Assembly (NCBI GenBank): GCA_947499005.1
Contig: CANMML010000008.1
Coordinates: 62,001-126,000 of the forward strand
DNA from: an uncultured Aquimarina sp.
GTDB taxonomy: Bacteria > Bacteroidota > Bacteroidia > Flavobacteriales > Flavobacteriaceae
Reading direction: 5' to 3'
Length of the DNA: 64,000 bases
The stretch's first letter is position 1. Every line of letters starts with the position of its first letter. Shown piece after piece: positions 1-64,000 of the stretch. The notes beneath the pieces were generated by a model. The model was given only the letters and a program-made list of their open reading frames with translations. It searched no databases and was not told the DNA's origin. A program made the translations under genes and the position numbers.

Positions 1-68
1 AATTCAAAAAGTTCAAAGGATATTCTCCTCTCGCTTTTAGAAAAATGTATCGTAAAGTAAATAATTAA
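1..68 (+). CDS. C-terminal tail of an AraC-family regulator (partial)
   Basis: An open frame enters from the left edge and stops at TAA 66-68. It reads FKKFKGYSPLAFRKMYRKVNN, which fits the end of the second helix-turn-helix of AraC/XylS proteins (phenylalanine-rich helix, then G-x-S-P-x-x-F/Y-R-K-x-Y). Only about 21 residues are visible, so neither the effector domain nor the regulated genes can be judged. The family call is by pattern from a short tail and could be wrong. Confidence 0.5.
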   Translation, partial: FKKFKGYSPLAFRKMYRKVNN

Positions 69-137
69 TATAATTGATCCGTTACCAAAATAAAAAAGCT
101 TTAAATTTCGTTTGTAAACTGGTCTAAATAATTACTT

Positions 138-800
138 ATGAAAAATTTAAAGTTTGTTATCATACTATTACTAATTGTAGGTTGTTCGAAAAGTTCTAAA
201 AAAGAACTACCAACAAATAATAGTCATACTGTAGAAGAAATAACTACACAAGAAGATATCTCTAACAAAACTCCAGAAGCAACTTCCGAGACCCTTACAA
301 CTAAAGAAGTTTCTAAAAAGACAAAAGTTACCGATGCCGAATTACAAAATACTATTGATACGTTTATAAACTGCAAGGCCAATAGCAGTAGCCGTAAAGA
401 ATGTAGAAACGCAATTACAGCTTTTATAAGTACTACTTATGGATTAAATGAGTTTAAAGACAAACTAGGTAACTATGAAATTTACGATAGTATACAACCT
501 ATCATTAAAAGAACAAAAGCTTGGAAGTCACTTGGGTCAGCTATAAATCAACGACATATTGACAAGGCTGTTTCTCTTGTTCAAAACGGAGGTCTAGCCT
601 TGGTTATTGATACCTCTGAAAGTTATGGACATGTAACGGTTATTCGTCCTAGTGAAACAAAAAAATCTGGATCTTGGAATTTAGAACTTCCTAAAGTACT
701 ATCTCTTTTTAACAATAAACCAGAGAAGTCTTTTTATAATAAAAGTCTTGCATATGCTTTCAAGAAAAGTGACGCTTTAAAGATTTTTATTCGAGAATAA
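138..800 (+). CDS. Putative lipoprotein of unknown function
   Basis: A 220-residue protein starting with a lipoprotein signal peptide: basic MKNLK, a hydrophobic run, and the lipobox I-V-G-C with the lipidated cysteine at residue 16. A Ser/Thr/Glu/Lys-rich low-complexity linker (about 17-65) follows, typical of a tether. The rest is a mixed-charge globular region of about 150 residues with two cysteines (near residues 79 and 89) that I cannot place in a family. It is probably exported and anchored to a membrane. It is followed by a palindromic repeat and then msrA on the same strand, about 250 bases away, so co-transcription is doubtful. Confidence 0.8.
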   Translation: MKNLKFVIILLLIVGCSKSSKKELPTNNSHTVEEITTQEDISNKTPEATSETLTTKEVSKKTKVTDAELQNTIDTFINCKANSSSRKECRNAITAFISTTYGLNEFKDKLGNYEIYDSIQPIIKRTKAWKSLGSAINQRHIDKAVSLVQNGGLALVIDTSESYGHVTVIRPSETKKSGSWNLELPKVLSLFNNKPEKSFYNKSLAYAFKKSDALKIFIRE

Positions 801-869
801 TTTTTATCGTAGTTTTTATGTAGAGCAATTTTATTTACTTTTTCTAGAAGAAATCATATCTTTTTAGGG

Positions 870-944
870 CGTCATGCTGAATTTATTTCAGCATCTCACT
901 AGCTTTTTCTTATTATGGGATGCTGAAATAAATTCAGCATGACG
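870..944. repeat. Cruciform-type intergenic repeat, copy 1
   Basis: Two perfect 26-base inverted arms (870-895 and 919-944) beginning CGTCATGCTGAA enclose a 23-base loop. Each arm is itself nearly palindromic (TGCTGAA...TTCAGCA), so the element can fold either as one long hairpin or as two small ones. A near-identical copy lies at 1771-1839; the two copies flank msrA. It resembles the dispersed palindromic repeats common between genes of flavobacteria. It encodes nothing and may also act as a transcription terminator. Confidence 0.9.
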
Positions 945-1054
945 AAACTTCAAGGAAATTTCTTTAATAAAAGTAGTTTAAATAAAATTACCCTGATTTT
1001 TATGTAATGATATGCTTAAAAATCGTACTTATTGAATAGATACGATTTAAGACT

Positions 1055-1714
1055 ATGAAATTATTCCTTATAACACTTCTTACTGCTTTTTTATCAAGCA
1101 CTACCAATTCTTGTTCTAATAATGGCAAGCCTACTACAGTAAATAAAGATACTGTAGCCGAACCAATACAAACCGAGCGAAAAGATGGATTAAAGAATGC
1201 TTACTTTGCTAGTGGCTGTTTTTGGTGTGTAGAAGGCATTTATGAAAGTGTAAAAGGAGTTGAAGAGGTTATTTCTGGTTATGCTGGAGGTCATGTCAAA
1301 AACCCTACTTATCGACAAGTTAGTTATGGAAAAACAGGACATGCAGAAACGGTCGAAGTGCAATATGATCCTAATATTATTTCTTTTAAAGAATTAGTTA
1401 CGGTGTATTATGCTTCGCAAGATCCTACGACATTCGGACAAAAACCCGATTTTGGATCGGCATATCGTTCGGTTGTCTTTTATCAAAATGCTCAAGAAAA
1501 AGAAATTATTGAGTTTACTAAAAATGAAATTCAAAAAGAATTAGCCAATAAAAAAGTGGTTACAGAAGTATTGCCTTTTCAAAAATTTTGGCCTGCTGAG
1601 GCTTATCATCAAGATTTCGAGAAGAGAAATCCTACTTACCCTTACATCGTTCGAATTTCTATTCCTAGATTAAATAGATTTAAAGCCAAGCATCCTGAAT
1701 TACTCAAACCATAA
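1055..1714 (+). CDS. msrA: Peptide-methionine (S)-S-oxide reductase MsrA, exported form
   Basis: Reduces the S-epimer of methionine sulfoxide in oxidised proteins and free methionine. The MsrA signature is complete: G-C-F-W-C at 54-58 with catalytic Cys55, then the S-G-Y-A-G-G, GHAE and Y-H-Q-D-F motifs. The 219 residues exceed a cytoplasmic MsrA because of an N-terminal signal segment ending near Cys20 (T-N-S-C, a weak lipobox), so the enzyme probably works in the periplasm or as a membrane-anchored lipoprotein. No MsrB domain is fused and no msrB is adjacent. Nearly identical palindromic repeats lie on both sides of the gene. Confidence 0.95.
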   Translation: MKLFLITLLTAFLSSTTNSCSNNGKPTTVNKDTVAEPIQTERKDGLKNAYFASGCFWCVEGIYESVKGVEEVISGYAGGHVKNPTYRQVSYGKTGHAETVEVQYDPNIISFKELVTVYYASQDPTTFGQKPDFGSAYRSVVFYQNAQEKEIIEFTKNEIQKELANKKVVTEVLPFQKFWPAEAYHQDFEKRNPTYPYIVRISIPRLNRFKAKHPELLKP

Positions 1715-1770
1715 AAGAGGAAGCGTAATTTCATTTAACTTTTCCTTGAAGAAATTCTATTTTTGGGTGA

Positions 1771-1839
1771 CATGCTGAATTTATTTCAGCATCTCACTAG
1801 CCTTTTCTTATTATGGGATGCTGAAATAAATTCAGCATG
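1771..1839. repeat. Cruciform-type intergenic repeat, copy 2
   Basis: Second copy of the element at 870-944. Perfect 23-base arms at 1771-1793 and 1817-1839 enclose a 23-base loop that differs from copy 1 at one position. Similarity to copy 1 extends a little outside the arms on both sides (a TTGAAGAAAT-like stretch before and a CGAAATTTCAAAGAAA-like stretch after), so the mobile or duplicated unit is larger than the hairpin. It lies between msrA and the convergent gene at 1905, where it could also terminate transcription. Confidence 0.9.
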
Positions 1840-1904
1840 ACGAAATTTCAAAGAAAACATCCTGTGAAAAAGAACTATTCTTAGGTTCTTATGCCAATTA
1901 AGCA

Positions 1905-2534
1905 TTAATTTTCTAGAGATTTTTTTGCTTTATCGTAAATGTATAATGATAATTCTACTGTAGCTATAAAGATCATCAAATAGCCTAGTAGTTCAATACT
2001 TTCTTCACTTGCATCCTTTATAGATCTTCTATAATCAGTTTCCCCTAAAAGACTTTTCCAAATAACTTTTCGCCCATAAAGTCGAGAAAACACATGCAAT
2101 ACTAGACCTCCAAGAATCAACATTTTAAAATATGCAGTCGCACTTATTTCTGTAAAATGTTTTACAAAACTCTTTCTGTTTTTAATTAACGTATAGATCG
2201 TTGGTATAAGAATACACAATGCGATGATTTGCCATCCTTTATCATGAAGATGTCCTTCTAACCATGCATCCATTTCTCTCACAAAAGATACTGCAGCAAA
2301 CGAACCCAAACCTATAAAAAAGTAGCGTACAGATTTAAACTTATAAGCGATGAAATAAGAAATTAAAGCTACCGCTAAGATTAATAATTCTTGAAAATAT
2401 TCGGTACCCGAGCTTTCTTTAAAAGACTGCTTTGCCATATCTATTTCAATAGTTTTCGCTATTAAAAAGAATAATAAAGCGTACACAAATATTCTAACAA
2501 TATTAGCCGTTAAAGAATTTACATTGATCTTCAT
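1905..2534 (-). CDS. Six-helix integral membrane protein of unknown function
   Basis: A 209-residue hydrophobic protein with about six predicted membrane helices (NIVRIFVYALLFFLIA, YFQELLILAVALISYFIAY, VRYFFIGLGSFAAVSF, GWQIIALCILIPTIYTL, FKMLILGGLVLHVFS, LLGYLMIFIATVELSLYIY). I start it at the ATG at 2534 (MKINVNS); an in-frame start 24 bases earlier would only add residues before the first helix. Charged loops contain the paired E-R-E and D-E-S-x-E residues, but no catalytic motif is recognisable. No neighbour suggests a role. The inner-membrane location is an inference from hydropathy. Confidence 0.75.
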   Translation of the reverse strand: MKINVNSLTANIVRIFVYALLFFLIAKTIEIDMAKQSFKESSGTEYFQELLILAVALISYFIAYKFKSVRYFFIGLGSFAAVSFVREMDAWLEGHLHDKGWQIIALCILIPTIYTLIKNRKSFVKHFTEISATAYFKMLILGGLVLHVFSRLYGRKVIWKSLLGETDYRRSIKDASEESIELLGYLMIFIATVELSLYIYDKAKKSLEN

Positions 2535-2575
2535 AGAAATAATGGGTTTACGAATCACGAAACTAGTGCAAATTT

Positions 2576-2583
2576 TATATTTG
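2576..2583 (+). promoter_or_regulatory. Bacteroidota -7 box for the gene at 2650
   Basis: TATATTTG matches the Bacteroidota -7 consensus TAnnTTTG exactly. It gives a start of transcription near 2590 and a leader of about 60 bases, supporting the internal ATG at 2650 over the earlier in-frame start at 2524. Confidence 0.6.
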
Positions 2584-2649
2584 CGAAATGTAAATTTAAT
2601 TGTTTTTAAATTTCTTTCACTTAATAATCGTTATACAATCCTTTTAAAA

Positions 2650-3003
2650 ATGACAAATCTTCTGTTTGTTTATGGCACATTAATGCACAATGAAAAAAAC
2701 GAATATTCGCAATTATTAAAACAACATACTCAATTTATAAGTACTGGATTTATATACGCTAAGAAAATTGATCTTGGGCCTTATCCTGGAATAAAGATTG
2801 ACCCTACGAAGACTCACAAAACGCAAGGTGAGTTATATCGAATTACAAAGAACTCAAATATATTACTAGAATCTCTGGACGACTATGAAGGTTTTCTAAT
2901 TAATGACCCTGAAAATAGTTTATTTATTCGAAAAGAAATTGCTGTAACCACATCTACTACTGAATACAAAGCTTGGGTGTATGAATACGCAAAACCTCTT
3001 TAA
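2650..3003 (+). CDS. Gamma-glutamylcyclotransferase-like (AIG2/GGCT) family protein
   Basis: A 117-residue protein whose N-terminus LLFVYGTLM is the substrate-loop signature of the GGCT/AIG2 fold, followed by the glycine/proline pattern DLGPYPGI and the DDYEGF motif containing the acidic residue expected in this family. Members cyclise gamma-glutamyl amines or act on related amide links; the substrate here cannot be told. The frame is open upstream to 2524, but that start would overlap the divergent membrane-protein gene, and the family start is the ATG at 2650. It ends one base before the convergent kmo gene. Confidence 0.8.
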   Translation: MTNLLFVYGTLMHNEKNEYSQLLKQHTQFISTGFIYAKKIDLGPYPGIKIDPTKTHKTQGELYRITKNSNILLESLDDYEGFLINDPENSLFIRKEIAVTTSTTEYKAWVYEYAKPL

Positions 3004-3004
3004 A

Positions 3005-4381
3005 TTAAAGCACTTTCTCCTTAGAAAAGTCTCCAAGTAATTCGGCTTCTTCTTTTATAGCACTCATGACTACTTCTTTATCCCAATTTTCATGAATCCC
3101 TTCCATTTCCATAATCTTATCCATAATAGCAGCCTGCTGATCACCTCTTAAAAGCGCTTCTGCATAGGGCTTATTTGAAAAAGTTACCCTAGAATATAGG
3201 GGCATCCATAAACTTGGATATTTTTCAGCAAATTTATTTTCTATTTTTTTACGAAGAATAAAATTTGGATCTGCAGTTTTCGAACTCATTTCCATGAAAT
3301 TACGATACGAAAGTTCTGCTATAGCATCGGCATTAGGTTTTCGTTGTTCTTGATATTTTTCGAAAATAGGTTGCCAGTCTTCCCCTCCTACTTCATCAAT
3401 AATTCTATTTAACTGAAAAACATCTTCAAAACCAGCATTCATACCTTGTCCATAAAAAGGCACTATAGCATGAGCCGAGTCTCCGATTAAGGCTACTTTA
3501 TTCCAGTACGTCCAAGGATAACACTTCATCGTAACCAAGGCACTAGTCGGATTCTCAAAAAAGTCTTCCAAAAGTGTTGGCATAATCGTTAACGTATCGG
3601 GAAAATGTATTGCCCAAAAAGCAGAAACTTTTTCCTTAGTATCTAATGCTTCAAAAGCATTTTCTTTACCATCATGAGGCATAAATAAGGTACAAGTAAA
3701 GCTTCCATCTAGATTTGGTAGCGCAATCAACATAAATTTCCCTCTAGGCCAAATATGCAATGCATTTTTTTCTAGTACATGATTACCATTTTCATCTGCA
3801 GGGATTGTTAATTCTTTATATCCCGTATCTAGAAAATCTTGAGAATAATTAAATCGGCTACGACGTTGCATTTTGTGCCTTACTCTAGAGAATGCACCAT
3901 CGCACCCAAAAACCACATCGAACTGATGTCCTTCCCAATCTTCTTTTTCCGAATCTCCTGTAAATAATTTAGCTTCTGATAATTCTACATCCCAAACCTT
4001 TTCTTCGAATCTAAATTCCGAGCCAAATTTCTCGGCGATGTCAATCATACGACGGTTAAGAATACCTCGCGAAATACTATAGATTGCTTCTTCCTCTTTT
4101 CCGTAAGGCTGTATATAATCATCTTTTCCAACAATATGGATATGGCGATGATACATAGGAATACCTAGCTCCTCTACTCCTTCTTTGATTCCTGCTCCTT
4201 CCAAAGCATTCCATCCACGAACAGACATAGCCAAATTTATCGAGCGACCACTAAATTTAATATTCCGAATATCTGGCCTTCTATCAAAAACAGTGACTTT
4301 ATGCCCTCTTTTATTCAAATAAATAGCCCATAGCGAGCCGACTAAACCACTACCAACAATTGCTATATTCTGTTGTTTCAT
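3005..4381 (-). CDS. kmo: Kynurenine 3-monooxygenase
   Basis: FAD-dependent aromatic hydroxylase converting L-kynurenine to 3-hydroxykynurenine with NADPH and O2, in the kynurenine route of tryptophan degradation. At 458 residues it has the family's usual length. Visible motifs: the Rossmann G-x-G-x-x-G near 10-15 (VGSGLVGS), the FAD/NAD(P)H motif around FGCDGAFSRVR, and the second FAD motif GDSAHAIVPFYGQGMNAGFED. The C-terminal portion, which binds mitochondrial membrane in eukaryotes, is soluble-looking here. No other kynurenine-pathway gene is in the window; the gene appears monocistronic, with a terminator of the upstream gene between 4484 and 4514. Confidence 0.95.
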   Translation of the reverse strand: MKQQNIAIVGSGLVGSLWAIYLNKRGHKVTVFDRRPDIRNIKFSGRSINLAMSVRGWNALEGAGIKEGVEELGIPMYHRHIHIVGKDDYIQPYGKEEEAIYSISRGILNRRMIDIAEKFGSEFRFEEKVWDVELSEAKLFTGDSEKEDWEGHQFDVVFGCDGAFSRVRHKMQRRSRFNYSQDFLDTGYKELTIPADENGNHVLEKNALHIWPRGKFMLIALPNLDGSFTCTLFMPHDGKENAFEALDTKEKVSAFWAIHFPDTLTIMPTLLEDFFENPTSALVTMKCYPWTYWNKVALIGDSAHAIVPFYGQGMNAGFEDVFQLNRIIDEVGGEDWQPIFEKYQEQRKPNADAIAELSYRNFMEMSSKTADPNFILRKKIENKFAEKYPSLWMPLYSRVTFSNKPYAEALLRGDQQAAIMDKIMEMEGIHENWDKEVVMSAIKEEAELLGDFSKEKVL

Positions 4382-4483
4382 GCGATGATATTAATATTTT
4401 AATATACGGAAAAAGGATGAAGATCGCCGAAATTAAGTATAATTTGGAGTAAAGCACTTAACAATATCATAATATTTAATCAA

Positions 4484-4514
4484 AAAAGACCCTTGATAGG
4501 ATCAAAGGTCTTTT
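4484..4514 (-). terminator. Rho-independent terminator of the P-box gene at 4560
   Basis: Arms 4484-4497 and 4501-4514 (AAAAGACC...GGTCTTTT) pair over 14 positions with one mismatch and a 3-base loop. On the minus strand the stem is followed by a T-run (the A6 at 4482-4487). It lies 45 bases downstream of the stop at 4560 and separates that gene from kmo. Confidence 0.8.
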
Positions 4515-4559
4515 ATTTAAATTGTGCAACAGAAAGTTAAGCCCTCTTAGTTAATCGGC

Positions 4560-5372
4560 TTACAATCCTGCATATTTCCCTGTAATTTCATTATACAAAA
4601 AAGTCAATGAATTACTAAACTCAGAAATCTTGTTAATCGATAGACTATTAGAAAAAAACTTTTCTTTCTCTGTTCCCATATAATCGATCTTAGATTTTAC
4701 ATCTGAAAATTTAGCATTAATACCCGCAGTATTCAAACCACTAGTCGATAGTTTTTGGTAAGAAGTATTTACTTCCTCAAAAACTTTTTTCAATTCGCTT
4801 TCCAAACCAGTAGTATCTCCTCCCTGACTTTTTACTAAACGAATAGCAGCATAGTACTCACCTAATCGCTGAGACAACATACGTTGTTTACCTGATACAT
4901 TTACAGTGTTTATTTTTTCAGAATTACCTCCATCCTTGCTTCCTTGACTTTCTATTGCAAGCACAAGAGCATGACACTTTTTCAACAAATTATTTGATGC
5001 TGCCAAAATTGTATTTACATTCTTTTCTTTCTTGAAAATTACTACTTGCATGTATTCTTGCCAAGCAGCTTCTTCTGCCTTTATTGCAGCCTTTACATTT
5101 TCTGATGATTCTTTAGAGTTTTCAGATAGTTTTATAAAGTTCTTATTGAATAACTCTAGACTAGATTTATATTCTTTTTCAAAAGAAGCTCCCGAAGCTC
5201 CATTTAATTTTAACAAATATACTTTTGTTATTCGCTGAGAAAGCATACGTTGCATTCCCGAAATGTTAGTCGCTTCTCCATATGTTATGCTACCAAAATT
5301 TTCTAATTCGCCAAGTGCATACGTTGAAATTGAGAGAGCAAGCGTTAAAAATGTTACAATTAATCGTTTCAT
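4560..5372 (-). CDS. Secreted tandem P-box (PilJ/NarX-type sensor domain) protein
   Basis: A 270-residue exported protein with an N-terminal signal peptide ending near STYA (residue 19). It contains two copies of the motif S-G-x-Q-R-M-L-S-Q-R, at about 38-48 and 160-169. This is the core of the PilJ N-terminal / NarX-type domain, in which the P-box arginine of NarX binds nitrate or nitrite. Nearly everything else is predicted helix, as in that four-helix fold. There is no membrane helix after the signal and no kinase or methyl-accepting region, so it would be a free periplasmic ligand-binding protein. I start at 5372 because the longer frame has no signal peptide. It is a paralogue of 38694-39524 in the nitrate island. 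Confidence 0.8.
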   Translation of the reverse strand: MKRLIVTFLTLALSISTYALGELENFGSITYGEATNISGMQRMLSQRITKVYLLKLNGASGASFEKEYKSSLELFNKNFIKLSENSKESSENVKAAIKAEEAAWQEYMQVVIFKKEKNVNTILAASNNLLKKCHALVLAIESQGSKDGGNSEKINTVNVSGKQRMLSQRLGEYYAAIRLVKSQGGDTTGLESELKKVFEEVNTSYQKLSTSGLNTAGINAKFSDVKSKIDYMGTEKEKFFSNSLSINKISEFSNSLTFLYNEITGKYAGL

Positions 5373-5495
5373 AGTTATTTTAAATGTAATTTTTGGGTTG
5401 ATAAAAATACTATCAAACACATTATTTATCGAATAAAAACAAGTATTTAACAAAAAAATGAAATTTTATCAGATTTTTCTTTCAAAAAATATTAA

Positions 5496-6116
5496 ATGAG
5501 TAACAAAAAACACTTATCATTAAAAAACCTTGAAAACCTCGAACGTTTTACTAAAATAAATTTAATAAATAGTTTAACTGGCTATAAACCCGCAAACCTT
5601 TTAGCTACAAAAAACGAAAGTGAACAAACTAATTTGGCCGTTTTTAATTCTGTTTGTCATTTAGGGAGTGATCCTGCTATGATTCATTTTACATTAAGAC
5701 CTCATACTGTTGCTAGACATACTTATGAAAATATTTTAAGTACATCCTATTTTAGCATCAATGCTATCACCTCAAGTATAATAAAACAAGCTCACCAAAC
5801 TTCCGCAAAATACTCTGCTAATATTTCAGAATTTGACACCACAGGGTTGAATGAAGTTTACAAAAACAACTTCTTTGCTCCTTTTGTTGAGGAAAGTCCC
5901 ATTCAAATAGGTTGCAAGTATTTAAACACTTACGAAATAACAGAAAATGGTTGTTTATTAATAGTTGCTGCTATCGAAGAAGTGCATATAAATGAAGAAT
6001 TAATTGAAGAAGATGGGTTTTTAAATCTAGAAAAAGCCGATATCGCTAGTATTGTCGGTCTAGATGGATATTATAAGCCTAAAAAATTAGCTAGGTTTGA
6101 TTATGCTAGACCATAA
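5496..6116 (+). CDS. Flavin reductase family protein (FMN-binding split barrel)
   Basis: A 206-residue protein with the flavin-reductase-like split-barrel pattern: LTGYKPANLLATKN, then NLAVFNSVCHLGSDPAMIHFTLRP, HTYENILSTSYFSINAI and later the IQIGCKYLNTYEI strand. Relatives bind FMN and either reduce free flavin with NAD(P)H for a partner oxygenase or act as flavoenzymes themselves; no partner is adjacent. It is transcribed away from the P-box gene with a 123-base gap that must hold both promoters. The assignment rests on fold-level similarity, so the substrate is unknown. Confidence 0.8.
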   Translation: MSNKKHLSLKNLENLERFTKINLINSLTGYKPANLLATKNESEQTNLAVFNSVCHLGSDPAMIHFTLRPHTVARHTYENILSTSYFSINAITSSIIKQAHQTSAKYSANISEFDTTGLNEVYKNNFFAPFVEESPIQIGCKYLNTYEITENGCLLIVAAIEEVHINEELIEEDGFLNLEKADIASIVGLDGYYKPKKLARFDYARP

Positions 6117-6283
6117 TCTCAAACAACACCACACAACCCTAAATATCTAATTATTAATACTTAGTAAATTTAATTGTAAAAAAATAGTTACTTCTTGCCT
6201 CTATTTATCCTTTATAAGACTGTATTATAACATTTACGTGAAACTAAAAAACTAAAAACTTAAGACTATTGATTTTAATGTTG

Positions 6284-6291
6284 TACTTTTG
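6284..6291 (+). promoter_or_regulatory. -7 box of the DEAD-box helicase gene
   Basis: TACTTTTG, an exact TAnnTTTG match 20 bases before the ATG at 6312, implies a leader of about 15 bases. Confidence 0.65.
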
Positions 6292-6311
6292 CGGCTTATT
6301 TATTTGACATT

Positions 6312-8087
6312 ATGAGTACATTCCAAACGTTAGGGTTAGGAGAAGCCGTGTTGCAGGCAGTGGATGCCATGGGCTTTGTAACCCCTAGTGAAGTCCAAGA
6401 AAAAGCAATCCCAATCCTACTAGAAAACGATACCGATATCGTGGCCCTAGCGCAAACTGGAACTGGTAAAACTGCCGCTTTTGGGTTTCCGCTGATCGAA
6501 AAAATCGATCCAACAAACAAAAAAACACAAGGATTAATCCTTTCTCCTACAAGAGAACTGTGTTTACAGATTGCCACTGAAATTAAAAATTACAGCAAAT
6601 TCATTCCAAACTTAAATTCTGTTGCCGTTTATGGTGGTGCTAGTATTAGCGACCAAGCGAGACTGATAAAAAGAGGAGCGCAAATTATTGTCGCTACTCC
6701 TGGTCGTATGCAAGATATGATCAACAGAGGAATGGTTGATATTTCACAAATTAACTATTGTATATTAGATGAAGCTGATGAGATGCTAAATATGGGATTC
6801 TTTGAGGATATCAAAGCGATCCTTTCGCATACTCCTGATGAAAAATCTACTTGGTTATTTTCGGCTACCATGCCTAAAGAAGTATCGATTATTGCTAAAA
6901 AGTTTATGAGTAACCCTGTAGAAATTACAGTGGGAACTAAAAACTCTTCTAATAAAAATGTGAAGCATGAGTATTATACGGTTACAGCACGTGATCGTTA
7001 CCCTGCTTTAAAGCGTTTAGCTGATGCTAATCCGAATATTTTTTCTGTGATTTTCTGTAGAACTAAACGTGATACACAATCTGTTGCCGAAAAATTAATT
7101 GAAGACGGTTACAACGCCGCTGCAATACATGGAGATTTAAGTCAAAATCAACGTGATTTGGTAATGAAGAGTTTCCGTAATCGTCAAATCCAAATGTTAG
7201 TAGCTACAGATGTAGCCGCTCGTGGAATTGATGTAAACGATATTACTCACGTAATCAACTATCAATTACCTGACGATATTGAAACTTACAACCACCGTAG
7301 TGGTCGTACAGGTCGTGCAGGTAAGGATGGAACTTCGGTTGTAATTACTACTAAAAGTGATGCTCGAAGAATTAAAAGCATCGAGCGTATTTTAAAGACT
7401 ACTTTCGAGAAGAAAAATGTTCCTACTGGAAAAGAAATCTGTAAAATTCAGTTATTTAACCTAGCGGAGAAAATTGAAAAAACAGAAATCAATGAAGAAG
7501 TTGATCAATACTTACCTGAAATTAATTCTCATTTAGAGCACTTAACTAAGGAAGAATTGATTAAGAAACTAGTTACTGTCGAATTTACACGTTTTCATAA
7601 TTACTATAAGAAAATGCGTGACATCCAACCAATGGATGATAATGGGCGTGGTGATCGTGAACCTGATAGTAATGATGGTAGCACTCGTTACTTCATTAAT
7701 GTTGGGGAAAAGGACGGGTTCGATTGGATGTCGTTAAAAGACTTACTTAAGGATACTCTTAACCTTGGATCTGACGTTGTTAATAGAGTTGATGTAAAAG
7801 AGAGATTTTCTTTCTTCAACACTCCATCAGAACACGCTGAAGCTGTATTAGCTGCCTTTGAAGATGTTTTCTTAGAAGAGCGCAAAGTAAATATTGAAGT
7901 TTCTGAAAACCGTGGTGGTCGAGACAGAAAACGTCGTAGTGGCGGTGGTGGAGACAGAGACAGAAGCCGTTTTTCTAGAGGAGGCGGAAATAATTCTAGA
8001 GGAAATTACAGAGGTGGTGACCGTTCTAGAAATAGTAATGATAATGGCGGAGGACGTGATCGCAGAAAACGTCGCGACCGTTATTAG
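6312..8087 (+). CDS. deaD: DEAD-box RNA helicase, DeaD/CsdA-like with RG-rich tail
   Basis: ATP-dependent RNA helicase of 591 residues. In order: Q-motif region (1-30), Walker A AQTGTGKT near 50, PTREL, TPGR, the DEAD box in LDEADEML near 155, SAT, and in the second RecA domain DVAARGID and HRSGRTGRAG. A DbpA-like RNA-binding domain lies at about 460-535 (RYFINVGEKDGFDWMSLKDLL). The last 55 residues are a basic Gly/Arg/Asp-rich tail. This plan matches DeaD/CsdA and DbpA helicases, which remodel rRNA during ribosome assembly, especially in the cold. A second, shorter DEAD helicase lies at 51898. Confidence 0.9.
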   Translation: MSTFQTLGLGEAVLQAVDAMGFVTPSEVQEKAIPILLENDTDIVALAQTGTGKTAAFGFPLIEKIDPTNKKTQGLILSPTRELCLQIATEIKNYSKFIPNLNSVAVYGGASISDQARLIKRGAQIIVATPGRMQDMINRGMVDISQINYCILDEADEMLNMGFFEDIKAILSHTPDEKSTWLFSATMPKEVSIIAKKFMSNPVEITVGTKNSSNKNVKHEYYTVTARDRYPALKRLADANPNIFSVIFCRTKRDTQSVAEKLIEDGYNAAAIHGDLSQNQRDLVMKSFRNRQIQMLVATDVAARGIDVNDITHVINYQLPDDIETYNHRSGRTGRAGKDGTSVVITTKSDARRIKSIERILKTTFEKKNVPTGKEICKIQLFNLAEKIEKTEINEEVDQYLPEINSHLEHLTKEELIKKLVTVEFTRFHNYYKKMRDIQPMDDNGRGDREPDSNDGSTRYFINVGEKDGFDWMSLKDLLKDTLNLGSDVVNRVDVKERFSFFNTPSEHAEAVLAAFEDVFLEERKVNIEVSENRGGRDRKRRSGGGGDRDRSRFSRGGGNNSRGNYRGGDRSRNSNDNGGGRDRRKRRDRY

Positions 8088-8156
8088 TCTATGACTATTC
8101 TCTCTAAGATAATTTTTACGATATTTATTGTAAGATGATCTATAAATAAAGGACAA

Positions 8157-8194
8157 AAATGTAACGATTCTTATACTTTAGAGTCGTTACATTT
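8157..8194 (+). terminator. Hairpin after the helicase gene, overlapping the next promoter
   Basis: AAATGTAACGA(T)TC at 8157-8170 pairs with GA(G)TCGTTACATTT at 8181-8194: 14 pairs including one G-U, with a 10-base loop. It is the obvious candidate to end the helicase transcript 70 bases upstream, although no long T-run follows. It ends two bases before the -7-like TACCTTTA (8197-8204) of the next gene. Confidence 0.5.
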
Positions 8195-8208
8195 GATACC
8201 TTTAGCGC

Positions 8209-8964
8209 ATGAAGCAAATTCTTTCTATTTTATTTTTTTTAAGCCTTCATTTTTCATTTGCACAAAATGTTACCATTAAAGGTATCGTTCAAAATGCGGC
8301 TGATGATACTCCTTTAGAAAATGTAAACATTTTCAACATTGGAAGTATCAAGGGAAGTATTTCTAAAAAAGATGGAAAGTTTGAAATTGACGCCGCAGTC
8401 AATGACAGTCTTTACTTTTCTTACCTAGGATTCAAGCCTTTTAAAACCCGAGTTACTAATGACTGGGTTAAATACGGAAATATTGTCATCAAACTTACAG
8501 AGCTAGGAATAGCTCTTGAAGAAGTTGTTGTCTCTTCTCACGGACTAACCGGTTTTATTGAAATTGACGCAAAAAACATCCCTGTATACACTAATGCAAA
8601 TGCCTATGCCATAACAGGTCTTAATAAAAGATATGAAGGGGGCAGTAGAGAGGCTAGTGGATTTACCAAAACTGTAAATGCTATTTTTAACCCAATCACT
8701 TCGATTTACAATTTATTCAACAAAAAATCGAAAGAACTAAGGCGTTTAAGAAAAATAAAAGAAGATGAACAAATCCGTAATCTTTTATTAACTAAAGTAA
8801 ACCGAGAGACCTTAGTAGCATTAACAGGAATAGAAAAAATAGATATTGATGAAATTCTATTGAATTGCAATTATTCTAAAAATTATATAGAAACAGCCAA
8901 CGATCTACAAATACTTGATGCGATTAGTAATTGTTATGAAGAATACAAGGTCTTAAACCGGTAA
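8209..8964 (+). CDS. Secreted CarboxypepD_reg-like domain protein
   Basis: A 251-residue protein with a signal peptide (MKQILSILFFLSLHFSFAQ) and then a carboxypeptidase-regulatory-like beta-sandwich at about 20-105: VTIKGIVQNAADDTPLENVNIFN, GSIKGSISKKDGKFEI, LYFSYLGFKPF. This is the same domain that begins many SusC-type receptors, but no plug or barrel follows. The C-terminal 130 residues are mostly charged helix. It is probably a periplasmic or outer-membrane-associated protein of unknown role. The ATG lies only five bases after the -7-like TACCTTTA at 8197, so the transcript would have almost no leader. Confidence 0.8.
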   Translation: MKQILSILFFLSLHFSFAQNVTIKGIVQNAADDTPLENVNIFNIGSIKGSISKKDGKFEIDAAVNDSLYFSYLGFKPFKTRVTNDWVKYGNIVIKLTELGIALEEVVVSSHGLTGFIEIDAKNIPVYTNANAYAITGLNKRYEGGSREASGFTKTVNAIFNPITSIYNLFNKKSKELRRLRKIKEDEQIRNLLLTKVNRETLVALTGIEKIDIDEILLNCNYSKNYIETANDLQILDAISNCYEEYKVLNR

Positions 8965-9080
8965 ACTTCCTCTTAAGAATAATAGAGATATATTCTAAAT
9001 TCTGCTGCGTTCAACTTAAAGATACTTACATATTATAATTATCTTGCTTCCTTAGAAACTATAGAAATTTCTTTAGTATT

Positions 9081-10145
9081 ATGAAAATACTAGTCATTCA
9101 ACAAAAGATGATTGGAGATGTGCTAACAAGTACTATTATTTGTGAAGCTCTAAAAAAGAAATATCCCGAATCAACAATCCATTATCTAATCAACAGCAAT
9201 ACCAAGGCAATGGTAATGCACAATCCTTATATCGATAAGATTGTAGATTTCGAGCCAAAATACAGAAACAATAAAATTAGTCTTTTCAAATTCTTACAAT
9301 CTATTCGAAACGAGAATTATGATTATGTTTATGACGTCTATAATAAACTTGAGAGTTATTTGATTACATTATTTTCTGGAGCTCAAAAAAAGTTTGGACA
9401 ACAAAAATGGTATTCTAAATTACTATTTACCGATTTTATTAAGAACAGAGATATATCTATTACGAATGCTGGACTTGCTGTAGAAAACAGACTTCGATTT
9501 ATCTATCCAGAAAATGAACTTTCTAACCATATCATTGCCCCTAAATTATACATTACTGAAGAAGAAACTGAAGCGGCAAAGAGGAAATACATAAGCCCAT
9601 TGCAACTATCTCCTTCTCAAAAAATTGTAATGATCGGTATTCTGGGAAGTGAAAAGAGAAAAAGCTTGCCTGCGAATACTATGGCTAAAGTTATTGATGT
9701 TATAGCCAAAAGGAATGTAGCTGTCTTTTTCAACTATGCCCCCAATCAAAAAGAAGAAGCCGAGGAAATATATCAGTTAACACTACCGCAGACTAAAGAA
9801 AAAGTATATTTTGATGTATTTGCTTCTAGTTTGAGAGAGTTTTTAGCCCTTATGACAAACTGCGATGTATTGATTGGTAACGAAGGCGGTGCCGTTAATA
9901 TGGCTAAGGCTTTAAATAAACCTACTTTTTCCATCTTTTCTCCATGGATCAAGCAGGAAGGTTGGAATCTTTTTGAAGATGGCTTAAAACACAAGTCTAT
10001 ACACCTAAAACAGTTTCGACCTGAAATCTACGCCAAAAATGATGCTAAGCAACTTAAAGAAAATGCTCTTGAATTATACAAGGAGTTCGACTTTTCACAT
10101 ATAGCAAAGGAATTAGAACCTTATATGGACAATCTAAGCCTCTAA
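9081..10145 (+). CDS. Glycosyltransferase family 9 (heptosyltransferase-like)
   Basis: A 354-residue GT9 protein. The N-terminus KILVIQQKMIGDVLTSTIICEALKK is the family's characteristic start, in which the acidic residue after G is catalytic in WaaC/WaaF. The nucleotide-sugar half contains FGQQKW, GILGSEKRKSLP and the C-terminal NCDVLIGNEGGAVNMAKAL motif. Family members add heptose or related sugars to the lipopolysaccharide inner core; the sugar used here is uncertain. It is the first gene of the glycan locus and overlaps the convergent GT2 gene by 12 bases, so a shared terminator is unlikely. Confidence 0.9.
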   Translation: MKILVIQQKMIGDVLTSTIICEALKKKYPESTIHYLINSNTKAMVMHNPYIDKIVDFEPKYRNNKISLFKFLQSIRNENYDYVYDVYNKLESYLITLFSGAQKKFGQQKWYSKLLFTDFIKNRDISITNAGLAVENRLRFIYPENELSNHIIAPKLYITEEETEAAKRKYISPLQLSPSQKIVMIGILGSEKRKSLPANTMAKVIDVIAKRNVAVFFNYAPNQKEEAEEIYQLTLPQTKEKVYFDVFASSLREFLALMTNCDVLIGNEGGAVNMAKALNKPTFSIFSPWIKQEGWNLFEDGLKHKSIHLKQFRPEIYAKNDAKQLKENALELYKEFDFSHIAKELEPYMDNLSL

Positions 10146-10958
10146 TTGTTCTATTCCGAAAGTCGTTACTTGAAGTTTTTTATCTTTCGTTTCTTTTCGA
10201 ATCGCTTTATTTTTCTCAATCATTTCTGGTTTCACATAGCCTCTTTTGTGATCCAAATGCACACAAATAGCGCTATACCTTATTTGTTTTGATACAACAC
10301 CTCTATTGAATAATCGCTCACCAAGCTCGCGATCCTCTCCTCCGTATTGCATACGCATGTCAAAACCATTAGCTGCTAGTATATCCTTTTTCCAACCAGA
10401 AGCATTATGTCCATTCCATGTTGGTTTTGTTGGAGTAATACGGTTTAACAACTGCGCTCTTTTTCCTTTCGAACTTATTTTCAAGTTCTTGATACTAGTT
10501 TTCAATCCCTGTTCTAACAACCAAGAGATATCGAAACAATGCTGAGCAATAATATCTTCTACCGATATTAATTGAGAAATGTTCATCGGTAATTTAAAAT
10601 AGCCTCCGGATAGAAAACAACCTTGCTCTCTTTCTTCAACATGAACTTCCAAAAAATCATTTCGAGGAATACAATCTCCATCCGTAAAAAGCAAATACGC
10701 TGCACTTGCTTTCAGGATTGCTTTATTTAAAATTTCTGTTTTGCGAAAGCCTTTATCTTCATGCCAAACATGAATTATTTCAAAAAAAGCTACCTCTTTA
10801 TATTTTTCAATCAAATCGACAGTTTCCGATGATGACCCATCATCTGCAATAATCAATTCAAAATTCTTAAACAACTGTTGTTGATAACCTACAATCACCT
10901 TCTCTAGCCATGCTGGAGAATTATAAGTGCTCACTATTACGGATATTTCTGGCTTCAT
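10134..10958 (-). CDS. Glycosyltransferase family 2
   Basis: A 274-residue GT-A fold transferase: ISVIVSTYNSPAW at the N-terminus, IIADDGSSSE, the metal-binding LFTDGDC, and the C-terminal YGGEDRELGERLFNRG motif with the likely catalytic acidic residues. No membrane helix is evident, so it probably acts at the cytoplasmic face. It starts one base from the end of the Kdo-kinase-like gene and must be co-transcribed with it, which suggests both modify the same lipopolysaccharide core. It is related to the GT2 gene at 12454, which has the same DGDCIP and GxEDxE(F/L) layout. Confidence 0.9.
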   Translation of the reverse strand: MKPEISVIVSTYNSPAWLEKVIVGYQQQLFKNFELIIADDGSSSETVDLIEKYKEVAFFEIIHVWHEDKGFRKTEILNKAILKASAAYLLFTDGDCIPRNDFLEVHVEEREQGCFLSGGYFKLPMNISQLISVEDIIAQHCFDISWLLEQGLKTSIKNLKISSKGKRAQLLNRITPTKPTWNGHNASGWKKDILAANGFDMRMQYGGEDRELGERLFNRGVVSKQIRYSAICVHLDHKRGYVKPEMIEKNKAIRKETKDKKLQVTTFGIEQLEA

Positions 10959-11726
10959 CTATTTTCCTCTCTTAAAGAATTTAAGTTTCTGCTTTAGCCT
11001 TCTTTTTCGAAAAAATTTCTCTTGAAATCTACTAGTCGCTCCCCACATGGCTTCAAATACTTCATCATAAGACTTCTCAGTTATTTTTGCATATTCATCA
11101 CTCATCACAGCGACCATTTCTTTCTTTGGTGTCAATCTAGAAAAATTTTGAATTCTTTCTTCAAAAGAAAGCGTCTTAAATTCCATTCTATTTAAATCTA
11201 CTAATCCAAAATGATACCCCTCCTCTTTCTTCTGAATCAATGTATTTCCAGGAGAATGATCTTTAAACAAAACCTCATTTTCATGAAGGCTATGTGTAAA
11301 TCTAGTAAAGCCTCTCAAAATGACTTCATGCTCTGGATAATCGGGGTTTTCTACGAGTTCTTTGTAGGTTAAATCTACATCTAAATGCTCACTAATATAG
11401 AAGCTCTTTCCTAAACCTAATATCGATTTTTCTTCGAAATATGCTATTGGCTGTGGAGTGCCAATTTCTAATTGTATTAATTTATTTGCATAGTTATACG
11501 ATCTTTCCGCTTTTGACTTTCTAAAATATCCATAAGCAATCTTATTGATCAACTTAGGCGATCTAAAAGACTTAATATTTAATTTAAGATTTCCAACCTC
11601 AACTACTCTAATGGTATTTCTATTCTGATTTCCAAAAACCGCTCCTTCATTATCAAAATTCTTAATAATGCTGATCAGCTTGTCTTCATGTTTTTTAAAA
11701 CTACCGTGTATCACTTTTTTCACCAT
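10959..11726 (-). CDS. Lipopolysaccharide core kinase (Kdo/WaaP-like) family protein
   Basis: A 255-residue protein-kinase-fold enzyme of the Kdo-kinase/WaaP/InaA group. Visible are an N-lobe with KSFRSPKLINKIAYGYFRKSKAERSY, the catalytic-loop equivalent FKDHSPGNTLI (Asp and Asn of H/D-x-x-x-x-N) and the metal-binding D-L-N in LVDLNRMEF, which replaces the DFG of ordinary kinases. Relatives phosphorylate Kdo or heptose in the lipopolysaccharide inner core at the inner-membrane face. The basic C-terminus (KKRRLKQKLKFFKRGK-like) could contact membrane. It is upstream of, and contiguous with, the GT2 gene at 10134. Confidence 0.85.
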   Translation of the reverse strand: MVKKVIHGSFKKHEDKLISIIKNFDNEGAVFGNQNRNTIRVVEVGNLKLNIKSFRSPKLINKIAYGYFRKSKAERSYNYANKLIQLEIGTPQPIAYFEEKSILGLGKSFYISEHLDVDLTYKELVENPDYPEHEVILRGFTRFTHSLHENEVLFKDHSPGNTLIQKKEEGYHFGLVDLNRMEFKTLSFEERIQNFSRLTPKKEMVAVMSDEYAKITEKSYDEVFEAMWGATSRFQEKFFRKRRLKQKLKFFKRGK

Positions 11727-11854
11727 TTCAAAAGCAGATTTAATCGAATAACAAATCTAGGGTATTTCGAGCGCATTATCTTTCTTATATCGATTGACAA
11801 TTCGTATAAATTCAGTTTTCTTAAAATGATTAGGATTTCTTGTATCGTAGCGTT

Positions 11855-11862
11855 TACCTTTG
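11855..11862 (+). promoter_or_regulatory. -7 box of tsaC
   Basis: TACCTTTG, an exact TAnnTTTG match 19 bases before the ATG at 11882. Confidence 0.65.
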
Positions 11863-11881
11863 CAGAAATTAGGTTTTTACA

Positions 11882-12451
11882 ATGATTGATTTAAAGGAAG
11901 AAACAGAAGCAATAATAAAGCACTTAAAACGGGGCAATATAATTTTATACCCAACTGACACCGTTTGGGGATTAGGTTGTGATGCTACTAATGCCGATGC
12001 TATTGATAAGTTAAATGCTTTAAAAAAGAGAACTGACGAAAAAAACTTAATCTGTATAGTTAGTGATTTTAAAATGTTACAGCAATTTGTAGAAGAAATT
12101 CCTGAAGTAGCTTACGATATTTTAAAATATGCCAATAAACCTACTACTATAATCTACGATAACCCGATTAGGATTGCTGAAAATTTGGTGGCATCTGACA
12201 ACACTTTAGGAATTCGAGTGGCTAGAGATCCATTTATTAGCAAACTACTTCGCAATTTTAAAAAACCTATTGTTTCTACCTCTGCAAACTTTAGCGGGCA
12301 ACCTACCCCCAAATCATTTAAAGATATCGATCCAAAACTAATAGAATTGGTAGACTATGTTAGTAAGGCACCTAATAATAGTAAAAAAGCTATTCCGTCG
12401 GCTATTATAAAAATCGGATTAGATAGTACTGTAAAAGTTATACGTAAGTAA
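11882..12451 (+). CDS. tsaC: L-threonylcarbamoyladenylate synthase (YrdC/Sua5 domain)
   Basis: Makes threonylcarbamoyl-AMP from threonine, bicarbonate and ATP, the first step of the t6A37 modification of ANN-decoding tRNAs. The 189 residues form a lone YrdC domain: YPTDTVWGLGCDATN near 20-35, KKRTDEKNL, LGIRVARDPF and the VSTSANFSGQPTP loop. It lacks the C-terminal Sua5 extension, so TsaC is the better name. It sits inside the glycan locus but is functionally separate, with its own -7 box. Its stop is two bases from the stop of the convergent GT2 gene. Confidence 0.93.
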   Translation: MIDLKEETEAIIKHLKRGNIILYPTDTVWGLGCDATNADAIDKLNALKKRTDEKNLICIVSDFKMLQQFVEEIPEVAYDILKYANKPTTIIYDNPIRIAENLVASDNTLGIRVARDPFISKLLRNFKKPIVSTSANFSGQPTPKSFKDIDPKLIELVDYVSKAPNNSKKAIPSAIIKIGLDSTVKVIRK

Positions 12452-12453
12452 AC

Positions 12454-13239
12454 TTACAGGTACTTATCAATTCCATTTAAACATCTCATCTCTTTCGTTT
12501 GCATTACTAAGGTTTGTAGCTGTTCGTTTTCAGCCAATCTATCTTTAGGCTTTTCTTTATGCCATATATGATAGACAACTCCTGCGTATCGTATTCGCTT
12601 TCCAAACACCCCACTATTCAATAATCGCAACGCAAACTCCGAATCTTCTTTACCCCAACCTTCAAAATCCTCATTATACCCATTTACTTTAATAAAGTCT
12701 TCTCTAAAAAAAGACATATTACATCCTCTTAATTTTCGAGAAAGAATTGGACTTGGTTTATACCATTTAGCAAATAAGGGCACCCTTAGCGTTCTCGTTC
12801 TTTTTTTGATGCCTTCACTAAATAGATTAAAATCAATTATTTTCTTATTGAATAATTTAGGTAAAAATGACTCTTGAATATTTACTCTAGATCCATATAA
12901 GAAATGGTTCTTTTTTGAAAGCAAAATATGGTCTTTAATAAAATGTTTATTCGGAATACAATCTCCATCTATTTCAATGATATAGTCTGCGGTTGATTTT
13001 GCAACTGCTTTATTTAAGATGGCCGATTTACGAAAGCCTTTATCTTCTTGCCAAACATGTATTACCGGAATCTTAAATTTGTTACCATATAAATCAATAA
13101 CTTCTTTTGTAGCTGTTGTAGATCCATCATCTGCGATCAAAATCTCATCGGGCATTTGAGATTGATTTAATATGCTTTTTAATACCAAGTCTAATGCTTC
13201 TGGCCAATTGTATGTAGAAATAAGCAATGCTGTTTTCAT
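12454..13239 (-). CDS. Glycosyltransferase family 2
   Basis: A 261-residue GT-A transferase: TALLISTYNWPEALDLVL, ILIADDGSTTA, the metal-binding IEIDGDC, and GWGKEDSEFALRLLNSG near the C-terminus. It resembles the GT2 gene at 10134 in motif spacing and in the D-K-G-F-R-K-(S/T)-x-I-L-N-K-A stretch, so the two are likely paralogues with neighbouring acceptor positions in one glycan. No membrane helix is seen. It diverges from the GT4 gene at 13309 with 69 bases between starts. Confidence 0.9.
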   Translation of the reverse strand: MKTALLISTYNWPEALDLVLKSILNQSQMPDEILIADDGSTTATKEVIDLYGNKFKIPVIHVWQEDKGFRKSAILNKAVAKSTADYIIEIDGDCIPNKHFIKDHILLSKKNHFLYGSRVNIQESFLPKLFNKKIIDFNLFSEGIKKRTRTLRVPLFAKWYKPSPILSRKLRGCNMSFFREDFIKVNGYNEDFEGWGKEDSEFALRLLNSGVFGKRIRYAGVVYHIWHKEKPKDRLAENEQLQTLVMQTKEMRCLNGIDKYL

Positions 13240-13308
13240 AAATAAACCTAATAACTTTCCTATTTTAAACTTCTATTTTATAACTTTTCAACCAAAAAAA
13301 GAAATCCC

Positions 13309-14292
13309 ATGAATATTGTGTTAAGCGAACCAAATGTAGTCATCCCTGCTTTAAAATATGGAGGTGCTGAAAGAATTTTATGGGATTTAGCTCGTTTTTT
13401 GGTTTCTAAAAAACATAAAATTACTTTTTTGGTTAAAGATGGATCTACTTGTGATTTTGCTGATGTAATCACATACAACTCTAGTTTATCTATTGATGAA
13501 CAGATTCCTGAAGATACTGACTTGGTTCATTTTCATGGTGAATTTAGAGAAACTAATAAAAAATACATAGTGACATTACATGGTCACGTAAGCGAACAAA
13601 CTGTACTTCCTAAAAACACTGTTTTTATTTCCCAAAGGCATGCTGAAATTTATGGATCAAAAGTATTTGTCTACAATGGTCTTAATTGGGATAATTACCC
13701 AAAAATTGAACTCAATCGATCACGAAATCAATTTCATTTCCTGGGGAAGTCTTGGTGGAAAGTAAAAAATTTAAATGGCGCTATAAATACAGCTCTAGCA
13801 GCTAATGAAAAACTTGATGTATTAGGAGGAAATCGATGGGCTTATAAAAATTTAAAAAACAACACTCTAAACAAGCTTAATCCAAAAATCAAGTACCATG
13901 GAATGGTCGACAATGATTATAAATCTAATATTACATCTCAATCAAAAGGAATGATCTTTCCTGTTCTTTGGGAAGAACCTTTTGGATTAGCACTAATAGA
14001 AAGTCTTTATTTTGGGGCTCCCGTCTTTGGGACTCCTTATGGTTCTCTGCCCGAGTTAATAATTCCTGAAGTTGGATTTTTAAGTAATAAGATGGAAGAC
14101 GTTGTTCGAGCTATTAAAGAGCAATCTTTTTCTCCTGAAAAATGCAGAGCATATGTTTTAGATAATTTCACCGAAAGTATTATGGGGAATGGTTACTTAA
14201 ATATCTATGAAAAAGTACTGAATGGCGAAATCATTAACTCATCGAACCCTAAAAAGATTGATCTTTCAAAAAATATTTATTCATACACTTAA
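13309..14292 (+). CDS. Glycosyltransferase family 4
   Basis: A 327-residue GT-B fold retaining transferase. The N-terminal domain has PALKYGGAERILWDLARFL and VTLHGHVSEQ. The donor domain has FHFLGKSWWKVKN and the E-x7-E motif EEPFGLALIES followed by PVFGTPYGSLPELI, which marks GT4. It is somewhat shorter than the typical 360-400, but both domains are present. Its sugar is unknown. It is monocistronic by spacing: nine bases from the end of the convergent GT2 gene at 14301. Confidence 0.9.
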   Translation: MNIVLSEPNVVIPALKYGGAERILWDLARFLVSKKHKITFLVKDGSTCDFADVITYNSSLSIDEQIPEDTDLVHFHGEFRETNKKYIVTLHGHVSEQTVLPKNTVFISQRHAEIYGSKVFVYNGLNWDNYPKIELNRSRNQFHFLGKSWWKVKNLNGAINTALAANEKLDVLGGNRWAYKNLKNNTLNKLNPKIKYHGMVDNDYKSNITSQSKGMIFPVLWEEPFGLALIESLYFGAPVFGTPYGSLPELIIPEVGFLSNKMEDVVRAIKEQSFSPEKCRAYVLDNFTESIMGNGYLNIYEKVLNGEIINSSNPKKIDLSKNIYSYT

Positions 14293-14300
14293 AACAAATT

Positions 14301-15224
14301 CTAAAATAGCATTTGTTGCTTTTGTTTAAGGGAATACTTTAAGTGTCCTCCCATGAATGCGATATAAAACAATGGGAACATTGTCCATTTAAACAGTGAC
14401 TTGAAAAGCATTTTTATCACAATAATAGTTTGTAATACTTTATACTTAGCAAAAGAATAGTTTTTCCTATAAATGTATAACCTTGATAGCAAAAGCTCTT
14501 TTCTAATATGGATACTCTTTGAAGTACTTGCCCCGTGTAAATGCAAAAACTTGCTATTAGGAACCATATGACTAGTATACCCTCGTTTTCTCAATCGATA
14601 ACAAATATCCATTTCTTCGAAATAGAGAAAAATATTAGTATCAAACCCTCCTACTTCTCCAAATCGTTTGGCATCAAAAAACATAAAACAACCCTGAATA
14701 AAATCTGCTTGAAAGTTTTTTTGATATGGATAGTCATTACGCTTTATCGTCTCTTTCGAAAGAAACAATTCGGATAGTGATCTCCCAAAAAGTTCTTTTC
14801 GAATCCCTTGAAAATAATCAAACCCTGAAGTTGGATTCTCATCTCTATTTAGTTGCTGTGGTGTGCAAACAGCCGCATTTGGCGTATTATTCAAGAAATT
14901 GACTAAAGGTGTAAAGTTATCTTCTAGAAAAACGATGTCACTATTTACAAAAGCCAAATAATCTCCTGTAGCAAACTGTGCTCCAAACATATTCCCTCCA
15001 CCAAAGCCTAAATTCAAGAGACTTTTCTTTAAAGTTACATCAATCGTAGCTTCATCAATAATGTTTTCTAAGTTCAACACATCTTCTGTCTTTGATGCAT
15101 TGTCTACTATAATTACTTCCAAACGAAAATTTTCATATGGAAAAAAGTCATTTAAACTCGAAAGAAATGCTTCTATTAATTGACTTTGATTGTAATTTAT
15201 CGTTATGATTGTAATTAATCTCAT
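14301..15224 (-). CDS. Glycosyltransferase family 2 (rhamnosyltransferase-like)
   Basis: A 307-residue GT2 protein. Motifs are TIITINYNQSQLIEAFL, VIIVDNASKTED, FVNSDIVF and the late FFEEMDICYRLRKRGY, which resemble WbbL-type rhamnosyltransferases. The C-terminus (about 265-300, MLFKSLFKWTMFPLFYIAFMGG) is hydrophobic and may associate with the membrane. Its ATG overlaps the stop of the upstream GT2 gene (ATGA at 15221-15224), so the two are translationally coupled. Confidence 0.88.
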   Translation of the reverse strand: MRLITIITINYNQSQLIEAFLSSLNDFFPYENFRLEVIIVDNASKTEDVLNLENIIDEATIDVTLKKSLLNLGFGGGNMFGAQFATGDYLAFVNSDIVFLEDNFTPLVNFLNNTPNAAVCTPQQLNRDENPTSGFDYFQGIRKELFGRSLSELFLSKETIKRNDYPYQKNFQADFIQGCFMFFDAKRFGEVGGFDTNIFLYFEEMDICYRLRKRGYTSHMVPNSKFLHLHGASTSKSIHIRKELLLSRLYIYRKNYSFAKYKVLQTIIVIKMLFKSLFKWTMFPLFYIAFMGGHLKYSLKQKQQMLF

Positions 15225-16081
15225 GTTAACAAAGTAATTAAAAGTAGTATTAGCAGTAATATCCCAAAAACACCTAACCCTATTGAAATCTTCTTGTATT
15301 TTTTGAATCGATTCTCTAAACTATATATATTCCTAGCATTATCATTTATAATTTTATCAATAAAACTACCGCGAAAACTATCTGGGACATTCTTTAAAAT
15401 ATAATGAGTAGCTTTAACATGGTTAGTATTCATATGGTAATTATCTTTTGTCATATTAGAACTATGCCTTCGATAATAAGACAAAGTTTCATTTATGTAA
15501 GACACCCTCGGGTTCTGTTTAAAAACATCAATCCACATTATCCAATCTTCTTTTGCTTTTAAATGCTCAACGAACTTAATATTATTAAATAATTCTTTCC
15601 TGAACAAAGCACAATGAATAGGAATAGTAAACTCTGAATCCCATCCTAAAATAATTGATTTCAAAGTATACTCTTGCTTGCTTAAATCACAAAAAGCTCT
15701 TTTTAAATGATTCAAGTTTTTTTTAAATCGTAAGAAATCATTCAAAACAATATCAAATGCTTCATTTTGCATTTCCTTGACATTTAACTCTAATTTCTGA
15801 GGGTGTATTAAATCATCTCCATCTAAAAACAAATAAAAATCCCCCTTAGCCTCTTCTAATCCGGCATTACGAGAACTACTTACACCTCCATTGCCTTTTT
15901 CTATATATTTAAATCTTTTATCTTTCTCTGTCCAATTCTGCACTACTTCTCTAGTATTATCCTGAGACCCATCATTAACTATGATACACTCCCAATCTTC
16001 AAACGTTTGAGTTAAAACTGACCCTAGAGTAGCATTGAGAAAACGAGCTTGATTGTAACAAGGTATAATTATAGAAACCAT
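15221..16081 (-). CDS. Glycosyltransferase family 2 with C-terminal membrane helix
   Basis: A 286-residue GT-A transferase: VSIIIPCYNQARFLNATL, IIVNDGSQDNT, GVSSSRNAGLEEAKGDFYLFLDGDDLI. The C-terminus ends in a hydrophobic helix (SIGLGVFGILLLILLLITLL), so the enzyme is tethered to the inner membrane. It is the first gene of a two-gene operon, overlapping the GT2 gene at 14301 by four bases. Donor and acceptor are unknown. Confidence 0.88.
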   Translation of the reverse strand: MVSIIIPCYNQARFLNATLGSVLTQTFEDWECIIVNDGSQDNTREVVQNWTEKDKRFKYIEKGNGGVSSSRNAGLEEAKGDFYLFLDGDDLIHPQKLELNVKEMQNEAFDIVLNDFLRFKKNLNHLKRAFCDLSKQEYTLKSIILGWDSEFTIPIHCALFRKELFNNIKFVEHLKAKEDWIMWIDVFKQNPRVSYINETLSYYRRHSSNMTKDNYHMNTNHVKATHYILKNVPDSFRGSFIDKIINDNARNIYSLENRFKKYKKISIGLGVFGILLLILLLITLLT

Positions 16082-16160
16082 CTAATAATATTTACTAAAT
16101 AAATTTACACTAGAATTTAACTCTTCATAAATCGAATAAATTAAACTTGGAATTTTAATT

Positions 16161-17324
16161 TTGTCTAAAAAGAGATACTTCATGAAAATTGCAAAAAAGT
16201 TAAAACGCAATATCGCAATATTAAATGTTTTTAAAATTTTATATACTATAAAAAGCAAAGATAAGTTCTTCTTTTTTCCTTATTATCATATTGGTGGTGC
16301 AGAAAGAGTTCACATTGATATTCTTAGTGTTTTCCCTAAAAAAGGAAATTTATGTTTCATTACAAATAGCTCAAAAAATAGTGGCTTAAAAAAACAATTT
16401 AAGTCCTCTTCTCAACTTATTTACCTCGGCAAATTAATAAAAACCCCCTTAAAAAAGGTTACTTTAAAAGTACTTGCTCTAAGCATCAATAAAAAAAAGA
16501 ATGCTGTAGTTTTTGGTTGCAATTCATATTTTTTTTATGAATTAGTCCCTCTATTAAAAGATCACATCTCTACTATCGATTTGATACATGCATTTGCAGA
16601 TGATGGGATTGAAGTCCATTCATTATCTCAGGTAAATAAATTAACTAAAAGGGTGGTTCTTGGGAAAAAAACATTTTCCGACTTTGAAAATTTATATTCT
16701 AAAAGTGGAATCGACATTAATCTTTTAGATCGAATCAAAATCATAAGAAACAAAGTAAGTTCTATAAATAAAAATATAACTATTCAAAAAAACAGTCGAT
16801 TTACAATTTTATTTGTCGGAAGAGATAGTGAAGAAAAACGGTTTCATTTATTTTTAGAAATAGCAAACTCTTTTAAAAACAATCAAAATGTAGCTTTCAT
16901 CGTTATTGGTGGATTTAACAAGAAAAAATACTCTTATCTAAAAAATATCGAATTTGTTGGAGAAATTTATGACAACAGTAAGATCAATCAATTTTATGCT
17001 AAATCACACCTTATACTTATAACTTCTAGAAGAGAAGGTTTACCTATGGTAATACTAGAAGCAATGGTATATGGAGTTGTACCTCTGTCAACTGATGTTG
17101 GAGAGATTCCCGAAGTAATATCTAAAGCATCTAAAACAGGCATATTGATATCAAATGAATTACCCGAATCCGAAATTGTAGCTGCTTTTAATAAAACGAT
17201 ACTTGAATTTATAGAAAATCCTAATTATTTAAATGAGTTCTCACAAAACGTACAAAAGGTGGTTTCTTCTGAATACTCCGAAGGGACTTTCAACAAAAAG
17301 TATCAAGAATTATTTTTAATCTAA
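16161..17324 (+). CDS. Glycosyltransferase family 4
   Basis: A 387-residue GT-B transferase with a basic N-terminus. The acceptor domain includes YYHIGGAERVHIDIL; the donor domain has ILFVGRDSEEKRFHLFLEIA and the E-x7-E motif EGLPMVILEAM followed by VVPLSTDVGEIPEVI. It starts a run of five same-strand genes reaching 21513, with a 44-base gap to the next. The very A+T-rich coding sequence from here to 21513 stands out from the housekeeping genes around, which is usual for strain-variable glycan loci. Confidence 0.9.
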   Translation: MSKKRYFMKIAKKLKRNIAILNVFKILYTIKSKDKFFFFPYYHIGGAERVHIDILSVFPKKGNLCFITNSSKNSGLKKQFKSSSQLIYLGKLIKTPLKKVTLKVLALSINKKKNAVVFGCNSYFFYELVPLLKDHISTIDLIHAFADDGIEVHSLSQVNKLTKRVVLGKKTFSDFENLYSKSGIDINLLDRIKIIRNKVSSINKNITIQKNSRFTILFVGRDSEEKRFHLFLEIANSFKNNQNVAFIVIGGFNKKKYSYLKNIEFVGEIYDNSKINQFYAKSHLILITSRREGLPMVILEAMVYGVVPLSTDVGEIPEVISKASKTGILISNELPESEIVAAFNKTILEFIENPNYLNEFSQNVQKVVSSEYSEGTFNKKYQELFLI

Positions 17325-17368
17325 TTACTTTTACAAGTATAAGTTTTATTTAAAAACAAATAATATTT

Positions 17369-18295
17369 ATGAGCCTCAAGCCTGAAATATCTATCGTTAT
17401 TCCTGTTTATTTAGCTGAAAACATATTACCAAAACTTATTTCTAAAATTGAGGAAAATTTAAATCAATTGAAGCTTCAATATGAAATAATTTTAGTGGAT
17501 GACAGAAGCCCTGATGGCTCTTGGGCAGTCTTAAAGAAACTTAGTGAAGACAAAAAACATCTAAAAATAATTAGACTAAGTAGAAATTTTGGACAGCACC
17601 CTGCAATTACTGCTGGATTATCTAAAGCTACTGGAAAATGGGTCGTAGTTATGGATTGTGACTTACAAGATCAACCAAAAGAAGTATTACGATTATACAA
17701 CGAAACTAAAAAAGGATATGACGTAGTACTTGCAAAAAGAGTTGTTAGAAATGATTCTTTTTTAAAAAGACTATCATCAAAAGCTTTTAGTTTTTTTTAT
17801 CAGTTTTTAACAAAAACTGATTATGACTATGAAGTCGCTAATTTTGGCATATATCATTCGAAAGTAATAAAGGCCATTTTAAGTATGGGTGATTCTATTA
17901 AGTTTTTCCCATTATTTGTTAAAAGTGTTGGATTTAACACTACTGCAATAGAAGTAGAACACGCTGAAAGAGATTCTGGTGATTCAACCTATAACTTAAA
18001 AAGCTTAATTCAATTAGCTCTTAATACTGTTATATCGTTTTCTAATAGACCACTACAATTATTTGTTAAGTTAGGCTTATATTCATCTTCTCTTTCTTTT
18101 CTTGGAGGGATTATTGTGCTTATTCAATTTTACCGAGGAGAAATTAAAGTGTTAGGTTATAGTTCTCTAATAATTTCTATTTGGTTTTTATCTGGGTTAA
18201 TTATTTCTTGCATTGGTGTTTGTGGTATATACATTGGTAAAATATTTGACCAAGTAAAAAATCGTCCTATTTTTATAATTGATGAAGAAATCTAG
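17369..18295 (+). CDS. Polyprenyl-phosphate glycosyltransferase (GtrB/ArnC-like GT2)
   Basis: A 308-residue membrane GT2 that transfers a sugar from a nucleotide donor to undecaprenyl phosphate at the cytoplasmic face. Motifs: ISIVIPVYLAENILPKL, LVDDRSPDGSW, RNFGQHPAITAGL, the catalytic VMDCDLQDQP, and two C-terminal membrane helices (about 230-255 and 263-285) typical of GtrB, ArnC and DPMS-like enzymes. The lipid-linked sugar would be used by a GT-C enzyme outside; such a gene is four positions downstream at 20095. Confidence 0.9.
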   Translation: MSLKPEISIVIPVYLAENILPKLISKIEENLNQLKLQYEIILVDDRSPDGSWAVLKKLSEDKKHLKIIRLSRNFGQHPAITAGLSKATGKWVVVMDCDLQDQPKEVLRLYNETKKGYDVVLAKRVVRNDSFLKRLSSKAFSFFYQFLTKTDYDYEVANFGIYHSKVIKAILSMGDSIKFFPLFVKSVGFNTTAIEVEHAERDSGDSTYNLKSLIQLALNTVISFSNRPLQLFVKLGLYSSSLSFLGGIIVLIQFYRGEIKVLGYSSLIISIWFLSGLIISCIGVCGIYIGKIFDQVKNRPIFIIDEEI

Positions 18296-18297
18296 CT

Positions 18298-18975
18298 ATG
18301 AGCATAAAACACCTCGAATGGGACTCTAATTTTTTTAAAATAAAAATTGGATTACTACATTCCGACAAAGATATCCACCTTGAAACTGAAAATTTTGATT
18401 TGATATATGTTTCAGGAAATTACCCTGTCAATTTGTCTTCGCCATTTAAAAATAGTTTTAGCAATACTAAAAGAGTATATCAAAAACAAATACTAAACTA
18501 TACTGAAGTAGATAGCACTAACATTAAGAGCTTTTCAAAAAAACATCATTCGATAACACAAATTCAAAAGATAGCCTATGAAAGTGGAAAATACAGTCGT
18601 TTTAAGCTTGACCCTAACTTCTCTTTAGACGAGTTTCAAAGAATGTATAATCAATGGATAGAAAACTCTATATTAAAGAAAAACGCTAAAGATTTATGGG
18701 TTTACGAAGAAAGTGAAATAATTAAAGGTATTATTAGCTTTGATGTAGATGATAATATAACTAAAATTGGTTTACTGGGAGTATTACCTCAATTTCAAGG
18801 ACAAGGAATTGGTAATAAACTTTTAAAATCAGTTGAGAACTGGTGTTTTTCTCAAAAAATCACAGAACTGCAAATACCTACTCAATCAGAAAATAAACCT
18901 GCTTGTATTTTTTATGATTCTAAAGGATATAAAAGTATTTTTGAACAAAAAATTAGTCATTATTGGAAAAAATGA
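18298..18975 (+). CDS. GNAT N-acetyltransferase, WecD (RffC)-like
   Basis: A 225-residue acetyltransferase. The N-terminus LEWDSNFF is the hallmark of WecD-type dTDP-4-amino-4,6-dideoxy-sugar acetyltransferases, and the acetyl-CoA loop is Q-x-Q-G-Q-G-I-G-N-K-L within GLLGVLPQFQGQGIGNKLL. Length matches WecD. Its stop overlaps the start of the WecE-like gene (ATGA at 18972), so transaminase and acetyltransferase are made together, as expected for consecutive steps giving a dTDP-4-acetamido-4,6-dideoxyhexose. Whether the product is Fuc4NAc or Qui4NAc is not decided by sequence. Confidence 0.8.
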   Translation: MSIKHLEWDSNFFKIKIGLLHSDKDIHLETENFDLIYVSGNYPVNLSSPFKNSFSNTKRVYQKQILNYTEVDSTNIKSFSKKHHSITQIQKIAYESGKYSRFKLDPNFSLDEFQRMYNQWIENSILKKNAKDLWVYEESEIIKGIISFDVDDNITKIGLLGVLPQFQGQGIGNKLLKSVENWCFSQKITELQIPTQSENKPACIFYDSKGYKSIFEQKISHYWKK

Positions 18976-20111
18976 TCCCTTTTAACAAACCTTGTTTAAC
19001 AGGAAAAGAAACAGACTATATAAATGAGGCTGTAAATTCAGGAAAAATTTCGGGAAATGGGTTATTTACACAAAAGTGTCAATCCTTTTTTGAGAAAAAG
19101 TATGGTTTTAAAAAATGTCTATTAACTACTTCGTGCACTGATGCTCTTGAAATGGCTGCTATTTTGTGTGATATAAAGCCTGGAGACGAAGTAATAATTC
19201 CTAGTTATACATTTGTATCTACTGCTTTGGCATTTATTAGACAAGGAGCTAAAATAATTTTTGCAGACTCTTATGAAAGCCACCCAAATATTGATGCTTC
19301 AAAAATCGAAAAGCTAATCTCCAAGAAAACTAAAGCTATTGTACCTGTTCATTATGCAGGTGTATCATGTGATATGGAAATGATCACTACTATAGCACAA
19401 AAATATAACTTATATGTAATTGAAGATGCTGCTCAAGCCATAGATTCTTTTTATAAAAATAGACCTTTAGGTTCTTTCGGTCATTTATCGACATTCTCTT
19501 TCCATGAAACGAAGAATATAATTTCTGGAGAGGGAGGTATGTTAGTAATTAATGACAAATCATTAATAAAAAGAGCAGAAATCATATGGGAGAAAGGGAC
19601 TAATCGAGCTGAGTTTTTTAGAGGCGAAGTAAATAAATACGGGTGGATTGATACGGGTTCTTCATTTCTTCCTTCAGAAATAATATCTGCTTTTCTATGG
19701 GCTCAAATAGAGAAGTTAGACGATTTGCAAAACAAAAGGAAAAGAGTATACAATCAATATAGTGAAGCTCTTGAAAAATGCAATTCTGCTTTATTTCACA
19801 CTCCTTCAATCCCTGAATATGCTACGAATAATGCGCATATGTATTATTTAATTTTCAAAAATCAAGAGTCCAGAGCAAGTTTTATTTCTTTTTTAAAAAA
19901 GCATCAAATACTTAGTGTCTTTCATTACATCTCTTTACATAAAAGCCCATATTATAAAGATTTGTATACTGGAGATGAGCTTTCTAATAGTGATCGCTTT
20001 TCAGACTGCTTAGTTAGACTTCCTATGTATGCAGACCTAGAAGAAAATGAAGTAGAATATATTATAAAAGTCATCAAAAAATATATAGAAAGCAATGAAA
20101 GCTCCTTTTAA
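18972..20111 (+). CDS. wecE: dTDP-4-amino-4,6-dideoxy-sugar transaminase, WecE (RffA)-like
   Basis: PLP-dependent DegT/DnrJ/EryC1 aminotransferase converting a dTDP-4-keto-6-deoxyhexose to the 4-amino sugar with glutamate. It is similar to E. coli WecE over the whole length: MIPFN start, GDEVIIPSYTFVST, VPVHYAGVSCDM, EDAAQ, and SFHETKN with Schiff-base Lys181, the same number as in E. coli. I start at 18972 because MIPFN is the family start and gives the ATGA overlap; an ATG nine bases earlier is in frame but lies inside wecD. 379 residues. The dTDP-glucose pathway enzymes must be elsewhere. Confidence 0.9.
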   Translation: MIPFNKPCLTGKETDYINEAVNSGKISGNGLFTQKCQSFFEKKYGFKKCLLTTSCTDALEMAAILCDIKPGDEVIIPSYTFVSTALAFIRQGAKIIFADSYESHPNIDASKIEKLISKKTKAIVPVHYAGVSCDMEMITTIAQKYNLYVIEDAAQAIDSFYKNRPLGSFGHLSTFSFHETKNIISGEGGMLVINDKSLIKRAEIIWEKGTNRAEFFRGEVNKYGWIDTGSSFLPSEIISAFLWAQIEKLDDLQNKRKRVYNQYSEALEKCNSALFHTPSIPEYATNNAHMYYLIFKNQESRASFISFLKKHQILSVFHYISLHKSPYYKDLYTGDELSNSDRFSDCLVRLPMYADLEENEVEYIIKVIKKYIESNESSF

Positions 20112-21513
20112 TAGCTTAATAACTAGTAATAAATTCTATCAGATTATTGGTATTGTTTTTTTAGTTTACTCGACTATATTCATCATTCTAAATTTAAATT
20201 TCCCTTTTGTAGGTTATGACTCTGGTTATTACTTAGCTGTAGCTAGAGATGTATATTCTGGAAAAACCTACTTTACAGATATAGCAGTTCCTTACACACC
20301 GTTATCAATACTCTCTTTAGGAATTCCCTTTTTATTTGAAAATTATTTAAACTTAAGCCATCACTTAGCAATAAATTATCTAATACTCATTACTTGTAGT
20401 ATTATATTATTCTCTATTGTAAATAAAACCTTAGAAAATAAATCTATATCATTTTTACTTAGCTGTTTTTTTTTGGCTGTTTGCCTATATCATGATGGGG
20501 AACACTTAATGCTAGAACCCATTAGTATATTTTTCCAATTATTATCACTAAAACTTATATACAAGAATAAAAAGAACTTACCGATACATTTTATATTATC
20601 AGGAGTATGTATTAGTTTAAGTTTTTTAGCAAAACAGCTTGGCCTTTTTATTATTCTACCAATCTTAATTTACATCCTTTACTGTGAAAAATCTATTTTA
20701 AAAAAACTTCTATATATCGTTCTTGGTATTTCCCTACCTATCATTAGCCTATATATATTCTATTCGCTTCATGAATCATTAAATCTTGAACAATTTATTC
20801 TTCATATAATTGGAAAGGGAGTTGAATTTGAAACAGGGGTAGGTACGGGTGTAAACGATCACTTTGGTTTCAAAGTCTATAAAAATTTTGTTTTTTTAAA
20901 CCTTTATGTGATACTAATTCCTTTTCTAATAAAGAATGTTTCAAATAAGACAAATGACAGTAAATTCTCTCTTTTATTTTACATTAGCCTGCCTTTTGCC
21001 TCCTTTAGTGTTTTATTAATTGCTGCTTACAACCACTATTTCCAGTTTATTATTCCTTATTTGATAATATGCTTCGCTTATTTATTTTCATTATCAAAAG
21101 ACAAAAGATTAAAATACTTTTTTTCAATTTTGATTCTTATTTCTCTTGGAAGACTAATCGATAAATCAGACTCCAATTTTCTTAATGCTGAAAAAAAACA
21201 TTTAAATCAATTAAATGATATAAATACATTAAAGAAGCTTATACCTAATGAGGCTAAAGTGTATTTAGAGGAAGGAGTATCCAAAGCTTACTACGGAACA
21301 AATGAATTCCAATCTATTAATTCTAAATTAATTGGTTATACTTTTCCTGGGTATTTTTCACCTAAAACTATATATAACAACTTAGACGATGGAGCTTTCT
21401 TAATATTATCTTCTAAAAGCAAATCTAAATACCTACACTATATAACAAATGAAGAATTAATTAAAACTCACATTAATAGCCGTGATATTTATATCTATAA
21501 AAAAAATAAATAG
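20095..21513 (+). CDS. GT-C fold membrane glycosyltransferase (GT39/ArnT-like)
   Basis: A 472-residue polytopic protein with about 11 membrane helices. The first extracytoplasmic loop contains D-S-G-Y-Y in GYDSGYYLAVARDVYSG, the acidic motif of GT-C enzymes that use polyprenyl-phosphate sugars, followed by TDIAVPYTPLS. The C-terminal ~100 residues form a soluble periplasmic portion. It overlaps wecE by 17 bases. With the GtrB-like gene at 17369 it can form a two-step route: load a sugar on lipid inside, transfer it to a glycan outside. The family call rests on topology and loop motif, so it is moderate. Confidence 0.7.
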   Translation: MKAPFNSLITSNKFYQIIGIVFLVYSTIFIILNLNFPFVGYDSGYYLAVARDVYSGKTYFTDIAVPYTPLSILSLGIPFLFENYLNLSHHLAINYLILITCSIILFSIVNKTLENKSISFLLSCFFLAVCLYHDGEHLMLEPISIFFQLLSLKLIYKNKKNLPIHFILSGVCISLSFLAKQLGLFIILPILIYILYCEKSILKKLLYIVLGISLPIISLYIFYSLHESLNLEQFILHIIGKGVEFETGVGTGVNDHFGFKVYKNFVFLNLYVILIPFLIKNVSNKTNDSKFSLLFYISLPFASFSVLLIAAYNHYFQFIIPYLIICFAYLFSLSKDKRLKYFFSILILISLGRLIDKSDSNFLNAEKKHLNQLNDINTLKKLIPNEAKVYLEEGVSKAYYGTNEFQSINSKLIGYTFPGYFSPKTIYNNLDDGAFLILSSKSKSKYLHYITNEELIKTHINSRDIYIYKKNK

Positions 21514-21522
21514 CTTTATTTT

Positions 21523-23358
21523 CTATATATCTAGACTTTGAAGCTTAACTAAATTTGAATAAGTGCCGTTTTTCTTTAATAGCTCTTGATGTGTACCTTG
21601 TTCTATAATTTCACCTTTTTTCATAACAATAATCAAGTCTGCATTTTGAATCGTAGAAAGTCTATGAGCAATAATAATAGAAGTTCTATTTTTCATCATG
21701 TTTTCTAAAGCCACTTGCACCTCTTTTTCTGCTTCTGGATCTAATGCAGAAGTAGCCTCATCCAAAATCATAATCGGAGGATTTTTCATTACAGCTCTAG
21801 CAATAGCTATTCTTTGTTGTTGACCTCCAGACAAAAGACTTCCTCCATCTCCAACAGAAGATTCGTATCCTTCATCAATTTCAGTAATAAAACCATGCGC
21901 GTTAGCTATTTTAGCAGCAGCTTCTATGGATTCTTTCGTTGGTTTTTCTATACCTAAAGAAATGTTATTTATTATTGTATCATTAAATAATGTAGAATCT
22001 TGAGCAACGATTCCCATTAAACCTCTTAACGATTTTTTTGTTAAATCTTTAATATCTATACCATCAACAGTAATTTTCCCTTCATCAATATCCCATAAAC
22101 GAGTAATTAAATTTGCAATTGTTGATTTACCACTTCCGGATTGGCCTACTAAAGCAATCGTTTTCCCTTTTGGTATTGTTAATGAAAAATCCCTCAAAAC
22201 ATAATCTTCATTATATTTAAAAGAGATATTCTCTAATTTAATTTCTTTATTAAATCCCTCTATATCAACAGCTCCTTCTTTATCTTTTAATAAATTTTCA
22301 CTATCTAAAATATCTAATACTCTATCTGCTGCAGAATTCCCAATCTTAATTGAGTTATTTGCTTTAGATATTGCTTTAGCTGGAGTTAAAATATTGTATG
22401 CCATTGCTATAAAACCTATAAAAGTCCCTCCAGTAAGTACTTGATCTATTAAAACCATTTTACCTCCAAACCATAATAATGAAGTAATTGATACTACTCC
22501 TAAAAACTCACTTAATGGACTAGCTAAAGATTCCCGTGCGATCATTTTATTTCCTAAAAACCTAACTTCATTAGACAGTATCGCATACTTTTTTTTAAAG
22601 AAATTTTCTGCATTAAAATTTTTAATAATTTTTAAACCCGATAAAGTCTCATCGATAGCAGACACAAGAAAACCTCCTTTATCAAAAATATCTTTCGATT
22701 GTTGCCTTATTTTCTTACTGATTACAGAAATCAGCAAACCCGAAATAGGAATAAAACCGAACATGATTAAAGTTAATTCCCAACTAACTTTAAACATAGC
22801 TATTAATGTGAAAAAAATATTTAACGGCTCTCTTATAAAGACAATTACTAAATCCAAATAGGTACTATTTACTGTCGAAATATCAGCTGTAGCCCTAGAA
22901 ATGATATCTCCTTTTTTTCTTTTAGAATAAAAGAAGACTGGTAAGGTGATAATTTTATTGTACATTTCATCCCTTAAATCTCTTAAAACATTATTCTTCA
23001 AAAAGAAAATAGCTACTTTCCCTAAGTATCCAAAAATGTTTTTCAGTAAAAAAACTGTAATTACTGCAATTATTAGATAAACTAATGTACGCTGCAAACC
23101 AAAAGTTTCATTAGTGAATGTAACCCAATAGTTCAGTAAATTTGAAAGATATTCTTTAGAAAATGCATTTTTAATTCCTGGATAATATGGTTTAATGTAA
23201 ACTTTTTCAGTTTCCCCAAACAATATATCTAGCATTGGCATTAGTATAATATATGATAATGTTGTAAAGACAGCATATAATATATTGAATAAAATACCTA
23301 AACCTGCAAGACTTTTATAAGGCAAAGCGTATTGTAAAAACCTTTTAAAATTTTTCAT
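21523..23358 (-). CDS. MsbA-like ABC exporter (lipid A/glycolipid flippase type)
   Basis: A 611-residue half-transporter: six-helix domain (1-335), then an ATPase with Walker A GQSGSGKST, signature LLSGGQQQR, Walker B IMILDEATSALD and the H-loop histidine in IIIAHRLST. The extra periplasmic loop between helices 1 and 2 (about 45-95) is typical of Bacteroidota MsbA-like proteins. Because it ends the glycan locus, flipping of lipid A-core or a lipid-linked glycan is the likely job, but exporters of this class also carry other lipids or drugs. It converges with the GT-C gene (9-base gap). Confidence 0.85.
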   Translation of the reverse strand: MKNFKRFLQYALPYKSLAGLGILFNILYAVFTTLSYIILMPMLDILFGETEKVYIKPYYPGIKNAFSKEYLSNLLNYWVTFTNETFGLQRTLVYLIIAVITVFLLKNIFGYLGKVAIFFLKNNVLRDLRDEMYNKIITLPVFFYSKRKKGDIISRATADISTVNSTYLDLVIVFIREPLNIFFTLIAMFKVSWELTLIMFGFIPISGLLISVISKKIRQQSKDIFDKGGFLVSAIDETLSGLKIIKNFNAENFFKKKYAILSNEVRFLGNKMIARESLASPLSEFLGVVSITSLLWFGGKMVLIDQVLTGGTFIGFIAMAYNILTPAKAISKANNSIKIGNSAADRVLDILDSENLLKDKEGAVDIEGFNKEIKLENISFKYNEDYVLRDFSLTIPKGKTIALVGQSGSGKSTIANLITRLWDIDEGKITVDGIDIKDLTKKSLRGLMGIVAQDSTLFNDTIINNISLGIEKPTKESIEAAAKIANAHGFITEIDEGYESSVGDGGSLLSGGQQQRIAIARAVMKNPPIMILDEATSALDPEAEKEVQVALENMMKNRTSIIIAHRLSTIQNADLIIVMKKGEIIEQGTHQELLKKNGTYSNLVKLQSLDI

Positions 23359-23398
23359 TAAATGAATTTAAAAAGCGAAGTTAATAACATTCGTACAG

Positions 23399-23406
23399 CA
23401 AAGTTA
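23399..23406 (-). promoter_or_regulatory. -7 box of the MsbA-like exporter gene
   Basis: On the minus strand TAACTTTG, an exact TAnnTTTG match, lies 40 bases before the ATG at 23358. Confidence 0.55.
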
Positions 23407-23471
23407 TAGATTATATTAAAAATGCAGCTTTATATCTGCTTTACATATTATGACCAACTCTTACAATCTCG

Positions 23472-23479
23472 TACCTTTG
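23472..23479 (+). promoter_or_regulatory. -7 box of the cca-type gene
   Basis: TACCTTTG, an exact TAnnTTTG match 22 bases before the ATG at 23501. Confidence 0.65.
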
Positions 23480-23500
23480 CAATCCATTAAGTTATAGTAC

Positions 23501-24925
23501 ATGCCAAACCCTAATTACAAAAACGCATTAACACACCCTATATTTCAACACATTAGAACAGCCGCTAGTGAACTACAGTTGGACACTTATGTTATTGGTG
23601 GTTTTGTTCGTGATTTTTTATTGAAACGCGGTGAAGCAAAAGATATTGATGTAGTTGCCGTTGGCAGCGGAATTCAATTAGCAGAAAAAGTAGCACAATT
23701 ACTTCCTCATAAACCTAAGGTGAAAGTTTTTAAAACCTATGGTACAGCCATGCTACGTTTTAAAGATATTGAAATAGAATTCGTTGGAGCACGCAAAGAA
23801 TCCTACAATGAAAATAGCCGTAACCCAATTGTAGAAAACGGCAGTTTGAAAGACGATCAAGATCGGCGAGATTTTACCATTAATGCTTTTGCATTATCAT
23901 TAAATACGGAAACTTTCGGTGATCTGTTAGACCCTTTTAATGGGTTGAAGGATTTAGACAACAAAATTATCCGCACTCCTTTAGAGCCTGGCATTACTTA
24001 TAGTGATGATCCTTTGCGAATGATGAGAGCGATTCGATTTGCCACACAATTGAATTTTAAAATCGAAAAACAATCTCTTAATGCAATATCAGAACACAAG
24101 GATCGCATTAAAATCATTACTAAAGAGCGTATTGTAGAAGAGCTAAATAAAATTTTATCAGCACCAATTCCATCAATAGGTTTTCTACTATTAGAAAAAA
24201 CTGGGTTGTTGGAATATATTTTACCCGAACTAACAGCATTAAAAGGTATTGATGAAGTTGAAGGACAACGACATAAAGATAATTTCTATCACACATTAGA
24301 AGTGGTTGATAATATCTCTGTTCACACCGATAATGTTTGGTTACGATGGGCTGCATTATTGCACGATATAGGAAAAGCGCCTACTAAAAAATTTAGTAAA
24401 AAGGTAGGGTGGACGTTTCATGGCCATGAGTTTGTGGGGTCTAAAATGGTGTTCAAGCTTTTTAAAAGATTAAAAATGCCTTTAAATGATAAAATGAAAT
24501 TTGTCCAAAAAATGGTATTAATGAGCTCCCGCCCCATTGTTATTGCTTCTAATGTAACAGATTCTGCAGTTAGGAGATTAGTATTCGATGCTGGTGATCA
24601 CATTGATGACCTTATGATGTTATGTGAAGCAGACATTACAACTAAAAACCCTAAGCGCTTCAAAAAATACCATAACAATTTCAAAATTGTTCGCCAGAAA
24701 ATGGTTGATGTAGAAGAGCGTGACCATATTCGAAATTTTCAACCTCCTGTTAGTGGCGAATTAATTATGAAAACTTTCGACTTAACCCCCTGTAAAGAAA
24801 TTGGAATTATTAAAGATGCCATAAAAGAAGCCATTCTTGAGGGCGAAATACCTAATGAATTTGATGCCGCATTTACATTTATGTTAACAAAAGGAAAAGC
24901 ACTGGGTTTAAAGAAAGGTGTTTAA
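23501..24925 (+). CDS. cca: CCA tRNA nucleotidyltransferase / poly(A)-polymerase-family with HD domain
   Basis: Adds or repairs the 3' CCA end of tRNA using CTP and ATP without a template. The 474-residue protein has the nucleotidyltransferase head YVIGGFVRDFLL with the metal-binding KDIDVVAVG, the DRRDFTINAFA motif and the DDPLRMMRAIRFA segment, followed by an HD phosphohydrolase-like domain around 285-330 (LLHDIGKAPT). This layout is the usual Bacteroidota Cca. It is next to ctaA on the same strand (41-base gap), possibly co-transcribed without a functional link. Confidence 0.92.
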   Translation: MPNPNYKNALTHPIFQHIRTAASELQLDTYVIGGFVRDFLLKRGEAKDIDVVAVGSGIQLAEKVAQLLPHKPKVKVFKTYGTAMLRFKDIEIEFVGARKESYNENSRNPIVENGSLKDDQDRRDFTINAFALSLNTETFGDLLDPFNGLKDLDNKIIRTPLEPGITYSDDPLRMMRAIRFATQLNFKIEKQSLNAISEHKDRIKIITKERIVEELNKILSAPIPSIGFLLLEKTGLLEYILPELTALKGIDEVEGQRHKDNFYHTLEVVDNISVHTDNVWLRWAALLHDIGKAPTKKFSKKVGWTFHGHEFVGSKMVFKLFKRLKMPLNDKMKFVQKMVLMSSRPIVIASNVTDSAVRRLVFDAGDHIDDLMMLCEADITTKNPKRFKKYHNNFKIVRQKMVDVEERDHIRNFQPPVSGELIMKTFDLTPCKEIGIIKDAIKEAILEGEIPNEFDAAFTFMLTKGKALGLKKGV

Positions 24926-24966
24926 CTTTATGATATATTATTCCGTTACTTCTTATTAGGCTTTCT

Positions 24967-25995
24967 ATGAAAAAAATATTCAAAATTGCGCTTAATGCAT
25001 CGATCATATTAGTCTACATCGTCATCATTGCAGGTGCTGTAGTTCGTATGACAGGTTCTGGCATGGGATGTCCCGATTGGCCTAAGTGTTTTGGTTATAT
25101 GATTCCACCAACTGAAAGCTCACAACTAGAATGGCAACCCAATCATGAATATGAAAAAGGACAGGTAATTATTCGTAAAGAAGCATTACAGGTCGTCAAA
25201 AACGATTTTAGAACGGGACTTGTCTACAACAATAATAACTGGGAAGCATACATAAAACATGATTATGCAATTTTCAATCCAATTCACACTTGGGTTGAAT
25301 ATATAAATCGTTTAGCTACAGTACTCTTTGGTATCCCTATCCTTATTTTAGTTTTCACAAGCTTATTCTTATTTAAGGAAAACAAAAGTTTTTTCTTCTT
25401 ATCAATAGCGACCTTATTTAGTGTTGGCTTTGAAGCTTGGTTAGGAAAAATAGTAGTAGATACCAATCTACAGCCACTTCGCATAACACTTCACGTCCTC
25501 TTTGTCTTTTTTATTGTTGCCTTTTTATTGTGGTTAAAAAGTCTTGAAAATAAAAAGAAAGGAGCCCTTAATGATTCTTTTCTTTTTAAAATAGGTATTG
25601 GTGTGATTCTCTTTACACTAATTCAGGTTATCATTGGAACACAGGTACGACAATATGTTGACCTTCAAATGTCGCATTTTGATTATAGAACTCAAAAAGA
25701 TTGGTTGTCAAGTCCACCTGCAATTTTCTATATACATCGATCATTCTCCATAATTATACTTTTAATAAATGTTTTTTGGCTCTATCGTTTCAAGCAAAAT
25801 TTCAAACGTTATGGAATCATAAAATGGATTGGAATTTTATTAGGCTTAGAAATTTTAACGGGTATAATACTATATTATTTAGATTTCCCTTTCTTATCTC
25901 AACCTATACATTTACTATTAGGAAGTTTATTATTTAGTATGCAATTTTATATCGTTTTATTGTTATCAAAATCGAAAACGATAAACACTATATAA
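24967..25995 (+). CDS. ctaA: Heme A synthase (COX15/CtaA family)
   Basis: Converts heme O to heme A for aa3-type cytochrome oxidase. A 342-residue polytopic protein with eight predicted helices. The N-terminus carries the family signature IIAGAVVRMTGSGMGCPDWPKCFG with the paired cysteines, and heme-ligand-type histidines lie in HTWVEYINRL, LHVLF, YIHRSF and QPIHLLLG. It has the larger first periplasmic loop (about 45-90) seen in Bacteroidota. The heme O synthase and oxidase genes are not here. Confidence 0.92.
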   Translation: MKKIFKIALNASIILVYIVIIAGAVVRMTGSGMGCPDWPKCFGYMIPPTESSQLEWQPNHEYEKGQVIIRKEALQVVKNDFRTGLVYNNNNWEAYIKHDYAIFNPIHTWVEYINRLATVLFGIPILILVFTSLFLFKENKSFFFLSIATLFSVGFEAWLGKIVVDTNLQPLRITLHVLFVFFIVAFLLWLKSLENKKKGALNDSFLFKIGIGVILFTLIQVIIGTQVRQYVDLQMSHFDYRTQKDWLSSPPAIFYIHRSFSIIILLINVFWLYRFKQNFKRYGIIKWIGILLGLEILTGIILYYLDFPFLSQPIHLLLGSLLFSMQFYIVLLLSKSKTINTI

Positions 25996-26005
25996 AAAGG
26001 TATTG

Positions 26006-26013
26006 TATCTTTG
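26006..26013 (+). promoter_or_regulatory. -7 box of the IS1096-passenger-like gene
   Basis: TATCTTTG, an exact TAnnTTTG match. It implies transcription starting near 26019, so the true start is the ATG at 26035 and not the TTG at 26011 that opens the frame. Confidence 0.65.
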
Positions 26014-26034
26014 TTCTCCACAAATATTTCGGCT

Positions 26035-26556
26035 ATGATCTATAGATTTCGAGTTATACTAGACACTGAAGAAGATGTTTTTCGTGATATTGAAATCAAG
26101 CAAAATACTTCTTTAGAAGAATTCCATGATTGCATTACACAATCCTTTGGTTTTGATGGGACTGAAATGGCTTCATTCTATATTAGTAATGACCAATGGG
26201 AACAAGGAGAAGAAATCTCCTTATTTGATATGAGTGACGGCAATAGCCCAGTTCGCTTAATGAATGAAACACTTTTAGAAAATGTAGTGAATAAAAATCA
26301 GACTCGAATGATTTATATCTATGATTTCTTGAGTATGTGGACTTTTATGGTAGAACTAGCTGATATTGCTGCTCCTGATGGTACTGTAGATTACCCAAAT
26401 CTTATGTATGCTCATGGAGAATTACCAGAAAGTCCTCCCGAGCGTAGTTTTGAATCTGATAGTGATACCTTAGATAACGAATTCGGAAATGAATTTGGAG
26501 ACGACCTTAACATCGATGACTATAATGATATGGGATTTGATGAACATTGGAATTAA
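26035..26556 (+). CDS. IS1096-passenger TnpR-like / pRiA4b ORF-3-like protein
   Basis: A 173-residue cytoplasmic protein. Its N-terminal 110 residues match the pRiA4b ORF-3-like fold: IYRFRVILDTEEDVFRDIEIKQNTSLEEFHDCI, the F-x-F-D-G-x-E-M-A-S-F-Y strand, and a FLSMWTFMVEL strand late in the domain. The C-terminal 45 residues are strongly acidic (Asp/Glu/Asn-rich). Despite the family name there is no mobile element around it and no resolvase motif; function is unknown. The start is set by the -7 box at 26006. Confidence 0.8.
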   Translation: MIYRFRVILDTEEDVFRDIEIKQNTSLEEFHDCITQSFGFDGTEMASFYISNDQWEQGEEISLFDMSDGNSPVRLMNETLLENVVNKNQTRMIYIYDFLSMWTFMVELADIAAPDGTVDYPNLMYAHGELPESPPERSFESDSDTLDNEFGNEFGDDLNIDDYNDMGFDEHWN

Positions 26557-26573
26557 AAACGACATTGTCGTTT

Positions 26574-26657
26574 GCTATAAGCCTTAAGCTGTAAGCCATA
26601 GGCTATTATTTTCTTAACATAAAAATGGCTTAGAGCCTATAGCTTAAAGCCTATTGC
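26574..26657. repeat. Heptad-periodic inverted repeat
   Basis: The left half (26574-26608) is five 7-base units of the type GCTATAA, GCCTTAA, GCTGTAA, GCCATAG, GCTATTA. The right half (26625-26657) is four units plus a partial one of the complementary type (ATGGCTT, AGAGCCT, ATAGCTT, AAAGCCT). The halves can pair imperfectly with a 16-base loop. It fills the gap between the stop at 26556 and the ATG at 26664, so it would lie in a leader or serve as a terminator. A second heptad element with different units is at 35604-35678. Confidence 0.75.
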
Positions 26658-26663
26658 AAAAAA

Positions 26664-27722
26664 ATGGTAAACCTATATAGTACACAAATAGAATCTTTAT
26701 CAGTTCACAGAGTTGGTAATAAAAGCAGGAATGAAAACCTTTTTTTGTCTAATACTCCTTATCAATTAGATGATGAGTTAAATGCATTATTGAAAGAGTA
26801 TTTCTTTAAACCATTTCGAGAAAAAGAAGAAAATTATTATCAATTCATTCATGATTCTAACTTAGAGTTTCATCCATTATTTCAGATTATCTCTGATATT
26901 TTTGAAAACCCCTCCAATACTCATGAGTTTTCAAAAAAAATTGGAAACTTATTATACGACCAATCTCAACACCCGCATATTAAAAGCGGAGAATTATATA
27001 TAACCTATTTAGAAAATTGTACACTTGACAACCAAAAAGTATCCGCAGTTGGTATTTTTAAGTCTGAATTAAAACATGACTTTCTTCAATTTTCAGAAAG
27101 CAGTGAAAATTTAGAGTTATTACTACAGCAAGGAGTTTCTTTAAACAAATTAGACAAAGGTTGTATTATATTTAATGTAGAAAAAGAAGAAGGATTCAAA
27201 TTATTAACTGTAGATTCTAATAAATACGACACTAAATATTGGCTTGAACACTTTTTAGGAGTTGCCCCTTTTGCGGATAGTAATTTCCACACAAAAAAAT
27301 ACATCAAATTCTGTCAAGATTTTGCTAAAGACGTTATTCTTCCTGCTGAAGACAAAAAGGAAGAAGTTATGTTTATGAATCGTGCAGTAAATCACTTTGC
27401 CAAAAATGACAATTTTGAAGAGAGCGCGTTTTTAAATGAAGTCATTGAAAACCCTGAGCTTATTCCTGAATTCAAGCATTACAAAGTTGAAAAGGCTCCT
27501 AAATATCAAATTGAAGATCTAACTGAATTTCCAATAGCTAATACAGCTGTAAGTGCTGCTAGGAAAAAAATTAAAAATGTTATTAATCTAGATACAAATG
27601 TTCAAATAAAAATGGACTTTATAAATCCCGAATCTGCTGAAAAATTTGTCGAAAAAGGATGGGATGAAGAAAAACAAATGTATTACTACTTAGTCTATTT
27701 CAACAAAGAGCAAAAAGATTAA
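26664..27722 (+). CDS. Nucleoid-associated protein, NdpA/YejK family
   Basis: A 352-residue protein with the YejK/NdpA layout: an N-terminal domain with IESLSVHRVGNKSRNENLFLS, a middle block HPHIKSGELYITYLENC in which a strand pair precedes VSAVGIFKS, and a C-terminal region ending PESAEKFVEKGWDEEKQMYYYLVYF. Relatives bind DNA and are associated with the nucleoid. There is no membrane helix or signal. It starts seven bases after a heptad inverted repeat and ends one base from the convergent RES toxin gene. Confidence 0.85.
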   Translation: MVNLYSTQIESLSVHRVGNKSRNENLFLSNTPYQLDDELNALLKEYFFKPFREKEENYYQFIHDSNLEFHPLFQIISDIFENPSNTHEFSKKIGNLLYDQSQHPHIKSGELYITYLENCTLDNQKVSAVGIFKSELKHDFLQFSESSENLELLLQQGVSLNKLDKGCIIFNVEKEEGFKLLTVDSNKYDTKYWLEHFLGVAPFADSNFHTKKYIKFCQDFAKDVILPAEDKKEEVMFMNRAVNHFAKNDNFEESAFLNEVIENPELIPEFKHYKVEKAPKYQIEDLTEFPIANTAVSAARKKIKNVINLDTNVQIKMDFINPESAEKFVEKGWDEEKQMYYYLVYFNKEQKD

Positions 27723-28184
27723 TTAAGACTTAAATAATCTACTGTCAAATCGAAATTCGGAAACTTCCTTTATTTTAATCTTTTTAAAAGATTCATGATA
27801 GGGATTAAAAAGATAATTGAAATCCCCTTTAACAACCGCTGAAGGAACTCTTAATATAGGATATTTATTCTCTTGAATAAATTGATCTCCTATTCTTTGA
27901 GTGATTTTAGAATTTGGATATTTATTCCAGATATCAGGTATATCTTCTGGTTCTATTGTAGAAATAGGTAAATTATCTGGTATCTCGATAGTCATAATTA
28001 CATAATCCTTAGGCAACAAAAATAAAGGGAGATGTACTATAACTTCGGCCATTGCTAAAGCTCGACTTGCTGAAGTATAAATGATTTCAACACCTTTCGA
28101 ATTCCATCGATTTCCATATTTCGCAGCACCTTTACCACTTAAACTATCTGAATATTTCCTTTTGGATAATCTAAAGACTTTCAT
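27723..28184 (-). CDS. RES-domain toxin
   Basis: A 153-residue RES protein. Family members degrade NAD+ (MbcT) or ADP-ribosylate a cellular enzyme (ParT) and are held inactive by a cognate Xre/MbcA/ParS antitoxin. The signature is intact: an early Arg (RLSKRKYSD), G-K-G-A-A-K-Y-G-N-R-W-N with the invariant Arg, a Tyr in IIYTSASRALAMAE, and the conserved Glu of that segment. It starts immediately after the antitoxin stop with no gap, so translation is coupled and the order is antitoxin first. Confidence 0.9.
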   Translation of the reverse strand: MKVFRLSKRKYSDSLSGKGAAKYGNRWNSKGVEIIYTSASRALAMAEVIVHLPLFLLPKDYVIMTIEIPDNLPISTIEPEDIPDIWNKYPNSKITQRIGDQFIQENKYPILRVPSAVVKGDFNYLFNPYHESFKKIKIKEVSEFRFDSRLFKS

Positions 28185-28661
28185 TTAGGCAAAAATTCCA
28201 TATTCTATTCTATTAAGCTCTGCCATAACCATTTCCTTGCCATAAGAATCTTTTAATAACTCTGCTGGTTTCATATTACCTAATGCCATAGAAGGGATTT
28301 GCAGCCATTTATAAAAAAGCTGAGGATCACCAAAAACACTAGCTCCTAGTTGAGTTACCTCTGCCAGTTCTATGATTTTCTCTGTATGTATAGGTTTAAA
28401 ACGAAAGTCTTCATCTTTTTTATGACGTTGTAACGTTTTAAGAGATAAATTTAAATACTCTGCCCAATCATTATCAGAAAAAGGAGTTGATTCCTTTACC
28501 TTACTAAAAGCATCGTAAGTAAACCCTTTTCGAATTGAATGAATAACAAGCATTTTATTATCAAAGAAACTACCGTATTCTGCTGCAGGTTCAGCAATAT
28601 TTATTGCTAAATTGCTTTCTAAAGTATCTATATCATACTTTTTAGTTTTCTTCGCACACAT
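28185..28661 (-). CDS. Xre/MbcA/ParS-type antitoxin
   Basis: A 158-residue antitoxin. The N-terminal part contains a helix-turn-helix (FSDNDWAEYLNLSLKTLQRHKKD, about 70-95). The C-terminal MbcA/ParS toxin-binding domain includes VFGDPQLFYKWLQIPSMALGNMKPAELLKDSYGKEMV. I start at 28661 (MCAKKTKKYD), not at the upstream in-frame ATG at 28682, because that ATG overlaps the -7 box at 28680-28687. Twin operator-like sites bracket the promoter, so autoregulation by the toxin-antitoxin complex is likely. Confidence 0.88.
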   Translation of the reverse strand: MCAKKTKKYDIDTLESNLAINIAEPAAEYGSFFDNKMLVIHSIRKGFTYDAFSKVKESTPFSDNDWAEYLNLSLKTLQRHKKDEDFRFKPIHTEKIIELAEVTQLGASVFGDPQLFYKWLQIPSMALGNMKPAELLKDSYGKEMVMAELNRIEYGIFA

Positions 28662-28664
28662 AAG

Positions 28665-28701
28665 ATAGACATTTGTCTTCAAATTTAAGACTTATGTCTA
28701 T
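28665..28701 (-). promoter_or_regulatory. Promoter and twin operator of the RES/Xre operon
   Basis: Two AGAC-N4-GTCT palindromes (28667-28678 and 28688-28699) lie 21 bases apart, two helical turns. Between them is a minus-strand -7 box TAAATTTG (28680-28687). The two 15-base arms 28665-28679 and 28687-28701 are themselves inverted copies matching at 13 of 15 positions. This is a classic layout for cooperative binding of an antitoxin dimer-of-dimers over the promoter. The regulator identity is inferred from position. Confidence 0.75.
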
Positions 28702-28724
28702 ATCTAAAAAGCTTTTTTTAAACT

Positions 28725-30224
28725 TTAACGTTTCCTCCAGAAAAAAGGTGTTAACAGAATAAGCACTGTAAATAATTCTAAACGACCAATAAGCATTAGG
28801 AAAGAACACCACCATTTTGCCAATTCTGGCAAAGAATTGAAGTTATTAACTGGACTTAATTGACCAAAAGCTGGGCCAACATTCCCTAAAGAAGTTGCAG
28901 CTCCTCCAATTGCAGATTCAAAATCTAATCCTAACATTCCTAAAACCAAAGCTCCAATAATAAAAGATAAAAAGTATAGAATAAAAAAGCCTAGGATAGT
29001 ATATGCAATCTCTTTATTCACGGCCTTATCATTATACCTAACTGGTAAAATAGCATTGGGATGTAAAGATCTTCTAAATTCTAAAAAACCATTTTTAATA
29101 GTTATAATATGCCTTACAATTTTAATACCCCCAGATGTAGATCCTGCCGATCCACCTGAAAACATTAATCCAAAGAAGAAAATTGTCAAAAATGGTGTCC
29201 ACATCGTATAATCTGCCGATACGAAACCAGTCGTAGTAACTACAGCCAAAATTTGAAAAATAGCATGTCGAAAAGCACTTTCAAATTCTCCCCACACCAT
29301 TGGATGATCAATAGAAGATTTTGAAACATCTGCTTGGTAATACACAATTAAACCTACCATGATTGTAAATCCTAAAATATACCTCGCATAATAACGAAAC
29401 TCTTCATCTTCCCATATTCTTCGTAGCTTACCTTTAAACAGAAAATAACTTAACACAAAATTTGCTCCTGCCAAAAACATAAACACTATTATGATCCATT
29501 GTATCCAAGGGTTATCATTCCAATGTGCCACACTAGCATTTTTAGTAGAAAAGCCTCCCGTTGACAAAGTACTCATCGCATGATTTAAGGCATCAAAGAA
29601 ACTCATCCCTGCTATTCTTAACAAGATAGTCTCCAATATTGTATACCCTACATAGATCAACCACAAACGCTTCGCTGTATCTGTAATCCTAGGATGTAAC
29701 TTATCTGCACTAGGACCAGGTGCTTCTGCAGCAAACAACTGCATTCCCCCAACTCCTAAAAGAGGTAAAATGGCAATAGCTAAAACTATAATTCCCATTC
29801 CGCCAATCCAATGAGTTAAACTTCTCCAGATAAGTACGCCTTTTGGCATACTTTCTATATCATCTAAAATAGAAGCTCCTGTCGTGGTATACCCCGAAAT
29901 CGTTTCAAAAAAAGCATTTGTAAAATCAGGGATGGATCCTGTAAAGACATAGGGCAAAGTACCACTAAGAGACATAAATATCCATCCAAAGGTTACTACA
30001 ATGTACCCTTCTCGCTTTCCTAAATCTTTCTTTACATGATCTTTAGTTTGAAACATAAAAATCAAACCTAAAAACATCGTTAACAAAGCAGATAATGACA
30101 TTTCTATTCCTACTCCATCATTATAAGCAAAACTAAATACTGTAGCAATGAACATAAAAGCTCCATTGCAAAGAAGTAGTAGCCCTAAAATGTGAAATAT
30201 AATTTTATAATTCAGCTTAGGCAT
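28725..30224 (-). CDS. trkH: TrkH-family potassium uptake protein
   Basis: Channel-forming subunit of the Trk K+ uptake system. The 499-residue membrane protein has four pore-loop repeats: TTTGASILDDIE (first), STGGFSTKNAS (second), TTGFVSADY (third) and SLGNVGPAFG (fourth), each with the selectivity-filter glycine. The ATG overlaps the trkA stop by one base (TAATG at 30222-30226), so TrkA and TrkH are translationally coupled and made together, TrkA first. Confidence 0.95.
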   Translation of the reverse strand: MPKLNYKIIFHILGLLLLCNGAFMFIATVFSFAYNDGVGIEMSLSALLTMFLGLIFMFQTKDHVKKDLGKREGYIVVTFGWIFMSLSGTLPYVFTGSIPDFTNAFFETISGYTTTGASILDDIESMPKGVLIWRSLTHWIGGMGIIVLAIAILPLLGVGGMQLFAAEAPGPSADKLHPRITDTAKRLWLIYVGYTILETILLRIAGMSFFDALNHAMSTLSTGGFSTKNASVAHWNDNPWIQWIIIVFMFLAGANFVLSYFLFKGKLRRIWEDEEFRYYARYILGFTIMVGLIVYYQADVSKSSIDHPMVWGEFESAFRHAIFQILAVVTTTGFVSADYTMWTPFLTIFFFGLMFSGGSAGSTSGGIKIVRHIITIKNGFLEFRRSLHPNAILPVRYNDKAVNKEIAYTILGFFILYFLSFIIGALVLGMLGLDFESAIGGAATSLGNVGPAFGQLSPVNNFNSLPELAKWWCSFLMLIGRLELFTVLILLTPFFWRKR

Positions 30225-31573
30225 TAGGCAAATAATTTTTCAACTTGAACAATCGCTTTAGGTAAGCAACAAATAACGACTTTATCCTCCTTTTGAATCA
30301 CAAAATCTCCTAAAGGAATTAACCCTCTTCCATCTCTTACCACACCAGCTACAACTGCATTACGAGGGAAGTCAATATCCTTGATTTTAGAATTAACAAC
30401 TTTTGTTTTCTCTTTAACCTGAAATTCCAATAATTCGGCATTCATATTAGTTAGCTTGGTCATAGCCAATACCTCTCCTCTACGGATATATCTAAAAATA
30501 CTATTAGCCGCTAATAACTTTTTATTAATCAAAGTATCTACACCTATTGAATGTGATAATTGAAAATAATCTATATTTTCAACTAAGGCTATTGTTTTCT
30601 TAACACCCTTAGATTTAGCTACTAAACAAGAAATTATATTAGTTTCCGAATTTCCTGTTACAGCAATAAAGGCATCCATATCATGCAAATTTTCTTCTTC
30701 AAGTAATTCTACATTTCTACCATCTCCTTTAATAACCAAAGCTTTTGGTAAACTATCCGCCAAATCAAAAGCTCTATCGTCTTTTCGTTCGATCAATTTT
30801 ATATCAAATTTCTTCTCGCATAAGTCTTTAGCTGTATTGAAACCTATTTTACTACCACCGAGAATCATAACATCTTTTATCTTTTCCTTCTCTTTCCCTA
30901 TAGACTTACGAAGTGGCTCCACTCCTTCTGCTGTTGTAATAAAATACACTTGATCACCTGCCTTGAAAAGCGTATTACCTCTCGGGATTATTGTAAAAGA
31001 AGTACTCTCCCTTTGTATTGCTAAAGGCATAAACATTAGATCTGGTACTAGCTTAGCTGCTTCTTGAACCGTTTTACCAATAAAAGATGCATTTTCCGTA
31101 AGCGTGGTACCTACCATAATTAAGGCTCCATCTTCAAATTGATACGTTTCTGTAAATGCAGATTGGTTTAATAACAAACTGATTTCATTTGCAGCAAGTA
31201 ACTCTGGTGAAATCAATTCATCGATTCCAAACTTTTTAAAACCAACTATTCCATTATTACTTATGTATTCTGTATTTGAAATTCTAGCGATCGATTGTTT
31301 TACTCCTAATTCATTCGCTAATACACAAATTGTAATATTTGCAGATTCATAACCTGTAACAGAAATAATAAGGTCAGCTGTTTCAACTTTAGCTTTTTGT
31401 AGAACACTAATAGATGTAGCATCTCCTTTAATAGCTCTTATATCTAGATGATTCTCTGCATAAGAAAGAGATTCTGTATTGGTATCTATAAGCGTGATAT
31501 CTTGCGATTCGTAGGACAATAGTTTTGCTAGGTGAAAACCTACCTCCCCTGCTCCGGCAATAATTATCTTCAT
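30224..31573 (-). CDS. trkA: Trk system potassium uptake regulator TrkA
   Basis: Peripheral nucleotide-binding gating subunit of Trk. The 449 residues hold two RCK repeats, each with an NAD(H)-binding TrkA-N domain (IIIAGAGEVGFHLAKLL at 2-16 and VMILGGSKIGFNTAKDL near 233) followed by a TrkA-C domain (about 140-220 and 370-449). The conserved acidic residue after the second strand (LIDTNTE, LIERKDD) fits NAD binding. It heads a two-gene operon with trkH; the leader contains a perfect 9-base inverted repeat (31623-31654). Confidence 0.95.
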   Translation of the reverse strand: MKIIIAGAGEVGFHLAKLLSYESQDITLIDTNTESLSYAENHLDIRAIKGDATSISVLQKAKVETADLIISVTGYESANITICVLANELGVKQSIARISNTEYISNNGIVGFKKFGIDELISPELLAANEISLLLNQSAFTETYQFEDGALIMVGTTLTENASFIGKTVQEAAKLVPDLMFMPLAIQRESTSFTIIPRGNTLFKAGDQVYFITTAEGVEPLRKSIGKEKEKIKDVMILGGSKIGFNTAKDLCEKKFDIKLIERKDDRAFDLADSLPKALVIKGDGRNVELLEEENLHDMDAFIAVTGNSETNIISCLVAKSKGVKKTIALVENIDYFQLSHSIGVDTLINKKLLAANSIFRYIRRGEVLAMTKLTNMNAELLEFQVKEKTKVVNSKIKDIDFPRNAVVAGVVRDGRGLIPLGDFVIQKEDKVVICCLPKAIVQVEKLFA

Positions 31574-31622
31574 TTTATATTTTTTAAAACTCTCAATACA
31601 ATATTAATAGTATCGAGAAGTG

Positions 31623-31668
31623 GCTTAAAGCATCAAGAAGAAATCGCTTTAAGCGCTGTACAAATGTA
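31623..31668 (-). promoter_or_regulatory. trkAH promoter with leader hairpin
   Basis: Minus-strand -7 box TACATTTG at 31661-31668 implies a leader of about 80 bases. That leader contains GCTTAAAGC (31646-31654 as read on the minus strand) pairing perfectly with GCTTTAAGC (31623-31631), loop 14. The hairpin lies just inside the transcript and 50 bases before the trkA ATG, so it may affect stability or translation. Confidence 0.5.
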
Positions 31669-31727
31669 TGCATAAATTATAACGCTTGTACAGGTCTATT
31701 TTATTATTCCCTATAACATCAAACCCC

Positions 31728-31735
31728 TATATTTG
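31728..31735 (+). promoter_or_regulatory. -7 box of the ubiE-porT operon
   Basis: TATATTTG, an exact TAnnTTTG match 17 bases before the ATG at 31752. Confidence 0.65.
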
Positions 31736-31751
31736 CGCAAAGCTTTAATCT

Positions 31752-32480
31752 ATGCAGAAAAAAGTAACACCTTATCAAGATTCTAACGATTCTAAAAAAC
31801 AACAAGTAACCGAAATGTTTGATAATATCTCGGGAAGCTATGATGAATTGAACCGAGTTATATCCTTAGGTATCGATATAAAATGGAGAGAAAAAGTGGT
31901 AGCGTTGGTTAAAGAAACCAATCCTAATAAAATACTTGATGTAGCTACAGGAACTGGTGATCTTGCTATAAATCTAGTAAAAACAGGTGCTGAAGAAATT
32001 ATTGGCTTAGACATTTCTAGCGGAATGTTAGAGGTCGGAAGAAAAAAAATCTTAGAAAAATCTTTAGACTCAAAAATAAAGATGGTTTTAGGTGATGGTG
32101 AAAGCATTGATTATGCAGATAATTATTTCGACGCAATTACAGTTTCCTTTGGAGTTCGAAATTTTGAAAACCTAGAACAAGGCTTATCCGAAATACTGAG
32201 AGTTCTAAAGCCTGGAGGTATTTTTACCGTATTAGAAACCTCTGTTCCTACTAAATTTCCTTTTAAACAAGGGTACCACTTCTATTGTAATGTTTTTTTA
32301 CCGCTTATAGGTAAACTTTTCTCAAAAGATAAGGTTGCATACTCTTATTTAAGTAAAAGTGCAGCTGTTTTTCCATACGGTGAGGAGTTTAACAATATTT
32401 TACGTAAAATTGGGTTTATAAATGTGGTAGATAAACCTCAAACATTAGGAGTAGCTACTATATATACCTCAAGTAAATAA
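31752..32480 (+). CDS. ubiE: Demethylmenaquinone methyltransferase
   Basis: SAM-dependent C-methyltransferase of the last step in menaquinone synthesis (demethylmenaquinone to menaquinone). 242 residues, usual length. Motifs: VTEMFDNISGSYDELNRVISLGID at 19-42, motif I LDVATGTGDLAI, the GLDISSGML acidic loop, and YADNYFDAITVSFGVRNFEN characteristic of UbiE/MenG. Bacteroidota use menaquinone, so menG is the equivalent name. It is two bases upstream of porT, an arrangement conserved in flavobacteria. Confidence 0.95.
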   Translation: MQKKVTPYQDSNDSKKQQVTEMFDNISGSYDELNRVISLGIDIKWREKVVALVKETNPNKILDVATGTGDLAINLVKTGAEEIIGLDISSGMLEVGRKKILEKSLDSKIKMVLGDGESIDYADNYFDAITVSFGVRNFENLEQGLSEILRVLKPGGIFTVLETSVPTKFPFKQGYHFYCNVFLPLIGKLFSKDKVAYSYLSKSAAVFPYGEEFNNILRKIGFINVVDKPQTLGVATIYTSSK

Positions 32481-32482
32481 AC

Positions 32483-33217
32483 ATGGTGAAAAAACTGTTT
32501 TTTATAATCTTATTTTGCGCTTTTTCTTCACAGATCAATGCACAAGGAGTATTCAATTTATTTTCGAAAGATAAAGTTCAAAACAGACAAAATCACGATA
32601 AAAAGAAATATCGATGGGGATATTATCTAGGTTTAAATGGTCTTGATTATAATATAGATTATATACAAGAACGCGCTGAATTTAGACCAGAAAATCAAGA
32701 TATTGAAATTACTAAAACTGTTGGTTTCAATGTAGGTTTAATTGGAAACCTTCGTATCAATGACCACTTAGACTTAAGAACTGAACCTGGGGTGATTTTT
32801 AATGATCGTCAATTATTTTTTCCAAATATTGTAGGTAGTTCTAATGACAACACTAGAGACATTAAAACTACTGCTGTATACATCCCTCTACTAGTTAAGT
32901 TTTCGACAAAGCGTTTAAATAACTTCAAACCTTTTATCACTGCTGGGGTATCTACAATGATCAACTTATCGAGTAATGAAGATAATCCCGATGATAATTC
33001 TGCTGGGCAATTCCGGACAAAAACGAATTCATTAAATTATGAACTAGGATTTGGTATTGATTTCTTTTTACCTTATTTCAAATTCACACCAACCATAAGA
33101 GGTATTTGGAGTCTTACGGATGAAGTTGTTCCCGATGCAGACCCTCAAAGCAATTATACTCGACCTATAGAAAAACTAGCTACTACAGGTGTTTTCTTGA
33201 ATTTTATTTTTCAGTAA
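32483..33217 (+). CDS. porT: PorT, type IX secretion-associated outer-membrane beta-barrel
   Basis: A 244-residue barrel protein with signal peptide (MVKKLFFIILFCAFSSQINAQ). Alternating strands follow: WGYYLGLNGLDYNIDY, GFNVGLIGNLRINDHLDLRTEPGVIF, AVYIPLLVKFSTKRLNNFKPFITAGV, LNYELGFGIDFFLPYFKFTPTIRG, and a C-terminal Phe-x-Phe-Gln end. PorT is required for type IX secretion in Porphyromonas and (as SprT) in Flavobacterium. The position directly after ubiE, with two bases between, strengthens the call. No other type IX gene is in the window. Confidence 0.85.
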   Translation: MVKKLFFIILFCAFSSQINAQGVFNLFSKDKVQNRQNHDKKKYRWGYYLGLNGLDYNIDYIQERAEFRPENQDIEITKTVGFNVGLIGNLRINDHLDLRTEPGVIFNDRQLFFPNIVGSSNDNTRDIKTTAVYIPLLVKFSTKRLNNFKPFITAGVSTMINLSSNEDNPDDNSAGQFRTKTNSLNYELGFGIDFFLPYFKFTPTIRGIWSLTDEVVPDADPQSNYTRPIEKLATTGVFLNFIFQ

Positions 33218-33483
33218 AACGGATACTTTCGCTCACAATAGTGAGATTTAAAATATAGCTTCAATTCCATTTTAAGCTAGTAAATAAACTTTACCTATCT
33301 TCTATTTTGTGCTTTTCAGCTATTGATAGCTCTTTTCTTTTATTCAACATGATTTAACAATAGAAAATCTATTCTGTATTGAAATCTCTTTAAAATCAAC
33401 GTTGTGCTCTTCCTTTAAACGTTGCTATGCTATTAAACTAAGACAGCAAAGATTTCATTGAGATTGACCATCATAACGAAGTT

Positions 33484-33603
33484 CTAGTACCTAACACCAA
33501 TAAACATTAAAAGCGCCATAAAAGTAAGCCCTATTTTCCCAATTACTGCGTTACAAAATGTTTCCATAGTTTGGGCTGCACAAAAATTTAGCGCCTTGTA
33601 CAT
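33484..33603 (-). CDS. Candidate 39-residue small membrane protein
   Basis: ATG at 33603 to TAG at 33484. The peptide begins MYKALNFCAAQTMET and ends in a hydrophobic stretch, IGLTFMALLMFIGVRY, preceded by a basic residue, which could span the membrane. It has two cysteines. It lies downstream of the nrt operon beyond a terminator-like hairpin; no TAnnTTTG box is seen directly before it. I do not recognise a family. It could be a chance frame. Confidence 0.3.
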   Translation of the reverse strand: MYKALNFCAAQTMETFCNAVIGKIGLTFMALLMFIGVRY

Positions 33604-33687
33604 AGAAAATAGCATATCATTTTAAAATATCGTTTTTAAAACTTAATTAGTATAAATCGAGTAAAAAGCTTATTTCTGAGAAAAGAT

Positions 33688-33717
33688 AAAGCAACCTAAA
33701 TATATTTAGATTGCTTT
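33688..33717. terminator. Hairpin between porT and nrtD
   Basis: AAAGCAA-C-CTAAAT pairs with ATTTAG-A-TTGCTTT (one mismatch, 4-base centre). On the minus strand the stem is followed by a T-rich stretch (TATCTTTTCTC), so it may end the nrt operon about 135 bases after nrtD. Confidence 0.5.
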
Positions 33718-33760
33718 ACTAATAAAAAAAACTTAAAAAATCAGCGCATGTTATAAAACA

Positions 33761-33830
33761 ATCCTCGCAAGTCATAACACTAAACTCTTTATTATGAAAA
33801 AGGATATCAAAATAACATGACTGCGAGGAT
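33761..33830. repeat. Inverted repeat just after nrtD
   Basis: ATCCTCGCAAGTCAT (33761-33775) pairs with ATGACTGCGAGGAT (33817-33830) apart from one bulged base; loop 41. The stem is unusually G+C-rich for this genome. It begins 22 bases after the nrtD stop on the minus strand. It may protect the 3' end of the nrt mRNA or be part of the terminator region. Confidence 0.5.
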
Positions 33831-33852
33831 ATGCTCTATAAAAACATTTAAT

Positions 33853-34668
33853 TTAATGTTCTAAGAAATTAATTAAATGCTCTCTGTATTTGTAATAATC
33901 TGGGTGCTCTATTAATTCAGCTCTATTTCGTGGTCTTTCAAAATCAATTTCTAGAATATCTCCTACTTTTGCTCTAGGCCCAGAAGTCATCATAATTACA
34001 CGGTCTGCTAATAAAATCGATTCATCAACATCATGAGTAATCATTACTGCAGTAATCTTTTCTTGATTCCAAACCTCAACTAATACATCTTGTAACTCCC
34101 CTCTTGTTAATGAATCTAACATTCCAAAAGGTTCGTCTAATAAAAGAACTTTAGGCTTCAATGCAAATGCACGTGCAATACCAACACGTTGTTGCATCCC
34201 TTGTGAAAGATCTTTAGCTGTTTTAAACATAGAATCTTCCAATCCTACTTTAGCCAAATAATATTTTACAATATCGTCACGATCTTTTTTTGTTCCATGT
34301 GCAAATACTTGCTTTACACCAAGCATAACATTATCATAAGCAGACAACCATGGCAATAAACTTGGAGACTGAAAAATTACAGCTCTATCTGGGCCTGCCC
34401 CTTTTACCGTTTGATTATCGGCAACAATAGTACCTCTAGAAATTTCGTTTAAACCTGCAATCATGGTAAGTAATGTAGATTTACCACATCCTGAATGCCC
34501 AATAATTGATATAAATTCTTCTTTTTTGACTTTTAAATCTAAATCATCTAAAACTACATAGTCGCCTTTCGGAGTTGGGTAAATTTTAGTGACTTTATTA
34601 ATGTCTAACATGATGTCATTACTGAACAATCCGTTATCCACTTTATTTTGTTTTATGGTAGTTTCCAT
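33853..34668 (-). CDS. nrtD: Nitrate ABC transporter ATPase, NrtD-like
   Basis: A 271-residue ATPase of the nitrate/sulfonate/taurine class: Walker A GHSGCGKST, the class-specific Q-loop block IFQSPSLLPWLSAYDNV, signature LSQGMQQR, Walker B VLLLDEPFGMLD and a switch histidine in AVMITHDVDESI. About 20 extra residues precede the first strand. Last gene of the nrtABCD operon, 65 bases after nrtC. Substrate nitrate or nitrite is inferred from nrtA and from the nirBD and narK neighbours; the C/D names are by order. Confidence 0.85.
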   Translation of the reverse strand: METTIKQNKVDNGLFSNDIMLDINKVTKIYPTPKGDYVVLDDLDLKVKKEEFISIIGHSGCGKSTLLTMIAGLNEISRGTIVADNQTVKGAGPDRAVIFQSPSLLPWLSAYDNVMLGVKQVFAHGTKKDRDDIVKYYLAKVGLEDSMFKTAKDLSQGMQQRVGIARAFALKPKVLLLDEPFGMLDSLTRGELQDVLVEVWNQEKITAVMITHDVDESILLADRVIMMTSGPRAKVGDILEIDFERPRNRAELIEHPDYYKYREHLINFLEH

Positions 34669-34733
34669 ATATAATTTCTTTATGTCAATAGAATAACATT
34701 CTATTTCTATTTTATTGAACTCCCTTTTATGGT

Positions 34734-35594
34734 TTACACTCTTGTTCCTTGGAACAATTTAGACTTCAATATAGGCTTCAATTCGGGCAAATGATATTCC
34801 TTAGTTATATCTTTTGCTCTTTCTTCACCAATTTTAATTAAATAAGCAGTAATAGAATTTCTTAATTTCTTAAAATTATCATCGCTATTTAATGCCGTTT
34901 TATCTCTTGGTCGGTCAATATTTACATCAAAGACAGGACCTAAAGTTGCTTTTGGTCCTGGACGCAATGGAATAATACGATCTGCCATATAAATACCCTC
35001 ATCAACATCGTTGGTGATTAGCAAAGCTGTACGCTTATCTTTACCCCAAATACTTAATATTTCATCCTGTAGTGTACCACGAGTTAATGCATCTAATGCA
35101 CTCAAAGGTTCGTCCATCAAAATTACATCTGGACTCATAGACAAAGCTCTAGTTACAGATACACGCTGACGCATACCTCCTGAAAGTGCTTTTGGTAATT
35201 TATTTATCGCATGCGACAATCCTACCATTCCTACATAATCCTCAACACGCTTTTTTAATTTATCTTTTGACCAATCTTTAAAACGTTCTTTTACTGCCAT
35301 CCCGACATTGCTTCGAACATTTAACCAAGGTAGTAATGAATAATTCTGAAAGATCAATCCTCTTTCGTGACTTGGACCCGTAATAGGTTCTCCTTTATAT
35401 AAAACTTCTCCTTCATCTGGAAATTCTAACCCTGCAAGCATTTTTATCAGCGTAGTTTTACCACTTCCTGAAAATCCTACAATAGCGACAAACTCTCCTT
35501 CTTCAATTTTTAAATTTATATTTTTAAGTATTTCGACACGGTCTTTCCCCGTTCCGTAAGACTTTGATACGTTTTTTAATTCAATGTGTGCCAT
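34734..35594 (-). CDS. nrtC: Nitrate ABC transporter ATPase, NrtC-like (no NrtA-like tail)
   Basis: A 286-residue ATPase: Walker A GFSGSGKTT, Q-loop LIFQNYSLLPWLNV, signature LSGGMRQR, Walker B VILMDEPLSALD. The H-loop position reads LLITNDVDEGI, with Asn where most ATPases have His, whereas NrtD keeps THDVDE; the two probably form an asymmetric heterodimer with one weak site. Cyanobacterial NrtC carries a C-terminal NrtA-like regulatory domain; this protein stops after about 25 extra residues, so that feedback domain is absent. 87 bases separate it from nrtB. Confidence 0.85.
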   Translation of the reverse strand: MAHIELKNVSKSYGTGKDRVEILKNINLKIEEGEFVAIVGFSGSGKTTLIKMLAGLEFPDEGEVLYKGEPITGPSHERGLIFQNYSLLPWLNVRSNVGMAVKERFKDWSKDKLKKRVEDYVGMVGLSHAINKLPKALSGGMRQRVSVTRALSMSPDVILMDEPLSALDALTRGTLQDEILSIWGKDKRTALLITNDVDEGIYMADRIIPLRPGPKATLGPVFDVNIDRPRDKTALNSDDNFKKLRNSITAYLIKIGEERAKDITKEYHLPELKPILKSKLFQGTRV

Positions 35595-35603
35595 AACAAT
35601 TAA

Positions 35604-35678
35604 TTCAAAATTTAATATTTAAAATTCAATATTAAGTCAACAAACAAATTTTGAATGTTGAACCTTAAACCTTGAATT
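35604..35678. repeat. Heptad-periodic inverted repeat between nrtB and nrtC
   Basis: The left half reads in 7-base steps TTCAAAA, TTTAATA, TTTAAAA, TTCAATA (35604-35631). The right half reads TTGAATG, TTGAACC, TTAAACC, TTGAATT (35651-35678). TTCAAAATTT (35604-35613) pairs perfectly with AAATTTTGAA (35646-35655). It fills the whole gap between the two genes. It is the same kind of structure, with different units, as 26574-26657. Confidence 0.65.
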
Positions 35679-35681
35679 AGG

Positions 35682-36767
35682 CTACTGCTCTGTAAATGTT
35701 ACTAATTTCTGTATAGAGAACATGATACGATCTAACATAAACCCTATAATACCAATCACAAACATTGCTGCAATGATCTTAGCATTCGAATCGTTAGCTC
35801 CATTCTGGAATTCTTCCCAAACAAATGTCCCTAATCCTGGGCTTTGAGATAATAATTCAATAGCAATTAGTACCATCCATGCTACAGATACAGTAATACG
35901 TAATCCTGTAAAAATTAATGGAAAGGCTGATGGCAATACAATTTTAAATACTTTTTGACCAACGCTTAAGTTCAATACTTTAGCTACATTAATAAAGTCA
36001 TTATCTACAGATGAAACACCTAAAGTCGTATTCACTAAAGTTGCCCACATTGCACATAAACCTACTGCAATGAATGATATGATAAATGAAACGTCACCAT
36101 CATATGATAATGTTAATGTTTTAACAATCATATACACTAATAGGAACCAAACTACTGGAGATACTGGTTTGAAAATTTGAATTAACCAATTTACTGAAGA
36201 CCTAAGCGTTTCACTTAGTCCTAAAAGCATACCAATTGGTACTGCTAATAACAAGGCTAATATAAACCCACAGAATACCGTCCAAAGACTTGTCTTAATT
36301 TGGTCTACAAATGAAGGTCTACCTGTATACGTAATCGCTGCTAAACCTTGCGCTTCACGCTTCTCATTCGTTTTTGCTACTCGCTCTTTAAATGCTTTTT
36401 TCTTAACACTAATCGCTTTATGATCCGCTAGCAAGTTTTTGAAAGCACTCCACACTGCTTTAGGTGCAGGTAATGAATTTACAGTACTTTCGCCAGATTC
36501 AATTCTTGCTAATTCGGCGGTTACACCTGCTTCGCCCTTTGAGGCTCTTGCAGATTCTATTTTGAAATCTTTTTCTACGTTATATAATTTTTTTGCTCCT
36601 ACATTCCATAGAATCATGAACAAAAAGATAGAGATTATAGGAAAAAAAACCTTTTGAAATAATGCTGTAAGATTCTTCTTAACATCTTCTCCTGCAGCTA
36701 AACGTACTGCTGGTTCGAAAAATCCTAAACCAATAAATCTTAAAACATTAATAATTTTATCCTTCAT
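35682..36767 (-). CDS. nrtB: Nitrate ABC transporter permease, NrtB-like with a long insertion
   Basis: A 361-residue inner-membrane permease. Helix 1 (about 40-56) is followed by a charged insertion of about 90 residues (57-148, many Lys/Glu/Ala), then the usual helices from TSLWTVFCGFILALLLAVPIGMLLG onward. The cytoplasmic EAA loop that contacts the ATPases is NVAKVLNLSVGQKVFKIVLPSAFPLIFTG. Typical NrtB is near 275 residues; the excess is this insertion, which by topology would be periplasmic and could contact NrtA. Second gene of the operon, 185 bases after nrtA. Confidence 0.88.
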   Translation of the reverse strand: MKDKIINVLRFIGLGFFEPAVRLAAGEDVKKNLTALFQKVFFPIISIFLFMILWNVGAKKLYNVEKDFKIESARASKGEAGVTAELARIESGESTVNSLPAPKAVWSAFKNLLADHKAISVKKKAFKERVAKTNEKREAQGLAAITYTGRPSFVDQIKTSLWTVFCGFILALLLAVPIGMLLGLSETLRSSVNWLIQIFKPVSPVVWFLLVYMIVKTLTLSYDGDVSFIISFIAVGLCAMWATLVNTTLGVSSVDNDFINVAKVLNLSVGQKVFKIVLPSAFPLIFTGLRITVSVAWMVLIAIELLSQSPGLGTFVWEEFQNGANDSNAKIIAAMFVIGIIGFMLDRIMFSIQKLVTFTEQ

Positions 36768-36893
36768 AACTATAATATTTTTTTAGGGATTGTACAGTGT
36801 TGATTTTAACAACTAATAAATAGATAATAATAAGTATGTAGTAATTTGTTTTCTCAAGAAATTTAGATAGATGAATTTTAAAAATTAAAGAAA

Positions 36894-36944
36894 TGGGGAG
36901 CATCTGACCTCTCCCCAATTTCCCGTGTTAAAAAAATTCAACAC
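36894..36944 (-). terminator. Intercistronic hairpins between nrtA and nrtB
   Basis: Just after nrtA, GTGTT/AACAC (36925-36929 with 36940-36944) forms a small hairpin. Then TGGGGAG (36894-36900) pairs with CTCCCCA (36911-36917), loop 10, followed on the minus strand by a T-rich run (ATTTCTTTAATTTTT). This suits partial termination or 3'-end protection that yields more binding protein than permease, common in ABC importer operons. Confidence 0.55.
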
Positions 36945-36952
36945 TCCCTAAA

Positions 36953-38326
36953 TTACTTATCTTTATTTCCGATCTTGAAGCTATTGATATAACCGATTGG
37001 ATCTTTTCCGTCAAACTTATTTCCGTCAATAAATTCTGTTGTTGCTGGCTTATAACCATCAGTAGAAGGAATATCACTAGCAGGTATTTTACCTTCAGCA
37101 ACTAACAATTCAGCAGCTTTTTTCCAGATACCTGGCTTGTAAATATCTTTTGCTTTTGAAGCATACCAATCAGCTGGCTTAGCATCAGGAATCTGCCCCC
37201 AACGACGCATTTGAGTTAAGAACCATACTGCATCTGAGTAGAATGGGTATGTTGCATTGTAACGGTAGAATACATTAAAGTCAGGCATTGCTCTCTTATC
37301 TCCTTTTTCAAATTCGAAAGTTCCTGTCATAGAGTTTGCCAATACATTTACTGGTGCACCTACGTACTCTGGACGAGATAAAATGTCAACAGCTTCTTTT
37401 CTGTTTCCAGGAGCATCTAACCATTGTCCTGCACGAATTAATGCTTTTGTAATCGCAATCGTAGTGTTTGGATATTTCTTTGTAAACTCATCAGTCAATA
37501 CAAATACTTTCTCTGGGTTATTTTTCCAGATATCATAGTTTGTAGTTACAGGAACACCTATTCCTTTAAATACCGCTTGTTGATTCCAAGGTTCACCAAC
37601 ACAATAACCGTAAATAGTACCTGCCTCTAATGTAGCTGGCATTTGTGGCGGAGGAGTTACAGATAATAACACATCTGCATCAACTTGACCTTGAATATTC
37701 GCTTTAGTATACATACCTGGGTTGATTCCTGCAGCAGCTAACCAATAACGGATTTCGTAGTTATGTGTAGAAACCGGGAATACCATACCCATTTTAAAAG
37801 CTTTCCCATTCTTTTTATAATCATCAATTACAGGCTTCAAAGCATCTGCTCCAATCGGATGAACAGGCTTACCATCAGCACCTTTCTTTACATTTGGTTT
37901 CATTTTTGCCCAAACGTCATTAGAAACTGTAATACCATTACCATTTAAATCCATAGAATATGGAGTAACCAGTTTTGCTTGACGCCCAAATCCTGCTTGC
38001 GCAGCAATTGGCTGACCAGCTAACATATGAGAACCATCTAATTGACCATCAATTACACGATCCAAAATGTTCTTCCAGTTTGATTGCGCCTCTACAGAAA
38101 CAAATAATCCTTCATCTTCGAAGAATCCTTTTTCCTTAGCAATAGCTAAAGGAGCCATATCCGTTAACTTAATAAAACCAAACTTCAATTGTGGTTTTTC
38201 TATTTCTAAAGTTGGAGTTGCAGCAGCAGGAGCTTCCGTCACTGGTACTTCTTTTTTCTTCCCTCCACAAGAAACTAAGATCGCTGCTGTAGCAGCTGTA
38301 GCTAGTTGTAAAAACTTATTTTTCAT
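36953..38326 (-). CDS. nrtA: Nitrate/nitrite-binding lipoprotein, NrtA-like
   Basis: Substrate-binding protein of the importer, a 457-residue lipoprotein with lipobox L-V-S-C (Cys20). The mature part follows CmpA/Nrt[47 protein letters not shown], the LNGNGITVS strand, [22 protein letters not shown], and [13 protein letters not shown]. The length suits NrtA rather than the shorter SsuA/TauA proteins. It is the first gene of nrtABCD; the promoter at 38360-38393 carries the island's palindrome. Confidence 0.88.
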
Positions 38327-38359
38327 AAAACAAAAGTTTAGTTATTCAATCTTATAATG

Positions 38360-38393
38360 CAAATATAAGTATTTACTAAGTACAAATACTTAG
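38360..38393 (-). promoter_or_regulatory. nrtA promoter with nitrate-island palindrome
   Basis: Minus-strand -7 box TATATTTG (38360-38367) with a perfect palindrome CTAAGTA-N4-TACTTAG (38376-38393) directly upstream; another half-site (AATACTTA) abuts the -7 box. Both ends of this 34-base stretch (CTAAGTA and AATACTTATATTTG) recur at identical spacing in the porin promoter at 40418-40451. The shared palindrome is found at 38595, 40430, 41867 and 43377. Confidence 0.75.
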
Positions 38394-38594
38394 TTTTTGT
38401 AAATATTTTCTAAGTATTCTTAAACACATACTCAATCGACTGAAAAACAGTGTTTTAAAATCTAATATATTTTACCTTAACGCGAAAAATGACAAATAAA
38501 TAAGTATATCAGGTTATTTTTTATAATAAAAATTAGATTAAAAGCAATAAAAAACGGCAACTACAACATTTTCGAAAAAAAATAAGTACTTTTT

Positions 38595-38637
38595 TACGTA
38601 TTAATACTTAGTTTACTTATATCATTTCTTACATTTG
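38595..38637 (+). promoter_or_regulatory. Promoter of the P-box gene with nitrate-island palindrome
   Basis: TACGTA-TTAA-TACTTA (38595-38610) followed 19 bases later by the -7 box TACATTTG (38630-38637). The 19 bases from 38595 are identical to those starting at 43377 before nirB, and the distance from palindrome start to -7 box is 35 here and 36 there. Confidence 0.75.
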
Positions 38638-38693
38638 TATGACCAAACATTAGAAACAACCGACAAATTTATTTTGTCATAATAGATAAGATT

Positions 38694-39524
38694 ATGAAAA
38701 CTGTTATTACATCCCTGCTCATTCTATTAACGATGACCTTTAATACTTATGCTAATAAATTTACATTTGGCAAGATTAGCTACGGAAAAGCTACTAATAT
38801 ATCAGGTAAACAAAGGATGTTGTCTCAACGTATCACTAAGCTATACCTATTAAAGCTTGCAGGGTCACACGGTACTGAACTCACCAAAGAATTCAATTCT
38901 AGCATACAGTTATTTGAAAGAAACTTAGCAATACTAGAATCCAACAGTAAAGAAGCATCCATTAAAATAAAAACAACCCTAAAGAAAGAAAAGACGCAAT
39001 GGGAAGTTTTCAAAAAAGAACTTAGGGAACATTCACTTCAAAAAGTAGGTGCTGTTATGACGAAGTCTGGAGAACTACTAAAGAAATGTCACCAAGTGGT
39101 TTTAGCTATTGAAGAAGAATCTAAGTATACGCATGAATATGCCAATCACAATCCAAGCGAGCAACTTAAAGTAGAAACTGTAAACATATCTGGTAAACAA
39201 AGAATGTTATCTCAAAAACTTTGCCTATACTACACCGCTTGTCGTCTATACAGAAAAGAAAAATTAGATTACAAACCTATCTGTAGTGCCGTTGAAGAGA
39301 TTTATGCAGAAATGAATGAATCATTGAACTGGCTACTGATCAATGACCTAAACACATTTGCTGTAGAAGAAAACATTGGTAAAATTTTAGGGCTATTCCA
39401 ACAAATTGAAGAAAACAAGAAAGACTTTCTTGACAACAAATTACCTTTAATCAAAGTAATGGATCTTACCAATAGCATAACTAGTTTATATAATGTAATT
39501 ACTGGACAATACACATCCTTATAA
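38694..39524 (+). CDS. Secreted tandem P-box (PilJ/NarX-type sensor domain) protein
   Basis: A 276-residue exported helical protein: signal peptide ending near NTYA (residue 20), then two P-box-like motifs, NISGKQRMLSQRITK at 35-49 and NISGKQRMLSQKL at 164-176, each followed by a long helical stretch. It is a full-length paralogue of the gene at 4560. NarX-type sensors carry one such motif per chain and bind nitrate at the dimer interface; two in one chain could build the site within a single molecule. No membrane or output domain is present. It sits among nitrate genes with the shared operator. Confidence 0.82.
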   Translation: MKTVITSLLILLTMTFNTYANKFTFGKISYGKATNISGKQRMLSQRITKLYLLKLAGSHGTELTKEFNSSIQLFERNLAILESNSKEASIKIKTTLKKEKTQWEVFKKELREHSLQKVGAVMTKSGELLKKCHQVVLAIEEESKYTHEYANHNPSEQLKVETVNISGKQRMLSQKLCLYYTACRLYRKEKLDYKPICSAVEEIYAEMNESLNWLLINDLNTFAVEENIGKILGLFQQIEENKKDFLDNKLPLIKVMDLTNSITSLYNVITGQYTSL

Positions 39525-39550
39525 TTAGTAACTACACAAATCACACACTC

Positions 39551-39586
39551 AAAAGGGGTAGAAATTAAAATTTCTACCCCTTTTTT
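39551..39586. terminator. Bidirectional terminator
   Basis: A perfect 16-base stem (AAAAGGGGTAGAAATT, 39551-39566, with 39569-39584) and a 2-base loop, ending in T6 on the plus strand and T4 on the minus strand. It serves both the P-box gene and the convergent response-regulator gene. Confidence 0.9.
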
Positions 39587-39617
39587 ACGTTCTATTTTTT
39601 TTAGCTGAAGCCCCTCA

Positions 39618-40313
39618 TTAAATCAATCCATATTTTCTAGCCTTATTACTTAAGTCTAAAATATTCTTCACATTTAGCTTCTTCATCAAATTGAAACGGT
39701 GCACCTCAGTTGTTCTCTTACTAATACCTAACGCTTCTGCAATTTCCTTATTACTAAAACCAGCCACTGCCTTCTCTAGAATTTGTCGTTCTCTTTTAGT
39801 AAGATTAAAGTTAACATTAACTGGTTGTGTATCAGTTGTTGTAACCACCTCTTCCTCAACATATATTTCAGAATTTACACTTTCACCACCTCCTATGATA
39901 CTATTTACCAATATAGAAGACACATCTCCACTATAATATTTCGCCCCTTCTTTTACAGTTTGGATAGCTTTCAAAAACTCTTCTTTACCTGCATCTTTCA
40001 ACAAATACCCATGAGCTCCGGCTTTAATCGATTGCAAAATGTATTCTTCCGAATCATGCATTGAAAGCATTATATACTTAGTCGCTAAGTATTCTTTAGA
40101 CAATCTCGAGACAGCTTCTATCCCTGTCATATTAGGCATTCGAATATCACAGATCAATAAATCAGGTTTCAACTCGGCTGTAAGTTGAATTGCCTCTTCT
40201 CCATTCGAAGCTTCACCAATAACCTCTAATCCTGTTTGGTCTGCTAGCAATGACTTTATTCCATCCCTTACTAGGGAATGATCATCAACAAGAAGAATTC
40301 TAAATTTATCCAT
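39618..40313 (-). CDS. NarL/LuxR-type response regulator
   Basis: A 231-residue regulator: receiver domain with the acidic pair D10-D11, phospho-acceptor Asp56 in LICDIRMPNMTG and the late Lys in GYLLKDAGKEEF; then a linker and a C-terminal LuxR helix-turn-helix (about 165-225, LTKRERQILEKAVAGFSNKEIAEAL). I start at the ATG at 40313 (MDKFRILLVDD), the usual start before the first strand; an in-frame GTG at 40325 is possible. It is the only DNA-binding protein in the nitrate island and the natural partner of the HisKA_3 kinase at 47224, though not adjacent to it. Confidence 0.92.
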   Translation of the reverse strand: MDKFRILLVDDHSLVRDGIKSLLADQTGLEVIGEASNGEEAIQLTAELKPDLLICDIRMPNMTGIEAVSRLSKEYLATKYIMLSMHDSEEYILQSIKAGAHGYLLKDAGKEEFLKAIQTVKEGAKYYSGDVSSILVNSIIGGGESVNSEIYVEEEVVTTTDTQPVNVNFNLTKRERQILEKAVAGFSNKEIAEALGISKRTTEVHRFNLMKKLNVKNILDLSNKARKYGLI

Positions 40314-40333
40314 ATATCTTTTCACTTACTTTA

Positions 40334-40352
40334 CAAAAATAACTAAGTACTT
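40334..40352 (-). promoter_or_regulatory. Promoter of the response-regulator gene with related half-sites
   Basis: Minus-strand -7 box TATTTTTG (40334-40341) preceded by AAGTACTTAG (40343-40352). The half-sites are the same as in the neighbouring promoters, but the N4 palindrome is not clean; a further ACTTAAGT lies at 40373-40380. Autoregulation is possible. Confidence 0.5.
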
Positions 40353-40417
40353 TAATTTAACAAAAATCTTTTACTTAAGTTACTCTATCTAAGAATTATT
40401 TATTTTTTTTCAAAAAA

Positions 40418-40451
40418 CTAAGTAATACTTAAGTATTAATACTTATATTTG
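40418..40451 (+). promoter_or_regulatory. Porin promoter with nitrate-island palindrome
   Basis: TAAGTA-TTAA-TACTTA (40430-40445) runs into the -7 box TATATTTG (40444-40451), and an overlapping 16-base perfect palindrome TAATACTTAAGTATTA spans 40423-40438. CTAAGTA at 40418 lies at the same distance from the -7 box as in the nrtA promoter. Here the main palindrome is much closer to the -7 box than in the nirB promoter. Confidence 0.75.
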
Positions 40452-40485
40452 TATTGTAATCATTAGATAACTACAACTATTTAAT

Positions 40486-41790
40486 ATGAAAAAATCACAT
40501 TTACTTACTGGAGCCTTTGCTGTATTAGGATTATACAGTGTAGGTGCACAAGAATTATCGATTGACGCTGAAATCAGACCTCGTGCTGAAATCTTAAATG
40601 GTTTTGGAGAGCCTGCTTTAGGAGCTGATGATCCTGGAGCTTTAGTTACTCAACGTTCGGCTATTAAATTCAAGTATAAAAGCGAGAAAATAACTACATT
40701 TTTATCTGTTCAAGACGTAAGCACATGGGGAGATAGACCTCAAATTAATGCTGCAAATGGAGAGTCGACTCGTATACAAGAGGCTTGGGCTAAATTAGAT
40801 TTAGGAAAAGGATTTTCTGCTAAAATTGGTCGCCAGCCATTATCTTATGATGATCAACGTATTTTAGGTGGTCTTGGATGGGCACAACAAGCTAGAACAC
40901 ATGATGTTGGTGTTTTTGGATACGTTAATAAAGGATTAAAAATTGATGCTGGTTTTGGTTTTAATCAAACTGGTGTTGGAACAAGAGGTAGAACAAACAC
41001 AGCATTCAATGCTACAGGAGCAGGTGTTCCTATTTTCCAATACAAAGGAATTGGATTTGTTCATTTAAACAACAAATTCAATGATAACTTTTCTGGTAGC
41101 TTCTTATTTTTAGGGAATTCATTCCAAGATGCAATAGATCCAAATGATGGAACACCAGGAACTACTGACAGATATACTTCTGGGGTACATTTAAAATACA
41201 AAAAAGGAGCTTTTGGAGCTAGCGTTAATGGATACTACCAATTTGGTAGCTTCAGAAGTGACGACGTAGATGCTAAAGGATTCTTAGCTGGTATTGATCT
41301 TACATACAAGCCTGGAAAGACTTTATTTGGACTTGGTTATGAGTACATTAGTGGTGATGACCCTGATACTGCTGACGAATTTGAAGGATTCTTCCCATTG
41401 TTTGGTACTAACCACAAATTCAATGGATTCATGGATTTCTTTTATGTAGGTAACCACGCATTAGCAAACGGACTACAAGATATCAATGCTAAAGTAGTAT
41501 TTAAAACAGGAGCAAAATCTACATTATTGGTTAAAGCTCACCAATTCTTAGCGGCACAAGACAACCCTAATTTAGCTGATACCTTTGGAACCGAAATAGA
41601 TTTAGTATTCAAAACACCTATAGTTAAAGGTGCTACTTTATTAGTTGGATACTCTCAAGCTTTCTTAGACGACGATTTCCTTGCACAAAGAGGAGTTACG
41701 CCAGGTACAGAAAGCGATTTCCAAGCTTGGGGATGGACTATGTTAGTAATCAAGCCTAACTTATTCAAGTGGAAAAAAGAAGCAAAATAA
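40486..41790 (+). CDS. Outer-membrane porin, alginate-export-like family
   Basis: A 434-residue barrel protein with a signal peptide ending near VGAQ. The mature part starts LSIDAEIRPRAEILNGFG and has paired amphipathic strands, including TTFLSVQDVSTWGDR, IQEAWAKLDLGKGFSAKIGRQPLSYDDQRILGG and FFYVGNHALANGLQDINAKVVFK. This fits the alginate-export (AlgE-like) family, which in Bacteroidota often serves as a general or anion porin. The place between nrt, narK and nirB and the shared operator suggest it lets nitrate or nitrite through the outer membrane; that is inference. Confidence 0.8.
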   Translation: MKKSHLLTGAFAVLGLYSVGAQELSIDAEIRPRAEILNGFGEPALGADDPGALVTQRSAIKFKYKSEKITTFLSVQDVSTWGDRPQINAANGESTRIQEAWAKLDLGKGFSAKIGRQPLSYDDQRILGGLGWAQQARTHDVGVFGYVNKGLKIDAGFGFNQTGVGTRGRTNTAFNATGAGVPIFQYKGIGFVHLNNKFNDNFSGSFLFLGNSFQDAIDPNDGTPGTTDRYTSGVHLKYKKGAFGASVNGYYQFGSFRSDDVDAKGFLAGIDLTYKPGKTLFGLGYEYISGDDPDTADEFEGFFPLFGTNHKFNGFMDFFYVGNHALANGLQDINAKVVFKTGAKSTLLVKAHQFLAAQDNPNLADTFGTEIDLVFKTPIVKGATLLVGYSQAFLDDDFLAQRGVTPGTESDFQAWGWTMLVIKPNLFKWKKEAK

Positions 41791-41825
41791 TAAGTTTCGT
41801 TTATCATAAATAATTGTTAGAGTTT

Positions 41826-41857
41826 AAAGCCTCGATCTTCGGATTGGGGCTTTTTTT
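41826..41857 (+). terminator. Strong terminator of the porin gene (UUCG loop)
   Basis: AAAGCCTCGATC (41826-41837) pairs with GATTGGGGCTTT (41842-41853, two G-U pairs) around a TTCG tetraloop and is followed by T7. A textbook rho-independent terminator, ten bases before the next operator palindrome. Confidence 0.92.
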
Positions 41858-41866
41858 GTAAAAAAA

Positions 41867-41907
41867 TAAGTATAAGTACTTAGATCTACTTAGTTAATGT
41901 ATATTCG
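41867..41907 (+). promoter_or_regulatory. narK promoter with nitrate-island palindrome
   Basis: TAAGTA-TAAG-TACTTA (41867-41882), then CTACTTAG and, 33 bases from the palindrome start, a -7-like box TATATTCG (41900-41907, one mismatch to TAnnTTTG). A further half-site TTACTTAG lies at 41916-41923, inside the leader. Confidence 0.65.
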
Positions 41908-41944
41908 CACTCGAATTACTTAGTTAATATAAAATTCACTCCCT

Positions 41945-43345
41945 ATGAATTCATCTGGCAAAGCAACTAAATTAGAGTTGCTAAATTTTAAGTCATTGCC
42001 TACGCGCACGTTTTGGATAACGGCATTGGCTTTTTTTATGTGTTTTTTCGCATGGTTTGGTATTGTACCTTTTATGCCATACGTAGTTAAGGATCTAGGC
42101 TTATCTCCTGATCAAAAATGGAACTCTATTATCCTAGCAGTTACAGGAACTGTATTTGCTCGTTTACTAATTGGTAAACTTTGTGATAAGTACGGCCCAA
42201 GAATTTGTTATACTTGGCTGTTAACACTTGGTGCCATACCCGTAATCTTAATTGGTTTTGTACAAACACCAATGCAATTTTTAATCTGTAGATTATTTAT
42301 TGGTTTTATTGGAGCTTCTTTTGTGATCACTCAGTTTCACACGTCGATCATGTTTGCTCCTAATATTGTAGGTACAGCCAATGCAACATCTGCTGGTTGG
42401 GGTAACTTAGGTGGTGGTGCTAACCGTTTAGGAATGCCATTAATTGCTGCTGCTGTAGTTAGTTTTGGTATCGCACAAGAAGACGCTTGGAGGTATTCTA
42501 TGATTATCGCTGGTGTCATTTGTTTCTTAATGGGAATTGTATACTTTTTCTTTACACAGGATACTCCCGAAGGAAATTATAAAGAACTAAGAGCACAAGG
42601 ACGCTTACCAAAACCTAAAAAGGATGAAGCAAGCTTTGCTACGGCCTTAAAAGACTACCGTGTTTGGATTTTATTCATCGTATATGCTGCCTGTTTTGGT
42701 ATGGAATTAACCGTATATGGTACTATGGATGATTACCTACAAAACACCTTTAATTTGGAAAGAACTACAGCAGGTAACCTAGTATTATCATTCGCTTTGA
42801 TGAACATTTTCGCAAGAACACTAGGTGGATTTTTTGGAGATAAATTTGGTAACAGCAAAGGATTAAGAGGCCGCGTACTTTTCTTGGCTGCAATCTTAGC
42901 CGTAGAAGGAATTATGTTATCTACTTTCTCTAGTGTATCTTCTAGTTTTATCGTTGCATTTATCTTCTTAATTGGATTTAGTTTATCTGTACAAATGGCA
43001 GAAGGAGCTACATTCTCTGTAGTACCTTTTATCAATAAAAAGGCTATTGGTTCTATTAGTGGTATTGTAGGTGCAGGAGGAAATGTTGGAGCTTTCTTAG
43101 CTGCAATCTTATTAAAATCTAGATCTGCAATAGCAGAAAAAGCCGCTATCGTTTCTAATGATGGAGCAGCGCAAAGTGTTATCGATGCTGCCCAATCTGC
43201 CGCTTCATCATCTGCTGTTTCTGGAGGCTATTTTTTCATCGGACTTGTAGTTATAGCAACTGCAACATTATCACTTGCTATCAAATTCTCAAGCGAAGAG
43301 GAAAAATCAATAAATAATGAAATAAAAGTTACACCTGCTATCTAA
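41945..43345 (+). CDS. narK: NarK-like nitrate/nitrite MFS transporter
   Basis: A 466-residue major facilitator with 12 helices. It bears the nitrate-porter signatures in helix 5 (SAGWGNLGGGANRLGMP) and helix 11 (GIVGAGGNVGAFLAAILL), and the RLLIGKLCDKYGPR loop after helix 2. A small cytoplasmic tail follows helix 12. It could import nitrate or exchange it for nitrite. The window therefore holds two unrelated importers (MFS and ABC) for the same anions. It is expressed from its own operator-bearing promoter, 599 bases before nirB's start if measured from its end of coding at 43345 the gap is 94 bases. Confidence 0.9.
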   Translation: MNSSGKATKLELLNFKSLPTRTFWITALAFFMCFFAWFGIVPFMPYVVKDLGLSPDQKWNSIILAVTGTVFARLLIGKLCDKYGPRICYTWLLTLGAIPVILIGFVQTPMQFLICRLFIGFIGASFVITQFHTSIMFAPNIVGTANATSAGWGNLGGGANRLGMPLIAAAVVSFGIAQEDAWRYSMIIAGVICFLMGIVYFFFTQDTPEGNYKELRAQGRLPKPKKDEASFATALKDYRVWILFIVYAACFGMELTVYGTMDDYLQNTFNLERTTAGNLVLSFALMNIFARTLGGFFGDKFGNSKGLRGRVLFLAAILAVEGIMLSTFSSVSSSFIVAFIFLIGFSLSVQMAEGATFSVVPFINKKAIGSISGIVGAGGNVGAFLAAILLKSRSAIAEKAAIVSNDGAAQSVIDAAQSAASSSAVSGGYFFIGLVVIATATLSLAIKFSSEEEKSINNEIKVTPAI

Positions 43346-43376
43346 AAAGTAGCATTTTTAAAATAATTACTCTAAA

Positions 43377-43420
43377 TACGTATTAATACTTAGTTATTTA
43401 AGTGAATATACGTATTTTTG
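43377..43420 (+). promoter_or_regulatory. nirB promoter with nitrate-island palindrome
   Basis: TACGTA-TTAA-TACTTA (43377-43392), identical over 19 bases to the site before the P-box gene at 38595, followed by AAGTGAATATACGTA and the -7 box TATTTTTG (43413-43420). The ATG is at 43440. Confidence 0.75.
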
Positions 43421-43439
43421 CTGTATTAAACACATCCCT

Positions 43440-45962
43440 ATGAAGCATATAATTGTTATCGGAAATGGAATGGTGGGTTACAAATTCTGTGAAAAATTAG
43501 TGGCCCTTCCGAATTATTCAGATTTTAAACTGACTGTTTTTGGTGAAGAACCCCGGAGAGCTTATGACCGCGTTCACTTAAGTGAATTTTATGATGGTAA
43601 AACTGCCGAAGATCTAAGTATGTCATCTGCTTCTTGGTACGACGAAAATAATATTGATCTTCACGTATCTGAAATGATTACAGAAATCGATCGAGAAAAT
43701 AAAACGGTTGCTAATCATAGAGGTGACAAGTACAATTATGATACTCTTGTATTTGCATCAGGTTCTTCTGCGTTCGTTCCTCCTATTCAAGGAATCGAAA
43801 AAGAAGGAGTATTTGTATATAGAACCATTGAAGATTTAGAGGCTACCGAAGCTTACGCTAAGAAATTAAAAGCACAAGGAAAAACAGAAGCAGCTGTTTT
43901 AGGTGGTGGTCTACTTGGTCTTGAAGCTGCAAATGCAGTTAAAAATCTTGGATTAAATGCTCATGTAGTAGAATTTGCTCCTAGATTAATGCCAAGACAA
44001 TTAGATAAAGGTGGTAGTGATATGCTACAATCTAAGATCGAAGAACTTGGTTTAAAAGTTCACCTTTCAAAACAAACACAATTTCTTCAAGGTGATAAAG
44101 CTATTGAAGGTCTACAATATGTAGATGGTACCGAATTAAAAGTAGATATGTTAGTCGTATCTGCTGGTATTCGTCCTCGTGATGAAGTTGCAAAAGAATG
44201 TGGGTTAGAGATTGGTACTCGTGGTGGTATTGTGGTAAACAATAAAATGCTTACCAATGACCCTAACATTTATGCTATTGGAGAATGTGCTTTATTAAAT
44301 AGTATGATTTATGGTTTGGTAGCTCCTGGATATGATATGGCAGAAGTTGCTGTTCAACAAATCACAGGAAATACTGAGGCCGAAATGCCATCTGCTATAG
44401 ATATGTCAACAGTACTTAAATTGATTGGTACTGATGTGGCGAGTTTTGGAGATGCTTTGAATTTTGCCAAAGAAGAAGTAGACGAAATTACTTTTGAAAA
44501 TAAACGTACTGGAATCTACAAGAAGATTAACGTTACTAAAGATGGAACTAAATTATTAGGAGGAATCTTGGTAGGAGACTCTTCAGATTATAACTCATTG
44601 TATCAGATTTACATCAATGGTATGAAGCTTCCTGAAAACCCTGAAGACCTTATCTTAGGTTCTCGCGGTGGAGAAGATGGAGGATTGTTAGGTGATGTAA
44701 TGGATCTTCCAGATGATGCCCAAATTTGTTCTTGTGAAAGTGTTTCTAAAGGACAAATCTGTGGAGCCATTGAAAGTGGAGAAGCTAATGACTTGGGGGA
44801 TGTGGTAAGCTGTACTAAAGCAGGAACTGGTTGTGGTGGTTGTAAACCAATGGTCGCTGATTTAGTAAATGCTACCTTAAAATCTCTTGGACGTGAAGTT
44901 AAAGATTCTGTTTGTGAACACTTTGATCAAAATAGACAAGAATTATACAGCATCATTCAAGTAAAAGGATATCAAACCTTCGATGAAGTATTAGATAATC
45001 ACGGAAATGGTGGACATGGGTGTGAATTATGTAAGCCGCTTGTTGCATCATTAATGGCAACCATTCATGCTGATACTGCTAATAAAGAATATGCTATTCA
45101 AGATTCTAATGATCGTTTCTTAGCAAATATTCAACGTAACGGAACCTATTCTGTAGTACCAAGGATTCCTGGAGGAGAAATTACTCCTGATAAATTAATA
45201 GCACTTGGTGAGATTGCAAAAAAATATGACTTATACACCAAAATAACAGGTGGTGTAAGAATCGATATGTTTGGTGCAACCTTAAACCAGTTACCATTAA
45301 TCTGGAAAGATTTGGTAGATCATGGATTTGAAAGTGGTCATGCTTATGGTAAATCATTACGTACAGTGAAGACTTGTGTAGGTTCTACATGGTGTCGCTA
45401 TGGTATGGATGAAAGTGTAAGTTTTGGAATAGAATTAGAGAATCGTTACCGTGGTATGCGTTCTCCTCACAAAATAAAAGGTGGAGTTTCTGGTTGTATT
45501 CGAGAATGTGCGGAAGCACGTGGTAAAGATTTTGGATTAATTGCCGTTGATGGTGGTTGGAATCTTTATGTAGGTGGTAACGGTGGTGCTACACCTAGAC
45601 ATGCCGAATTATTAGCCGAACAGATTGATAATGAAACTGTGGTTAAGTATTTAGATCGTTATTTGATGTTCTACATGCGTACAGCCAAACCTCTACAACG
45701 TACTGCCGCTTGGCAAGATCGTTTGGAAGGTGGTATAGAATATTTAAAACAAGTAATCATCGAAGATTCTTTAGGAATTGCTGAAGATCTTGATAAAGAA
45801 ATGCAGACACTTGTTAACAAATTCGAATGCGAATGGACACAAGCAATCAAAGATCCTGAAATGATGAAGCGATTTAATCATTTTGTAAATAGTGAAGAAG
45901 AAGATGACAATTTAGTTTTTGTTCCTTTAAGAGAGCAAAAAATGCCAGAACCTTGGAAGTAA
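43440..45962 (+). CDS. nirB: NADH-dependent assimilatory nitrite reductase, large subunit
   Basis: Reduces nitrite to ammonium with NADH. 840 residues, the usual size. Order: FAD/NAD-binding module (IIVIGNGMVGYKFCEKL at 4-20, AVLGGGLLGLEAA near 155), a BFD-like [2Fe-2S] domain (C-S-C at 430-432 to C-G-G-C near 462), a second BFD-like segment (about 490-545), a nitrite/sulfite reductase half-domain, and the siroheme-[4Fe-4S] domain with C-V-G-S-T-W-C near 645-651 and G-C-I-R-E-C near 685-689. Followed by nirD after a structured 144-base gap. Confidence 0.95.
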   Translation: MKHIIVIGNGMVGYKFCEKLVALPNYSDFKLTVFGEEPRRAYDRVHLSEFYDGKTAEDLSMSSASWYDENNIDLHVSEMITEIDRENKTVANHRGDKYNYDTLVFASGSSAFVPPIQGIEKEGVFVYRTIEDLEATEAYAKKLKAQGKTEAAVLGGGLLGLEAANAVKNLGLNAHVVEFAPRLMPRQLDKGGSDMLQSKIEELGLKVHLSKQTQFLQGDKAIEGLQYVDGTELKVDMLVVSAGIRPRDEVAKECGLEIGTRGGIVVNNKMLTNDPNIYAIGECALLNSMIYGLVAPGYDMAEVAVQQITGNTEAEMPSAIDMSTVLKLIGTDVASFGDALNFAKEEVDEITFENKRTGIYKKINVTKDGTKLLGGILVGDSSDYNSLYQIYINGMKLPENPEDLILGSRGGEDGGLLGDVMDLPDDAQICSCESVSKGQICGAIESGEANDLGDVVSCTKAGTGCGGCKPMVADLVNATLKSLGREVKDSVCEHFDQNRQELYSIIQVKGYQTFDEVLDNHGNGGHGCELCKPLVASLMATIHADTANKEYAIQDSNDRFLANIQRNGTYSVVPRIPGGEITPDKLIALGEIAKKYDLYTKITGGVRIDMFGATLNQLPLIWKDLVDHGFESGHAYGKSLRTVKTCVGSTWCRYGMDESVSFGIELENRYRGMRSPHKIKGGVSGCIRECAEARGKDFGLIAVDGGWNLYVGGNGGATPRHAELLAEQIDNETVVKYLDRYLMFYMRTAKPLQRTAAWQDRLEGGIEYLKQVIIEDSLGIAEDLDKEMQTLVNKFECEWTQAIKDPEMMKRFNHFVNSEEEDDNLVFVPLREQKMPEPWK

Positions 45963-46063
45963 TCCGATAACAATCGGATAGAGGTAATTGTTAGTAGTAC
46001 CTTGTAGTGTTGCACTTTAACTGCTTTTTCAGCGTATATAAAACAGCAATTGTGTAACACTAC
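45963..46063 (+). promoter_or_regulatory. Structured gap between nirB and nirD
   Basis: Directly after the stop codon, TCCGAT/ATCGGA (45963-45968 with 45973-45978) forms a hairpin with an AACA loop. Further on, GTAGTGTTGCAC (46004-46015) pairs with GTGTAACACTAC (46052-46063), 12 pairs with one mismatched-or-wobble position and a 36-base loop. There is no T-run, so processing, stabilisation or attenuation between the two subunits is more likely than full termination. Confidence 0.45.
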
Positions 46064-46106
46064 CTTTCCAAATCTATCATTCATTAACTAGTACAGAAAA
46101 ACAAAC

Positions 46107-46484
46107 ATGGAAAACATTTTAGATAAATATAAAACAGTAGAAGCTTCTAAGGTAAAAGTATGGTTTGAAGCAGCTAAAGCATCGAATTTCCCCAAAGATG
46201 GTGGTGCTTGTATTAAATATAAGGACAAACAAATTGCTGTATTTAACTTCGCTCGTGAAGGGAAATGGTATGCTTGTCAAAACTTATGCCCTCATAAGAT
46301 GGAAATGGTATTAAGCCGAGGGATGATCGGGGATGACAAAGGAATTCCTAAAGTGGCTTGTCCATTACATAAAAAAACTTTTTCTTTGGAAAACGGAGAA
46401 AATTTAAATGGAGATATGGATGCTATTGCAACCTACCCTGTTAAGATAGAGAACGATGTTGTATATGTAGGATTTACCGAGTAA
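46107..46484 (+). CDS. nirD: Nitrite reductase small subunit NirD with intact Rieske ligands
   Basis: Partner of NirB. A 125-residue Rieske-fold protein. Unlike E. coli NirD, which has lost the cluster ligands, this one retains C61-x-H63 (CPH) and C85-x2-H88 (CPLH), so it could bind a [2Fe-2S] cluster. That is read from the sequence; that the cluster is present is inference. It follows nirB on the same strand and ends in a clear terminator at 46535-46561. Confidence 0.92.
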   Translation: MENILDKYKTVEASKVKVWFEAAKASNFPKDGGACIKYKDKQIAVFNFAREGKWYACQNLCPHKMEMVLSRGMIGDDKGIPKVACPLHKKTFSLENGENLNGDMDAIATYPVKIENDVVYVGFTE

Positions 46485-46534
46485 ACCGTAATCAACAAGC
46501 ACCAACTAAACTATTTACATAAACATCAATGTTT

Positions 46535-46561
46535 AAAAGGCTGCCATATGGTAGCCTTTTT
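46535..46561 (+). terminator. Terminator of nirBD
   Basis: AAAGGCTGCC (46536-46545) pairs with GGTAGCCTTT (46550-46559, one wobble) around an ATAT loop, followed by a T-run. A strong rho-independent terminator 50 bases after nirD. Confidence 0.9.
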
Positions 46562-46624
46562 GCTTGCGCTTTATTTTCCTATAGTAAATTTTGCACTACC
46601 TCATTTCTCTAAATAAAAGATTAC

Positions 46625-46632
46625 TAAATTTG
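46625..46632 (+). promoter_or_regulatory. -7 box of the DUF4202-kinase operon, nearly leaderless
   Basis: TAAATTTG, an exact TAnnTTTG match ending only four bases before the ATG at 46637, so the transcript would start at or within a few bases of the start codon. No nitrate-island palindrome is present. Confidence 0.6.
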
Positions 46633-46636
46633 TTTT

Positions 46637-47221
46637 ATGAATGTAGAATTACTTGAAAAAACATTTGTTGCTATAGACCAAGCAAATAAGAAAGATCCTA
46701 ATACAGAAATAGTTGATAATGTAAAGGTTCCCAAAGAATTGATCTACGGACAGCGCATGAGCGAAATGCTTGATATGTTTAAACCTAATGCTAGTGATGC
46801 GCTTAAAATTGCAGCACGTGCTCAACATATATGCCGATGGGAAAGCCCTAGATCTAATTATGAAATGAATCGAAAAGGATATCTATTATGGCGCTCTGAA
46901 TTGAAAAAATTTCACGCAAAAAAGACTGGGGAAATTATGACTGAATTAGGTTATGATTACAAGACGATTGAACAAGTAAGTTTTTTACTCCAAAAGAAAC
47001 AACTGAAACGTAACGAAGAAACACAATGTTTAGAAGACGTTGTTTGCTTAGTTTTTTTAAAATATTACTACGAAGCTTTTAGAGTAAAACATAATGATGA
47101 AAAAGTAATTGATATTGTCCAAAAGACTTGGAAAAAAATGTCCGAAAAGGGGCATAATGCTGCATTACAATTAAATTACTCAGAAAAAGGGCTTTCCTTG
47201 ATCCAACAAGCCCTAGCTTAA
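46637..47221 (+). CDS. DUF4202 family protein
   Basis: A 194-residue soluble protein matching DUF4202: AIDQANKKDPNTEI at the N-terminus, ELIYGQRMSEMLDMFKP, the conserved AARAQHICRWESPRSNYEMNRKGYLLWRSELKKFHA block, and EDVVCLVFLKYYYEAF. The pattern of His, Trp and Arg residues suggests an HD-like helical fold, but the activity is unknown. Members are frequently found beside nitrate/nitrite assimilation genes, as here. It is two bases upstream of the sensor kinase, so the two are surely co-expressed. Confidence 0.85.
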   Translation: MNVELLEKTFVAIDQANKKDPNTEIVDNVKVPKELIYGQRMSEMLDMFKPNASDALKIAARAQHICRWESPRSNYEMNRKGYLLWRSELKKFHAKKTGEIMTELGYDYKTIEQVSFLLQKKQLKRNEETQCLEDVVCLVFLKYYYEAFRVKHNDEKVIDIVQKTWKKMSEKGHNAALQLNYSEKGLSLIQQALA

Positions 47222-47223
47222 TT

Positions 47224-49023
47224 ATGACAGAAACTCTAGACAAAAAAACCTTTTACTCACTAAGGAAAATCTATATGATCGCCTTAGGGTTAATTGCTTT
47301 TTTAGTACTCCTTAGCCAAATTTTCATTCAACGCGCGCTATCCCGTAATGATTATGATGCAAGAATCATAAACATTGCTGGTAGGCAACGTATGCTAAGT
47401 CAAAAAATTAGTAAGACTATTTTAATTTGGAATTCCAATATAGAAATCACTAAAGACAATAATCAAGAACTTGTCGACGATACTAACGAATGGAGGTTAG
47501 CACATTCATTACTAAAAAACAACCTCAACAGTTTAGGTCAGTCTACAGGAAAACAAAGGCTATTAGAAAAATTTGAGAAAATTGATATTGAGATAAATCA
47601 CCTACTAAACTTATCTCAAAACATTCAAAAAAATATAGGTTCTAATGAAATTGAAACCTCTAAAAGTATAAAAGGATTTCTGCTAGCAGAACCTAGCTTT
47701 CTGAAGCACATGAATGATTACGTTTATTTGTATGAAAATTATGTTGAAAGTAAAATCGATCAAATAAAAACCTTCGAGTTAGCGACATTTATACTGGTAT
47801 TGTCCATTCTAATTGCTGAAATTCTATTGTTATTTAGACCAGCTGCAAGAAAGATGCGAAACACCATCAAACAACTAATAGCTAGCAATGAACAAGCAAT
47901 GAATATGGCTGAAAAAGCAAACATTGCAGTAAAACAAAAAAATGAAACTTTAGACGAATTACAAATACTTCAGAAAGCAATCAATCAAACGCTTCTCTTT
48001 GCCCGAATAGATAAAAAGGGAGTAATTATATCCGCTGGAAAACGGATGAAAGATATGCTGGCTAAACAACAGAATTACAATCCTGTCATTTATGAAAGCC
48101 TAGGGCTGTCTGAAAGTAACCTTAGAGAATTGCAAATGCTCGTTAATTCTCAAAAAGGTAGCATTCTAAATCATGAGTATGCCGTTTCTATCAAAAACTC
48201 TACTATTGAATGGCTAGATATTTCTGTATTTCCTATTATTAAGAATGAAGGAGTCATTGAATATTTAATGGTATGTTTAGATATCACCAGACGTAAGAAG
48301 GCTCAAGAAAATATAGAAGCATTAAGAGATGAAAAGCTAAAGATAGATACAGCACTCCAAAAATCTAAAGCCAGTCTTATCGTAGAAGCACAAGAAGAGG
48401 AGCGTAAACGTATTGCTAAAGACATTCACGATAGTATAGGCCAAATGTTAACAGCTCTAAAATTCAATATTGAGTCTTTAAATACAGAAGAAATAAATGT
48501 ATTAAATGATAAAATTAAAGTTTTAAAGGAACAAACCAGAAATATCATTCTAGGAGTACGAATGGCTACTTTTAATCTGACTCCCCCAGAGTTATTGGAC
48601 TATGGAATCGTAACTGCCATTGGTAAAATGGTAACTCAATTAAATAAATTCAGCAAAGCCGAAATTATTTTCAATAGTGACGCCTCAAAACAACTTCGAT
48701 TTGACAGCCTTATAGAAACAAATTTGTATCGAGTAACTCAAGAAAGCATTAATAATGCTATTAAATATGCCCAGGCATCATACATAGTAGTTTCTATGAA
48801 AACAAGCCAAGAGATGTTAAGCATTACAGTAACAGATAATGGAAAAGGGTTTGATAAAACCAAAATTGCTCAGAAACCAAAAGGAGGTTCTGAAGGAGGA
48901 ATGGGCTTATTTTTCATGAAAGAGCGCATGGAATATATTAATGGACGTATTTTCATTAATTCGCAACCTGGTAATGGGTCTAGAGTAGTAATTAATATGC
49001 CTCTAGAAGTACAAACAATCTAA
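47224..49023 (+). CDS. NarX-like sensor histidine kinase with P-box sensor domain
   Basis: A 599-residue membrane kinase. Order: TM1 (about 16-34); periplasmic helical PilJ/NarX-type domain with the P-box-like INIAGRQRMLSQKI (50-63); TM2 (about 186-204); a coiled linker; a PAS-like domain (about 250-355); HisKA_3 dimerisation region with phospho-acceptor His402 in AKDIHDSIGQ; and an HATPase with N-box (NNAIKYA), DNGKGFD and GGMGLFFMKER. This is the NarX/LuxR-partner class, so the response regulator at 39618 is its likely target. The stop overlaps the convergent moeA stop by four bases. Confidence 0.9.
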   Translation: MTETLDKKTFYSLRKIYMIALGLIAFLVLLSQIFIQRALSRNDYDARIINIAGRQRMLSQKISKTILIWNSNIEITKDNNQELVDDTNEWRLAHSLLKNNLNSLGQSTGKQRLLEKFEKIDIEINHLLNLSQNIQKNIGSNEIETSKSIKGFLLAEPSFLKHMNDYVYLYENYVESKIDQIKTFELATFILVLSILIAEILLLFRPAARKMRNTIKQLIASNEQAMNMAEKANIAVKQKNETLDELQILQKAINQTLLFARIDKKGVIISAGKRMKDMLAKQQNYNPVIYESLGLSESNLRELQMLVNSQKGSILNHEYAVSIKNSTIEWLDISVFPIIKNEGVIEYLMVCLDITRRKKAQENIEALRDEKLKIDTALQKSKASLIVEAQEEERKRIAKDIHDSIGQMLTALKFNIESLNTEEINVLNDKIKVLKEQTRNIILGVRMATFNLTPPELLDYGIVTAIGKMVTQLNKFSKAEIIFNSDASKQLRFDSLIETNLYRVTQESINNAIKYAQASYIVVSMKTSQEMLSITVTDNGKGFDKTKIAQKPKGGSEGGMGLFFMKERMEYINGRIFINSQPGNGSRVVINMPLEVQTI

Positions 49024-50201
49024 AGAGGAATAACTTCTACTAATGCTCCTTCTTTAATTTCTGTACTGTATTCTGGGAAGAATATGTAAGCGTTGGCTTC
49101 AATAAAAGCAGCGATCATAGCTGAACTCTGTTGATTCATTACAGAAACGCTCATATCATTAGAATCTACATATGCCTTTAAAAACTGGGCTCTAATGCCC
49201 TTGACGGTATAATCATGCGAAAGAGGTAATTTTTTCCTTTTTAAATGGATCTCTTTAGACCCCATAAACTTTTTAAGCAATGGCTGAACATACATATAAA
49301 AGCAAGTCAGTGCTGATGCAGGATTACCTGGCAATCCATACACAAAACTGTCTTTATTCTTTCCGAAGAAAAGAGGTTTCCCTGGCTTTTGCTTGATCTT
49401 ATAAAAAATCTCTTCTGTTCCTAAGGCCCTTAAAGCTTTACCAACGAAATCATAATCCCCTACAGAAATTCCTCCACTAACCAATACAACATCATCATTT
49501 TGTAGTGCTGTTTTTAAAACAGCTTCTGTAGCTTGGTAATTATCTTCAACTTTTAAAATCGTAACCTCATCAATTCCTAATTGATTGAGTTCAGACTTTA
49601 ATAAAATTGAATTGCTCTCGTAAATCTTACCTGTCGAATATGGAGTGTTAATAGAAATAAGTTCACTTCCCGTAACTACAATAGCAACTTTTGGTTTTCG
49701 GTATACTTTAACCTCTCTTATTCCTAAGCTAATTAGATAGCTTAATGCTGCTGGATTCAAATGAGTCTGAGGGAATAAAACCTCCTGCCCTTGTAAGCAT
49801 TGTTCTCCTAAAGGTCTAATATTTTGATTTGAAAAAGGAATTTCTTCCAGAATGATATTAGAATCACTCAATCGATTTACTTTTTCTTGCATAATTACAG
49901 CATCCGCACTATCAGGAACAGCTGCTCCTGTAAAAATTCGGACTGCTTCTCCTGATTTTAAATCATACGAATGGCTATCACCTGCCTTCGCCTCCCCTAT
50001 TAACGTATAAGCTGTACTTCCTTCTAATATACTGACAGCGTATCCATCCATTGCAGATTGACGAAATGGCGGCATATTAATTTTAGATATAGCAGTCTCA
50101 GCTAAAGTAAATCCTAAAGCTTCGGAGGTCGGAATAGTAATCACTGTCCCTAAAGATGCTCGTTGCTCTACTAAACGCAGCGCTTCTTCTACAGCAATCA
50201 T
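49020..50201 (-). CDS. moeA: Molybdopterin molybdenumtransferase MoeA
   Basis: Inserts molybdate into adenylylated molybdopterin to make molybdenum cofactor. 393 residues: MPPFRQSAMDGYA near 43-55, the GAxxP motif in FTGAAVPDSADAVIMQE, and the central domain with GSELI, SGGISVGDYDF and GLPGNPASAL. The only molybdenum-cofactor gene here, and its place beside the nitrate island implies that a molybdoenzyme such as assimilatory nitrate reductase exists elsewhere in the genome. It follows the coiled-coil gene at 50213 by 11 bases. Confidence 0.94.
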   Translation of the reverse strand: MIAVEEALRLVEQRASLGTVITIPTSEALGFTLAETAISKINMPPFRQSAMDGYAVSILEGSTAYTLIGEAKAGDSHSYDLKSGEAVRIFTGAAVPDSADAVIMQEKVNRLSDSNIILEEIPFSNQNIRPLGEQCLQGQEVLFPQTHLNPAALSYLISLGIREVKVYRKPKVAIVVTGSELISINTPYSTGKIYESNSILLKSELNQLGIDEVTILKVEDNYQATEAVLKTALQNDDVVLVSGGISVGDYDFVGKALRALGTEEIFYKIKQKPGKPLFFGKNKDSFVYGLPGNPASALTCFYMYVQPLLKKFMGSKEIHLKRKKLPLSHDYTVKGIRAQFLKAYVDSNDMSVSVMNQQSSAMIAAFIEANAYIFFPEYSTEIKEGALVEVIPL

Positions 50202-50212
50202 TCAAAAATCAT

Positions 50213-51100
50213 TTATTGTTGTGAAAGACAATCTGCAAACTTCAATGCAAATTTTTCTGCAATTTCATTCACTCTATCTACATAGAACACCTTAGTATCT
50301 GATAGATTCTCACTATTGATATCTTCTATTTCTCGATAGAAATTGACACGCAATTCATTTAAATCTACATCACAACCTATAGAATGTAATAACTTCTCGT
50401 AGTTCTTTTTTATATTATTTATTGCCGTTTCGGCATTCACTTTCACCTTTTTTTGACGTAAAAGCTCTGTTTCTCTTTCTCTACGCAACTTCTCTTCTAA
50501 CAATTTTTGTTGAGCCAATTGTTGTTGAATACGACGTTGCTCTTGTAAAAGGTTTTTCTGCTTTTCTAATAAAACTTGCTTTTGCTGTTCGATCTCATTA
50601 TTTTGATACTGCCTTTCTCCATAAGTGGCATAATTATTAGAACTGGCTACAGGTCGTGTTTCTTGATAGGTATCGTAGTTTGGCTGAGAAGGTCTACTTT
50701 TACCCCTAGCACTCATAATTTCATCTATAGGAATGTTACTACACAATGATAATGCATTCATCATTTGTCTAGCGCTTTCCATAGCTCTTTTAGAATAGTA
50801 CCTCGCTTCTTCCCATGAAGTTTGTTCTAAACATTTTTCTGCTGCCGAATATCCTTTGTACGCATAGTCCGAAGCCTCTGCACACTCACAATCTATGGTA
50901 ATCGATTCTACTTCCGAAAAAACCTCTAAGGCTTTTTCTGACCATTCCTGTACGTGTTCCATATTTGTAGCCTCGTACGCATTTTCGGTATGCGCTATAC
51001 TATAGCTTGCCGGACTAAAAGCATCATCACAAGATACCTGTGCCTGACTTTTTAAAATAAAAAATAGACTACTCAGTAATATTAACAAATGTTTGGCCAT
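50213..51100 (-). CDS. Secreted coiled-coil protein of unknown function
   Basis: A 295-residue exported protein: signal peptide MAKHLLILLSSLFFILKSQAQ, a helical N-terminal domain with six cysteines (around residues 24-120, including ITIDCECAEASDYAYKGYSAAEKCL), a linker rich in Gln/Tyr/Ser, a strongly charged Gln/Glu/Leu/Lys-rich coiled coil (about 168-225) and a C-terminal helical region with two cysteines. Probably periplasmic. I do not recognise a family. It is in one transcription unit with moeA, with its own -7 box at 51124. Confidence 0.75.
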   Translation of the reverse strand: MAKHLLILLSSLFFILKSQAQVSCDDAFSPASYSIAHTENAYEATNMEHVQEWSEKALEVFSEVESITIDCECAEASDYAYKGYSAAEKCLEQTSWEEARYYSKRAMESARQMMNALSLCSNIPIDEIMSARGKSRPSQPNYDTYQETRPVASSNNYATYGERQYQNNEIEQQKQVLLEKQKNLLQEQRRIQQQLAQQKLLEEKLRRERETELLRQKKVKVNAETAINNIKKNYEKLLHSIGCDVDLNELRVNFYREIEDINSENLSDTKVFYVDRVNEIAEKFALKFADCLSQQ

Positions 51101-51123
51101 GATTCTTCTGATTTAGAGGTTAC

Positions 51124-51131
51124 CAAATATA
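51124..51131 (-). promoter_or_regulatory. -7 box of the coiled-coil/moeA operon
   Basis: On the minus strand TATATTTG, an exact TAnnTTTG match 23 bases before the ATG at 51100. Confidence 0.6.
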
Positions 51132-51243
51132 TTGGAATTCAACCACAAAAACAATTCCATGATTAGACAAAAGACTTAAAAATATCGATATAAATCATGA
51201 AAGTATTCTAGAAACCTAACGACATTAGTGTATATTTAGAGGT

Positions 51244-51753
51244 ATGAATAACGAAATAATAGCAGCTGTTAACTATAATTTAAATCAGGCTAACGAACTT
51301 TTGACACAAATCGATACTGAAACGTATACTAATGAATCCGTTGGCCCATTCTTTTCTAGTATTGGTTCGCACCTTAGACATACGCTAGATTTTTTCAATT
51401 GTTTGATTGATGGACTTGATGGTAATAAAATCGATTTAACAGCTCGTAAAAGAGATAATAAGATCGCCACTGACATAAATACGGCGAAGACTTTAATCCA
51501 AAATATTCAGGAAACTCTTTTTCGTTTTAAAGACATTAACACCAATTACCTTGTACATGTAACAGACAATTTGGGACAGGGTAATACTGAAATTAATTAT
51601 ACTTTAGAAAGCGTATTATCTCACGCCAACAGCCACATGATTCATCATTTTGCAATGATTGGATATATCCTGCACGCTTTAGATGCCAAAGTAAATATAG
51701 AAGGCTTTGGGTATAATGCATCTACCCCTCAAGAACAGAGAAAGGGGAATTAG
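51244..51753 (+). CDS. DinB-like (DinB/YfiT) family protein
   Basis: A 169-residue four-helix-bundle protein. His residues in GSHLRHTLDFF and in LSHANSHMIHHFAMIGYIL are placed like the metal-binding triad of the DinB/YfiT superfamily, whose members include thiol-dependent transferases (bacillithiol, mycothiol) and proteins of unknown role. No partner gene suggests the substrate. A -7-like TATATTTA at 51231-51238 lies five bases before the start codon, implying a very short leader. Confidence 0.75.
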   Translation: MNNEIIAAVNYNLNQANELLTQIDTETYTNESVGPFFSSIGSHLRHTLDFFNCLIDGLDGNKIDLTARKRDNKIATDINTAKTLIQNIQETLFRFKDINTNYLVHVTDNLGQGNTEINYTLESVLSHANSHMIHHFAMIGYILHALDAKVNIEGFGYNASTPQEQRKGN

Positions 51754-51872
51754 GAAAGTTAAAATTCTTAATCAAACTATGTATAATTAAAATAATCTAA
51801 AATTCTTTTTTATTTATCGGCACTCGCTTAAATCATTTTTTTAGGTTAATCATATAAATTCATATTATAACC

Positions 51873-51880
51873 TACCTTTG
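51873..51880 (+). promoter_or_regulatory. -7 box of the second DEAD-box helicase gene
   Basis: TACCTTTG, an exact TAnnTTTG match 17 bases before the GTG start at 51898. Confidence 0.65.
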
Positions 51881-51897
51881 CAGATAAATTTTTTCTA

Positions 51898-53253
51898 GTG
51901 AATTTTTCTGATTTAAATTTAAATACTCCGCTCTTAAATGCTTTAGAGGATTTAGGCTTTGAAACGCCTACTCCTATTCAACAAGAATCATTTTCAGTAA
52001 TCATGTCTGGAAAAGATGTAGTGGGTATTGCCCAAACGGGTACAGGTAAGACATTGGCTTACACTTTACCTATTCTAAGAATGCTAGCCTATAGTGATAA
52101 ACGAATTCCTCGTGTTTTGATCATGGTTCCTACTCGTGAATTGGTAAATCAGGTTGTAGATGAAGTTGAGAAATTAGCTAAATATCAAAACCACACTGTT
52201 TTAGGTGTTTATGGTGGCACTAATATCAATACACAAAAAAAGGCTCTTGTAGAAGGTTGTGATATTATTGTAGCGACACCAGGTCGTTTATATGATTTGG
52301 CTTTAGCCAAAGCTGTTAATTTAAAAACCATTCAAAAACTAATCGTTGATGAAGTAGATGTAATGCTAGATCTAGGTTTCAAGTTTCAAATTGAAAACAT
52401 TATCGAGTTACTTCCTATTAAAAGGCAGAGCATCTTATTTTCGGCTACTATGACTGAAAAAGTCGAAAACATTATCAAAGATTCTTTTATAGAGCCCTCC
52501 ACAATTTCTGTAGCTATAAGTGGAACTCCGCTAGCCAACATAACGCAAGAAGGGTATCAAGTCCAAAATTTTTACACCAAACTGAATTTACTTCAATACC
52601 TACTTGAAGATTCAGAAACCTATCATAAGGTAATTGTCTTCGGAAGTAACAAACGTATGGTAGATCGAATTTTTGAGGGAATTGGAATGCATTTCCCTGA
52701 ACAAATTGCAGTTATTCATTCCAATAAAACCCAAAACTACAGAGAGCGAAGCATTAAACAGTTTGAAGCTGGAGAAAAACGCATTTTAGTTGCTACGGAT
52801 GTTATGGCTCGTGGTATCGATATTGAAAGTGTCAGTCATGTTATCAATGTAGACACCCCTTCTTATCCCGAAAATTACATTCATAGAATTGGACGTACAG
52901 GACGAGCAGAAAAAAAGGGTCATGCTATTGTAATGACTACAGAAAAAGAAACATTGTTTCTTGAAGATATCGAAAAGTTAATGCAAATGGAAATTATACA
53001 ACTTCCATTCCCTGAAGATGTTGAAATTTCTTCAGAATTAACTCCTGATGAACGTCCCAAAATTAAAGAAATCGACACAACACGTCGTAAAAAGAGAAGT
53101 AAAGCTCCCGAAAAAGGCACTTCTTTTCATGAAAAGAAGGACAAAAACAAAAAAGAAAATCTTGGAGGAAGCTACCGAAGAGAGATGGCTAAAAAATATA
53201 AGAAACCTAAGACAAAAGGGGATAAAAATTTTAACAAAAAGTTTAAGAAATAA
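51898..53253 (+). CDS. DEAD-box RNA helicase, RhlE/SrmB-like, GTG start
   Basis: A 451-residue helicase: Q-motif FETPTPIQQESF, Walker A AQTGTGKT near 48, VPTREL, TPGR, Walker B variant VDEVDVML (D-E-V-D instead of D-E-A-D), SAT, DVMARGID and HRIGRTGRAE. The C-terminal ~70 residues are Lys-rich and disordered. DEVD variants exist in Bacteroidota helicases and keep the two acidic residues needed for ATP hydrolysis. The start is GTG at 51898: it gives the normal N-terminus and fits the -7 box; the first ATG would remove the Q-motif. Confidence 0.88.
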   Translation: MNFSDLNLNTPLLNALEDLGFETPTPIQQESFSVIMSGKDVVGIAQTGTGKTLAYTLPILRMLAYSDKRIPRVLIMVPTRELVNQVVDEVEKLAKYQNHTVLGVYGGTNINTQKKALVEGCDIIVATPGRLYDLALAKAVNLKTIQKLIVDEVDVMLDLGFKFQIENIIELLPIKRQSILFSATMTEKVENIIKDSFIEPSTISVAISGTPLANITQEGYQVQNFYTKLNLLQYLLEDSETYHKVIVFGSNKRMVDRIFEGIGMHFPEQIAVIHSNKTQNYRERSIKQFEAGEKRILVATDVMARGIDIESVSHVINVDTPSYPENYIHRIGRTGRAEKKGHAIVMTTEKETLFLEDIEKLMQMEIIQLPFPEDVEISSELTPDERPKIKEIDTTRRKKRSKAPEKGTSFHEKKDKNKKENLGGSYRREMAKKYKKPKTKGDKNFNKKFKK

Positions 53254-53268
53254 TTTTAAGAATTCTTG

Positions 53269-53310
53269 AATCAACTACCTCTAGGTCTAAAGCTCCAGAG
53301 GTAGTTGATT
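53269..53310. terminator. Bidirectional terminator after the helicase gene
   Basis: A perfect 14-base stem: AATCAACTACCTCT (53269-53282) with AGAGGTAGTTGATT (53297-53310), loop 14. It lies between convergent stops at 53253 and 53315; T-rich sequence follows on the plus strand. Confidence 0.75.
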
Positions 53311-53314
53311 GAAA

Positions 53315-53905
53315 TTATTTTTTCAAAATCAATTCTATAGTTCCCCTGTGATTCCCGTCACAATCTGTACCTGTTATATCAAACAAGATTTGATTGTCTT
53401 TTTTCAACTCTCCTTGACCATTAAATTCACCCCTACAAGTCGGAGGTGTTTCAATAAATTTTAAAGAAGCTTTGTTATCCGCAGTAATAGTTATTGTAAT
53501 AGGGCCAATATCAAACTTAGGGCTATTTTCGCTTTGTTTCCATAAAAATGATCCATTAAGTTCTCCATTATCAGCAACTTCTAAAACAAGTTCACTAAAA
53601 CTATTATCAGTATCGTTAGAAAAAGTCTTATTCGTATCTGTGGTACTGTTCCATATTAATTGGTATGTTCCTACACTCAATACAAAACTTTCAACTTCAC
53701 ATTTTTCACAGACTCCCCCACAGTCGATTTCCACTTCGTCTTGGTTCATTATGCCATCACTACAAGTAGCAACAACCTCCTTCTCTTCTGGCGCACCATC
53801 ATCATTGTCACTACATGAAAATAAGATCGTACAAGATAAAATTGCCAAAAGCAATTTTAAAATTGATGTTACCCAGTTAAACGAATTACATTTTAAGCTA
53901 ATCAT
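53315..53905 (-). CDS. Lipoprotein with DCGG cysteine motif
   Basis: A 196-residue lipoprotein with lipobox I-L-F-S-C (Cys31), followed by CSDGIMNQDEVEIDCGGVCEKC, a four-cysteine metal- or disulfide-type motif that recurs in many Bacteroidota surface proteins. The remaining 120 residues look like a lipocalin-like beta-sandwich: SVGTYQLIWNST, LNGSFLWKQ, ITITITADNKASLKF, CRGEFNGQGELKKDNQILFDITGTDCDG. It is likely on the cell surface; ligand unknown. The adjacent membrane AraC regulator is 85 bases upstream on the same strand. Confidence 0.8.
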   Translation of the reverse strand: MISLKCNSFNWVTSILKLLLAILSCTILFSCSDNDDGAPEEKEVVATCSDGIMNQDEVEIDCGGVCEKCEVESFVLSVGTYQLIWNSTTDTNKTFSNDTDNSFSELVLEVADNGELNGSFLWKQSENSPKFDIGPITITITADNKASLKFIETPPTCRGEFNGQGELKKDNQILFDITGTDCDGNHRGTIELILKK

Positions 53906-53990
53906 AAATTTATGTTTTAAAGTTTTACTTGGTGTAAATAAATGATGCTTAAATCTGCCTTTCGACCGTTTGTATGTATTCGCACCTTTT

Positions 53991-55091
53991 TTAGGTAACT
54001 AATTCTAACTCCTTAACAAAAGAAGAAGGCGTAACTCCTTTGATGGATTTAAAAGATTTATTAAAAGTAGATTTAGAATTAAACCCCGATGCAAAAGCTA
54101 TTGATAATAATGTATGTGAATGATGTTCTCCTTTGTTTATTCTCCTCATAAATTCCTCTACCCTTAATTCATTTACATATATATAAAATGTTTTATTGAG
54201 TTTATTATTAAGATACCATGAAAGGTCATTTGGGCTGACATCAATCATTTTTGACAATTCATTTAATGTCAATTGAGGATTCAGATAAAATTCTTGTTGC
54301 TTTTTAGCTTCTAACAATGATTTTTCTATGCTTTGTGAAACCCCTTTCGCAACCCTTTTTAATTTCTTTGTGTTAGCAACTGTAGTTTCAAAAAGCTTTG
54401 GATTACTAATAGCATAGAATGAAATGTAAAAGAAAAAAAGAGGAATCAATGTCCACACCGTACCATAATTCCAATAAGGGTTATACTTATTGAATCCTTT
54501 ATTTAATATAAAGATACCTAACCAATTTACTAAAATGAACGTACAACAAATGAGTACAAAACGACCAAAAATTAAGGCCTGATTTCGAGCTTTCCCATCT
54601 CTTAATGATTGTTTAATAGTATAAAATGATAGTATCGAAAATGCTAAATTTGAAATAATAGCTAGAAATACATACCAAAAGAATAAAGCATTAAAAGCTC
54701 CTGCATCCCTCAATCTTATATACTGATCATGTGGGATATTAACCATTACTAGAAAAACAAGAAATTGCAGAAATACTAGTGTGTAATAATACCATGGCAG
54801 CTTTGGAGATACCGAAGATATTGCACGAATATATCTATACAACAAAGGACCAAAGAGGTAAATAATTATTTCTGGAAAAAACATCCATTGTATTAGATTC
54901 CCTAAATTCAACATTGGTAGAATTAACCTCCCCGATAATGTAAAACAAAAAGATATTAATAATGTCCTTAATACTCTATTAACAATAGGATTTCCCGATT
55001 TTACATTCGACAAAGAGATTACTAAAAATATTCCTTGAAAAACACCTGCTATGATTAGCAGTTCTTCTATTTTTCTTACAACTTCTACCAT
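53991..55091 (-). CDS. Membrane-bound AraC-family transcriptional regulator
   Basis: A 366-residue protein with an N-terminal domain of about seven membrane helices (1-235; for example ELLIIAGVFQGIFLVISL and LVFLQFLVFLVMV), then a cytoplasmic linker and a C-terminal AraC double helix-turn-helix (about 265-365): LTLNELSKMIDVSPNDLSWYLN and LLSIAFASGFNSKSTFNKSFKSIKGVTPSSFVKE. This architecture is common in Bacteroidota; the signal sensed and the target are unknown. The lipoprotein downstream or the divergent aldose epimerase are candidate targets. Confidence 0.88.
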   Translation of the reverse strand: MVEVVRKIEELLIIAGVFQGIFLVISLSNVKSGNPIVNRVLRTLLISFCFTLSGRLILPMLNLGNLIQWMFFPEIIIYLFGPLLYRYIRAISSVSPKLPWYYYTLVFLQFLVFLVMVNIPHDQYIRLRDAGAFNALFFWYVFLAIISNLAFSILSFYTIKQSLRDGKARNQALIFGRFVLICCTFILVNWLGIFILNKGFNKYNPYWNYGTVWTLIPLFFFYISFYAISNPKLFETTVANTKKLKRVAKGVSQSIEKSLLEAKKQQEFYLNPQLTLNELSKMIDVSPNDLSWYLNNKLNKTFYIYVNELRVEEFMRRINKGEHHSHTLLSIAFASGFNSKSTFNKSFKSIKGVTPSSFVKELELVT

Positions 55092-55413
55092 TATTAATTT
55101 CTCGCTATTAAATCAAATAGTTATCATCAAATTTATTCTTCAAACAATATAAAAATTAAATATAGATGCTTTCATTCCTTACTTTTATTGTCTAATTATT
55201 TGACAATACAAAAAAGTGTTAATATCTCTTACATAGGCTTCTTTTATTTAAAAGTCACTATTTTGTAGTGTTAAACACAGTATGTACTTTAGTATATTAA
55301 TATTTACGTCCTTAAAAACTACTTAACCGTTTACTAAATTCTTTGAATTTGTTGGACTGATACGAAATGAAAAATCCTACGCATTATTAGGCGAACAAAC
55401 AAAACAAGCAAAA
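55092..55413. promoter_or_regulatory. 322-base divergent region between the AraC regulator and epimerase genes
   Basis: Holds the minus-strand -7 box TAAATTTG (55128-55135), 37 bases before the AraC ATG. On the plus strand a -7-like TGAATTTG lies about 60 bases before the epimerase start. Very A+T-rich; I see no further frame, RNA gene or clear operator. Confidence 0.45.
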
Positions 55414-56277
55414 ATGACTATAGAAAATGAATACCTACGTGTTGAAATAAAGCAACTTGGTGGTGAAATGATTAGTCTTTTCAACAAAACAACCAATACA
55501 GAAATGCTTTGGCAAGGAGATCCTCAATTTTGGAATGGACAAGCGCCTATTTTATTTCCAACAATAGGGAATCTAAAAAACAATACTTATATCCATAACG
55601 GAGAAAAGTACAAATTAGGACGTCATGGTTTTGCACGTCGTAGTAATGAATGGCTTATAGAAAAGGTTAGCAATTCTGAAATAACAGCTACACTAGCAGC
55701 TAGTAAAACGTCTTTAGAAGTATATCCTTTTCAATTTGTTCTTGAAGTCACTTATTCTTTAAACGAAAAAAGAGTAATTGTCAATCATAAAGTCATCAAT
55801 CTAGGGAAAGAGCCTTTACCTTTTTCTATTGGAGGGCATACAGCTTATAACATTTTAGCTGATGGTACTAAACATGAGGACTATTTCCTTTCTTTTGTTG
55901 AGACAGAAACTGATAAGCGGTATTTTTTAAATAACAAAGGCTTAATTACTGGTGAAACAGAAACTGTTTTAAACAAGACCAACCAGTTAAAAATTACTGA
56001 AACCTTATTTGATAAAGATGCTTTAATTTTTAAACATTTAAAATCTAAACGTATTGGGCTTCACGGACCGAAAGGCCAACTATTAGAGGTATCCTTTGAA
56101 GATTTTCCTTTTATCGGGATCTGGTCAGCACCTAAAGCACCTTTTGTATGTATAGAACCTTGGATTGGACATGCTGACACCATTGAAAGCACACAAAACT
56201 TATTTGATAAAGAAGGAAGTGTTTCTTTAGAGGCTTCTAAGGGTTTTGAGGCCAGTTATAGCATTACAATTACTTAA
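55414..56277 (+). CDS. Aldose 1-epimerase family protein
   Basis: A 287-residue galactose-mutarotase-like protein: LPTIGNLKN-type segment ILFPTIGNLKNN, GRHGFARRSNEW with a catalytic-type His, the second His region GGHTAYNILADGTKHEDY, and the late acidic residue in FVCIEPWIGHADT (Glu as base). Relatives interconvert alpha and beta anomers of hexoses or hexose phosphates; this shorter group (with E-P-W) includes YihR and glucose-6-phosphate epimerase-like proteins. Monocistronic, ending in a strong terminator. Confidence 0.88.
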   Translation: MTIENEYLRVEIKQLGGEMISLFNKTTNTEMLWQGDPQFWNGQAPILFPTIGNLKNNTYIHNGEKYKLGRHGFARRSNEWLIEKVSNSEITATLAASKTSLEVYPFQFVLEVTYSLNEKRVIVNHKVINLGKEPLPFSIGGHTAYNILADGTKHEDYFLSFVETETDKRYFLNNKGLITGETETVLNKTNQLKITETLFDKDALIFKHLKSKRIGLHGPKGQLLEVSFEDFPFIGIWSAPKAPFVCIEPWIGHADTIESTQNLFDKEGSVSLEASKGFEASYSITIT

Positions 56278-56283
56278 AAAAAA

Positions 56284-56325
56284 GAGATGCTGGAAATTCT
56301 ATTCTAGCATCTCAATTGTTTTTTT
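56284..56325 (+). terminator. Terminator of the epimerase gene
   Basis: GAGATGCTGGAA (56284-56295) pairs with TTCTAGCATCTC (56302-56313, one wobble), loop of six, followed by a T7 run at 56319-56325. Confidence 0.9.
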
Positions 56326-56329
56326 ATAT

Positions 56330-56610
56330 CTAGTAACAATTACCGATACGTACTATATCTACGTTGTCTACACAACCACCGCTTGTCATATGACCTAATG
56401 CTAGATTCACATTGTAACCGCAAATCTCGACACAAGCTCTATTCTCACGACCACTACATTTATAGTTAACACATATTCTATAGCGAGCGTGTGCATTTAT
56501 TGATTGATCCGAAGAAAAATTTTCCTCAGTTGGTTCTGTTTTGCTCTCTATGACTTCACTATTAATATTAGCAAAAGTTAGAAATGAAGCAAAAATTTAC
56601 TTTTTTTCAT
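56330..56610 (-). pseudogene. Broken copy of the Cys-rich secreted protein family
   Basis: From ATG 56610 the frame reads MKKSKFLLHF and stops. One base out of register, the frame from about 56596 down to the TAG at 56330 is open and reads through FASFLTFAN and then RYRICVNYKCSGRENRAC to GNCY, closely similar to the intact gene at 57103, with all six cysteines. About 20 bases of the signal-peptide region are missing relative to the paralogues, which destroys both frame and signal; no other start exists in the good frame. The mature part is undamaged, so the break is recent. Confidence 0.8.
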
Positions 56611-56632
56611 CACTGTTATTTAATTAAATACT

Positions 56633-56986
56633 TTAAAAACAATAACCTACTTGTTGTATATCTACTGAACCTGTTATAGTAGCTCCTGGACATGCGACAC
56701 GAGCCAATTGAACAGCTATATATGCAGCTGCGAAAGAATTTCCACACTCAGTATGACAAAACTCTCTAGTTTGTCCATTACAATTTTGTACAGTTATACA
56801 GCCTCTATATTTAAAACCAAAGAATTCACTGACATCTTCTAAACACATGTCTTCAGTGATTGTAATCGTGACTGTTTCTGATACTACTTCTTCTTTAGAT
56901 GGTGTTGTTTTGTGATCATTATTAGCAAAAGCTATAATTGCCATAAACATTAAAACGATTGATACTACTTTACTTTTTTTCATCAC
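56633..56986 (-). CDS. Small Cys-rich secreted protein, family member
   Basis: A 117-residue protein with a signal peptide MKKSKVVSIVLMFMAIIAFA that is nearly identical to that of 57103. The mature part has cysteines spaced C-x5-C-x7-C-x3-C-x17-C-x16-C-F at the C-terminus, plus one extra Cys (MCLED). An even number of closely spaced cysteines after export suggests disulfide bonds. It is more diverged from the gene at 57103 than the pseudogene is. I know no family; a small exported structural, inhibitor-like or bacteriocin-like protein would fit, without proof. Confidence 0.7.
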   Translation of the reverse strand: MMKKSKVVSIVLMFMAIIAFANNDHKTTPSKEEVVSETVTITITEDMCLEDVSEFFGFKYRGCITVQNCNGQTREFCHTECGNSFAAAYIAVQLARVACPGATITGSVDIQQVGYCF

Positions 56987-57019
56987 TATTATTTAGTTTA
57001 ATTAATTACTTTAGAAACT

Positions 57020-57090
57020 AAGAGGTATTAGAAGTCAACAAAATCATCATTTCAAAGTAACGATGAAACAATTCTGCTCTAATACCTCTT
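57020..57090 (-). repeat. Inverted repeat between two Cys-rich genes
   Basis: AAGAGGTATTAGA (57020-57032) pairs perfectly with TCTAATACCTCTT (57078-57090); loop 45. It lies between the stop of the gene at 57103 and the start of the one at 56633 on the minus strand, so it may terminate or attenuate between the two. Confidence 0.6.
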
Positions 57091-57102
57091 GTTTAAAATA
57101 AT

Positions 57103-57417
57103 TTAGTAACAAAAACCAATACTTACTATATCTATATTGTCTACACAACCTCCATTTGTCATTTGACCTAATGCTAGATTCGCATTGTAACCACAAATCT
57201 CTACACAAGCGCGATGTTCCCTACCAGCACATTTGTAATCAACGCATATTCTATATCGACGGTGTGATTGGAAATTTTGATATAAAGAAAAATCTTCACT
57301 AAGTTCTGTCTTACATTCTTCAATTTCGTTATCTGCATTATTTCCACTATCCGTACTAGCGAAAGCGAAAACTGCTACAAACATTAAAACGATTGATACT
57401 ACTTTACTTTTTTTCAT
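57103..57417 (-). CDS. Small Cys-rich secreted protein, family member
   Basis: A 104-residue protein with signal peptide MKKSKVVSIVLMFVAVFAFA and a mature part of about 84 residues with C-x4-C-x7-C-x3-C-x15-C-x11-C-Y at its C-terminal half (RRYRICVDYKC to GFCY). First gene of a tandem set of three on the same strand. The signal peptide is conserved more strongly than the mature part, typical of recently duplicated secreted families. No function is recognisable. Confidence 0.7.
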   Translation of the reverse strand: MKKSKVVSIVLMFVAVFAFASTDSGNNADNEIEECKTELSEDFSLYQNFQSHRRYRICVDYKCAGREHRACVEICGYNANLALGQMTNGGCVDNIDIVSIGFCY

Positions 57418-57792
57418 GATTGTTGTTTTTAAAAAGTTTACAGCAATCTAAAAAACTAAAATACAAACACTTAATGAATTCATATAAACTCGTTGTCATA
57501 CAAAAATTTTCGACTTAACTAATCATTACAACAAAAATATCCTACACAACCAACATCTTACCTTACAAACACAAATAACTATTATACAGAATGTTACAAT
57601 TACTTACATGTAATAGTTATATAAATCAAAACAAGCAAAAACTCTTAACAATTCTAGTTGTCCTGTTATTTTCATCTACCCATAAATAATTGTATTATGT
57701 AAAAAAACGATGATAAAATTTAGTTAAAGATTGATCGAACTAAACGTTTAATTAGCCATTTTTGTCGTTGAAAATCATTCTAATAGAATATT
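57418..57792. other. 375-base gap before the ABC exporter gene
   Basis: Divergent region between the Cys-rich genes and the ABC exporter. It contains a perfect 10-base inverted repeat, ATAACTATTA (57575-57584) and TAATAGTTAT (57611-57620), loop 26. No exact TAnnTTTG box is found near either gene. No frame or RNA gene is evident. Confidence 0.5.
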
Positions 57793-59538
57793 GTGAACAA
57801 AATCAATACTGAAAAATACAATCTTGGTAAAGCATTTAAGGAAATCATTTGGCCAAGAAAAAAACTAGTGTTTATTGGATTAATCCTAATTATAATTAGC
57901 AGACTATCTGGACTAGTGCTTCCAATGGCTAGTAAATATCTAATAGATGATGTAATCGTTAAAAAAGATATTCAAATGCTTTGGTGGCTAATTGGTGGGG
58001 TTATTTTAGCTATTGTTTTACAAGCAAGCACCTCTTTTCTCTTAACACGAATCTTAAGCGTACAAGCCCAATACCTTATTCGCGAATTGCGTGTTAAGGT
58101 TCAAGAAAAGGTACTATCACTCCCTATTTCTTTTTTTGACAATCAAAAATCGGGAGCTCTTGTTTCTCGCATCATGAGTGATGTAGAAGGAGTTCGCAAT
58201 CTAATTGGTACTGGTTTAGTCCAACTTATAGGCGGATCTTTTGCAGCGATTGTATCCTTAGTTTTATTACTTAGAATAAGCGTTTCCATGACCTTATTTG
58301 TATTACTACCTGTTTCGTTTTTTGGTCTGATTGCCTTGAAGGCTTTCAAAATAATACGTCCTATTTTCAAAAAACGAACGATAATTAATGCGCAAGTAAA
58401 AGGGCGTTTAACCGAAACCTTAGCTGGTGTTCGAGTTATTAAAGGATTTAATGCAGAAAAACAAGAACAAAAAACATTTGAAAAAGGGACTCTAGAACTA
58501 TTTAATAATGTCAAGAAAAGTTTAACGGCAACTGCTTTTATGAGTAGCTCTTCTACCTTTTTGTTGGGAGTTGCTACTGCAGGAATCATGGGTCTCGGAG
58601 GATACAAAATCATGAATGAAGTTATTACTACAGGAGATTTTCTTTCCTTTACATTACTTCTTGGTTTTATGGTGGCTCCTATTTTACAAATGAGTAATAT
58701 CGGAAGTCAAATTACCGAAGCCTTTGCTGGACTAGAACGTACAGAAGAATTAATGAATATTACTTCTGAGGATGATCTTCCTGAGCGTACCATTGAATTA
58801 GAAAATATTGAAGGAAATATTGAATTCAAAAATGTGCGTTTTGCTTATGAAAATGACAAAGAAGTTATCCATCAAATTAACTTAAAAGCAAACAAAGGAA
58901 CCGTAACAGCACTAGTCGGCTCATCGGGTTCAGGAAAGTCTACTATGGCGAGTCTAGCGGCTTCTTTTTTAAAACCTACAGATGGTGTTGTAAGTGTCGA
59001 TGGGAAAGACCTTAGCAAGGTACGTTTGAGTTCTTATCGTAAAAATCTTGGTGTAGTACTTCAAGATGAATTTTTATTTGAAGGAAGCATTCGAGAAAAC
59101 ATCACTTTCGGAAATCCTAATGCTACGGAATCTGATATTCAAAATGCGATTGAAGCTGCCTATGTAAACGAATTTACAGATCGTTTCGAAGATGGCTTAG
59201 AAACCTTAATTGGAGAACGTGGTGTAAAACTATCTGGTGGACAACGTCAACGCCTTGCTATTGCCAGAGCTATATTAGCAGATCCTAAGATTTTAATTTT
59301 AGATGAAGCTACTTCTAACCTAGACACAGAAAGTGAATTAATGATTCAAAAAAGTTTAGAACACTTAATGGAAGGGCGAACAACAATAGTCATTGCACAT
59401 CGCTTGAGCACTATTCGTAAAGCAGACCAAATTCTCGTTATTGAAGAAGGAAATATAGCTGAACAAGGAAATCATGATAGCTTACTAGAGGCTAAAGGAA
59501 GATATTTTGATTTGTATACATATCAGTCTAGAATCTAG
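57793..59538 (+). CDS. ABC exporter, homodimeric MsbA/BmrA-like, GTG start
   Basis: A 581-residue half-transporter: six helices (1-310), then an ATPase with Walker A GSSGSGKST, Q-loop VVLQDEFLFEG, signature KLSGGQRQR, Walker B ILILDEATSNLD and H-loop IVIAHRLST. The GTG at 57793 is the first possible start and gives the normal helix 1. The substrate cannot be told; compared with the exporter at 21523 it lacks the long loop between helices 1 and 2, so it belongs to a different group. No accessory peptidase domain is present. Confidence 0.85.
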   Translation: MNKINTEKYNLGKAFKEIIWPRKKLVFIGLILIIISRLSGLVLPMASKYLIDDVIVKKDIQMLWWLIGGVILAIVLQASTSFLLTRILSVQAQYLIRELRVKVQEKVLSLPISFFDNQKSGALVSRIMSDVEGVRNLIGTGLVQLIGGSFAAIVSLVLLLRISVSMTLFVLLPVSFFGLIALKAFKIIRPIFKKRTIINAQVKGRLTETLAGVRVIKGFNAEKQEQKTFEKGTLELFNNVKKSLTATAFMSSSSTFLLGVATAGIMGLGGYKIMNEVITTGDFLSFTLLLGFMVAPILQMSNIGSQITEAFAGLERTEELMNITSEDDLPERTIELENIEGNIEFKNVRFAYENDKEVIHQINLKANKGTVTALVGSSGSGKSTMASLAASFLKPTDGVVSVDGKDLSKVRLSSYRKNLGVVLQDEFLFEGSIRENITFGNPNATESDIQNAIEAAYVNEFTDRFEDGLETLIGERGVKLSGGQRQRLAIARAILADPKILILDEATSNLDTESELMIQKSLEHLMEGRTTIVIAHRLSTIRKADQILVIEEGNIAEQGNHDSLLEAKGRYFDLYTYQSRI

Positions 59539-59540
59539 TC

Positions 59541-59608
59541 ATTAAGTAAAGAACACAAAGTATTCAAACCTTTTGTATAATCTTTGTACTTTGTAGTCTT
59601 TACTTAAT
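59541..59608. repeat. Two-tier inverted repeat between exporter and symporter genes
   Basis: Outer arms ATTAAGTAAAG (59541-59551) and CTTTACTTAAT (59598-59608) are perfect. Inside them, CAAAGTA (59556-59562) and TACTTTG (59587-59593) are also perfect, with four unpaired bases on each side between the tiers. The loop is 24. It starts two bases after the exporter stop and ends nine bases before the TTG start of the next gene. Confidence 0.7.
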
Positions 59609-59617
59609 ACTTCTCTT

Positions 59618-60934
59618 TTGAAAAAAATAGCGCTACACTGGCAAATTTTAATTGGAATGCTTCTTGGAATCTTGTTTGGGTATACCATGACATTACTTCC
59701 TTGGGGTAAATCTTTGATTCAGGATTGGATCTCTCCTCTAGGAACCATTTTCATTAATCTTTTAAAATTAATTGCTGTTCCTCTAATTTTAGCTTCTTTA
59801 ATTAAAGGAATCTCCGATTTAAAAGATATTTCTAAATTTAAACGCATTGGAGGAAGAACTATTCTAATTTATATTTCAACTACCATTATTGCTATTGTGA
59901 TTGGATTATCCTTAGTTAATATTTTACAACCTGGAGCCAATATTACCGAAGCCACCATAAATAAGCTGACAGAAACCTATGCGACGAATGCTAAAATAAG
60001 TTCTCGTATTGCAGAAGCTAGCAAACAACAAAGTCAAGGTCCATTACAGTTTTTAATCGATATGGTTCCTCAAAATGCTGTTGCTGCAATGTCAAATAAT
60101 AAATTAATGCTACAGGTTATTTTCTTTGCTATTTTCTTAGGAATTTCAATGTTATTAATCCCAGAAAAAGAAAGTGACTCTTTAAAAAAGTTTTTTGATA
60201 GCCTTAACAGTGTCGTACTAAAAATGGTAGATCTCATCATGTTAGGAGCACCTTATGCAGTTTTTGCCTTATTAGCTAAAGTAATTGTAACCGCCGACGA
60301 TCCTGACATTTTAATAGCATTGCTTCGATATGCTGGTACTGTTGTTTTAGGTTTGTTACTTATGGTATTGGTATATATTTTGGCGATAGCATTTTACACT
60401 AAAAAATCTCCTATTTGGTTTTTAAAACAAATTAGCCCTGCCCAATTATTGGCATTTTCTACAAGCTCTAGTGCTGCAACATTACCTGTAACTATGGAGC
60501 GTGTTGAGGAACATGTTGGGGTAGATCAAGAAGTATCTAGCTTTGTATTACCTGTTGGGGCAACAATAAATATGGATGGAACCAGCTTGTACCAAGCCGT
60601 TGCAGCTGTATTTATTATGCAGGTGTTATGGCCAGAAGGATTAACATTATCTAATCAATTAAGTATTATTTTAACTGCTTTATTGGCTTCAATAGGATCT
60701 GCTGCAGTTCCTGGGGCAGGAATGGTAATGTTGGTTATTGTACTAGAAACTGTTGGTTTTCCTTCAGAACGATTGGCCGTTGGATTAGCACTTATTTTCG
60801 CAATTGATCGTCCATTAGACATGTTACGCACGACAATTAATGTAACTGGTGATGCTACAGTGGCAACTATTGTCGCTAAAAGTGTAGGTAAACTTGGGAA
60901 ACCCAATATTAAAGATTGGGATGACCATCTTTGA
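59618..60934 (+). CDS. Dicarboxylate/amino acid:cation symporter (DAACS family), TTG start
   Basis: A 438-residue GltP/DctA-type transporter taking up C4-dicarboxylates or acidic amino acids with H+ or Na+. Eight helices and two re-entrant loops: the serine-rich hairpin SSSAATLPVTME (near 285), the GATINMDGTSLY cation/substrate motif (near 315), and the second hairpin around ASIGSAAVPGAGMVMLV. Start: no ATG fits, and TTG at 59618 gives the normal MKKIALHWQILIGM N-terminus. Which substrate it takes is not resolved. Confidence 0.9.
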   Translation: MKKIALHWQILIGMLLGILFGYTMTLLPWGKSLIQDWISPLGTIFINLLKLIAVPLILASLIKGISDLKDISKFKRIGGRTILIYISTTIIAIVIGLSLVNILQPGANITEATINKLTETYATNAKISSRIAEASKQQSQGPLQFLIDMVPQNAVAAMSNNKLMLQVIFFAIFLGISMLLIPEKESDSLKKFFDSLNSVVLKMVDLIMLGAPYAVFALLAKVIVTADDPDILIALLRYAGTVVLGLLLMVLVYILAIAFYTKKSPIWFLKQISPAQLLAFSTSSSAATLPVTMERVEEHVGVDQEVSSFVLPVGATINMDGTSLYQAVAAVFIMQVLWPEGLTLSNQLSIILTALLASIGSAAVPGAGMVMLVIVLETVGFPSERLAVGLALIFAIDRPLDMLRTTINVTGDATVATIVAKSVGKLGKPNIKDWDDHL

Positions 60935-60950
60935 TTAGGTTCTTCTTGTT

Positions 60951-61679
60951 ATGGAAACAAATATCAATCAAAATTATAGGATTTCGACTTCAGTTGAAAC
61001 AGCTATTTTTAATAAAGCAAGAAATTTAACTCGAGCTGTCTACATCGAAATTTTCATTGTTTTTTCAATTTTAGGCATCACTCTATTGTTCTTGTCTTTT
61101 GTTGCATTCGACAAAAATGCCTTCATGGGAGGGCTAATCTTTTTATTATTTATTGTTATCGTAATATTGAATATCTCTTTTTGGAAAACGATAAAGACCT
61201 CTAAAGAAATAAATTCTTATAAAATATATGCAGATGAGGGCAAATGGGAATTCAAACTAGAAGGTCATGGAAAATCAGCACAACTAGTTTCTCGAGCTAA
61301 TGGTATAAAGACAGGTATGATATTAGCGGAATTTTATGAAACTCCTAAAGTAAACGAACCTAAATATATTAAATACGAATACGTTCATATTTTTGACCGC
61401 CCTCCTTTATTCGGTTATGGAAGAATTTTTGCATCTATAAATGGGCATAAATTAACGAACAGGCATCGCACAGTATTTGAACTAATTAAACCTATTAATC
61501 TACTTTCCATAATAGGAAGTGTCATATTTCCAATCTCATTAATCTTCAATTTTGGAATTAAATTTAACCCTCCTGAATTTATCATTGTTAGTATTGTAAG
61601 CTTTTTCATCTTCTTTAGATCAATTAAAATTTGGAGAAATAATAAAAAGCTTACTAAAAATTTCAATAAAACTATTTAA
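60951..61679 (+). CDS. Membrane protein of unknown function
   Basis: A 242-residue protein with two adjacent helices (about 30-55 and 62-85), a soluble middle (90-180) and two more helices near the C-terminus (about 187-205 and 213-228), ending in a basic tail. The middle reads WEFKLEGHGKSAQLV and IKYEYVHIFDRPPLFGYGRIFASING. I do not recognise it. It starts 16 bases after the symporter stop and ends seven bases before the ATP-pyrophosphatase gene, so all three may be one operon. Confidence 0.7.
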   Translation: METNINQNYRISTSVETAIFNKARNLTRAVYIEIFIVFSILGITLLFLSFVAFDKNAFMGGLIFLLFIVIVILNISFWKTIKTSKEINSYKIYADEGKWEFKLEGHGKSAQLVSRANGIKTGMILAEFYETPKVNEPKYIKYEYVHIFDRPPLFGYGRIFASINGHKLTNRHRTVFELIKPINLLSIIGSVIFPISLIFNFGIKFNPPEFIIVSIVSFFIFFRSIKIWRNNKKLTKNFNKTI

Positions 61680-61686
61680 GTAAATA

Positions 61687-62412
61687 ATGCCTAAAAAAAC
61701 ATACTTCAACTGGAGTTCTGGCAAAGACGCTTCTCTTGCTTTGTATTACCTACAACAAGAAGAACAATATAATATTAGTAAACTACTTACAAGTGTCAAT
61801 GCTCATTTCAATAGGGTTTCCATGCATGGCTTAAGAGTAGAATTATTAGAACAACAATCACACTCAATTGGTATTCCTTTAAAAACTATTGAATTACCCG
61901 AAGAACCTTCTATGGAAGATTATAATCAGCTAATGAAGCAAACAGTTGTTGATTTGAAAATCGAAGGATATACCAACTGTGCTTTTGGAGATATTTTTTT
62001 AGAAGATTTAAGAGTATACCGAGAACAACAATTAGAACCTTATAATATCAAGTGTCATTTTCCGCTGTGGAAAAAAGATACTAAAACATTAATTGAGGAA
62101 TTTATAAATCTTGGTTTTAAGGCTATTGTAGTTTGTATTAAATCGGAACTCCTAGATAAGTCTTTTGTTGGAAGAGAAATAGATGAAAGTTTCATCAACG
62201 ACTTACCCGAAAATGTAGATCCTTGTGGTGAAAACGGAGAATTCCATACTTTTTGCTATGATGGTCCTATTTTCAAACACCCGATACCATTTGAAATTGG
62301 AGAAAAAATTTATCGAGAGTATTCTAATCCTAGTAAAGATGATAATTCTTCAAAAGCTAATCTTGGATTTTGGTTTTGTGATCTAACTCCAATAAAAAAC
62401 AGTAGTTTATAA
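61687..62412 (+). CDS. Diphthine-ammonia ligase-like (Dph6, ATP-pyrophosphatase)
   Basis: A 241-residue N-type ATP-pyrophosphatase. The PP-loop SSGKDASLALYYL is at residues 10-22; conserved blocks MHGLRVELLEQQSHSIGIPL, AFGDIFLEDLRVYREQQL and the late DPCGENGEFHTFCYDGP match the Dph6/MJ0570 family. Bacteria lack diphthamide, so the true amidation substrate here is unknown. In Bacteroidota this gene often lies near TonB-dependent receptors; the remains of one is at 63482 on the other strand, which is suggestive only. Confidence 0.85.
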   Translation: MPKKTYFNWSSGKDASLALYYLQQEEQYNISKLLTSVNAHFNRVSMHGLRVELLEQQSHSIGIPLKTIELPEEPSMEDYNQLMKQTVVDLKIEGYTNCAFGDIFLEDLRVYREQQLEPYNIKCHFPLWKKDTKTLIEEFINLGFKAIVVCIKSELLDKSFVGREIDESFINDLPENVDPCGENGEFHTFCYDGPIFKHPIPFEIGEKIYREYSNPSKDDNSSKANLGFWFCDLTPIKNSSL

Positions 62413-62458
62413 AAATATACTATGTAACAAAACCTAATAGATTTAGATTACTACTACA

Positions 62459-63439
62459 CTAATTTCTCAAATAAGTCTTGGCTAATTTATTGATTGGTTT
62501 TTCGATAAATTTGGTCACTAAATATGATAAACAAAACATACTCAAAATTGCTGCAAGAATTGAAAGTAAAGGATTAATATCTAAATCGTAGCCTTTATTA
62601 ATTATTACATAACCTATATTTTGATGTAATAAGTAAAGGGCGTAAGATAGTACTCCTGTAGAAACTAAAAACTTACTATTTAATATTGGTAGTCTTTTCT
62701 TAATTATCAAGAAAAAAATAATTGTAAACACTACGTAAACTACAAAACTTATCCAAGAAAAAAATATTATTGTTAGCAATAGAGATATTAAAAAAGTAAT
62801 ATTTGTTAACCTATTATTTTCTCTCATATAATATTTATACATACAAATACCGATATTAAAAAATGGTAAATATTTAAAAATAAATACTTTTTGTATAAGT
62901 GATGGCACTTGAATGATTTGAAATTCATCTAATATGTTGACTGTAAGGAATAGTAACATGAAATACTCTATCCTTTTTAACTGCTTTAATATATATGCTA
63001 AAAATATCCAAAAATAAAAAGTTAACTCGACTCGTAGTGTCCAATAAACCCCATCAACATTAGGTACTCCTAGGTATTGATGAAACATTAAAAGGTTTTT
63101 TATCGCTGTTTGTAATGATGTTTCTCTTCCTTCTAAACCAAAGAAATAAATTACTGTATAAGTGATAAAAACTGACATCCAATATGTTGGATAAAGTCTA
63201 AAAAATCTCGAAACTATAAAATCAAACGGCTTTTTAATTTTGTTTATCGTCATAAAAATGACAAAACCACTAATCATAAAAAATAATTGCACTCCCTGAT
63301 TACCATATCTAAACAAAGAGGTGTCGAATAAATCTACATGTCCATATATAGAGTCATACCTAGATAAATAATGATACAAAACAACTAAAATTGCAGCACA
63401 ACCTCTTAACCCATCTAATCCAACTATTCGCTTCTCCAA
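62459..63439 (-). CDS. Acyltransferase family 3 (OafA/YrhL-like) membrane protein
   Basis: A 326-residue polytopic protein with about ten helices. It begins RIVGLDGLRGCAAILVVLYHYLSRY, including the family's R-G-x-A-A and catalytic-type His, and has FFMISGFVIF and FRLYPTYWMSVF next. Family members O-acetylate or otherwise acylate extracytoplasmic glycans or lipids. No glycosyltransferases are near this end, so its substrate is not evident. It ends with a short basic tail, with no SGNH domain. 42 bases separate its start from the TonB receptor stop. Confidence 0.88.
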   Translation of the reverse strand: MEKRIVGLDGLRGCAAILVVLYHYLSRYDSIYGHVDLFDTSLFRYGNQGVQLFFMISGFVIFMTINKIKKPFDFIVSRFFRLYPTYWMSVFITYTVIYFFGLEGRETSLQTAIKNLLMFHQYLGVPNVDGVYWTLRVELTFYFWIFLAYILKQLKRIEYFMLLFLTVNILDEFQIIQVPSLIQKVFIFKYLPFFNIGICMYKYYMRENNRLTNITFLISLLLTIIFFSWISFVVYVVFTIIFFLIIKKRLPILNSKFLVSTGVLSYALYLLHQNIGYVIINKGYDLDINPLLSILAAILSMFCLSYLVTKFIEKPINKLAKTYLRN

Positions 63440-63481
63440 TTATCTACTCTATTTTTTCACCAAGTGAATCTAAAAAAAATA

Positions 63482-64000
63482 CTACTTCAAATCAAAAGTA
63501 TAACGAACACCAACTAACCCTTGAGCTGTTTGCACTGGGTAATTCAACCAACGCTCATATTTTTGATTTGCTAAGTTTTTTCCTTTCACGAAAGCAGACC
63601 AATTTTTATTGATTTGATAATCTACCTGTAGGTTTAGATCTACATAACTTTTTAAGGTTTCTGTTGATAAGCTAATGGGGTCTAATGCTTTTCGCTCGCC
63701 TGTAAAGAATAATTTTCCACTTGCCTTCCATTGTGGAGTAAAGACATAATACCCTTTCAAAGCTGTTTTCAATTCTGGCAAATACCATGCTTCTTGCGAA
63801 CGGGAAATCGAATAACTTGCAAAATCAACTTCTAAAGCCATTCCATATTTTTTATCAATATCAAATTGCAATGACCCATGAAATGCTGTAGTCTTTAAAT
63901 CTGCATATGCAAAACCGAATGAATTACCATATTGATATCCTTCTAACTCTGTACCGATTCCTAATAAATTAGGAGTAGGAATAAACAATGCTTTATCCTC
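63482..64000 (-). CDS. TonB-dependent receptor, C-terminal fragment at the window edge
   Basis: An open frame entering from beyond 64000 and stopping at 63482. The 172 visible residues are alternating amphipathic strands ending in GVRYTFDLK, with a typical WSAFVKGKNLANQKYERWLNYPVQTAQGL segment near the end, as in TonB-dependent receptors (last barrel strands). Start and plug domain are outside the window, so the ligand cannot be read. The frame is continuous to the edge; any start codon inside the window would be an internal residue. Confidence 0.8.
   Translation of the reverse strand, partial: EDKALFIPTPNLLGIGTELEGYQYGNSFGFAYADLKTTAFHGSLQFDIDKKYGMALEVDFASYSISRSQEAWYLPELKTALKGYYVFTPQWKASGKLFFTGERKALDPISLSTETLKSYVDLNLQVDYQINKNWSAFVKGKNLANQKYERWLNYPVQTAQGLVGVRYTFDLK

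Follow-up and report, generated by a model that had tools for sequence, protein, structure and literature searches.

A conserved palindrome at the promoters of a flavobacterial nitrate island and its candidate binder, a FixJ/NarL-family response regulator

Several promoters of a nitrate island in an uncultured Aquimarina sp. carry the palindrome TAMGTA-N4-TACTTA, which raises the question of which protein reads it and to what effect. In the window, by which we mean the whole 64,000-nucleotide stretch of DNA analyzed, five exact matches of the palindrome lie at the island promoters (nrtA, P-box gene, porin, narK and nirB) named in an earlier, sequence-only reading. As judged by sequence comparison, the broader form TAMGTA-N4-TACKTA is very probably the dimer operator of the response regulator NarRR, with the histidine kinase NarHK as its partner. 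The gene order for nitrate use in marine flavobacteria is known, and we found no described Bacteroidota nitrate operator in the open-licence papers searched. A conserved (predicted) 16-bp operator tied to one regulator would make the regulon readable, unlinked genes included, and would link FixJ-type DNA recognition to another phylum, while a fixed position at -18.5 raises the question of how the regulator acts on the TAnnTTTG promoters of Bacteroidota.

The palindrome in the island and at orthologous promoters

Transcription starts, and hence the centres of the sites, are predicted from the position of the -7 box, the consensus of which is TAnnTTTG at -12 to -5 according to the excerpts of PMC9723704. 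The features are collected in Table 1. All five sites stood as exact matches, the nrtA coordinates given earlier being one base too long on each side, and the reported identity of the 38595 and 43377 sites over 19 bases was borne out; it does not extend to a 20th base. The claim that a TAnnTTTG-type box adjoins each site holds for the porin promoter, where palindrome and box overlap by two bases (TA), but the boxes lie 9 bp (nrtA), 19 bp (P-box gene) and 20 bp (distal nirB site) away, and the narK box, TATATTCG, is one base off the consensus at 17 bp. An extra half-site, TACTTA at 38366-38371, touches the nrtA -7 box, and the proximal nirB palindrome shares TA with its own box. At the response-regulator promoter, for which related half-sites had been noted, only a copy with two mismatches is present, yet 44 of 60 regulator orthologues have TAMGTA-N4-TACKTA within 300 bp upstream, a region that the regulator and porin genes both use where they diverge.

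Table 1. Features of the nitrate island, with predicted or putative regulatory elements
Feature	Position	Strand	Basis and remarks
nrtA, nitrate ABC transporter binding lipoprotein	36953..38326	-	PF13379; name by resemblance
Predicted -7 box TATATTTG of nrtA	38360..38367	-	sequence against TAnnTTTG consensus
Putative operator, nrtA promoter	38377..38392	-	exact match; predicted centre -29.5
Putative operator, P-box gene promoter	38595..38610	+	exact match; predicted centre -39.5
Predicted -7 box TACATTTG of P-box gene	38630..38637	+	sequence
Free-standing PilJ-N domain protein, P-box-like	38694..39524	+	PF13675, E 4e-16; two ISGKQRMLSQ repeats
FixJ/NarL-family response regulator (NarRR), proposed binder	39618..40310	-	Response_reg and GerE
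Possible -7 box TATTTTTG, response-regulator promoter	40334-40341		promoter strand read
Degenerate putative operator, response-regulator promoter	40344..40359	-	two mismatches; mismatch scan
Putative operator, porin promoter	40430..40445	+	exact match, perfect palindrome; predicted centre -18.5
Predicted -7 box TATATTTG of porin gene	40444..40451	+	sequence
Outer-membrane porin, Alginate_exp family	40486..41790	+	PF13372
Putative operator, narK promoter	41867..41882	+	exact match; predicted centre -37.5
Predicted -7 box TATATTCG of narK	41900..41907	+	one base away from consensus
narK-type transporter (MFS)	41945..43345	+	PF07690; name narK by resemblance
Putative distal operator, nirB promoter	43377..43392	+	exact match; predicted centre -40.5
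Putative proximal operator, nirB promoter, TAAGTGAATATACGTA	43399..43414	+	one mismatch; predicted centre -18.5
Predicted -7 box TATTTTTG of nirB	43413..43420	+	sequence
nirB, assimilatory nitrite reductase large subunit	43440..45962	+	Pyr_redox_2, NIR_SIR, Fer2_BFD
nirD, Rieske-like small subunit	46107..46484	+	PF13806
Nitrate-sensor histidine kinase (NarHK), putative partner	47224..49023	+	PilJ-N/P-box, HisKA_3, HATPase_c

Palindromes of this kind might be chance matches in A+T-rich intergenic DNA. In the 4.16-Mb genome the exact motif has 21 strand matches, corresponding to 14 distinct places, against 2 matches of a reversed control pattern, and 5 of the 14 places fall in the 5,061-bp island stretch (binomial P = 5e-12); the exact motif is thus rare outside the island, and the genome scan proposed earlier leaves the operator reading standing. 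Degenerate matches are no commoner, or barely commoner, than controls: with up to one mismatch the genome holds 108 against 184 for the control, without enrichment, and with up to two the window holds 38, where shuffled sequences give 25 ± 7 and 38 is reached in 5 out of 100. Because the degenerate scans show no clear enrichment, all later counts were confined to exact or TACKTA-extended forms. The exact matches, the spacing specificity, the conservation and a TACGTA cluster upstream of nirB in a stretch of 61% GC all speak against chance, and a motif scan of 80 related nirB loci refuted this explanation, to which we assign next to no probability.

These 80 loci, from Aquimarina and other Flavobacteriaceae (1.66 Mb), are mutually related, many come from one genus, and some sites are common to divergent gene pairs. 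Within the upstream limit of 300 bp, TAMGTA-N4-TACKTA precedes nirB in 77 of 79 cases, nrtA orthologues in 33 of 33 and narK orthologues in 27 of 30, which is the conservation that had been set as a check, and 13 of 20 upstream regions of P-box gene orthologues contain the motif. It is absent within 300 bp of the internal operon genes nirD (0/80), DUF4202 (0/76) and HK (0/73), and it lies upstream of the unlinked nitrate reductase gene nasA in 25 of 26 congeners. Diverging half-sites spaced by 4 bp number 248 in the 1.66 Mb, as compared to 1 to 27 at each spacing of 0-3 and 5-23 bp, and 28 and 44 at 24 and 25 bp. Of these sites 243 are upstream of some gene, 236 of them at most 350 bp ahead of one of the named island genes and 7 upstream of another gene only; 5 have none. 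The 4-bp excess recurs in converging (30) and direct-repeat (173) pairs, probably because TACGTA reads the same on both strands. Rarity elsewhere in the genome and retention at orthologous promoters support the earlier proposal of an operator of a nitrate or nitrogen regulon.

How broad that regulon is can be judged from sites outside the island. The genome's motif also occurs at glnA and beside a nitrilase gene, a BBP2 porin gene and lpd, these sites recur in three close relatives, and 3 of 3 close relatives have a site between a P-II-like and a gltB-like gene, all of which would suit a general nitrogen-status regulator. The glnA site, however, is found in 5 of the 30 congener loci examined (33 genomes with a match), and in 1 of the 30 family loci examined (95 with a match), the 25 of these 30 that lack the regulator having none, and the conserved core consists of nitrate genes; a general nitrogen-status regulator is accordingly quite improbable. 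The argument that glnA proves a general nitrogen regulon was rejected, glnA sites being confined to the closest relatives. In the three close relatives, 8 of 23 off-island sites are not at genes that bear a site elsewhere.

The response regulator and rival binders

The domains of the regulator (PF00072, E 7e-31; PF00196, E 3e-20) place it in the FixJ/NarL family. Its helix-turn-helix is closest to those of EsrB, 1yio and FixJ (E 1e-10 to FixJ, 1x3u; about 1e-5 to NarL), and its best whole-protein PDB match is NarL. The recognition helix reads RTxExHRFN in 66 of 66 orthologues; the two divergent regulators encoded next to nirB both lack this sequence. The kinase is found beside nirB, at a coverage of at least 85%, in 73 of 80 loci; its sequence INIAGRQRMLSQK holds G-x-x-R, and together with the PilJ, HisKA_3 and HATPase_c domains this agrees with the nitrate-sensor kinase motifs (P-box, G-x-x-R) described in the excerpts of PMC8199190.

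A regulator orthologue occurs in 31 of 31 nirB-bearing family genomes and in 0 of 118 lacking nirB, where absence rests on a first-look search with 19 candidates scored per genome. One genome, G030, was taken for a case of nirB without the regulator, its first match spanning residues 1-136 only; this was rejected, as the locus contains an orthologue (51% over residues 1-229) and the motif at nirB, and G030 is counted as regulator-positive. The median number of motifs per genome is 8 with the regulator (control 3) and 1 without (control 2), and the motif combined with NTTTTG is present in 26 of 31 genomes with the regulator versus 3 of 118 without. Across the phylum (16 nirB loci) the exact motif accompanies nirB in 4 of 5 loci with the regulator and 0 of 11 without (P = 0.003), a comparison confounded with phylogeny. 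The fifth locus, in the 61% GC stretch, has TACGTA-N5-TACGTA adjoining TTTTTG, and 6 of the 7 TACGTA in its 20 kb are directly upstream of nirB. Some regulator-less genomes show a motif excess over control (G028, 8 vs 0; G068, 11 vs 2). Co-occurrence cannot separate the regulator from its module, since nirB is inherited together with the regulator, the kinase and DUF4202. Taken as a whole, the sequence evidence supports the regulator at 39618 as the best candidate binder of the palindrome.

Crp/Fnr-family regulators govern nitrogen genes in many bacteria, and their operators, with half-sites as in TTGAT-N4-ATCAA or TGTGA-N6-TCACA, resemble the island motif in being short inverted repeats with a central spacer. 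In 4 genomes the extended motif is found at an Fnr-like gene (domains scanned in 2 of the 4), and such a protein, or another regulator that is not NarL-type, might bind the palindrome. We consider this improbable: the conserved halves, TAMGTA and TACKTA, are unrelated to the Crp/Fnr half-sites, motif presence tracks the NarL-type regulator, and the excerpts of PMC4999443 describe a FixJ site with matching geometry and the half-site TAAGTA. The sequence-only reading had likened the layout to Crp/Fnr geometry with a different half-site, a comparison that gives way to FixJ as the closest published site found. The Fnr-like gene itself looks like a target.

Promoter position and sign of regulation

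We infer that the periplasmic domain of NarHK would take up nitrate, whereupon NarRR would be phosphorylated and its dimers would contact the palindrome via the FixJ-like helix-turn-helix, the half-sites lying one helical turn apart. Targets would comprise uptake genes (nrtABCD, narK and porin), assimilation genes (nasA and nirBD, joined in certain relatives by a cobA-like gene) and the regulator gene itself. Going by the predicted -7 boxes, sites are most commonly centred at about -18.5, with others one or two turns upstream (-29.5 and -37.5 to -40.5 in the window).

In the commonest layout, which accounts for 134 of 235 site-gene links, the last TA of the palindrome is the TA of the TAnnTTTG box. 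A TTG at -33 is present in 4.6% of 219 promoters with a -18.5 site versus 19% of 162 control boxes, a hint only, the control boxes being unproven as promoters. Where the spacing is not 10 bp, it tends towards helical phase (R = 0.62, 0.70 and 0.75 at 10, 10.5 and 11 bp), as calculated without a significance value for 43 related links of up to 60 bp, with 21 longer and 37 box-less links left out. Extra half-sites are enriched at +30/+31, -22/-23 and -32/-33.

Activation by the regulator is favoured over repression because the -18.5 promoters lack a -33 TTG and the spacings tend to the helical repeat; the -18.5 site, by overlapping the -7 box, lies where a repressor might bind, and this counts against it. 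Tentatively, and at somewhat less than an even chance, we suggest that a regulator of the NarL/FixJ family acts as an activator within the promoter itself, where its dimer would sit between -33 and -7, having two bases in common with the -7 box and replacing the missing -33 contact. If so, a response regulator would have taken a MerR-like position that fits the housekeeping promoter of Bacteroidota, and second dimers would lie about two turns further upstream.

The same binder could act with opposite sign, lying over -26 to -11 and a portion of the -7 box until relieved by nitrate or dephosphorylation. The overlap in the commonest layout fits such repression; the extra half-sites, those at +30/+31 being downstream of the predicted start, could form an occlusion complex; and unphosphorylated FixJ is reported to be a repressor of R. 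palustris nitrogenase genes. Promoters that look weak unaided, the exact nirB, P-box and narK sites of the window near -40, and the tendency to keep helical phase argue the other way, and we regard repression as rather unlikely.

Comparison with known systems

NarXL/NarQP of Escherichia coli resemble the island pair in combining a P-box sensor kinase with a NarL-family regulator at nitrate/nitrite genes, but the island targets are assimilatory and the NarL recognition helix differs. The E. coli NarL operator consists of TACYYMT heptamers in a converging 7-2-7 arrangement. The conserved island sites are TAMGTA-N4-TACKTA, and converging TACKTA/TAMGTA pairs 2 bp apart, the form on which this was judged, number 4 in 1.66 Mb; this agrees with the earlier statement that the palindrome is not the 7-2-7 site. 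The equivalent Bacteroidetes gene pair narHK/narRR, beside nitrate genes, is known from gene order and architecture, and we found no operator or regulon in the excerpts of that account (PMC8199190).

The closest published site found is that of FixJ at the fixK promoter of Sinorhizobium meliloti, TAAGTAATTTCCCTTA, i.e. TAAGTA-N4-CCCTTA (PMC4999443, excerpts). Since FixJ belongs to the regulator's own family, the mismatch with the NarL site does not exclude a NarL/FixJ-family binder. Both systems have a TAMGTA-type half-site within an imperfect palindrome of 16 bp and 6-N4-6 layout, similar recognition helices and, in the FixJ SELEX class GTAMGTAG of the same excerpts, a common TAMGTA core. As far as these sources extend, they differ in the right half-site (CCCTTA vs TACKTA), in proposed signal and in breadth, FixLJ sensing oxygen and having few conserved targets, and in position, FixJ occupying -69 to -31 of fixK and the commonest island site being centred at -18.5.

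The palindrome in the window and in its genome

The sequence-only reading had described five palindromes at promoters of the nitrate island, and these are confirmed in the sequence; its positions hold in essence after small coordinate corrections, and its placing of each site next to a promoter box (the Bacteroidota -7 box, TAnnTTTG) also needs slight adjustment. We checked how frequent the motif is elsewhere in the same genome (4,163,503 bases, 190 contigs): the exact pattern, TAMGTA-N4-TACTTA, gave 21 strand matches at 14 places, compared with 2 for the reversed pattern used as control, and 5 of the 14 places fall in the nitrate island (P = 5e-12). The palindrome finding is real. The nine places outside the island comprise two within genes and seven intergenic ones. 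With up to one mismatch allowed, the genome scan gave no enrichment (108 matches vs 184 for the control). One such one-mismatch site lies directly upstream of a gene on another contig (nasA), whose domains are those of an assimilatory-nitrate-reductase-type molybdopterin oxidoreductase.

Sites and genes of the nitrate island in the window, with site centres relative to predicted starts
Feature	Position	Strand	Predicted centre
nrtA site	38377-38392		-29.5
P-box gene site	38595-38610		-39.5
Porin site	40430-40445		-18.5
narK site	41867-41882		-37.5
nirB sites	43377-43392 (exact site)		-40.5 and -18.5
P-box gene	38694-39524
Regulator (NarRR)	39618-40310	-
DUF4202 gene	46637-47221
Kinase (NarHK)	47224-49023	+

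The P-box gene encodes a free-standing protein with two P-box-like ISGKQRMLSQ repeats and has its own putative operator upstream; the protein is probably exported, and may serve the kinase as a soluble partner that binds nitrate. The DUF4202 gene lies between nirD and the kinase gene.

Conservation and co-occurrence with the regulator

Conservation at orthologous promoters was examined in the best 80 of 224 confirmed nirB loci (one genome per GTDB species; Aquimarina and other Flavobacteriaceae), with island orthologues located by tblastn and matches excluded if their coverage was below 85% or fewer than 100 bp of sequence preceded them. The extended form, TAMGTA-N4-TACKTA, occurs within 300 bp upstream of nirB (77/79), nrtA (33/33), narK (27/30), porin (27/36), regulator (44/60) and P-box gene (13/20), and upstream of none of the nirD (0/80), DUF4202 (0/76), kinase (0/73), nrtB (0/33), nrtC (0/28) and nrtD (0/28) genes, counts that are not independent because the loci are related and divergent gene pairs share sites. 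In 76 of these 80 loci, DUF4202 itself is present with at least 85% coverage.

In the 1.66 Mb of these loci, diverging half-sites spaced by 4 bp number 248, compared with 1 to 27 at spacings of 0-3 and 5-23; the 28 and 44 matches at spacings 24 and 25 are taken for second sites two turns away. A gene start follows within 350 bp at 243 of the 248 sites, 236 preceding a named island gene or nasA and 7 another gene only; five have no such start, and four lie inside ORFs. The 316 site-gene links are to nirB (79), nrtA (48), regulator (46), narK (32), porin (29), nasA (25), P-box gene (24) and others (33, including 10 cobA-like and 6 globin-like proteins, named by resemblance). Within the genus, nasA carries the exact motif within 350 bp in 25 of 26 loci; the scanned stretch of the single miss, L224, holds hardly any sequence upstream.

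Among 149 family genomes, one per genus, a regulator orthologue (above 200 bits) was found in 30, and a 31st (G030) matched partially and proved near full-length on reading of its locus. These are exactly the 31 genomes with nirB at E 1e-150; in the other 118, no regulator match exceeded 143 bits among the 19 candidates scored per genome. Median motif counts are 8 (control 3) with and 1 (control 2) without the regulator (Mann-Whitney P = 8e-13), and the motif followed by NTTTTG, matched 46 times vs 3 for the reversed control, occurs in 26/31 vs 3/118 genomes. Five genomes lacking an orthologue (G028, G029, G068, G076, G141) nevertheless hold 6-11 motif matches vs 0-2 for the control. In three others without a close orthologue (G107, G130, G101), most of the motif matches listed belong to another palindrome, mainly TACGTAG-NN-CTACGTA.

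We also held the target gene constant: of the 28 nirB-containing genomes in a phylum sample of 395, 16 were used, comprising all 13 from other families and 3 of the 15 from this one. Five have an orthologue of at least 220 bits, and the other 11 reach at best 173 bits. The exact motif occurs in the 20-kb nirB stretch of 4/5 genomes with and 0/11 without the orthologue (Fisher P = 0.003), a comparison in which phylogeny and the kinase, co-inherited with the regulator, are confounding factors. In the fifth stretch (61% GC), nirB is preceded by TACGTA-N5-TACGTA and then TTTTTG; TACGTA occurs 7 times in these 20 kb, 6 of them no more than 160 bp from the nirB start. DUF4202 is present in all five stretches with the orthologue; L232, a stretch without the orthologue, has a DUF4202 gene at another place in the stretch. 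The proposal of an operator of a nitrate or nitrogen regulon was right in outline: the motif is conserved upstream of nirB, nrtA and narK, and tracks the regulator.

Promoter architecture and sign of regulation

Start positions were predicted from the F. psychrophilum -7 box, placed at -12 to -5 in the source cited (PMC9723704). In 134 of 235 site-gene links, the centres of site and predicted box are 10 bp apart; palindrome and TAnnTTTG then share a TA, which ends the former and begins the latter, and the site would cover -26 to -11; 37 links have no box downstream. Distances of 18-22 and 30-34 form further groups, and some sites of the regulator gene lie at 76-94. A -33 TTG is scarce (4.6% of 219 promoters with site and box vs 19% of 162 control boxes). 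Further half-sites are over-represented at offsets -32/-33, -22/-23 and +30/+31, each present in 18 to 31 of the 219, where other offsets average 2.3. Repression is possible, since the site overlaps the -7 box and half-sites lie downstream. We favour activation, because the -33 element is absent, the exact nirB, P-box gene and narK sites of the window lie near -40, and the spacings tend to follow the helix.

Wider regulon and likeness to FixJ

In three close relatives (G153, G155, G183), intergenic sites recur at lpd, nitrilase/AraC, BBP2 porin, glnA and nasA, and between P-II-like and gltB-like genes (L260:2587, L269:2520, L272:2478), in 3/3 each; the globin and sdhC sites recur in 1/3 each and that of the Tll0287 operon in 0/3. 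Besides glnA and nasA, 15 of 23 off-island sites are at shared genes and 8 elsewhere, 3 of these inside ORFs. Several of the recurring sites lie between divergent genes, so that either neighbour may be the target. Three genes related to the TCA cycle have motif-like sites (L025:4842, L026:4838, L027:4795): a sucC-like gene, whose site has one mismatch, and the sdhC-like and lpd genes, whose recurrence in relatives is given above. The glnA sites are missing in 25/30 congener and 29/30 family loci examined, and the wider nitrogen regulon is therefore a local extension.

The regulator has receiver and GerE domains. As a whole protein it matches NarL best in the PDB; with the DNA-binding domain alone, however, the nearest entries are EsrB (7e-14), 1yio, FixJ (1e-10) and SsrB, and NarL is more distant (about 1e-5). 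RTxExHRFN is present in the recognition helix of all 66 orthologues read, and in neither of two divergent regulators adjoining nirB (L229, L231). The palindrome is most likely the operator of the putatively nitrate-sensing Bacteroidota NarHK-NarRR pair. Since the source cited already names the pair narHK/narRR, from gene order (PMC8199190), the gene pair is known, and the proposed operator and its regulon are new.

This candidate operator is FixJ-like in sequence, and its position at the -7 box is unusual. A published FixJ site, TAAGTAATTTCCCTTA, reads TAAGTA-N4-CCCTTA, and a FixJ SELEX class, GTAMGTAG, has the same core as the palindrome here (both as given in PMC4999443); R. palustris fixK is reported to carry GTACGTAG (PMC13327599). 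The extended motif also precedes an Fnr-like Crp-family gene in four family genomes (domains checked in two), with TTTTG and a start codon 22-25 bp beyond the palindrome (L141, L148, L158, L162), an arrangement that recalls the FixJ-to-FixK cascade and may represent a similar one.
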